From NCBI RefSeq assembly GCF_030867095.1, contig NC_081830.1, positions 37,245,832-37,309,831 of the forward strand: DNA of 64,000 bases, in the 5' to 3' direction. The notes under the pieces were generated by a model. It was not told the origin of the DNA. It worked only from the letters and a program-made list of their open reading frames with translations, and made no database searches. This DNA comes from Alligator mississippiensis. Taxonomy: Eukaryota; Chordata; Crocodylia; Alligatoridae. A program made the position numbers and the translations under genes. Of this stretch, positions 1 through 64,000 are shown piece after piece (within the stretch, counting starts at the first letter, position 1; the number at the start of each line of letters is the position of its first letter).

Positions 1-299
1 TTCCTTTGGTTTCAAAATGTGACATCTTACTGAATGAAATGCTTTTACAAGCCAGGCAGAAACCATAGTAAATCTCTATTGCATTTCTTGTGTAATCATC
101 AGGCATGCAGAATATCCAGGAGAAAGGAAATGCCTTTCTTCCTGTTGGATCATGAAGCTACAGTTGGTCAAATAATCAAGAGCAACATTAGACCATCACT
201 GATTACCCACTGCCCTTAAAAACAACATTTCCCTGCTCCTGCGGCTGCAAAACCTTTATTGTAGAAGGGCTGTCTGACAGGAAAGGATAGATTCATGCA

Positions 300-470
300 T
301 AAGTGACATGTAGAGGGACATGGGGGGCACATACCTCCTTTCCGACAGGGCCACCGCTGCCAATGGCAGCACCTGCGGGTACTCGCCAGGTCTGGCCCCA
401 CCACCAATGCCAACAGTGGCACCTGCAGGTGCTCCACCAGACTTGGAAGGCACCAGTCGCCCATGGATTC
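300..470. repeat. GC-rich degenerate tandem repeat
   Basis: Loose repeats around 'gccaatggcagcacctgcgg' and 'gccaacagtggcacctgcag', about 50-60 bases apart. Related in phrase to 48280-48600. Open frames here are by-products. Confidence 0.5.
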
Positions 471-653
471 ATGCACGAGCAGGACTGATCAGTCCTAAAT
501 ACTGTATCCCTATTCCAGAAGGGAGCAGAGGGTTATTTAGAGTATCTTAAATTAAAACATTGTAACAAAGTCCCTCCAGATAATGCTCAAATTACACTAC
601 TGCTCAGGTGTTGGTCTGGGGTAGGGTGGGAGGTATTGATGGTACAGTCACAT

Positions 654-670
654 CCCCCCCCCCCCCCCCC
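654..670 (+). repeat. Poly(C) run of 17
   Basis: A pure C homopolymer. A second run of similar length is at 33332-33348 in STK25 intron 4. Confidence 0.95.
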
Positions 671-958
671 TTTGCTTCCTGCTCCACTCAAAAGTTCAAA
701 ACAAACTGCCTGGCAGTGACAGCCACATTTCTATCCAGGTGGAAATGAGAGAATTAATTGACTTTATGGCTTAATAGTCATTATTATCTACTGGATTCCT
801 GCAATCACTTCATTCCAGAGGTGGTAACAACCCTTATTCTTCTATTAATCACACTACCCTTTCTTCTACTGTTATTTTGTCTGTTATATACTCCTAGTAC
901 TGTTTCTCTGTTCAACTCCCCTGTGGCCAGCCCCCTCCCTCCCCCCGCCCCAAGTGTG

Positions 959-1030
959 CTGCTATCTAGGAAGACAAGGTTCGTTGGGTGAATCTGATAT
1001 CTTTTATTAGACCAACTTAAATAGTTGGAA
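959..1030 (-). repeat. Repeat fragment with 'ttttattagaccaactt'
   Basis: The - strand reads ttggtctaataaaagatatc followed by caccc and acgaaccttgtct, a dispersed amniote repeat phrase. Shared with 41800-41870. The family is not named. Confidence 0.45.
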
Positions 1031-4000
1031 AACGATTTATCTAGGAACACATATGGGGTGGCTTTGTTCCTAAGAGATTTGAATACACAGAAAATCAAAG
1101 ACAGGGAGCGGAGGTGGTAGGACTGAAGGCAGGCTAAACTGCAGTGGCACCATGGTCAGAGGCAGGAGGGAGTTGCAAAGATGAGGTGAAGAGGTAAGTT
1201 ACTGCAGTGACCCTTTCCACTGCAATATATGATGGAAGCTGTGGGAGGCTGAATCAGTGGCAAAACCAGTGGGGAGCATAAAGCCAGGCTTGAGCAGATC
1301 CAGAGGGGTTGATCTCCCCAGGTAAAAGCACTGCAAGTAGCTGAAGTGAATCCTACACCAACTCGTGTTGTATGTTGAGGGTGGAGGGTACTGGAGCCTA
1401 GCTGTGGACATGCTATGGGGGAGAGGGCACTAGAGTTGGGGAGAAAGGACAGTTTAGAGCTCTGAGCCCATCTACCCCATGGTCAGGGTCCACGTGGAGT
1501 AGGGGAACTGTTTGGGAGGGTTTCTGAAGAGGTTGTGAGCATCCTAGCACCAAGAGGCTTTTGGTGGGAGTAAGGCCTGTGGGGCTGGAGGGAGCTGTGG
1601 GGGTGAAATGGAGCATGAGAGAGACTGGGAACATGGGGGACTGTGGGTGAGGGGGACTTGGGCAATTTGAGGGACTGCAGTAAGGCCTGGCTGCTCAGAG
1701 GGGCAGGGGAGGGCTCAGTGGGGTGAGAGGGGAATTGTAAGAGGTCAGGGGGTCTGAGTGTGATGGGCGTGAGTCTGTGCAGGGTGCAGTGAGTTCATGG
1801 GAGCAGCGAGGAGACAGGGTAGGACTCAGTGGGGCATGAGGAGGATGACGGGGTAGGTCTGAGCATGGGGGAAAACAGGATAAAGTGGAGCCAGGAGGCA
1901 TTTGAGGTAGGAAGGATAATGCATAACGGGCAGTGAGGGGCACTTTGGGGCTACAGTGGAGTGTCTGGGGGACCCACGTGTTGGGGTGCAAGGAGTAGTG
2001 CTGTCCATGGCCGGTCAGGGAGTGATGGGTGTACTACTCTGGCACCAGGTGCCTGTCCCCACCCTGGAGCTGACAGTCCACTCCCTCAAACTCAGCTATG
2101 CTTGTTTTTGCTTGGATCTTAAGTTGAGTAACATAGCCCAAGGCCCTTGACATATTAGTAAAGCTTCTCATTTCTTTTTAAGTGGAGAAAAATGTATTGT
2201 GTTCTGTGATGATGAACCACAGCACTTGCGCCCCCCTCTTTCAAAGTCCTACATCCACCATGGTTGGCTCAGGAGTCCTGAAGTCTTCTGTAATGGAAAG
2301 TCACATTCAGTTTCTATAGGTTGTGACCCAGGAGGATGTGCCTTTTGTGGCCACATGAGCAATACACGTACCACGCCATAGACTCCTCCCTTTCTAAAGA
2401 AGGGAAGTGAGACAAACATTGACCCCAGCCAGGGCAGCCCTTTAGCACCAAGCATCTGGGAGTCACAGTCCTGCAACCAGGTCCCAGCTCTATACAGCAG
2501 GGACTGGGTGACATAGACCTTCCTCCTTTTGGAAGCCCTGGGCATTGGCCCATATAGGAAGCAAATATTACCTGTTTCTATGCCCATGCTCACCTAGGCA
2601 TCCTCTCTCTAAACCTCCTCAGTCACTTTTCAGGCATATTTCTACAGCGGCTCTTAGCAGAGTCTAGCCAGAAAAGCCTCACCCAAGATCAGACTATCCC
2701 AGATCCATGGAGACTCCCAGTTCACCACAGGTCCATAGCATGCTCCTTCTCAGGCTGCCTCACTCTCAGAGGAAGAACCACTACAGGTCTCACGCCTTCC
2801 CCTCTTTGAGATGCTTTTTTATTTCTCTTCCCCATTTCCCAGCATACATTGCTGCCCAGCCTGCAGGCATCCTCTGCTTTATCAAATTCTACCACTGAAT
2901 GGTTGGTATGGCAACAAATATCTACCCAAAAGATGAAAAACACAGCCAAAGATGATCAAGGTAAATTCATTTCAGTCAAAGTGATTACTACTGATAGGAC
3001 TCATGATTTCACTCAGTGAACAGGAAATCTTGACTTAAGTTATCAAGTTTAATCTTGTTTTGCATATGTGCTCATTTATTTTCCCAAAAGAAAGGTTGAT
3101 AACCACTGAAACACGTTTACAATTAACTGTCACCGTTATACTAACTAGGAACATTTCTAAACATCTTTATTTAAGCATTTATGAATCATTTGACATACAC
3201 TTATTCAGATTCTTATTTCACTTTATTTTGTTAAGATATATGTCATTATTTTCTATTTACTAGACTCATTTTTTACTCACATTTTTGTTATGCAGCATTT
3301 GGACAAAAATCAGAATTCAATTCAACAGACACAAAAACAGCATTTTAAAATGGTTTATTTAGTTAACTAAAACTACCTCAAGTGGATTGGGTACCTAAAA
3401 TTTATCAAAACATGTTTTGCAGTAAAAGAAAAGATTCAAACAAAGGAGGGATTATCTGCAGTTACGGAAACAAACCAACTGTTGAAATACTAAACCAGCT
3501 TGATAACATTGGCCCCTTCACAAGTGCACAAGACTGTTTTCTTAATTTCAGTTTCTTTAAATTGTTCATCTCAGTAATTAGCTCACTCACAGTTGAACTT
3601 GATTAGGAGCTGAAAAGGTAAAATGCTTCTTCCTCCAAATAAGGAAAAAAGATTATGTTAAAAGCAATATGCTCTTTTAAAAATATGGAAGGTCATGCTG
3701 ACCCGAAACAAATCCTGTTTTAGGTGCTTTACTAGTGATTTCTATCAGCATAGTGGTTTGGCTTTTTTTTTTTTTAACTTTGGCAGCAAAAAAGCCCCCT
3801 TTTAATATTACTTGTGTGATAAGCTACAGTGAGATCAGGCCTTATAAGGTTGGCCATTTCTAAAATTTGAAATGGGTCTATTTTTAGAAACAAATACATT
3901 TGCATATAAAAAATCTGATTGTTTTTGTTCTTTAAAAACTCATTGTTTTTTATCCGCCCTGCAGAAGCAGCAAGAAAAGTGTCATTTGGATCATGATATT

Positions 4001-4134
4001 TGACAACTCCAGCAAGCAAACAAGCCAGCGAAACACTAGCAGTACTCCAGGTAGCGAGCTGCATTCAGGCTTAAACTGATAAGCCAGCAAGAGCCTTGTT
4101 CTGAGGTGAAAGAAACCACCTCAGAGACAGATAA

Positions 4135-4158
4135 AGTTTGTGTTTGTTTGTTTGTTTG
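4135..4158 (+). repeat. (GTTT)n microsatellite
   Basis: gtttgtgtttgtttgtttgt: a short tetranucleotide repeat. Confidence 0.9.
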
Positions 4159-4283
4159 AATAGTAAATAACAGTTAAAATGGAGTTTGGGGGGGCTTGAA
4201 CTGTTGGCAAATTCCAGCTGAACTCTAAACTGGTATTTTTAGCTTAAAACTGTCCTAAATTATATTAAAAATAGCTTAGAATG

Positions 4284-4390
4284 GATTAAATAATTCAAAC
4301 AAGTTTCAGTCTGAGTTGACCCCAAACCAAAACATTTTTACTTTTAGTTTGGGGTTAAACCAGACTGAAACTTGTTTGAATGATTTAATC
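4284..4390. repeat. Strong inverted repeat (hairpin), about 46-base arms
   Basis: The left arm starts gattaaataattcaaacaa (4284 on) and the right arm ends ttgtttgaatgatttaatc (to 4390). The arms are nearly perfectly complementary through aagtttcagtctg and ccccaaac, with a loop of about 15 bases. No coding content. It is probably a palindromic transposon remnant. Confidence 0.8.
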
Positions 4391-4520
4391 TTTGGCCAAA
4401 TAGTTTTGGCTAAAAAATCTGAAAAAAACCCCAAACCTTTATTTTGTTGTTTTGGCTACCAAGTGATTCTTTACTTGCCCAGCTCCAAATGAGTCCCTCA
4501 TCTCAGGCTGATCTTCCAGA

Positions 4521-4997
4521 GCAGTTGTTCGTAACCTTTTTAGATTCAAGGCACCTCTTGGAAGATGCTAGCTCTTAGTTTTCACTAATTTTTTGACTAC
4601 AGAAACATATTAGGAAATTCTTTTGTTGAGAACTCACTCAGGTCAGGTTTTTGACACTGTGGAGTCCTATTTCAAATTGCTGAGTTTATCTTGTGAATTG
4701 TGCATAGGTGTTTGCACAACTAGCCATGCTAATACTGTGGGGCATGCAGTTGCACCCTTTAGGCTGGGGACAGAAGTTACACATAAACTAGTTTAAGTAA
4801 TCAGAAACTGGTTTAAACCTATAACAGAACAGTTCAGTCCACATAAGCCAATTTCAAAAGGCTGAAATTGGTTTAAGATAAACCTGGTTGAATGTACTAT
4901 CTGACTTAACTGTCAAACCGGTTATGAAACTTCTGTCCCAGACCTTAAAGGATTTCAAGGTAGTTCAGGGTCCAAGGACACACTGATTGAGAATCAC
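4521..4997 (-). mobile_element. hAT-like non-autonomous element, interrupted by a MITE
   Basis: Its ends resemble cagtgattctcaacc and its complement. The body matches the copies at 20190-20498 and 43588-43850 read on the opposite strand, including a segment like gtttatcttgtgaat. A 183-base MITE at 4762-4944 splits it. Confidence 0.65.
4762..4944. mobile_element. PIF/Harbinger-like MITE with TTA target duplication
   Basis: Terminal inverted repeats ggctggggacagaagtt and aacttctgtcccagacc (differing at one base plus an indel) flank an AT-rich core with repeated 'aaactggttta'-type words. TTA stands on both sides (4759-4761 and 4945-4947). Removing the element restores the host hAT sequence as known from its uninterrupted copies. 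Confidence 0.7.
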
Positions 4998-7900
4998 TTC
5001 TCCAGAGTAGAGACGGGAGCCAAGGTGGGGGAGGCAGTGACCGAAAATATAATAATAAAACCCTCATGTAGCAAGTAACTGAGCTGAACGTAGCGTCTCC
5101 CAAGCAAAGATTACTGGCAGGTGCTATGGTGTCTGACTCGAACACAAACAGCTGAAGCCATGAAGCAGTTTTTTCTGGAGCATTTCTCTCTCTTTGGCCT
5201 TTGTGAGGGAAGAAACTTATCTCAAAACCAAGCCTCCATTTGATTTGAGAGCTGTAATATCCCCACAGTGTGAACCGGATGCTATAATTATTCCTCTTGC
5301 AGAAACCACTGCAAGAAGGGAAATTTATTAAAATTTAAACTAGAGAAGAAAGACAATGCTTATCCCAAGTTATAGGGGCAAAATCCACCTCAGGCACAGC
5401 TTAAAACAAAAATGTTTTGGGGAGATTTCAGCACAGAACTTGGCATTCTTTTTCAGGGGGATTGCAGACTGGGTTCCTTGGTTATCAGATACGCTACAGT
5501 AGTCATTGCAGCTTCTAGGCACTCATATAAGGAAGGCAACAAAATTTTTAGGGCAAGTAAACTTGTGCAGACCATAAACATTGTTTTGACTCTTAAAGGT
5601 GCAATTAGACCATTATACTGGGACTTGGGAAAGCTGTTTCAATTCCTACTTCTGTCAGACTCCCAGTAGAGCGAGCACTGGACATGCCAGTTAATTGTTC
5701 TGTGTCCCTGCTGTACCACTGGCATACTTCCAAACCTCACACCAGCCTGTTGAGAGTATTTTCTAGACAATTAATCTGTGGGGATTAGGGGCATGTAAAT
5801 AAAGGGGTTAACTAGTAGTAATGGGTTAGCCAGCCAACTCTACACAACATTTATTAGCAACAGTTCATTTCCAATCCTGTAGCCTGGTTTGCCTTCAGGT
5901 GTGTGATGTGAATATATTGGCATCATTTCAGTAAGACACAATGGTGCAAAGCCATTCAAAGTCTTTATTCACATGCTCTGTACACAAGCCACACTTACTT
6001 ACCCTGACTCCAAGATCTGTCTAGAAATAATACTCTGTGCTTCTGTCTGATACCAGATATCAGGGAAACTTCCCCTTGGAAGAGACAGCTTTGTTTGAAC
6101 TCTTTCCACTTATTGGAGGAATCGGTGAATTCTGCCCAGGAATAATATGTATTCAATGTTACATGTTAGCCCGATAGGCCAGGAGAACTTGGGTACACAT
6201 GTGAAAACAATGAGCTTTGTAGAGTGGAGATACAGCTAAGACAGGCTAATTCTAAAAAAAGGACTAGACTCTTCCTGTTCATTTATATATCCAGTCCTTG
6301 TGTACCAGTTTCAGATATAAGGGCTAGCACTAAGGAAGTGGTTTATTCCAGCTGAGAAGCCTTGGTTCTTGGAGCTCAGATCAACCAGAATCCTCTCTCT
6401 GAGAAGCCATCTACAAATACTGTAGTTTCTCTCAGGAGGGGGTCACAGAAGAGGTTCAGTCAGAGACAGCAAAGAAATACAAAACTTTTTCAAGAAGCTT
6501 GCATGGAGCAATGCTTGTGCATGAGACAGATTGAAAATAGCTTGAAAGGGCTGATATATCAGGAAGGAGGTAGGTAAATTCAAGAGATCTTCTGCAGATA
6601 GGTCAGATGACAAAGTGGGCAACTCATTGTCCCTTGGGAGGAATATGAGTTATGCATGTTGGCACTGGTTGTATGGGAAACCCTGTCAGCTGCTTTGCAC
6701 ATCTGTCCCAAGCATGCTCATTCCAGTCCACTCTGGAAACTCCCAGCAGAAGGTGCCCTTGTACACAAGTATTTGAGAAGATGCAGTTGCTGAAACCAAT
6801 CCGAGCTCCACTGCAGTTAAGGGAAAGACACCCAGGGACTTGGACTATCTCTTCCTCTGGGCTGTGGTGGAACAAGTAGAACTCATTAACCTTTCTTCTC
6901 AGCCAGGAAGAGATTAAGACTTGCGCAATGTGTTCTTACCTCCCCGCTAAGAGACGTTCCTCCCACATGGTGCCAAAAGCTATGCTGAACATCAAGTCAG
7001 TTCCTCCGTGAACACTCTGGGCTCTCCCTTCCTTCCACCCAGGGCGCCAAGAACCACTGGACGACAAAGCCAGCAATTTGATTTTATCAAGTCTTTTTTC
7101 CTTAGAATGAAAGATGAAGCACAAAGACACTCCCTCCTATAATCCTCCAAGCTCTTCCTGCATCTCTTGCCAAATGCCTCAGGAGATTTCCCTCTGTTGA
7201 ACATTTTCCTCCCCATACAAAAACTGACCTACACACCTGCCTAGTTTGAAGGCTAATTAGAGGAGTTTTTCCAGATGAGCTCTGGTTGAGGCATTTTCCT
7301 CCCCATTTGCTTTGCTTTCTATAGCAAATAGTTCTGACTGAATCTGGACAATTTTCAGTCCAGTAGGCAGCTCTCCCAGGGAGTAACTGACAGTGATTCC
7401 AGCCATCCCTTCTGGCTGTGGCTTCAATAAGTAGTTGTGTTTAACTGCTTATTAAGTCCCTGCATCTACTCTTGGTTCCAGTGAGTACCTACCTCAACCC
7501 CTCAGATTTAGTAGATACTGGAGTCTTTTAGGGAGAACTTCCTCATTTGAGTTGCTATTGTGTAACTGCCTGCCCTCATGACAAGCCCTACTGCACACAT
7601 TGTTGTCATTTTTGGTACACCCTCATCCAACTGTGTCACAGCCAACGCGGCCAAGCTGCATCAGCACAGCAGCTTGGTTTGTAATACAGCTGTGCGTGGA
7701 GACTGATTTTGTCCAGCCTAACTGGGTTTTCTACCAATGCATTCTGGGATGATCCCAGGGCAAATTTGCATGCTGTGTTTTCCTGACCTGCTATAGCACT
7801 TTTGTCCCTTCAAAGAACAGGACACATGGGGAGTGGCAGACCTCTTGCCTACCCCTGACAATTTCAGATCTAGCACTTCCCCTTCACGTTCAACTCAGGG

Positions 7901-8917
7901 GAGATAAAGTCTCTTCTTTTAAGGTTCCACATCTCCAAACTTCTCTCTTTCTTTGCTGTCATTTCAACAGAATCAGCAATTGCCCCATCTATCATGCTAT
8001 GCCAAGGCTCCCTTATCTCGTATCGTGCTTGCTTTGACTTTTGCCTTCAGAACTTTTACCTTGACTTTGCCCTTCCCCCAATAAGTTCCATTCAAAAGCC
8101 TTTCCCAGCACTTCATCCCTGTTTCAAATCCCTCAGTGACTTCCAGGATCCTACATCAAATTCACAGCTCTCATCTTTATAGTTTCAAGCATCTCCCTCT
8201 TGCCCTGCACTTCTGCTTTAGTTGCCTTCAGCTTCTAGTCTTCTACTATCCTGCCAAGCTGCTCTCCTAGACACCCCTCTCATGGCCTCTTCAGATAGTT
8301 CTACTTTTTTCTCCTGCCATATCCTCAGCCTCAATCCATCAAGACACTCAAGCACCAGTTGCTTGACTTCAGCCTCTGGAATTAATCACACAGCTGGGGA
8401 AGTTTGAATCTGTCTTTGAGTTTGGCAGCTTGCACCAGCATAGACCAGACCAAAAACCTTGGATCCCAGCTGCTTTCCCATTCCAACACATAAGCGAGTA
8501 ATATTACTCACAGGAGTAATATTTACAGCTGTCTAACACAGTCACACAAGCAAGTCTGTACTCAGACAAGAAATTCCATGAATCCACCGTAGCTCAGTGC
8601 AGGACATCTGGGCCCATGGTGTCTGTGGAAAAAAAGATAAAAAGGAGTCCCAGGGATAAAGTGGACAGCAACTCAGACAAGCACTTGTGCCATGATCATG
8701 CCTGCAAGGAAGGATGCCTGTTTGGCTGTGGATCGATTACGGCAAGATGAGAAGCCATGCCTCTGACCTTCCCATACTCCTCCAAGGCTGTCCCTGGAAT
8801 GTGATGTCCAGTCCTGAGTACCGTGAGAATGAAAGCCTGACAGAGCAGCTGAGGTAAAGAACCTGAGGCAGAGATGTGCTGAATTCTATTGCTTGATCTT
8901 TCTTTCTGTCTCTAGGA

Positions 8918-9396
8918 CAGGAGTCGGCAACCCCCAAGGGAGCTACGAGGGGCCCAATCTTTATTGTGGCAGTGCAGACCTGGCCCTTTCCCCACCATCT
9001 ACCCTAAGGTGTAAATGTACCTGCCACCAGCAATGAGCCAGGCCAGGGTCCATGGACCCTGGTGCAGCTGCTTGCAGCCTCCCCGCTGCCTACTGCAAAC
9101 AACCTGAGCTCCATGCTGGGCAGCAAGACCTGCCCAGAGCCCAGGCCGACTGAGGCAGACAGTCAGTTGGCTGTAAGTAACTTCACCAGGGTCCATGGAG
9201 CCTTGGCTCGGCTCGTTGCTGGCAGTGGGTACACATGCACCTTGGGGTGGACAGTGGGGAAGGGGGCAAAGCTGCACTGCTACATCAAAGATTGGGCCCT
9301 TCCTGGCTTCCCCTTTGTCCCCTCCTGGAATGCCAACATCTTCCAAGTCAAGGCTGTGGGGTTTTTGGCACTTCCCAAAAACATTGCTGACCCCTG
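8918..9396. mobile_element. hAT element with perfect 8-bp target duplication
   Basis: 479 bases. The ends caggagtcggcaacccc and (complement) caggggtcagcaatg form inverted repeats typical of hAT. The 8-bp CTCTAGGA occurs directly on both sides (8910-8917 and 9397-9404). Internal sequence has GC-rich, partly repeated segments and no transposase frame, so it is non-autonomous. Confidence 0.85.
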
Positions 9397-11244
9397 CTCT
9401 AGGAGCTTGTGTAAGCCATGACTATGGGGTAGGAGGAATGGAGCAGGAGAGTCTAGAGCTAACTGAAGGTATAATCATCTCAGAAGGGAAGGAATTTCAC
9501 ATGCCACCATGGGACTAATAGGATTAAACTGAGAATGGAATGATTTGGCCAAATGTCAGAAAGCTTTGTGGGAACAGAGCAGAGGAGGCAGAGGAAGGAC
9601 ATCCCCTGGGAAGGGGGAGAAACCCCATCACAGGGAGCTGTTGCTGTGAACAGCCTTAGAAGTCTATTGGAGGGGACAAGCCTGGGCTGGCAGCAAGCTT
9701 GACTACATAACCTCACTGGTCTCTTCCATGATTCAGAGGGAAACCTAATGAAGCCTCTTTAAGGGAGACCTGTCAGTGGCTTGCACACACCCTGCTGGAT
9801 GAATTTGATCCAACAAGCTCATTGCTTTGGACGTTGCCACTCATTCCCCTTAAGGAGAATTTTGCAGTGACGGGACCCATTGCTGCTGATCCCATTATAT
9901 AACGCTGCTGCTTTCCAGCTGGCTGGCTGAGACAGAGCTCCTGGAGGACAGTGTTAGTCATGCCCCCTCCCACCCTCCTGCAGTACGAAGTAAGCAGGAT
10001 TCCTAAGAATTTCAGCTTGGTCAGCTGAAATCTGCTTCCAGACGCTCTTATACAACCCAGAAGAGGAGCCCAAGAGCAGTCTGGAAAAGCCAGTGTTCCC
10101 TAGCCTTGGCAGCACAGAGGGGCCCCAGCTTATAAAAAAGATCAGCGCAGTCTGTGGCTGAGGTCAGGACTCCAGTGCTGCTAGTACATATCCAGGCCAA
10201 GAGATTCTGAGCTGGCAGGACAGTGGAGCACATGCTGTGAGCTTAGCAGCTGCTGGAGGTGCAGATGTTTCACTGACAGCCCACCTCACTGTGCAACCAG
10301 GTGGCAGGGCACAAAGGGCTGCCTGTTTAAAAGAAACACTGGAGATAGCTTGAAAAACATCACCACAGGTCCAGAAGGGAAGGATGATCCCATGTGGGCC
10401 AAGCCACTGCAACAAGATTTGTAGCAACAGTGGTCAGCCTGAACAGCGAGCAGGACAGAGAGCACTCTCCACCATGGCTGTAGGCAGAAGTGGCTATTCT
10501 GCCACCTCTGGGAGCCAAAAGAGGTGCTAGTTCCTGACAGCAATGGGCTCTTCTGGCTGCCTCAACTCAGGTAGTTAGATGCAGGCAGATTTTGCTGCCC
10601 AGCACTTCTCTGAGGCCCCAAACACAGGTCATTGCATAGTGTGTTTCAGTGCACATTTGGCATCAGGTGTGAGCTGACTTTGGCTGAAAAGCAGCAGCTG
10701 GGATGTCGGTCTGTGCTGCATTCTTCACAAGACCCAATACTTCTCTTTGGCCACCGGTTCTTGTTGTGTACCAGATTAGTCAGCACAATCCAAGTGAGCA
10801 AATAAAAGAGGCAGAGCTGTACAAGAATTGATGCATGCCCCATGCTCTGCTTCCACCCTTCCAAATTCATGCTATAGCAGAGTTGTCAGCAACCCAAGGG
10901 AGAAGAGGTCTTCAGGAAAGGGCCTGTCACAGATAGCTCTCCTAAAGTGTGGTGACTGCTGTAGTAGGAAGGTGGTTTGCAATAGCTCAGTCCCTGAGAT
11001 GTTATTTCCGAAGGCAAAAATACAGAGCAGATGTAGGAAAGAAATCCCATTCTAAGTCCACCCCCCATTTGCTCTGAGGACGAACATTGAAGACCTGAGC
11101 CATTGCTGTCAAAGGAGTGTGGTGATTCTGTGATACTGTTATTACCCAGCTTCCAGCAGAAGATGGCAGGGGGTTGTGAAGGACCCAATTAATTGCCTCT
11201 CCTCCCCACCTGCTCCAAGAGATGGGCCTTAGTGAGTCTCAGGT

Positions 11245-11405
11245 TTACAGCACTAATCTTGGCTTTGGTAGACTTGCACTCCATTTTGCGCTGCCACTGG
11301 GTTCCTGTGCTACCTTGGGCTTAATCTGTACCTCATATCCTTTAGTATAAGGACCTATCACATCTCTATTTCAATTGTAAGCTCTTTAAGCAGGGACTTT
11401 CACCA
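11245..11405 (+). mobile_element. MIR/L3-like SINE or LINE tail fragment
   Basis: Contains ttcctgtgctaccttgggct and attgtaagctctttaagcag, the latter like the widespread 'ttgtaagctctttggggcag' tail. Edges unclear. Confidence 0.35.
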
Positions 11406-13082
11406 CTGAGCAGGCAGGTGCTCAGGGGTCAGCTCTAGACACCAGTGGGGTGAAGAGAGATGCTAGCTGGAGAGGAGACGAACCTGTGCTGCAGGACGCA
11501 CATTTCTTCAGGGGACTGCGAGCCTCCTTCTGAACTGGACTTGGGCAGAGTGGGGGAAAAAAAGAGTGAAGAATTGTTATGTGCCTAGCAAAAGGCTTTT
11601 GTTCAATTCTGTGGTTTCAATGCAGAAAAAGAAAGCCTGCCCAATGATGTTCCTGAATGATACAAATCCATTTCACTGAGGGGATGGGTTTTTTTTTAAA
11701 TATCCGTTTATCATAGAACCCCAAGGGACACTGAAACACGGCAACTGTGGGACTCAAGTAAACCACGGCACATGCAGCCCTGCTCCCGCAGGGCGTGAGT
11801 GGCAGCAGGTGCCGCAGAAGAAGATGATGGGAAACCCATGGAACCTGGTTTTCAAGGGCCCAGCAACCATACTTCCAGCCAGGTACTCAAAAGAGCTCAA
11901 CACCCAGCCTTTCATGGCCTGTTACTTGACACAAGAACCTGCAGGTCAAAAGCCACTTTCTGCATGGTCACGGAGTCCTCTTATATGTTCATTGTGTGAC
12001 CCCTTGTGGTGGTTCTCCTGAATTACCTATTTGTTATCAAGATAATCCAGCTAACGCAAGCCTTCATACTTCAGTTGCAAACTGAATAAACATCTACTGG
12101 TGTTGTGGGAGATATAGCACCTGTGAGAGGCCTCCAATGCTGCTTGAGGATTTTCATTATATAGAACAGGATACAAAAGCAGAACAGGTCTTCACGGCCC
12201 AGTCAGAATGAATAACTCAAGATAAAGCTATGATAACTTTGAAACATCTCTTGCCACAATAATATGGTGGAACAGGTCAGAGACGCAAGTAACTTCTGGC
12301 ATGTGAGTAGTTCCATTGTGCTCAGTACGGCTGGCTACTTCCATAAAGTCACTTCCATGCATTGTGCTTGTAGGATTAGGACCATAAAGGCTAACATGGT
12401 CAGTGTCTCCTCAGAGGAAAAGGATTTTCTTAATCCTTGCATTAGAGACGTAGACTGATTTTAAGATTTTCTTTGCTGTGATATCTAAGCAATTCCCAGG
12501 TTGAATAAATCAGCTTGTTCCCTGGCTGCATTTCATAGCATCTCCTGGTTTTCTCTCATCTCTGGTATAGGTTTGGGTTGTCTTCAGTTCTGTTATGTGC
12601 TTTCAGTGCCTGAGGTTCTGATTATGATTGATAAATGCTGTCAAAGGGGAGGAAGCAGACCCTGCCTTAAGAACTCTGTATATATTTGTTCTCCTCTGAA
12701 AATGTCTTACACAGCCAGAGAACTGCAGTCAAGAATGTTTTGTGATTGTCACTAGACCAGAGGAGTGTGGCTGTCAGGTTATGGATGGAGGTGTAGTTAC
12801 TGACCTAGCTGATACCTTATTTGCTACTAGATTTGAAAAGCAGCATCAAGGCACTTAGCAGGTAGCAGAACCAGAATGGGACTACTGGAATGACTGGTGT
12901 ATGGGGGGGGTGATGTACTCAAAGCAACCTGCTCCAAGGAATGACACCACCCCATTTTGCATCAATCTAGTGCTTGTATCACCATAGCTATATCCTCATC
13001 TGAGAGGAGTGGGCAGAATCTGCTGAGAGCTGCAAGTGGGTGAAAGTGCACATTACACTTGAGGCTACTTGATCATCTGGGG

Positions 13083-13487
13083 TCAGACAGGAACATGGGT
13101 CTTTTCCTCAGCTGCATCACATTGGTGTCTCATTGTCATCCTGTGCTTGAATAATACAATCATGTCTTTCACCTCCCTTGTCATTTCCAGCTGGTAAGTT
13201 CCCAGGTCAGCAGTCTCCAAATACACGATCTTGCACTTTGTGCTATTAAATATAATCCCCTTTCTATTAGTCCAGTCCTTAGCCATCTGATATTTCCTAT
13301 ATGACATTCCGATCCTTCTTAGTATTGGCAGTGCCTCCCAACTTCGTGTCGTCAGAAAATTTTATTAGCGTATGCCCACTCCTCATGTCAAGGTCATTAA
13401 TGAAAGTATTAAATAAGATTGGTCCCAAGATATGTCCTTGAGGAATTCGACTAATAACTTCCCTGCAGCCCAATACTATACTTCTAA
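13083..13487 (-). mobile_element. LINE (CR1/L2-like) reverse transcriptase fragment, later part
   Basis: The - strand translation gives IVLGCREVISRIPQGHILGP, LFNTFINDLDM, then FSDDTKLGG (the active-site DD block, written FADDTKL in intact LINEs), and KGIIFNSTKCKIVYLE. It probably continues the copy at 13930-14400, with other repeats lying between. Several frame breaks. Confidence 0.75.
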
Positions 13488-13660
13488 TATAGTGATTCTA
13501 AACCTTTTTAGATTCAAGACACTTCTCGGAAAATACCAACTCTTAGTTTTTGTGGAAAAAATACTAGAGTGATTCTTTTGTTGCAAAAAGACTAAAGCAG
13601 GTCAGAATGTTTTTAAGACCATAAATTCCTATTTGAAATCTCTGGGTTTATCTTGTGAAT
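13488..13660 (-). mobile_element. Partial hAT-like element
   Basis: Starts agtgattctaaaccttttta and follows the family of 4521-4997 up to gtttatcttgtgaatcc, then stops where unrelated GC-richer DNA begins. It lies inside LINE-derived sequence. Confidence 0.6.
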
Positions 13661-13665
13661 CCTAT

Positions 13666-13905
13666 GTAGTGTGGGGGCCGAGGGGGATCCGGGAAAGGGT
13701 CGGCTGGGTTGTGGCCACAAACCCGGCACGTACAGATGGGTACTTTCGACTGCTGGAGTAGAATTAGGCACAAACGCGTACTGGTTCAAACAAAGATGGC
13801 TTTACTTACACGGTAGAGATGTACAGCGTAGGAAGAAAGTTAACTTCAAACTTCAGATACAGTTTAACCGAGGAGCTCTGATCTCATTTTCCATCCCCCC
13901 CCCTC
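13666..13905. repeat. Unclassified insert, possibly an old LTR fragment
   Basis: GC- and CpG-richer block between a truncated hAT copy and LINE sequence. Read on the - strand it has an AGTAAAG-like signal followed by a GTTTGTGCCTAATTC-like stretch, somewhat like an LTR R-U5. It ends at a C-rich run (13896-13912). No coding parts. Fossil if an LTR; the assignment is weak. Confidence 0.25.
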
Positions 13906-13929
13906 CCCCCTCCATCCTTAATTATTATT

Positions 13930-14400
13930 TCCTTCACAATTTGTTCTGAAGTCTTGCATTCTGCTGAGGTCAGACTAATGGATCTATCATGCTTAGATTC
14001 TTTTTTTTCTCCTTCCTTAGCACAGGTCCTATATATGGTATTCTCCAAGCATATAGTGCCACCTCTGCTTGCAACAATGTATTAAGGAGCCTTGCTATTG
14101 GATCTGTGATTTCACAACCCAGTGCTCAGAATTCAGGGACAGGGTTTATCTGGTCTCCAAAGCCTGAGCACATGTGGCTCTGTTCCCTCTTGGTTGTGCT
14201 AATATCCATTTTTAAGATCCTCATTTCCACTGTGTTGCTTTTGGCCCTATGTTCAAGGTCATTGTTTGTGTCAAAAGCTGAGGTAGAGTATTCATTTAGT
14301 TGTCGGGCCAGAACTAGATTATCTTTAAGCTGTTACCCATCCTTATTTCTTTATTCCTTGTTCTCTTCTTACCTATGCAGCTAAGAGCCTTTAATATCCT
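13930..14400 (-). mobile_element. LINE (CR1/L2-like) reverse transcriptase fragment
   Basis: Translating the - strand gives pieces such as RSISLTSAECKTSEQIVKE, like the NYRPISLTS block of CR1-clade reverse transcriptases, and upstream KLNEYSTSAFDT. Frames are interrupted, so it is an old remnant. The + strand open frame here is antisense. Confidence 0.6.
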
Positions 14401-15019
14401 TTGCCAGGTTCAACTCCACTTAACCTCTGTCAATTCTCACTTTATCCCTTAGCTACTTGGCGTCTCAGGGAGTGGTTGCACTGCAGTGTAGTGTAGTGAC
14501 CTTTAAGCCAGCTAGGGTATGGGGAGCAATCTAGTCACAGACTCATGGAGCGCCATGCAGGCTTATTTGCCCTGTTTCTAGCTATGATTAATAGCATTTG
14601 TTCTCCAGCCTGTGCGTGAGATCTTAAAGCTTCCTATAATAGCACTTTCCCAGTCTTATTTATCTTTCCCCTCCCATTACAATGAGCTCTATCCATATCC
14701 AGATCTGACCCTGAGGGCCCATAGCAGACTCCCAGTGCTACATTAGTAAAACCTCTTTTACTGCCCTTCCCCAAAATGATTTTAAGTCAGAGTCTGTGTT
14801 ATCACTGCTATCCTTCCTCAGTTCTTGACAGTCTGTTGTATCATTAGCACAGCTTCCAGAAGAGAGCTGGGAAATGCCTAATCCATGGTCTTGTGTTTAC
14901 AGTGCTCCCCTGAAAGCAGCAAATGTAGATTCAAAACTTTTTGGATGAGTGAGGCCTATAACCTGAGTCTCCTGTTGCCTGGGCAAGTGCTCAACCTGTC
15001 TGGCCCTATGTGCCAGATG

Positions 15020-15385
15020 AGTGGCACAGGGCCGGTCTGTGGGCTGTATCCTATACATGGGATCAGTCCATGAGCCAGATCCAGTGCAGGGTCAGCTCAC
15101 AGAACTGGTCTGCAGGTGCAGTCTGATCTCTGGCCTGACCCTGCATGTCTGGATCTGGCTGCAGAGTGACCCTGCATGCTGGCCCAAACTCACACCAGTG
15201 TGATCTAGCATGCAGAGCCAGGTTATCTGGCCAGTGCTGCTCCCTATGAGTCCAGAAATTTGGCAGCAGGGCAGTGGCAATTAACCCTGATAGTGCTCTC
15301 GCCACATTTCTGGATCTATGGGGAGACCCACAGGCTGGATGACATGGCTCTATGAGCCCGAGGTTTAGCACCACTGCCCTGGTCT
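15020..15385. mobile_element. Repeat element related to 57735-58068
   Basis: Shares 'gatctagcatgca', 'caggctggatgacatgg' and 'tccatgagccagatcc'-like words with the element at 57735-58068. Edges are imprecise and there is no coding content. Confidence 0.45.
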
Positions 15386-15939
15386 AAAACATACAAGGGG
15401 TCTCTTCCACCCCCACATCATGGGTTTTTGCCCAGCTACAATTTCAGGTTCTGGGCAAGTGTAGAACATGGTATGTACCTGTCTGGCCAGAACAAAGCCC
15501 AACTGACATGAGGACACTGTTGTTTGGCACTGTAGATTTTGCATTAGAGCCAAACCCTGCAGTTATGTGGCTACAGAGCTGCCATTTAAGAACTTATAGC
15601 AAAATAGAATCCTGTCCCTAGTGTCTGCCTATCCCTGGCACTTAATAGCCTCCAATCTCATAACTCCTCTCAGATCAGCAAGATCTAGTTTGAAATGACC
15701 AGGAATCCGGGTTTTCCATTTCCCACAGAAAAACAGAGAAAACCACAAGATTTCCCATTTTTATCAGAGAAAAATGGATTTTACCTTTTAGCAGAGAAAC
15801 CCATGGATTTCATGTGTTTGCAATTAGCTCTGCAGGCGGGCAGAGTTCCAGCCTGCAAGAGCTAATTGCAAAAAGGGTGGGGAAAACCCCAGTCCTGGGG
15901 GCGGGGGAGGGAGAGGGGGAAGGGCGGACCTGACATGCA

Positions 15940-16175
15940 CAGGACATAACACCCTTACCTGCCACAAGTATAGCAGGGGGACCATGGCAAACAATGCTTT
16001 GCTTCTGTAAAAGTTGTTAATGTAAGTTCAAGAGATCCCAGGCAGAGGGCAGTGGTCCACAGTATAAAGGAAGGCAAAAACCCCAGGTCCATACCAGTTT
16101 GACTGCAGGGTAAAATTCCTTCCTGACCCCAAATATGGCAATCAGTCTGAGCCTGAAATTGGGGCGTGGGGGGAG
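15940..16175 (-). mobile_element. CR1 3'-UTR fragment
   Basis: The reverse complement of the CR1 tail seen at 18535-18790 and 22990-23220. It includes the shared ttggggtcaggaagga-type phrase and tgtggcaggt(t)agggtgttat. Confidence 0.7.
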
Positions 16176-16184
16176 GGGTTAATA

Positions 16185-16290
16185 ACTGTATAATGAAAGT
16201 ATTAAATAAGATTGGTCCCAAGGCATGTCCTTGAGGAATTCCACTAATAACTTCCCTGCAGTCCAATACTATACTGTTATTAAAACTGCA
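16185..16290 (-). mobile_element. LINE reverse transcriptase fragment
   Basis: The - strand reads SIVLDCREVISGIPQGHALG then PILFNTFI, paralogous to 13410-13487. Bounded by CR1 tail pieces on both sides. Confidence 0.7.
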
Positions 16291-16415
16291 AAGGTTATTA
16301 AAACAAGCTTGAGAGAGCCAGCCAAGATAGTGGGCACACACTCAACTACAGAAGAAAACAAAAACCACCACAGTCCATGCCAATATAACCATAGGGTAAA
16401 AATTATAGTATTCAA
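16285..16415 (-). mobile_element. CR1 3'-UTR fragment (inverted relative to 18600-18720)
   Basis: Reverse complement of 18600-18720: atagtgggcacacactcaac, gaaaacaaaaaccaccacag and ccatgccaatataaccatag all match in inverse orientation. Confidence 0.75.
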
Positions 16416-16599
16416 AACTGATTGGCCAAGAGAGTTGTCCATCATGTTGCTCACCCATCCCCTCAGTGCTGATTGACTGAGAGAGCTGTTGAGCCAGCAT
16501 TTTATTTTTAGTAATTATTTTTTTATTTTGCAGATTCCCCAGACAATTCCCAATTTCTCAGTTTCTGTGAAATCAGTGAATTTGCCAGTTAAGTATAGT

Positions 16600-17035
16600 A
16601 GAACATAGGCATAGCTATGCCTAGATCATCCCCAGCCAGTTGCTGTCCAACCTCTTCTTGAACGCCTCCAGTGACTGAGAGTCCACAACGTCTCTAGCAA
16701 GTCTATTCTACTGATTCACTATTCCAACAGTGAAGGCATTTTCCTGATACCCAGTCTAAACTTACTTTGCTGTATTTTCAAGCCATTGGTCCACATCCTA
16801 CTTTTTGCTGCAAGAGAAAAGAGGTGTTTTCCTTCTTGTTTATGGCAGCCCTTCATATATTTGAAGATTGCTGTCATGTCTCCTCTTAAACGCCTTTTCC
16901 ACAGGCTGAACATACCTAGCTCTTTCAGCTGCACCTCATATGACTTGTTTTCCAAGCCCTTTATCATTTTTGTTGCTCACCTCTGGACCCTCTCTAACTT
17001 CTCCACATCTTTTTTTTAAATGTGGAGCCTGGAAA
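16600..17035 (-). mobile_element. CR1 LINE fragment, ORF2 C-terminal region
   Basis: The - strand open segment 16967-16719 reads ELGMFSLWKRRLRGDMTAIF then KYMKGCHKQEG, the conserved region after the reverse transcriptase in CR1 ORF2. The 5' and 3' ends are degenerate. Confidence 0.8.
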
Positions 17036-18084
17036 TGCTTGACAGGATGGCCAACAGGACATGCCAGTCAGGTCCCTTAGCCTCATGCCAGTCTACATAG
17101 CTCCAACAGCCTTCCTTCCACACTAAGGCCAGTGGGTATTTCTGGGTGGGGAAAGAGCTGGTGGAAGCAATCCATAAATAGAAGTGATCATGAATAAATG
17201 TACCCAACACTCTTCACAGCCATGCATCCCTGGATTCCTCCCTGGAGAACAGGTATATTGGTAACATGGAATTTATGTACATAGGTTACCACTCTCCTTG
17301 GGTGTTTAGTTTTGTTATAATAGCATGTTGGGTTTTTTCATGTTATCATGATTTGACAGAAGCTGGAGTGTCTACATTGATGATTGCTAATGAATTATTT
17401 TGTTACTTAATCCCTGGGTGTGTCAGTATTTGGGAAAGAAATGAGAACCAGGGATTTCAAAACAAAGATGTTGATGGAGCTTCAGATTAATAATACATGA
17501 CATTGATTTTCTCATCCATAAATAGATACAACTGACTAATGGTGTGCACTCATTATTCCTTCCCCCACGTCTTTCTCCAAAACAAGGATGTCCTTTACTT
17601 CCCTTTCTTGAACGCAGCCCCTGTGATGCACTTTCTGGCTGTTTGTAACAGTTCACTAAACCAGCATAGGCACTGGCCCATTTCTGGCCAGGGTACCTGG
17701 TACCTTCCTCCTTCCCCTCACACATGCTAGGCAGTGTACAGTACACCCTAAGCGCAGGAATGGCTATGGGGCCATTCACATCCAAACAGGTTTGTGGGCA
17801 GCACCATGTTGCCTTCAGTCACATGTTCCACTACCATCCTGCCACTCACCAGTTTGCAATAACTGCTGCTCTACTGGGTCTTCTAGAATATGGTTTGGAC
17901 ATCATAAGTCCGGACAGCAAGGGATGGGCCAATTCTCCTAAAGTGATCGTGGATGTAGACTCCTCCTTAATATCCAGATTACTGGGAGGAATCAAGTTCC
18001 TGCTATCCAAGTATGTAAACATCAGCTCCTTGAGAAAGTTATTGTGCTTGAAATTCCATCTGCAATCAATTAGGCCTATTTAAT

Positions 18085-18917
18085 GAGCCATCTGTATCTT
18101 TCAAATATCTGAAGAGCAGTCTTCAAATATCTGAAGGGCTCCATAAAAAAGAGGAAAAGCATCTCTTCTCTCTTGCTTCAGAGTAGGATGCAGATCATTG
18201 GCTTGAAGTTGCAGTGAAGTAGGTTATTTATCAGGAAAAAACTTCTTCACTGTTAAAGCAGTGAAGTAGCAAAATAGACTGTCTTGGCAAGCTGTGGAAC
18301 CTCCATCATTGGAGGTGGTCAAGAAGAGGTTTGATAAACATCAGATACTTGCTACACTTGTATTCTGCTATTGGTATTTCCCATGCTTCTGGGCTTTGCT
18401 GGCTGCCATATGGGGCTGGGAAGGAATTTTTTCCCCTCCTGCTGCTACATGCATCAGGATTTTTTCTGTCTCCCTCAGAAACTGGGGATTTTGAGTGGGG
18501 TGTGCCAGTGCTCCTTCTGGGACTTAAAACCAGAGGTTCCTAGCTAGAGGATCTTTCCCTTGCCTCAGAGTCAGACTGATCACCATGTTTGGGGTCAGGA
18601 AGGATATGTAGCCCTATGGTTATATTGGCATGGACTGTGGTGGTTTTTGTTTTCTTCTGTAGTTGAGTGTGTGCCCACTATCTTGGTTCTCTCAAGTGTG
18701 TTTTAATAACCTTTGCAGCAGCAAGATGCTGGCTGCTGTGGTCCTTCTACTTTACCTGTGGCAGGTTAGGGTGTTATTTCTCGTAATTGTGCCAGGTTTG
18801 ACTGTGTAATTTTGCTAATAGGTGAGACAATGGATTTTAATGGGATGGTTGGATAGGAATGATCCTGCCTCACGAAGGGTGATGGACTAATATCCCTGCT
18901 TTTCTATGAGTCTATGA
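18085..18917 (+). mobile_element. CR1 LINE 3' end
   Basis: + strand CR1: end of ORF2 (PSLEVVKKRFDKHQ near 18300), 3' UTR, and a tail finishing near cttttctatgagtctatgat. A small direct duplication of cttcaaatatctgaag occurs near 18101-18140. Confidence 0.8.
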
Positions 18918-20189
18918 TTCTGGCTGCTATATTCATGAGCATCTTGTGGGAGCAGACAAGAGTCACATGTGCCATGACTGGCCCCAGTCCAGTTCAAAAA
19001 GCCCATCGTCTCAAAGCCAGCTGCTATTTTGGGATGTTAGCAATTGCCACCCCATGTGCATGAATCAACAGTAATTGCCTCACAAACCTTCAAAGTTATG
19101 TCACTGAGATTTGCAAACATTAAACTGGTTACCATTAGTCTGCAGAAGTTTGAGGTAGCCAGCTTCCAGATAATAAAAGTAATTTTTCTGATCTGATATT
19201 ACCTCTCATCTGCATACCTATATGCCACTGAAGAGCTGGGTCAAGATCTGGAGTCACGGCTGTTCTGCATCAGAATGTAGCCCTACCTCTCTCTGCCTGT
19301 GGTCCTGCTCCAGAATTGCTGGCCAACACTGTGGGATCCCATAGCATTTAGAGTGGGTGCTCTAACCCAAAAAACAACCACCTAAGTCACCTGGGGGCTG
19401 AAGACTTACTGTATGTCAGTCCTACAAAACAATTCTTTGATGATTTTCCCCACAGCCATAACCACCTCCACCTCACCATCTTCATAATTCTGTGCACAGG
19501 AACAGCAGAAGGATTACTGACAAGATTAATGAGACAGTTTGTTGGGATACACTCCCAATGTACTCATTTAATGTAAGCATATGTGTGTGTGAGAGAGACA
19601 GAAAAAGAAAGAGAACCATTACCATTTTGGTTAACACCAGGGACTCAACAGGCACAGTTGAAACATGAGTCTTTAGAACACACTACAGCTGGGTCAGTAA
19701 CTAACTCACATCTACTGTGGACTGGATAGACATATAACACACACTGATGAATAGCTTACACATGTGCAGAGCCCTCCCACATTGCTGCACAGCTGGGGCC
19801 CAGGTGCTTTTTCTTCCCATACCCTAGCAATTGGCTTTCATATCTGGATACTTGCTTTATTTACTTATTTATTCCAAAGTTTTAATGCTGTTGCACTTTT
19901 CTGGTTCCCCCGAAGCAAGGGACTAGGTGTGTCCTGGATACAGCTGTCATGTTTCATGGGGCTGGCCCTACACGTATCACCAACCAGCCCAACCTGCCCC
20001 AGAACTGGAAGGCAAAGTGTGGAGTTAATCTGGGTATTTGTAAGGTGTGGCTCTTTGTCTAAAGCTTCTCAACTGAAAGGCATCACGTCTGAACTCAAAA
20101 GTGCTGCCTCTCTCTACACACTCTCATGGCTGCCAAAACCACAGACATTTGCAACGCCAGTTGTTGTTTTCACTTCTCTTCCTTTAGGC

Positions 20190-20498
20190 CAGTGATTGTC
20201 AACCAGGGTGTTGCAGCACCTGGGGGTGCCTTGATATCCTTTGAGGGGTGCCATGCAATGTCAGCGCTGTTAGGTGTACAAACATGATTCACAAGGTAAA
20301 CCCAGAGATTTCAAATAGGAATCCATAGTGTCCAAACTATTTTGACCTGTTGTGGTCTTTCTAAATTCTTTGCAGCAGCAGAATTGCTTTATTTTTCTAT
20401 AGTTACTAAATGACTGAAAACTAAGAGCGGGCATTTTCCAAGGGCTGCCTTGAGATTATTAGGGGGTGCATTGAAACTGAAATGGTTGCAAACCACTG
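20190..20498. mobile_element. hAT-like element with perfect 8-bp target duplication
   Basis: 309 bases, from cagtgattgtcaacc to ggttgcaaaccactg, flanked by CTTTAGGC on both sides (20182-20189, 20499-20506). It is the cleanest copy of the family also seen at 4521-4997, 13488-13660 and 43588-43850. Confidence 0.85.
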
Positions 20499-21339
20499 CT
20501 TTAGGCACTGGCCTTTTAAGTGTAACAAAGTGGCAGGTCGGGAAGGTGCTAACCTCAGGCTGCAGCTTCCTAGTTTAGATCTTTGTTGCAATCCAGGGAC
20601 TTGTTTCACAACTGGGCCACTTTTGCCATGGCTTTTAGCAAGCATGGTAAGGTAGCACCAGCAAACAAAATGGCCATTTGGAAAAACCTGTGTGTACAGG
20701 TACCTGCAACTGGGCCTGTTTGATGGAGAGATGTCTGTTTTACTAGTTAGAAAGAGTCCAAGTCAGATTTGAAAGGTGACCTGAGCACAGGATTTCAGAT
20801 GGGTTTGTTTGATGTGCGTGGTAATTTCTTCAGGAAGTATCTTTTCCAACTTGTTCCTTTTTTTTTTCTAAGAAATAACATGAAGTCATGTGTACTCTGC
20901 TCTGCTTCATTGGATGAAGGATGCTCATGATGAGCAATTGGCTTGTCTATGGAAAGGTAAGAAGGCGATCTTCAACAAAGGCTTCTTTACTCAAAACCAT
21001 AGTCAGAGAGGTAATAATGGGGGGGGAAAAAAACAATTAGCAAAATGTGTCATCTAGTTTGTTTAAAACCAGTCTCTCCCTCTATTATCTACCTTGTCTT
21101 CCCCTTGATCTGATGGTGCTATTGTTGGCACTGGCCCTGTCACCCTGCCAGCTTCAGCCATGACAGGACCTGGATTCCCAGAGTAAAACCAAGCAGGGAA
21201 AAGAATAATGCTGTAGAAAACCTCTGGGGTCTACTGCACTGGACTTCAAAGAGCCTCCCCAAGGCATCCCCTTCAAAATGATGCTGCTCTTGCACACAAG
21301 TGTGTCCTTAGTGGTGCCCACGTGATAGCCTAAACGTAG

Positions 21340-21454
21340 AGGCTTGTATGTATGCGTATATGTCTGTGTCATATATGTGTATGTGTGTGCGTATATATGT
21401 GGCAATGGAGACGTGTGTGCATGTGCCTGTATATGTATGCGTGCGTGTATATGC

Positions 21455-21491
<37 letters not shown>

Positions 21492-21530
21492 TGAGTATGC
21501 GTGCAAATAAGTGAGTGTGTGTGCGTACAG
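21340..21530. repeat. TG/TATG-rich microsatellite
   Basis: Alternating purine-pyrimidine sequence dominated by TG, TATG and CGTA words, with a pure (TG) run of over 20 bases around 21464-21488. Immediately upstream of the CpG island. Confidence 0.95.
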
Positions 21531-21534
21531 ACAG

Positions 21535-22235
21535 AGCGCGGACTGGCCCGTCCAGTCCCCTCCGGGCACACGGAGAACCTCGCTCCCTCCTGGGAGCCGG
21601 CCGCGGTGGTCCAGGACACGGTGGGTGGGGCAGCCCGGGGCCCGCTGGGGCTTGTGGTTCCAGCCGTCTGCGCCGCGGGCCTACATGCCCCAGCATGCCC
21701 CGCGCGCGCCCCGGGGCCTGCCGGCTGCCGTAGTCCCCGCGCGCGTCAGCCCCGGCCGGGAACTGCCGCTCCCAGGAGGCCGCGCGGCCGGGGCCGCCCT
21801 CGCGCCGCGCCACTGCCTGCCCCGCCCCGCCCCGCCCCCGCGAGCGCGGCGTCCCCAGGCGGTCCCGCAGCGCCCGCTGCCTGCGCACGAGCCGGTCCCG
21901 CACCGCCATGGGGCGCGCACCTCAACGGGCCCCCCGGCCCTAGGGCGGGTGGGCGGGCGGGTAGGGGCAACGGCTGCTGCGGGGCGGGGCGGGACGCTGG
22001 GCCGGGCTGGGGGCACTGGGAGCGCCCCTGGAGGTCGTGGGGAGGCGCTGGGCAGGCTGGGACGGGGCTGACAGCAGCCCGGGGGTGTGCAGGGCCGGCC
22101 AGGCTGGTGTTGGCTCTCCGGAGGCCCCAGAGGGTGTGTGGTTGGGAGGCGGCGGCAGCCCCTGGCCTGGTGCGGGCACGAGCGGGGTGGGGGGCGCTCG
22201 CTGGCAGCCAGGTGGGCACGGGGCACCTGGAGTAG
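21535..22235 (+). promoter_or_regulatory. STK25: CpG-island promoter of STK25
   Basis: About 700 bases of very GC- and CpG-rich sequence directly upstream of the STK25 start exon, in clear contrast to its AT-balanced surroundings. Repeated GC boxes (ccccgcccc near 21820-21840, ggggcgggg near 21979) suit Sp1/KLF binding, and no TATA box is evident. This is the expected place for the transcription start and a non-coding or partly coding first exon. Long open frames on both strands here come from high GC content and are not genes. Whether it also fires on the - strand cannot be told from sequence. Confidence 0.85.
21648..21780. promoter_or_regulatory. Cluster of ZNF143/THAP11-like promoter motifs
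   Basis: Several imperfect copies of the vertebrate promoter motif ACTACAAYTCCCAGCATGC lie in the CpG island. They are ctacatgccccagcatgcc at 21681-21699, aactgccgctcccaggaggc at 21761-21780, and an opposite-strand form in gggcttgtggttcc at 21648-21661. Each differs at a few positions, so binding is inference. Confidence 0.4.
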
Positions 22236-22356
22236 AGCAGCTGCGTTCTTGCCTCTCCCAGCTCATCCGCGGAGGAGCTAGCATTGCCCCTGGGCTGTGC
22301 CGCACGCCTCCCGCTGCCTGGCTTGGTGGAAGTGGATGTCTGACCAGCCTGGGGAC

Positions 22357-42181
<19,825 letters not shown>

Positions 42182-43587
42182 CGTCAACGTTTCTTGCTGC
42201 TGTTTTGGGGGAAGGGAGGATTTTTTCAGTTTCATGAGAACTACATCTCTAATTCAGACACCATCTGCTGTTGGATGTAACATTGTGCTATGGACTCCAG
42301 GACATTTCAGAGCCTTCATATACATATTTCCATGACAACCCAGGGTGAGGTTCACAATGCAAGTACAATTTAGACCTTTTGTGGAGCCCAGGAAGGGCGG
42401 TCTAATTGTTTTTACAATGTACTCGATGCAGTTTTTAATGGTTTTTTCTCCCTGTTGATTTGATTCAGAGCTTGCTATAGGTAAATTCTGGCTTCTGGAG
42501 ACAGAGGTTCTCTTGGACCCAAATGTGTTTCAGAGAGAAGCATGCTGAGGTAGCTCTCCTCTTCACAGGGGAAGTGTACACGAACTGTGTTGTACAAGCA
42601 GCACAGGCATGTCTGCAGCTTTCCATACACTACAACATCCAGTAGAGTCAGAGCAGCCTTCTGGCCCTACGACAGGTTTCTCCTTCAGTCTTGTTGTACA
42701 TTAGGGAGGCAGCAGTTTGCTGCCACTGCCACCACCTTGCATTCACGTAGTGGGTTTGCTGACTGTGCTTCCTCGGGTTCTGAGGGTGCCATTTCATACT
42801 AGTCATTGGCTAATCTGTACCAGCCTAGACCAGAACTCGCCTCAGTACAGAGGACCAAGGCTGGGGCAGTTGTTTGGCTTGGCCCCTCCCAGAAGTGGCT
42901 GAGGAACCACCTCATGTTCCCTTTGCAGTCTGAGCGCTGCTCCTTGAATCACCAGACATGCTGTGAACCAGAAGGCTCCCTGTAGCCCTACCCATCAAGG
43001 ATATTCAGTGCCCTGGCTAGCTCCTCAGCAATGAGTAGTTATGTCTTAGCAAAGGGACATCTACCCGTCAGCCAAAGACATTTAAAGCTGAAGCCTGATG
43101 TGTAATTTATGCTAATTACAATGACTGAATTCCATGCAATTCCACTGTCAGGGAAGTCAGAACTTCCAAGGCTAGTGGTTAGCCAGCAACAATGGTGGCT
43201 CTAATGCTGTACTTGAGACAGCAAAGCCAATTTCTCGCCACCCCCTGCACCCCCTTTCTGTTTTCCCCTCTGAACTTTCTCTTAAAACTTGGAGCTAAAC
43301 TACTTGAAGCCAAAAGTACAGTCCGCCTGAGGAGCTGCATCTCTGGCTGCTCTATAGCAAAGATAACATCTGCCAACATGTTACCTGCACAAGCTGTTTC
43401 ATTGATGGAACTGCAACTGGCTTTGCTTTCTCTACCATGCTACTCTAGGCACCAAATGTCAGTTCTTTATTTCATGTTGTGAGTTCTACGCTAAGCAAGT
43501 ACACTCAGGAGCAGGAAGGAAAGTGGGTTTGAGAAGAGCCAAGATCAACATTTTGAAAGTGGGGTTTTCAAAAATAAGCATGTAAGG

Positions 43588-43850
43588 CAGTGATTCTCAA
43601 CCAGGGTGCCATGAGGTCCTTTCAAGGGTGATGCACAAAACTCTGGCACTGTTAGGTGTGCAAACATCTGCACGATTCACAAGATAAACCTGGAGATTTC
43701 CCATAAGAATGCATAGTGTCAAAAACATTCTGTCATCTTCCTGAGAACAATTGCTCTAGAATTTTTTCCACAGTCGAACAGAACAAGTGAAAGTGAAGAG
43801 CTGGCATTTTCTGAGGGCTGCCTTGAGTCTAAAAAAGTTGAGAACCACTG
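43588..43850. mobile_element. hAT-like element in STK25 3' UTR
   Basis: From cagtgattctcaaccaggg to aaaagttgagaaccactg, 263 bases, same family as 20190-20498. Flanking 8-mers atgtaagg and atcacagg match at 5 of 8 positions. Confidence 0.75.
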
Positions 43851-44526
43851 ATCACAGGGATGGATCTTTAACTCCCAGGAAAATAGATGCCTTTATTTCT
43901 TTAAGACATGGAATACTATTAAAAGTCTGGGTCTAAAAAGAGTTACCTACATAAGCAGTGTGACTTCATAGCTGCAGTTGCTCAGTCCTTCTAGAGCACC
44001 TGGTGTGTAAACCTTGATTCTGGTTCTTACCTCAAGCACACAGATTTCAGAACACAGGACCAGTCATCTCTGTTTACTTGTAACCCTTCACTCAGTCTGG
44101 TGCAGTTCATGTTAGCATATGATTATCTTTGCTGCTTCTCTGTGACAGGCTGGGTGAGTGATATTGCATGTCTGGTAGCCACTAGCAAGACAGTAGCTGA
44201 GGCCTGAAGCCTGGCCTAATGCAAAACCCTGTTTTCTGTGGTCTCCTTCAAGAAGAGCAGTGAGCGGGCAGATGGGACACTCAGCCAGGCCAAAGGGAGA
44301 GGCTCCTGGTTAGCATAAAGGCACCTGAAAGTTTTGTGTTGCGTTTGTAACTGCTGCTTGTGATGGTAGCAGATTGTGTAAAAGGTACCTTGTATTATCC
44401 TTCACATGCACTGCAGTGTCATGAGTAAAGTTTTTAAAGGAAACAGTCCCCAGAGATTGCCTCCAGTATTCAAAGCAAAAACAAGTTTAGTTTTTAAAAG
44501 AGCATTGAAAGGGATCCACCACTTTC

Positions 44527-44540
44527 AATAAAGTAATAAA
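44527..44540 (+). terminator. STK25: Candidate STK25 poly(A) signals (two AATAAA)
   Basis: Two AATAAA hexamers in quick succession (44527-44532 and 44535-44540), about 2.35 kb past the STK25 stop codon. They are the first canonical signals found on this strand after the stop. Confidence 0.45.
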
Positions 44541-46924
44541 TACAAGAGCTGCTTGGTGTAGCCTGTCATTATGCAAACAAGCTATGGCTTTGCCAAACAC
44601 ATCAGAGCTTCTGCACGTGGAGCAGAGTCCTTATGCGAGACACTCTTCCAGCTGGGTGCACTGCTGAGTTTGCCTTGCCCTGTACGATGGAACTATGTTT
44701 GCTCTAGTGCCTCCACCTTGCTACAGTGTTCACTGAAATTGCAGATGTGCCAGACCTTGCAGATAAAAAGTGACTGAGCAGTGAGAAACAATGGCTGCAG
44801 AACCAAAGCAGCTCCCTGACCCTGATCAATACCTGCTCCTGAAGCAGCTGGATGCCTCTCCCTGTTGTGCTTTGGTTGTACAACTCAATCCACAGACCAG
44901 CAATCCTGCATAAAGCAGGTGTGAGCGCAGCCCAAGCTCTTCTCCAGCACACGCTGGCTCCAAGAAAACCAGAGGCACAAGGCAACCAATTATTTAAGCA
45001 GAACACAGCCTTGTGGGGAGCAGGAACAGGGTAAACCAAAGCCAATTTAAAAGACAAGGAGATAAGACCAAGCAGCATCGGAGGTTGGTGGAGCTGGCCA
45101 AAAGCCACTGAAGATATGCTGGTCTCTGCTGATTTGAGGGAGAATGGAGAGTGCCACTGGGCAGATAAGGCCTCTGATGTGAAAGTGAACATCCTCTCCT
45201 GGACTGTGACAGACATGCTGCCCTTGCCATGCCTTGCTTTTGCTCACAGCCTCCCTTCACTAGGGTCCTCAAAAGAACTGTGGACATACCCAGAAGGACT
45301 CATTTTTGCTGTGGGGGCCCCTTCCTATGCTACTTTTAATTAAAGGGGAAATGCTTGGGAGCCACCATTGTTACTGTTTTCACAGTCACGCACACGTGGT
45401 TTTGGTTTAATTTGCCCAAAAACTGTTTTAAAGGAAGATGCATCTGAGAGAAACAAATGACTACAGCTGGTTCCAATCAAGCTACAGAGCACTGATGTTA
45501 TGTTGGTTGACTAAATTCTAAGCAAGAGGAAAAGTGATGCTAGTTCCTGTGAAGGTCTGGTGTATACAGAGGCTGACATGGTTGCAGCACATCTCTCAAA
45601 CGATCACTGCATGTACTTTTTACATGTTTGGGAATAAAATGGGCCATCCTATCCAGTAACACACCAGCTATGACGCATTCAACCTTCATTACGTTAATGG
45701 GTGCAGTACAGAACCCCAATGTGGAAGAAGACAGTCAAACAGGATGAGGGCAGTATGTCCAGCTTGCATTGTATTTTTAAGCCAGGTTTACAGCAGGGAT
45801 GGGACTCATTCTCTCTGATGGTTGCTTTTGACTCTCCCCTTGTATCCTGTCTGACTCTTCATAGGTGTTCAAAGAGAGGAGGTGTTGCAAAGAAGGTTGA
45901 ACAGCTGCATGTCATGATGCTCCCCTGGAGGCTGAAAGCATAGGGGTATTGCAATGGGCAGTGAACAGTTTGCAGGAATCTTCCAAGTGACCTAAGACAC
46001 TGGACTGCCTCTCCAGTATGTGCTGATGAAACTTCATGGAGTTGTTACTGCATTGGTCTGTTCAGCTTGAAAACAACAGACCAGGATGACAAAGAGCTAC
46101 AATTCTAGGAGGTGATGAATGTATCTCAAGCAGTCGCAGAAATTGAATGTTCTATGTAGATGCTATCACAGAATGGTTTCTTACTGAAGTATTTTCCTAC
46201 AGGGGATAGCTAACACAACAGTTTAATTACAAGTGAGACAATGGGGGGCCAACAATTCCCTATTTAAAACTGGCATAATTGTCCAGCCAAACCCCTCTTA
46301 CATAGGTGTGAAGCCAACTAAGTAGTCTCCTACCCAACAGAGATGGGCTTTCCATTTTGCTTAATTTAGCTGTAAAGATCTGAGAGAGAAGCAACACAGT
46401 TCAGCCTGCTCAAGCCAGGTTTAACTAAGATGCTAGTTCAGTGATTCTCTTGTGTCCTCACTGTACAAGAAGTAGAGCACATATCACTTTTCATGCTGAC
46501 TTACTTTGAGGTTGTTTTTTTTTGCAAAGTCTGCCCATGCCCTGCTTATGGTTTCTCCATTGCTTTTCACATGATATCCTTCTACATAACAAGCAACTTG
46601 GGGTCAAACTGCCTATGGAAGTGATGTGGATTTGTAACCCATAGGCTTTACCCTTGTGAGTACAAGCCTGTTTTGTGGGTGAAGATCACCCAACATTTAT
46701 GAGTTCATTTTCTCTGTCCAAGGAAGAAAATTCCTTTGTCATTTTCTTCTATGGGTTTCAGCCATTCCTTGATTGATTGGTGTCAGGAAACTGTTCTGTG
46801 ATGTTGCCCAGGTCCTGTTTAAGGGAAGGTTGTGCCTCTCCAGATGCTGAGGTCTCAGCCATTGCAGATTGTCTACACTGATGCAAAGTTAGAAAATCCC
46901 AAGATCAATTGCTGAACTCAGTTA

Positions 46925-47160
46925 TTTAGAGGAAAGCTGATCCAGGGTTAGGTTGTGCTCCTGGGAAATCAGGAGACATGGGTTCAGTTCACTGCCCCAA
47001 CAAATTCCATGTGACCATGGGCAAGTCACCCATCTCTTGCTGCATCCCTTCCCTACTACAATGGGGTTAGTAGCACTGTCCTATTTCACAGGTGTGGAGT
47101 GAGGATAAATGGATTCAGAAACTGTGAGAAGCTCAAAAACAAAGATGATCAGGGGCACGT
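46925..47160 (+). mobile_element. MIR-like tRNA-derived SINE remnant
   Basis: Follows the MIR core order: gggttcagttcactg (B-box-like), ccatgtgaccatgggcaagtc, then caatggggttagtagcactg, gagtgaggataaatgg and gtgagaagctc. Diverged. Confidence 0.55.
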
Positions 47161-48279
47161 AAGTACTTAGTAAAGAAAAAAACCTTTCCCAAGAAGGGCT
47201 CTATACAGAAGATTCACCAGAATCTCTCTCAGAAGGCATCTAAGTTGATCATTTTTCCCCACAGCTGCTGGAAGCCGCTTGCTACTGTTAAGCTCTGTAT
47301 CTTCCACGATGCAAGACAAAGGAGCGAAAGCAGGTGAAGTGTCCTTGAGGCTAGGGATAGACATTCAAAAAGTGTGAGCCTGAATTGATTCAATCTTTGC
47401 AGGGTAGGCTGAACTGGTTTGTAACTGGACAGACATTCTCTCTGGACTGAGGGAATTCAGGCACATGCCTGCAGTGGCTCAGGCTAGAAGCCGGGGGGGG
47501 GGAGCACTAGAGCAGCCCTCCCTTCCTTCCAAAGTGCTGAGCTAAGGGGGTGTGGCATGGCCAGGGCCCTGCAGGACCTTTGATTAGGGAGGGCTGCCTG
47601 CATGGTCCCAGGCTTTTCCCAGCTGGCTGCTCAAGGGGTGGGAGTGTTGCCAGACCCCAGACCCCTGCTAGCACTCTCAGGCAAGTGAGGGGTGTACAGT
47701 GCATGCATCTACTGATACGGAGCTTTTCAATCTCCCTCCCTGCTTCTTTATACTGTCTACAGCAAACTGACAGGCAAGCAAGCCAGCTGGGGGCTGATAC
47801 AGTGATTATCACCTCATCGGCAAAACAACAGCCCTCCACATTAGTTCAAACTTCTTAAACAGCTTAGCGGCTGACCTGTTGATTAGCTCCAAATAGCTCT
47901 AAGCAGTCACTGTTCTGTCTGCCTGTCCCAGTGAAATTGGAGAGAGACACGCACAGAGACACCTCAGCGTTAGCTAGCTAGCATGCCACATGCCTGAGGT
48001 CTATAGGGTTGGGATCTGTACTATGGGAGGGAGGGAAGGCAGGATTCCTACTCAAGCAGTGAGCAGCAGTGGGGGGCAGGGAGGGATTGGGCAGGGGGAA
48101 CCCAGGCAGACCCTGCTGTGTCTGCAACTCTTTGCTGGAGCTCCAGCCAGGGAACAGAGGGGTGGGGCCAGCCCTGCTGTAGAGCAGAGAGCCCTGCCCA
48201 GCCCAGAGAGCATGCTGGGATGCTGCGGGTGTCTGGTTTATTTTAAACCAGCAAGGGGTCTGGGACCAGAGGCAATGCA

Positions 48280-48600
48280 TAGGGGGTGCACGTGCACCCC
48301 TTGCAAAAAGGCACTGCCGACACTGTTGGCAGAGTCTGCGGGCAGTCGCTGCCCTCCACCACCGCTGTCAGTGGCATCTGTGGGCAGTCCACAATTGCTG
48401 CTGGGCGCCACCAATGGCACCTGTGGGTGGTCGCTGACTCCTGGTTGGCACTCGCCACCCCCTCTTCCTCCCTCTACTGCTGACAGTGCCAGCAGTGTCT
48501 GTGGGAGCGCCACACTTACCGCTGCCAGGCTTCCGCCGCCACCATGCTCCCACCACCGCCAGCACAGCTGTGACCCCCAGCTGCTGGGGTCACACACCTT
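48280..48600. repeat. GC-rich degenerate tandem repeat
   Basis: Degenerate units such as ctgttggcagagtctgcggg, gtcagtggcatctgtgggca, gccaccaatggcacctgtgg and tgccagcagtgtctgtggga, preceded by the small palindrome ggggtgcacgtgcacccc. Adjacent to the MITE at 48605. It inflates open frames on both strands. Confidence 0.6.
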
Positions 48601-48604
48601 TCAT

Positions 48605-48798
48605 GTCTGGGCCAGACATTGCATAAACTGGTTTGAGCCAAATCAGTTAAGTCTGATACTACATTCAACCAGGTTTATCTTAAACTGGTTTCAGCCATTT
48701 TCAAACTGGTTTATGTGCACTGAACATCTGTTCTTTTACAGGTTTAAACCAGTTTCTGATTACTTAAATCAGTTTATGTGCAATGTCTGTCCCCAGCC
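48605..48798. mobile_element. Second copy of the PIF/Harbinger-like MITE
   Basis: About 194 bases with ends gtctgggccagacattgc and gcaatgtctgtccccagcc, and the same internal words (aaactggttt, ttcaaccaggtttatctta) as the copy at 4762-4944. Flanking duplication is not clear (cat / tga), so this copy is older or its edge is altered. Confidence 0.6.
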
Positions 48799-50405
48799 TG
48801 AAAAAACTAGAATTGAGCAGCAGTGAGGGTTACAGTGAAGCACAGCCCACAGGGTGCACGTGCCTAGCAGCCACAGATTCTTTGGTCCTCATGAAAAGAA
48901 GGTTCCTTATCTGGCTACTGGATGCAGAGGAAAAGTCAAAGTCAGATGCTTTTGTGAAAAAGAAAAAACACGACAACTTAATTAATACAGAAAAGCTGAA
49001 GGAGTCTTCCATGTTCATACAATAGAAAAAGTGATGCAAATTCCATCAGACCATTGCCTGTCCCCAGCAGAGAAACACCTAAAACACCCTGCACTGGCCA
49101 GATGTTTGGAATGACTTGTTGCCCTATTGCCCTGAAAGGCCACATCACATGTCCATAACCTTGGCAGCAGGTTAAGCATGGGAAGTGATTGGTTCCAAAT
49201 TGGAGAGTTCTTTCACAGAGCACATGGCTGATTCAATAATCGAATGCAACAGCTTTCCATGCACACTTACTCTCAAGGCATATGGACAATGCCTTCTGTT
49301 GCTTTAGAACTTCTGCAGATCCCAAATCAATGAGGCACCATGGTATCGGCACATATGGGGCATGTGTGAACTCCCAGAAACTTGGTGCTTGCAGAGGCAA
49401 ACCAATGTTCTTGGGAAAGCAAGTTAAAGCCAACATTGAATAGAGCAGTGTTGTGCAAGCTCTTTCAACAGAGCTCTGCCAGCATTAATCAGTCTTGACC
49501 TGGAGCCTGTCCTGCTATTCCAGGTCACACCCTCTCCACACAATAGATAACCAGGGATACCAGGTGAGGTAGGGTGAGACTAAATAGCTTACCAGTAACT
49601 GGGGTTTGCCCCCCTCTACTTGTTTGGCTCTGTAGGGAGTCACATGCCACATATATGAACCATGGGACCATTTAAAGAAGCAAAAGGAGGCAGTCAGAGC
49701 TACACAAATATAGATACTTTAACCAGAGCTGTAAGAGGCCTTCTAACCATCTTACACTTCTCCCTGGCTCAAAGCCTAAGCAGCAGCTTTGGAAGAGCAT
49801 TTGGGGAGGGTCAGTGCAAATATAGTCAGAACTAACACCAATCTTGAAACTCCACTCTGCTAAGCCCCTTATAGAAGATCAGCAAGTAAGTGCAACCCCA
49901 CTGAGAAGGCAGGGAACTTCTCATTACAAAGGGAAGCTTTGCCCATTCCTCCCACAGACCCAGATATCTGCCATGGGCACAAGGGCTCCTCCTATCTCCA
50001 GAGGCAAGGAGCTCCAGGGAAGGAGTGATCAGTGTGCCATTCAGGGAGGAGGAAGACAAGAAAAGCTCAGCCATCTGGTATTGTGAAGAATGAGGTTCTG
50101 GACTCTGCAAAGCTATTTCTGGAGGCTAAGGAAGGGAAAATTATGTACTACGCCAGCTACAAAGAGGGGAAAATTATGTACTGGCAGTTCCTCTCAGAAG
50201 ACACCATCACACAGGCTTCCTGTCCCACTGGTGCCTCTTGTTAAAGGCCTATGTAGTTTGCATGCAGATGTTGTGCCCAGGAGTGATGACGACATGTCCA
50301 TGGGGCTGTATACCAACGTGCTCTTTACTTCCACTGTTAGACATGCACACTTACATAGTTACAAGGGAAACATCTAGTAAATACATGTCCATACATCTAC
50401 AACCA

Positions 50406-50411
50406 TTTATT
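50406..50411 (-). terminator. FARP2: Candidate FARP2 poly(A) signal (AATAAA)
   Basis: Reads tttatt on the + strand. It is the first canonical hexamer in minus orientation that I find after the FARP2 stop. The AT-rich surroundings make chance occurrence possible. Confidence 0.35.
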
Positions 50412-51490
50412 TTAAAAAATTAAGATACTAATAAATTAATAAAAGTCCATTTAACTTACAATGGTCATTATGACACAGTGGCAACAGAGAATGGATTTGG
50501 GCCAATCTCTGCTTCTTTACAGATGAAGATGCCATGTGAAAGGTCATGAGGTCTTTACTAGGAACCCTCTACCTGAGATACTAATCCTTTCCCACCCAGC
50601 ATACATCAAAACAGCACAACCCTGGATTCCACCTTTGGGGAGAGAGTTCTGTACACCAGCTTCTGCACCTCCTGTTTTCCATGGGTCACTGCATTTCTCC
50701 TCCTCCTCCCATCCTCTTGACATGTAGCACTTCCCTCTCTCTCTCTAACACCTCACTGTGCCTTCCCTTGGTATATAAATACTTTCCCACCTAAAACACA
50801 AATTGGCTCCTCAGAACCCATTTCAACCATGCATGTCTGCCTATCAGCAGTGTTTGCGTCTGTTAGCTTATTGCAAGTGGCATTCTTTAAAAGAAGGGCA
50901 TGGCAATACTGCCCAATGCAAAGCTGCATTGCATTGCATCCAGATAACACCACATCTGGAGAAGCAGGGCAGAATGAGAATATTTCATACTAGGTAGGGT
51001 ACACAGCCCTCCAGAACAGGTGCCAGGATCTCATGATCGATTTTGAATCAAGTCACTTACATCTTCATAGTAAAAGTGAAGATGGATTCCCATCTCCTTG
51101 TTTAGAGATGATGTTTTAGGCAAAAGTTCCTAAATGGTACTGAAGCATAAAGCTGCAGTGACTTTCAGATGGGCACATTCTCCTGTCTCAGAAGTGTTTT
51201 AAAAAATGCCTCTTCCCTCCACCCCCCAGCAGCAGCAAATTGCCCCAAAATAGAGGTGGCCAACCTGTGGCATGGGCAGCTTGTGTGTGTGGTACGCAAG
51301 AGATCAAGGAAGGGACAGGCAGCACAGCAGCAGACAGGACAGGAAGCAGAAAATAGAGCTCAGGGAGCAGAAGGTGGACCAGCTAGATTGGGCAGAGGCA
51401 GGGAATCAGAGTGGCACTTGGGAAAGGTGCAGAGCTAATTTGTGGCACACCTGTTAAAAAAGATGCTCTTCCTTTTCCCCTACACTACAG

Positions 51491-51760
51491 AAGCATTTCT
51501 CAACCTGTGGGTTGCAAGAATATATGAAAGGGTTGCAAACAAACATTAAAAATGGATCAACAAACTTTAAAAACCAATTCTCCTTTAGAAAGGAAAACAT
51601 GGGAAACTGGCTTTTCCCTTGCAGGCTGTCAGAGTTACCTCTATACCCCACATCCCCCACTGCACCACACACTGCAGGGCTGGGGACTGGAGGCACTGGG
51701 TCAGACTGGCCATTGATGTTTACAAATGGGTCCTGGTACAAAAGAGATTGAGAACCACTG
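51491..51760 (-). mobile_element. hAT-like element in FARP2 3' UTR
   Basis: The reverse-orientation counterpart of 39751-40057 (shared: catttctcaacctgtgggtt, gccattgatgtttaca, tggtacaaaa). The flanks cactacag and cactagag match at 7 of 8 positions. Confidence 0.8.
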
Positions 51761-52717
51761 CACTAGAGGATGCTGAGGGTAGTTTGTTGGCTTTCCCTGC
51801 CTTAAGCGATGCCTTCCCCAGCAGAGGACAAGTAAAGGTTTTGCCAGGTGAGCCCTCCCTGAGTACAGGTGGCAAAGAACTCAGGAGGTAAAACAAGCAA
51901 TGTTAGGAAGCCTCTGAGGTCTCAGGAAAAACACAGGTGTTTTCTCACACTCATCCCCTGCTCCCAGCTGTGCCACATGACGTGTTTAAGCAAACAAAGG
52001 TTCAGGTTCTCCCCATTCCCTTTCCAAAACCAGAATAAAATAAAATACCAAGATGAAGGTGTTACCATGGCAGTTTCCTGAGTAGCTCAGTCATTCTACA
52101 GAAACTGTTTTCAGGTATGAATGTAAGCATTCAAGTGGATACATCTGCAGAGCTCCAATGAGTCTAATACGTTTGTGGATGGTAAGCTGAAGGTAAGAGC
52201 AGCAAACAGTACATAGGTGGTTTTAGCTGGACTGTCAGGATAAGGGAGCTGCTGGGAGCCAGAGTGCCTGACACCAGCAACTGTGCGCCAAGGAACACCA
52301 CTGACAGCTGCTATTAATCTCTGACAGCTGCTGAACACCCAGTGACAATGAAAGAGGCAGGTACCGCTTCTGTCTCCATCCAGACCTGCTACTCCAACCT
52401 GTCCAGAATCCACATGACTGAAACATGATCCTTTCCACAACGTGTGCGCATAACAAACCATTATTTTTCCCACAGAGGGAGATTTGCTGCCATTGTCAGG
52501 TTCTCTGTCTCTTCAACTAGGTGCGATTGGAGCAGACAGTGTCCTCAAAGCCAGTTGAACCTGATGTGATTCCAGTTTGTCCCTTCTCTTGCTTAACAAC
52601 CTTTCCCACCCCAGGTGGAAATCAGCTTGTAACTTAACAGCATTATCAGCCCCAAACTCCTATTCCCGCCCAAGCCCACTAATAGATGTTGACAGCAGAG
52701 ACCCAGCTCTGCCCTCA

Positions 52718-52811
52718 TCAGTTTGTGAGAGTCTCCTCCTTTTCATCCTTGGGAGCCAACAGGCTAGATCTTGCTGGAGAACTTGTGGCTCTCTTGATCA
52801 CTTCCATCCAC
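52718..52811 (-). CDS. FARP2: FARP2 last coding exon
   Basis: Acceptor tctcttgccag. One base completes an arginine codon, then WMEVIKRATSSPARSSLLAP, KDEKEETLTN and TGA at 52720-52718. WMEVI is the closing helix of the second PH domain; the tail beyond it is short and, as I recall the human protein, differs from it. Confidence 0.92.
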
Positions 52812-55800
52812 CTGGCAAGAGAGGAAGAACAGAACATCAGAATGCCCATAGCCTCACCCACTGCTTATAAGATAGGTCTCAATTCGTATGTATTAGCTTG
52901 GCGCTCATGTCCAGAATGCAATACTATCAAGTTCTACAGCACCCTTTTATCTGAAGATCTTCAAACACTTTCAGATATTCAGGTTGAAATATGCTGTGAG
53001 GTGAGCAATACAAACTGTTTTACTGAAGATGGGGAGAACGGGGCAAAGGGAGAATTGAATCAACTCGTTCAGCCCCACACAGTGTGTATCACATCCCTGT
53101 ATTAATGAACAAATTAAAAGATGGGTTTAAAATGGCTCCAAAGCTAAGTATCCCTTGGCAGGATCAACATAGCAAAAGCAGCATGTATGTGTCAAGTTGT
53201 ATTCAATCATACACACTAGCAAGGATGCTGCTTAAAGCAGCTACAACAGTGTCAGGTGTACTGCATTAGAGGGAGCAAGAACTAGCCAGTCTGTAGAAAT
53301 AAGGAAGCTTATGCTTTCCTTCTACAACATCGCTTTACTCTCTCTGTCAGCTACTCAGATCCTTACATCATTAACTTAACCGACCAATTTGTTTCCCCCA
53401 GTTGGTTGCATGTACGAACAATCTGCACCCAGTCAGATGATTTATCATCAACAGCACCGTAAAGTTTATTTTGAACTATTCCCTATTCCAGCCACATCCA
53501 GTCAACATTCATAGATTCATAGATGTAGGGTCAGAAGGGATCTTGTAGATCTTTTAGTCTGATCCCCTGCTGTGGGCAGGAGAGAAAACTGGGCTCAAAT
53601 GACCCCAGCCAGGTAAGCGTCAAGCCTCCCTTAAAGACCCCCAAGGTAGGAGCCATCACCACTTCCCTTGGAAATTGGTTCCAGATCCTAGCCGCACTGA
53701 CTATGAAGTAGTGCCTCCTGATGTCTAGTCTAAACCTACTCTCTAGCAACTTATGGCCATTATTACGGGGAGCATGTCTCTGAAGAAGAGATCAACATCA
53801 ACCTTGGAAAGGAAGGCATAAGGACAGTCTCTAAAATTTCAACTTGAATTTGTTAGAGAAACCCAGTCCAAACATTCTGCAGACATTGTGCTTCATCTGT
53901 GTCCCCAGGAGACCATTTGTACCCAGTTTGGAGCATGGCCTACCAGTGGCAGACTAAGCCTACTGTCAGTGATGCTGCCCAAGGACAGACTTCTTGTGGA
54001 AGGTTTTTACTATACACCAGTTCCTATATTTAGGCACACACGATTCTTATGTAGTTGTATTAGGAAATCACTCTTTGTTTAAGTTACTTGTGGCCCTGAG
54101 AACTGTTTTGGACGGTTCTATTTAGTAGCAGACAGGCAACTCTGATGATAAACTGGACAAAATTCCCTATTCCCATGATTGTTCTAGAGATCAACACTTC
54201 TAGATTCATAACAATAATTAAAAAGTTAACTAGTTGTATGCCTTTTCAGAATCTCTCTTGAACTTGCTCCTTGAAACTCTCAAAAAGAAAGGGGCTAAGT
54301 TGGAATGAACACAACTCTAGAGGGGGGCAGTCTTCATGTTTTAAGACAGGGGCTCCTAATCTTTTTGGGCCTCAGCCCCATGCCAGGGCTCACAAACCAA
54401 CTCATGAACTCACTCATGAACAACCTCACCTGGACTTCAATCCCATCTGGGGTTATAGAATATCCGTGTGGCCCATGACCCCACTCGTAAGGAATATGAT
54501 CCCATTTGGAGTCACAACACCTAGATTGGGAACTGCTCCTTTAGACTTGTTGACGTGAGAATAATGGTGTCCAGTCAGAGGGGGAGATGAAGTAGGAAGA
54601 TGTCTTCAAAAACAGATGAAGCAGAAGGGAATATGGGAAGAAAACCATAACATTGCCACATAACGTTGGCATAGGAGGTTTGCTTGTGGTTTCTGAATTA
54701 GGCACTCTGTTTTCAGGTTCAGTTGCCTATTGTGGAATACAGCATCTAGCTCTTTTGTATGCAGCATAATTTAAAAATAAAAGCTTTCAGTACAGGGGCA
54801 ATGCCAGCCTCTTCCCAGTGGAAGGGCTGTGGTGGGCTAGACAGGCAATTGGGAGGGCCTGCGCTATACATTTGGCCAAACATCCTTATTAGTTTTTTTA
54901 ACAATACCCACCTAAACATATGTTTTATCTATGTTATCTGCAAAAGGAGAATAAAAATACATACTGTATGCAAACAGATCAGTCTGGGACAGGCCTTGAG
55001 TGCTGCACCTCTGCGGGTGTGAACTGGGCAGGCTCAACAGTGTGGGGCAGACAGCAGTGGCCCAGGGGGCGGGGAGGGGGAGAGGCGGTGGGCTTGGACA
55101 GGAGCAGTGCTGGGAGGGGTGGCTACAGGGGGGCTAAGGCAAATTTTAGAGTGGCTATGGCCTCCCCCTTAGTGCTGCCCCTGTTTGAGTAAGCATGTGT
55201 ATCAGTAAAAACAGGTTCTACAAATGTCTCAGAAGTCAGCAGCAAGTCTTCAGGTCTAATCTCATCTCTTATCTCTTTTCAGAAAAAGGTTACTACTGAA
55301 TCTAAAATAAAAAACTCTATTAATGACTGCAAAAATCAAAGCCTTTCTGGGCCTGCCTGGATGTACTGTGGGTAGGGGGATGGCAGGACACTGAGTGTTA
55401 TATGGCTCCCTAGATGCGTACCTCTAAAGGTGCTACATTACTGAGCTTCTTAGGGACCCCTAGGGACAAACTTTACTCCTGCTTGAAGCCCTGAAAAACT
55501 CAGTGCATCTACTTTCGTAATGCACTGGCCCCATAGCCTCAACAGTCCATCACAAAAAGTAGTGAGAAAGAGGAAGGAAAAATCTTTCACTTTTTCCATT
55601 AATCGTTTTACAGAAACTCAAACAAGGTGAAATAGGATAGCACTTGGGCACCTGATAGGTGGAATAAGATCTAGCTCCTCATATACTGAACACAGAAGAA
55701 GGCTGGATCTCCCGGTAGGCCAAACCACCTCACAAGGGAACAGGGATCTATAGTGATCACAGAACTGATCACAGAGGAAGTAGTGACCAGAGGGGCCATT

Positions 55801-58800
55801 GCAACCTTTAAGAATACCCTACCTAGTACATAATATTTGCATTCTGCCCTGCTTCTCCAGAATATGATTCACAAAGTCACTTGGCTTGTCTACAGGAACA
55901 AAGATTAGGCTCTCAAATCCCAACTCTGGATTAGCAGTCTGTGAATAAAACAAATGTTACACTCTGAAATGGATGTGGGGGCATGACTTTACCTTTCAAA
56001 GGTGTACTTGCTCTCAGCCCTGAAAAAGTACACATGGGATTTGAACTGCAGCTTGAAGACGTAGTCTTTCTGGATGCCATCTGCCTCCACTGGGGTGCTG
56101 ACTGTGTATCCAAGGAGTGGGAGACTGGCCAATGGATAATCATCCTGAAACACAGCCAGACAGCACAGGTCTTAGTGAAGGCCATCCTCTATGGACAGTG
56201 CAGAGTGAGAGGATGCGTTTGCCTTTTCTTACCATACTTTCAGGAATGGCTTTACTCACTTTTAGATGGACAAGAACTGCCTTTTTATCCCATGAAGTCT
56301 CTTTATATTGTAAATAATGATGAAAATTTCTCCAAGTGGCTCAATTATGGGAATAAAATGACATGTCTCTATTCTCTTGTTTTTTAGTCTCCTGAATTCC
56401 CCCCCTTTGCACTACTCCAACACTAAAGCAAAGATGATCCTCCCAGCAATGCCTGATCCTCCAGGTGAGAAGCCCTAACAATGTAAAATAAGTTTATTTT
56501 AGTTAACAAGGTCCAAAGGTGCTATTAGCCGGCTGGCAACATTCATTATAGAAAGACGGAGAGACCACTCCAGAATTACAGCAACTCCTGAGGCTTATTT
56601 CAAAATGTTAGTTGAGCGGAGATGTAAAAGGAAGGAGGGCAAACCAACTGGAATTGGGAGAAGGGAAAAGGAAAAGTAGAAACAAAAGTCTCATTAACTC
56701 TCCTGAACTTTATTAGCTGCAACACCAAGAGACACTTGTCCCTAACGCTCTACAGATCAATGCCACTTACAAAACAGGATATCCCAATTAAAGTGGTGTG
56801 AAAAAGGTTCTTAACCTTATATAAACTGGCTCCGTTAATTACTGCCTGCTATTTTTTCTTGCCACATTTGCTGCCTTCAGCGAACATGATGGGTTATTAT
56901 AAAGTGCACTTAGAGGAGAAGTTCTCCACCTTGGGAGGAAAAACCCGCAGCATGCTTATAGGCTCGGCAGTGCTACGCTGACTAGCACTTTGGATGAAAG
57001 GGACTTGGGGGTCATGACTGACCACAAGATGACCATGAGCCTTCAATGTGATGCTGCAGCTAGTAAAGTGAGCAAAATGCTGGCTTGCATCCATAGATGC
57101 TTCTCAAGCAAATCCCAGGACATCATTCTCCCATTGTACTTGGCCTTGGTGAGGCCACAGCTGGAGTACTGCGTCCAGTTTTGGGCTCCACAATTCAAAA
57201 AGGACATGGAGAAGCTTAAGAGAGTCCAGAGAAGAGCCACGCACATGATAAGAAGTCAGGAAAACAGACCTTATGATGACAGAATGAGCGCTATGGGACT
57301 CTTCAGCCTGGAAAAGCACAGGCTCAGGGGTGATTTGGTGGCCACCTATAAGTTCATCAGGGGTGCTCACCAGGATCTAGGGGAACGTTTGTTCACCAGA
57401 GCACCCCAAGTGATGACAAGGTCGAATGGTCACAAACTCCTCCGTGACCATTTCAGACCATTTCAGGCTGGACATAAGGAAGAACTTCTTTACTGTCCGA
57501 GCCCCAAGGTTTGGAATAGACTGCCATCGGAGGTGGTTCAAGCACCTATTTTGAACGCCTTCAAGAGACATTTGGATGTTTATCTTGCTGGGATCCTATG
57601 ACCTCTGCTGACTTCCTGCCCTTTGGGCAGGGGGCTGGACTTGATGATCTTCTGAGGTCCTTTCCAGCCCTCATGTCTGCGAATCTGTAAGTCTATGAAT
57701 TAAAAAGAGGTATCTCTGTCTTCCATCTAGTATCTCACCTCTAACCTTTACTGCATTGGTGCTCCCAATTCTGGCCTAGAAGGCCAGATGAATGGTGCAG
57801 GGTCAATCCATGGGCAAGATTGCACTCCACCTGGCTCCAGGGGCCCCACATTGCCTCTGCAGCTGGGGTCTAGCTCTGAGGACCCCACACCACCTCCACC
57901 CAGTCTCTATGCACCAGGAATGGGCCCTACACTGCTCAATCTAGCATGCAAAACCCGATCTAGCATGCAAGGCTATAGCCAACAGATCTGGGGGAGCCCG
58001 GAAGGCTGGATGACATGGCACCGGGGCTGGATCTAGCTCATGAGCCAGGGGTTGAGAACCCCTGCTTTAGTGCGCAGAGTTCTTACTTGACTTGTGTGGG
58101 CTTACCTGGTGAGTCTTGTAGAAGAACAAGCAAAAGTTGGTGAAGACGACCCAGAGCTTCTGCCAGCCATTGCTGTTTTTGAACTTTCTCAGCAGGTATC
58201 CTGAGAGTTGATTCTGGCATTGAGGGAAAAGAAAATGGAGGTGAGATTGCAGATCCCCATTCTCAAGAAGACAACAAAGGTTGCTGTGGTACCACTTTAT
58301 ATGCTCCTGGATCTAACAGCTAATTAACCCAGAGCTCTGTCTTGGGCTTGGACAGTCTTTCTTGGATAGTCTGTTGCCAATGAAGTGCCTCAGCCTCTTT
58401 CTGCACCTTCAGTGTGCCGCCTACACAAAGTGACTCCCTTTCACACATGCACAGCAGTAATGTACCCATGCAGGACCACCTCAGCCAAACAGGTGTCACC
58501 TCAATCATATCATTATTCTCCAGCTGTTATTGAAGAGGTCTCTAAATCTCTAATTGCATTGGTTCAAGACTTTCAACACTTCACTGAGAAGTGCATGATT
58601 TTGACCACCCTACCAGCCTTGCCTTAGCTCTGTCCTCCTTTGCAGCCTGTCTTCCAGCTGAGAACTAACAAAAACAGCTTATTAAAACACTGGTTGTTCA
58701 GTTTACGTGAAGAAGCAAATACAGGACAGCACTTGGAAAATGTAACACAAGGAGAACAAACGAAAAAGGATCCTTGACAGAGACTGAGATGCCCACTAGG

Positions 58801-61800
58801 ACATAGTAACTACACGGAGCTGAGGCAGGAGTGGACAGCACACTGCAGGGAAGCAGTATTTAAGTCAATATGCAGCAAATTGGAATGTGAGTAGCAGAAC
58901 AGGCACAGTGTGATGAGGAACAGATGTGGCTTAACCTACATGGAGAAATGACAGCAAATTAATTGCATATCTGTAGAAAGGAGACAGCCCCTTAGACAGA
59001 CTGATGGACAAGGGCTGGTTTTGGAAGAAGCACTACAGCTTTGCTCCTGAATGGGCATTCTCCAGGAGCAAGCACAACGTTGAAGGTACAGGGAGTGACT
59101 ATAGAGCAAGGGGAAGATTGTACTTGGACTCACGTGGATCCTTCTACCCCCTCAGAGTCTGAGGTGTTTTTACCTGAATCATGCACAGGTAATCAGACAG
59201 GGATAAGCTCTGGTTCCGGTACCAGCAAACATGAGTGACGGTGTTGGGCCGCTGGGCCTGGCCCAGCGAATAGCGAAGAGGAAGCTCTGGAGAGACAGCA
59301 AGAGAGCAGAAAACTGAAGAGAAAGAGAGGGAGGGAGAAAGATAACACAGCATTTTAGAATAAGAAAAAAGTGACAAAAGAAAAGCATCTGTTAAAAGAA
59401 AGGGAAATGTGAGAACAATTGCATTAGAATACACACTACAGGTCAAAGCAAAAAGTGCTGAGAGAACTCAGACTTTGTATCGCTGAACCAGTGGAATCAG
59501 GGTCACAGCATTTGGATAGCAAACAGTGATGTAGTGACTCGCACAAATTTACCTACAGGTCAGCCAGCCTCCTTCTAACGGGATACAGTTTGTCTCCCAG
59601 TTGGACAACAAACTGGTCTCCAAACCCAGATGCAAAGGCAATAAACATTTCATCAGTTAACCTATTAGTCTGGTATGCCAACTGAAAATCTAGGCACTTT
59701 ATTTTAATGCCCAGCCTTAATTACTTCCACTAAATCATTGAGAGTAGAATGCAAGGGAAGGCAGGAAGCTGCAAGTGTGAGACAGAGCACTCTTGAACAA
59801 CTGCAGTTGCTATGGAAAGCATATGCATTTCCCCCCGCCCCAGCAGCAAGGACCAACTATGCAGTCAGGATAAAGTTAGACAAGCTTTCAAATGCAAGGC
59901 GTTCTTCCTCCGATCTCCCCATTTCATGCTGCCCACTGCATATTCCTACATTTGGGAATCTAATGAGTGGTCCACCCGTGACTCCCAGCATCTGATGACG
60001 TGAACTTGGGTTCATGTAAGCTTCTTCTCTCTATATATCTCTATATCTTATTTACCTAGTATATAAAGGTGCATCTCTACCCTTCCTTCTGACTAACTTC
60101 AGTCTAAAACAGCTAACTGCCTCCCCAAGAAAGGTGGGCAGGAGAGTTCTGGCTGAACAAAGATTATTGAACTGCCTGCCTAGACAAGAGTCAAATGTAG
60201 ATGTGAAATGACAAGAGCGGTGCTCTGTGGACAGAACTCCCAGGAGAAGCCCTGCAGGTCTCCATGGTGGACTCCTGCCTTCAGTGCAGTACAAACTGAG
60301 GCAGAGTGAGTTCTGATACCCTGACACACTAGCTCGCAGGCCACAAGGCTGCATATGCAGCTTAGGACACTTATAAACAGAAAGGGAAATGACATTCTCC
60401 CGCAACAGCTCTTCTGTCATGTGTGCGAGGGGTGAGCACGACCTACAGACAGGAAGATGCAAAGGCACTCTTGAAAAAATCTGCTCATCGCTGGGACAAC
60501 AAAAGGAAGTAGAGTATCTAGAGGATACACAACTCCAGGCCTTTGTAACCCAGAGTCAGACCCTCACATAAAATAGAAACATAGAAAATTAGGGTTGGAA
60601 GTGAGCTCAGGAGATCATCTAGTCCAACTCCTTGCTCAAAGCAGGACCATCCCCAACTAGATCATCCCAGCCAAAGCTTTGTCTATCTGGGTCTTAAAAA
60701 CCTCCAAGGATGGAGATTCCACAACCTCTCTGGGTAGCCTGTTCCAGTGTTTTACTAACCTCCTAGCGAGAACGATTTTCCTAATATCTAACAAACTTCC
60801 CTTGCTGCAACTTGAGATATACCAACTGCATAGTTAGTTTCCTCTGAGGGTTGCAGAAAACACAAGTGAAGAATTCTGTCCTAGATTTCCTTTCACACAT
60901 TCCTTAAAAACACTTCCTTGAACTGGTGGAAATAGCAACACATGCGTATGGGTACACAGGCACTCATGCACCACCAGCAGACATACAAATGTGATTTGAC
61001 TTTTTAGTCGCTCGCTCTCATGGCACAGAAATGATTGAAGGCAACAAGAGACATGTACTGGAGGAAGACCAGGAACTGAATGAGCTGAGACAGACAGAGT
61101 GAGAGGTGAGAGCTGTGCCCTGTGGGGTACCTCAACAGCCACACTGTGGTCAGTCATGGAGACGCTCGTGTTGCGGTACCAGCACACGTGCATGGTAGTG
61201 TTGGCACGGTGGTGGCTCTGCCTGTCCAGCGAGCTACGAGAAGAGTGTATGTCATCTTCAGACTCTTGTTCTAGAGAGACCTCATCAGAGGATCCTGGGG
61301 GAGGAGAATTCAGCAGCAGTTTTAGAAAGCTGTGATGCACAGACAGCAATATAAGCAGGGATTCCTCTGAACATCTTCATTTTTTCCTGAACTGACCCAA
61401 CACAAGAACATGTCACCGTGCATTTGTTACACTGCTCCTGAAAGGTCTCACCTGTCACCTCTCCCTGGTCTTCAGGATCAAGCTGCATTTGGGGATGAAG
61501 GGAATGGTCTGACCCACTGCTGCATTTAAACTGAAAATGGTGTTCATGTAAAAACAGCAAGTGTATTTTGCAATGTCCTGTCCAGAGAGTGTCTTATTTG
61601 GAGACAGGCCTTTCTCACTGTGGAACAGAGAAAAATTCACTGATACAAGAAACAGCACATGCTTTATTACAGGCTGTGATAACAAAAGGCTCATGGAGAT
61701 GGGTAAGAGCAGTGGGATATAAAAGAACTTCTTCAATATCAAAGATGCCTGGGTTCTCTGGATAGAAAAAGTGCTGTGGTGTTAAATGGAGGAAAATTCT

Positions 61801-62190
61801 CCTAAACAGGAAATGGTTTAAGACTACAAAAAATTAAGTACTGTTCCAAAGCTGAGGCTTCTATCTGCAGATTTCAAAAATACCAGATAAGGTATTGATA
61901 AGATATGGAGGAGAATCCATTCTAAGTAACATGAAGAAAGGGCATTTCATTAGTGTTATTGCACCCATCATATAATCTACCATGAACATCACAGACTCCA
62001 GCAGAAAGAATGCGGGGAACATAAACAGCATCTTCGGCACCACATTCACGACGGAGGAAAATGCTACTTACTGTTAGAGCGATTGCACACGGAGCTTTCC
62101 AGGAACACATCAGAGTTCTCAGTAGATTTCTTGGCTATTTCAATGGCCATGTTTAGGTCTTCCATCCACTTCCCCATTTCCAGGCGGGTG
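52718..62190 (-). CDS. FARP2: FARP2 3' portion (FERM, RhoGEF and PH protein), partial
   Basis: Minus-strand exons in gene order are 62190-62072, 61294-61131, 59286-59174 (alternative to the previous exon), 58213-58106, 56144-55993 and 52811-52718. They encode the last helix of the first PH domain (TRLEMGKWMEDLNMAI), a Ser/Glu-rich linker, the whole second PH domain (NQLSGYLLRKFKNSNGWQKL ... ESKYTFERWMEV) and a short tail ending TLTN. The family has FERM, DH and two PH domains and acts as a Rac/Cdc42 exchange factor in plexin/semaphorin and osteoclast signalling. The upstream domains are beyond the window edge. The paralogue FARP1 is close in this region. I prefer FARP2 because the neighbour STK25 is convergent, as on human 2q37.3, and because the peptide resembles FARP2. 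All splice sites and phases are sound. Confidence 0.92.
53500..53790 (-). mobile_element. CR1 LINE 3' end in FARP2 intron
   Basis: Starts attcatagattcatagatg (tail on the - strand). The - strand frame reads ARIWNQFPREVVMAPTLGVF, the typical CR1 ORF2 terminus. Same strand as FARP2. Confidence 0.85.
54347..54538. mobile_element. Short hAT-like element in FARP2 intron
   Basis: Begins caggggctcctaatctttt and ends ctagattgggaactgctc, an imperfect inverted repeat. About 190 bases, no coding potential. The flanking duplication is only approximate. Confidence 0.5.
55993..56144 (-). CDS. FARP2: FARP2 exon: second half of PH2
   Basis: 152 bases, acceptor tgtgtttcag, donor gtaaag: DDYPLASLPLLGYTVSTPVE, then ADGIQKDYVFKLQFKSHVYF and FRAESKYTFE plus two bases (phase 2). 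These are the remaining strands of the second PH domain. Confidence 0.95.
56930..57705 (+). mobile_element. CR1 LINE 3' end with long open ORF2 remainder
   Basis: An uninterrupted frame of about 203 codons (56990-57604) covers the C-terminal part of CR1 ORF2: LDERDLGVMTDHKMTMSLQC, LVRPQLEYCVQFWAP, LKRVQRRATHMI, FSLEKHRLRGDLVATYKFIR and VWNRLPSEVVQAPILNAFKR. It is followed by a short 3' UTR and the tail gaatctgtaagtctatgaat. 5'-truncated, antisense to FARP2. Confidence 0.9.
57735..58068. mobile_element. Repeat element ending in ggggttgagaacccctg
   Basis: Contains phrases such as ggctggatgacatgg and gatctagcatgca that recur in the repeat near 15020-15385. The right end has a hAT-like ggttgagaacccctg terminus. 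Probably a non-autonomous hAT; the left edge is uncertain. Confidence 0.5.
58106..58213 (-). CDS. FARP2: FARP2 exon: first half of PH2
   Basis: 36 codons, phase 0 to 0: NQLSGYLLRKFKNSNGWQKL, then WVVFTNFCLFFYKTHQ. The acceptor is caatgccag and the donor gtaagc. These are strands 1-3 of the second PH domain, nearly identical to mammalian FARP proteins. Confidence 0.95.
59174..59286 (-). CDS. FARP2: FARP2 linker exon, form B (probable mutually exclusive alternative)
   Basis: 113 bases, acceptor ttgctgtctctccag after a long pyrimidine tract, donor cag|gtaaaa. It is open throughout. It encodes 37 whole codons, LPLRYSLGQAQRPNTVTHVC then WYRNQSLSLSDYLCMIQ, and shares NTxxHVCWYRN with the exon at 61131-61294. 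It enters in phase 1 and leaves in phase 0, exactly like form A, so it can replace form A but cannot follow it in frame. It lacks the acidic/serine half of form A. Coding status is inferred from splice sites, phase and similarity. Confidence 0.8.
60566..60835 (-). mobile_element. CR1 LINE 3' end between the two FARP2 linker exons
   Basis: Starts gaaacatagaaaattagggt and continues gatcatctagtccaactcc, the reverse complement of a CR1 3' end. It sits in the intron between 59286 and 61131. Confidence 0.8.
61131..61294 (-). CDS. FARP2: FARP2 linker exon, form A (Glu/Ser-rich + HVCWYRN)
   Basis: 164 bases, acceptor tcctcccccag, donor gag|gtaccc. Phase 1 in, phase 0 out, 54 whole codons: SSDEVSLEQESEDD, a SSRSSLDR stretch, then HRANTTMHVCWYRNTSVSM and ending HSVAVE. 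It matches the usual FARP linker that leads into NQLSG of PH2. A related alternative exon lies downstream at 59174-59286. Confidence 0.92.
62072..62190 (-). CDS. FARP2: FARP2 exon: end of PH1
   Basis: 119 bases between tgtcttttag and gtaagt, entering in phase 2 and leaving in phase 1. It encodes TRLEMGKWMEDLNMAIEIAK and continues to SSVCNRSN. The WMEDLNMAI segment is the C-terminal helix of the first PH domain. Confidence 0.92.
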
Positions 62191-64000
62191 CTAAAAGACA
62201 GACAGTGATCTTGGTTGGAACACAGCAATATTTGCCCTCAATCAAGAGGAACCCTCAGCTTGTTGCCTTCAGTATTTGCAACTCCTTTTCCTATACAGAA
62301 TCCCCACCAAAACTGTAGGTTTGTGGTGAACCCACACAGCAACAGCAGCAGCTTTCTCTTACAGGGCCCATATAACTGTGGGGGTGCTAAATTCCTGCAG
62401 TTTTCATTCTTCTTCACTCCTGCCCTTTGAAGTCAGCCTGGGCCTGCAGTGCCTGGTGGCCACACTCATTGGCCCATCCTATCCAGTAGCAATGAAATGT
62501 AAAGTTATGTACCATGTTTCTTCTGAATTTAAAACACACCAAAAGAAATACCAGTTCCCTCCTACCTGAGCTACAATGCTATTCTCAAGGGAGATGGCAT
62601 GGAAAATTTTACAGGACAAATCACTTTAAAATAAAATCAACACTTACTAACTTATCAACCTTACCACAAATGTCTCATATTCTACAGACAAGGGGGAAAC
62701 GGTGACTTCAGGTGTTACTGTGGGGTGACTGTGGGCAAAAGCTGACTTTTAATGGGTAACCACTGCTCTAAACAATTCCATATGTAGCATCTCTGAAGGT
62801 GATCTGGCCTGTCCAATAAGGAAGAGAATTACATGTTGTGGTCACTGAGAATCTGAGATATTTTGGATATATTGTAATGGTCTCCTGCAATATATTTGAC
62901 TAAAAAAAAGGAATTGAGAGAAAGAAAAAAATTGAGTTCATGATTATGCAGCAGTGCAAGGTGCCAGTTTAAGACAACAATTTAAAAAATGTACTTGATC
63001 TATAAAGAGCAGAACAAAATTGCATAGACACAGCCAAATCTTGGGATGGTATGTTAGAACTGTCAGTTCCTGTACGAAGCCACACATTTGTGCTGGAACG
63101 AAAGGACAAGGAAGACCACCATCATTCTTCATATGTGCTTTATGGCTGCTCTGGCTTTTGACCAAAAAAACAGAAAGACATTTTTTGCCTGAAGATACTA
63201 CATTAAAGAGCACCTTGGACATGGATGCGTATAATGACACTGAAAAATATGATACTGAGGCTACCTGAAGGATGGTACTCCTTTTGAAAAGAGTAGCTAG
63301 CTGAGCTTTAGCTTTCATCTTGAGCAAGTAACCCAGAATGCAGGTATAGCAAGGATTTATTTCAGAGCACATGAAAACCATTTGTAGATTATGTAGATGA
63401 TGCCATGATTACTGGGTAAGAATTCTACAGGTCACATTTGTAGAGCTAAATTTGCTAGACTGATTGCCACAACAGTTTTTCCCCTTAGAATTAGGAGAAG
63501 GCATGGCTTTCAGTTTTTTGGGGTTTTTTTAGTTCACTGTGGGTATGGCAGGGATTTGTGTAAATACTTGTTTTATTGTTTAGACACTTGTACTGGCTAT
63601 TTGGTTGCACTCTGTACAGTTTGATGGTTCTTTGTAGCCGCTTCTATTCAGTAACTCATCCCTTTCTGAAAATGTTTCCCTTCAAACTGAAAAAAAATCC
63701 ACATTTGGTTTCAGCCCAGAAGTGATTTTTTCTGGAAAGTTTAAGAAAAAATCCTTTACACTATTTCCAAGTTGTGACAGACTGGGAAAAAAAGTGTTTA
63801 CTTTTCCAATTTGAAGAATATTTCAAAGCACTTTCTGTCTCATACAATTCTGAAATAGTTACCCTTAGGGGAAAAAAGCAGACATTTTCAGGTAGACAAG
63901 AACTCAAAAACCTTTAATTCTTTTGTGAGCATGCAAAGATATAACTAACTACAAAGCCATTCAAAACTGAATTTCACGTGTATGTGTCAACAGGTTTTGC
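62191..64000 (-). other. FARP2: FARP2 intron upstream of the PH1-closing exon
   Basis: No exon with a PH1 or DH peptide is found up to the window edge. The preceding exon should end in a VVAAS-like peptide in phase 2 and is presumably beyond position 64000. AT-rich, no clear repeat. Confidence 0.6.

What the first reader, a model, noticed from the sequence alone, without database searches (positions are those of the whole stretch)
59174..61294. Duplicated, phase-locked linker exons in FARP2: a probable mutually exclusive pair
Exons 61131-61294 and 59174-59286 both encode NTxxHVCWYRN and both enter in phase 1 and leave in phase 0. The upstream exon ends in phase 1 and the downstream exon starts in phase 0. 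Each alone therefore gives a continuous protein, while inclusion of both shifts the frame. The two forms differ in what surrounds the core: A carries an acidic, serine-rich stretch and ends TDHSVAVE, B is shorter and ends SDYLCMIQ. The PH1-PH2 linker takes part in FARP autoinhibition as I understand the family's structures, so swapping it could change exchange activity or phospho-regulation. I do not know whether this pair has been described.
Basis: partly seen in the sequence, partly recalled or inferred. Interest (0 to 1): 0.82.

Follow-up and report, generated by a model that had tools for sequence, protein, structure and literature searches.

The report
Ancient paired exons in FARP1 and FARP2
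A signalling gene called FARP2 carries two alternative versions of one small exon, and its sister gene FARP1 carries the same kind of pair in the same place, so the choice between them is probably very old and was kept for a reason.

Summary
FARP2 exon A (61131-61294) and exon B (59174-59286) have AG/GT ends, enter in phase 1, leave in phase 0, and end in an ungapped homologous 26-codon block. U-A-D and U-B-D are open; U-A-B-D and U-D stop 268 and 150 nt before the last junction.

New: FARP1 of the same genome has such a pair at the same place, in the same phases. B1 groups with B2 and A1 with A2 (alternatives AU p 0.005-0.04 on 26 columns), so the duplication seems older than the FARP1/FARP2 split. 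Of 20 exon pairs checked on both sides in both genes, only exon A has a copy beside it. Both B exons follow very pyrimidine-rich tracts. The A-B introns share a 21-nt element with no third exact match in 2.35 Gb.

Best reading: an ancient mutually exclusive pair, perhaps PTBP1-regulated, that swaps an acidic serine-rich PH1-PH2 linker for a shorter, less acidic one. No transcript data or second species could be examined; exclusive use and effect on exchange activity are inferred. My paper searches showed no description.

The parts
62072..62190 (-). Upstream exon U (end of PH1), ends in phase 1, donor GTAAGT
   Evidence: FARP1 counterpart L007 6578-6690
61131..61294 (-). Exon A, 164 nt, phase 1 in / phase 0 out; acidic Ser-rich stretch plus HVCWYRN block; the form present in the solved FARP2 and FARP1 chains 4gzu and 4h6y
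60852..60872 (-). 21-nt intronic element TCTTCACTTGTRTTTTCTGCA shared by the A-B introns of FARP1 and FARP2; the genome search returned only these two exact matches
59287..59366 (-). Pyrimidine-rich tract before exon B (64 of 80 C/T; UCUU and CUCUCU motifs), candidate PTBP1 site
59174..59286 (-). Exon B, 113 nt, phase 1 in / phase 0 out, (K)LPLRYSLGQAQRPNTVTHVCWYRNQSLSLSDYLCMIQ
58106..58213 (-). Downstream exon D (start of PH2), begins in phase 0
55993..56144 (-). Next exon X (PH2), used for the stop-codon reckoning
52715..52811 (-). Last coding exon Z, counted to the normal stop

Best explanation
Exons A and B are an ancient homologous pair used one at a time, in both FARP1 and FARP2. SHOWN: two exons with AG/GT ends and equal phases in each gene; similarity of the two B exons in the U-B frame; grouping of B with B and A with A; frame failure if both or neither are used; a very pyrimidine-rich tract before both B exons; weak-looking donors after both A exons; one shared intronic element. 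INFERRED: a PTBP1-like repressor on B's 3' splice site makes A the default; where the repressor is low (neurons most likely) B's stronger acceptor wins over A's weak donor; transcripts with both or neither are removed by nonsense-mediated decay. In the protein the swap keeps the 26-residue block just before PH2 and removes A's acidic, serine-rich segment (8 D/E and 9 S/T in 28 residues in both genes). That may change how the linker and PH2 hold the DH-PH1 site closed, or remove phosphorylation sites.
For: Splice ends, phases and open frames in both genes. FARP1 copy found by a genome-wide search with FARP2 B; the reverse search with FARP1 B returns FARP2 B as best non-self hit (E 0.058). B2 against the FARP1 A-D intron scores 77, null mean 29.2, largest of 600 was 47. 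B1-B2 similarity 77 in the U-B frame against 33 and 30 in the other sense frames and at most 48 antisense. B1-B2 keep 13 of 26 residues despite 32 of 78 base changes, P 0.009 under random mutation. Tree ((A1,A2),(B1,B2)). The collinear chain of FARP1/FARP2 frames includes B-B. Only 5 of 10861 (FARP2) and 21 of 9320 (FARP1) AG-ended 80-mers of the fetched regions are as pyrimidine-rich as the tracts before B. A's donors have the lowest joint score of the 18 exon pairs with a shared GT. Intronic element: p 9e-5 in the A-B intron; the other 7 of 8 intron pairs p 0.011 or more.
Against: No transcript evidence and no second species; the collections described as held are prokaryotic, viral and plasmid, and I did not scan them. 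The genome-wide E-values of the FARP1 hits alone are weak (0.037 for A, 0.072 for B); position carries the case. FARP2 B is as close to FARP1 A as to FARP1 B (77 each), and FARP1 A is its better hit. In FARP1 the A-B likeness is faint (44, null maximum 43 of 600, Gumbel p 0.0025). Motifs of PTB type come easily in any pyrimidine tract: FARP1 B has 2 by the count, and 7 of the other 20 FARP1 exons have more; one other FARP1 tract is richer in pyrimidine than B's. The A-B introns are long (1844 and 2023 nt), so nothing steric forbids A-B joining.
Confidence: 0.8

Rival explanations
1. B is a regulated poison exon: it is included together with A to shift the frame and lower FARP levels by nonsense-mediated decay, and is not made into protein.
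For: A-B-D gives a stop 268 nt (FARP2) and 352 nt (FARP1) before the last junction; the A-B intron is long enough to be spliced.
Against: B1 and B2 resemble each other in the frame read after U (77) far more than in the frame read after A (33), and B keeps the 26-codon homologous block of A up to the donor. A poison exon needs neither.
Confidence: 0.08
2. B is a relic of an old exon duplication, no longer spliced in.
For: B is less conserved than A between the paralogues (13 of 26 against 20 of 26); no transcripts were available.
Against: Open frame, phases, splice ends and a rich tract kept in both paralogues; protein-level constraint P 0.009.
Confidence: 0.07
3. FARP2 alone has its own, later duplicate of A, and the FARP1 exon B is an independent duplicate or chance.
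For: FARP2 B is slightly closer to FARP2 A (84) than to FARP1 B (77), and as close to FARP1 A (77). FARP1 A-B similarity is low (9 of 26; score 44).
Against: FARP1 B is much closer to FARP2 B (77) than to FARP1 A (44) or FARP2 A (49); the other two trees have AU p 0.025 (LG), 0.040 (JTT+G), 0.006 (K2P+G), 0.005 and 0.020 (GTR) on 26 columns; shared intronic element.
Confidence: 0.04
4. A and B are leaky alternative choices, exclusive only because decay removes the rest, and not tissue-specific.
For: No steric or RNA-pairing mechanism found.
Against: The rich tract before both B exons and the shared intronic element suggest regulation.
Confidence: 0.2

Closest known systems
Homologous mutually exclusive exons with incompatible frames, as catalogued for human by Hatje et al. 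2017 (PMC5740500; passages seen)
   Same: Neighbouring exons of similar sequence, same phases, length difference within that paper's limit of 20 aa (17 aa in FARP2, 9 in FARP1), joint inclusion out of frame.
   Different: The term FARP does not occur in that paper's main text; its tables could not be opened here, and its similarity score was not computed. Splicing is not shown in the present case.
PTBP1-repressed exons and pairs (for example c-Src N1, alpha-actinin and tropomyosin pairs; recalled, no call)
   Same: Long pyrimidine tract with UCUU/CUCUCU before the regulated exon; weak competing exon.
   Different: Only sequence evidence here; no binding or knock-down data; few such motifs in FARP1.
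OGDH exons 4a/4b with distant branch points near the donor of the intervening intron (PMC7969005; start of abstract in a listing, and a term search that found no FARP)
   Same: A homologous pair with a possibly functional element inside the intervening intron.
   Different: Here the element lies 258 nt (FARP2) or 491 nt (FARP1) beyond the A donor and AGs lie between it and B, so a distant branch point is unlikely (inference).
Alternative Farp2 exon in mouse with RT-PCR primers in the ASCOT study (PMC6952364; passages seen)
   Same: A Farp2 alternative exon near PH1.
   Different: By eye the reverse primer encodes STRLEKE, the start of exon U, and the forward primer seems to fall in the exon before VEESENEW, so that exon would lie upstream of this pair.

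Membership tests
Homologous mutually exclusive exon pair | Adjacent internal exons with similar peptide | tested here: met
   13 of 26 in FARP2, 9 of 26 in FARP1, ungapped to the donor; null; 80-test control
Homologous mutually exclusive exon pair | Same entry and exit phase, AG/GT ends, similar length | tested here: met
   1 in, 0 out in all four exons; 164/113 and 164/137 nt
Homologous mutually exclusive exon pair | Joint inclusion and joint skipping non-productive | tested here: met
   stops 268 and 150 nt (FARP2), 352 and 96 nt (FARP1) before the last junction
Homologous mutually exclusive exon pair | Junction reads to each exon, few A-B joins | not testable with these tools
   no RNA data held
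Homologous mutually exclusive exon pair | Conservation of the pair | tested here: met
   only in the paralogue FARP1 of the same genome; no other species could be searched
Steric or splice-site incompatibility type | Intervening intron too short, or mismatched splice-site types | tested here: not met
   1844 and 2023 nt introns, GT-AG ends
RNA-docking (selector) type | Conserved complementary partner of an intronic dock | tested here: inconclusive
   only the 21-nt element was tried as dock; its best partners lie at unrelated places in the two genes
PTBP1-repressed exon | Rich pyrimidine tract with PTB motifs before the exon | tested here: inconclusive
   tract met in both genes; motif number highest of 21 exons in FARP2 (9), but exceeded by 7 of the other 20 in FARP1 (2); motif definitions recalled
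PTBP1-repressed exon | Binding and response to PTBP1 loss | not testable with these tools
   needs CLIP or knock-down data
FARP (FERM-RhoGEF-PH-PH) gene | Sequence match to FARP DH-PH-PH and a PH2 domain after the linker | tested here: met
   131-aa U-A-D query matched over its whole length by 4gzu and 4h6y; Pfam PH from the third residue after the junction in the FARP2 B form; collinear exons. The FERM part was not tested against a family library

The most novel reading that the evidence does not exclude
FARP1 and FARP2 share a splice switch, older than their split and thus older than bony vertebrates, that exchanges an acidic phospho-linker for a short one and sets whether the GEF is held autoinhibited. 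It is driven by PTBP1-type repression plus a 21-nt intronic element kept in both genes and unique in the genome. The B form, absent from the solved chains, would be the neural, easier-to-open form and could help explain why the known A form looks inactive or pseudo-GEF-like in vitro.
Probability: 0.2. Interest if true: 0.85.

Novelty: new member of a known kind. Interest (0 to 1): 0.62.

Why it matters
Whether FARP1 and FARP2 are working exchange factors or locked pseudo-GEFs is open (PMC6041286, passage), and the two solved FARP chains that cover the linker carry form A. If a second linker form exists and has been kept in both paralogues since before they split, past structural work saw only one state, and the switch gives a direct test. 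It would also be a case of a homologous exon pair retained in both members of an old gene duplicate.

Tried and rejected
Docking RNA structure: the 21-nt element has no partner at homologous places. Rfam: no match with E up to 1 in 58000-62300. Tandem repeats: none in 58000-62400. Third copy of the exon core in the U-A, A-B or B-D introns by a short motif scan: one stray VCWW in FARP2 A-B, nothing else in the six introns. Other genome hits to FARP2 B (L005, L006; E 2.7 and 4.8): stops in the frames printed around them, taken as chance; L032-L034 (E 1.05 to 4.5) were not looked at. Retrocopy as a stand-in for transcript evidence: none seen; exon D matches only twice in the genome at E up to 1. 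A second shared stretch (60891-60915) lies in swapped order in FARP1 and scores 33 against a null with mean 26.3 and maximum 36, so I do not count it; its genome copy number was never obtained. The 22-column tree (AU p 0.003 or lower) leaves out the four weakest columns, so I rely on the 26-column result.

Papers: ten searches were answered (some list only part of what they found, for example 15 of 110 and 15 of 16). No listed title or abstract start, and no passage that I opened in 11 papers, describes this pair. Only open-licence papers are held and supplements could not be opened. PMC11876696 (passages) cites splicing of human FARP1 exon 20 in lung cancer and PMC12294458 (passages) cites Farp1 intron retention; neither identifies this exon. 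FARP2 in PMC6995393 (one table passage) is under AT, which I read as alternative terminator. PMC7954323 and PMC7969005 do not contain the term FARP in the main text.

Changed on checking: the odds for PTBP1-type control go from 0.5 to 0.45 because the motif count in FARP1 is not unusual; the odds of an independent duplication go from 0.03 to 0.04 because FARP2 B is as close to FARP1 A as to FARP1 B.

Full report
WHERE. The window lies at C7:37245832-37309831 of an unnamed 2.35 Gb genome in 195 contigs, a vertebrate by its genes (inference). The minus strand carries the 3' end of FARP2; exons further 5' lie beyond the window. The joined peptide of U, A and D matches the solved FARP2 chain 4gzu and FARP1 chain 4h6y over its whole length.

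OBSERVATION. Exon A (61294-61131) and exon B (59286-59174) have AG/GT ends; both enter in phase 1 and leave in phase 0. U-A-D-X-Z and U-B-D-X-Z read through to the normal stop. U-A-B-D-X-Z and U-D-X-Z stop early, 268 and 150 nt before the last junction, so both are decay substrates by the usual 50-55 nt rule (rule recalled). A and B align without gaps over the last 26 codons, 13 of 26 identical. A scores 84 against its A-D intron; 600 Markov sequences had mean 30.3 and maximum 47. As a control I asked the same of 20 exon pairs on both sides (up to 3 kb) in both genes: 78 of 80 tests gave at most 37, and the two exceptions are the downstream flanks of exon A in FARP2 (88) and FARP1 (46). The 20 pairs are those I took for exons by eye among the 38 rows of the chain, exon B itself left out; the other 17 rows are repeats or other frames.

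FARP1 HAS SUCH A PAIR TOO. FARP2 B as a query hit the genome at itself, at FARP2 A, at two places 2.1 kb apart on C1 (E 0.037 and 0.072), and at two further places with E above 2. The two on C1 are FARP1 exon A and a FARP1 exon B, between the homologues of U and D. FARP1 A is 164 nt (as in FARP2) and B 137 nt; phases are again 1 in and 0 out; both-in and both-out again stop early, 352 and 96 nt before the last junction. The reverse search with FARP1 B gives FARP2 B as best non-self hit (E 0.058). Exon D matches only twice in the genome at E up to 1, in FARP2 and FARP1. A comparison of minus-strand stop-to-stop frames of 20 aa or more in the two fetched regions (2409 by 2172), filtered and chained by collinearity, also picks up B-B between A-A and D-D (E 2e-5).

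ONE ANCIENT DUPLICATION. All four exons have 26 codons from the core arginine to the donor. Identities are A1-A2 20, B1-B2 13, A2-B2 13, A2-B1 10, A1-B2 12, A1-B1 9 of 26. The tree ((A1,A2),(B1,B2)) is preferred; the two alternatives have AU p 0.025 (LG), 0.040 (JTT+G), 0.006 (K2P+G) and 0.005 and 0.020 (GTR). With 22 columns the rejection is stronger (p 0.003 or lower), but that subset leaves out the weakest columns. The pull comes from FARP1 B, which scores 77 with FARP2 B but 44 and 49 with the A exons; FARP2 B by itself is as close to FARP1 A (77) and slightly closer to FARP2 A (84). So this is good but not overwhelming evidence. Zebrafish has both FARP1 and FARP2 (PMC6041286, passages), so the split, and with it the exon pair, would be older than the fish-tetrapod divergence (inference).

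B IS CODING IN THE U-B FRAME. B1 and B2 resemble each other best in that frame (77 against 33 and 30 in the other sense frames; antisense at most 48). They keep 13 residues despite 32 of 78 base changes, P 0.009 under random mutation; for A2-B2 the same test gives P 0.041. This argues against B as a poison exon read after A.

REGULATION. The 80 nt before B hold 64 pyrimidines in FARP2 and 59 in FARP1; only 5 of 10861 and 21 of 9320 AG-ended 80-mers in the fetched regions reach that. For A the counts are 744 of 10861 and 3484 of 9320. Among 21 exon pairs B's tract (80 nt) ranks first in FARP2 and second in FARP1. By motif number the case is uneven: FARP2 B has 9, the most of 21; FARP1 B has 2, and 7 of the other 20 have more. 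A's donors (GTACCC, GTATCT) have the lowest joint score of the 18 pairs with a shared GT; the weight table is recalled and most other splice sites were placed automatically, some of them doubtfully, so this is rough. PTBP1-type repression of B, with A as default, is a natural reading but inferred.

A SHARED INTRONIC ELEMENT. The A-B introns share TCTTCACTTGTRTTTTCTGCA (20 of 21), 258 and 491 nt beyond the A donor. Ungapped score 18 against a null of 11.4 with sd 1.0, p 9e-5; of 8 intron pairs the other seven have p 0.011 or more (three of the eight introns had their 5' end set only roughly, one of them not at a GT). In the gapped test it scores 37, null mean 26.3 and maximum 36 of 200. The pattern search returned exactly two matches in the genome, these two, so it is not a common repeat. 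Function unknown: a splicing-factor site is my first guess, a transcriptional element kept in both duplicates the second. No pairing partner was found.

PROTEIN. Pfam's PH domain begins at the third residue after the B-D junction in the FARP2 B form, so the 26-residue block abuts PH2. What the swap removes is A's 28-residue front part with 8 D/E and 9 S/T in both genes; B has 11 residues with no acid (FARP2) or 19 with 3 (FARP1). FARP structures are said to be autoinhibited, with PH2 and other elements covering the GTPase site (PMC6041286, passage) and with a role for the end of the sixth DH helix (PMC7005035, passage). That the linker takes part was not checked; the structure paper is not held. 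The two solved FARP chains that match this part carry form A.

VERDICT. Exon B as a real, kept coding exon: about 0.9. Exclusive use with A: about 0.8. PTBP1-type, mainly neural control: about 0.45. Effect on autoinhibition: about 0.3. It is a new member of a known kind, with unusual age and a clear test. My searches showed no report of it in what they listed, but subscription papers and supplements, including the human exclusive-exon tables of PMC5740500, and all gene annotation databases were out of reach, so prior annotation somewhere is quite possible.

Noticed in passing
window 60891-60915 (-) and L007 5340-5367 (-): A second similar stretch, GTTTTTAARGAA(G)TGTGTGAAA, in both A-B introns but in swapped order relative to the 21-nt element; score 33 against null mean 26.3, maximum 36.
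   Followed up: partly
window 60521-60833 (-): Repeat fragment (CR1-like LINE by eye, name recalled) inside the A-B intron of FARP2; related frames recur in the fetched FARP1 region.
   Followed up: no
window 56903-57601 (+): 232-codon open frame resembling the end of a non-LTR reverse transcriptase (by eye), on the opposite strand inside the FARP2 D-X intron.
   Followed up: no
between about 68246 and 62190 (-) in the extended FARP2 region, mostly beyond the window: Primers in PMC6952364, read by eye, point to a further mouse Farp2 alternative exon in the PH1 part, upstream of this pair.
   Followed up: no
[not shown]
   Followed up: no
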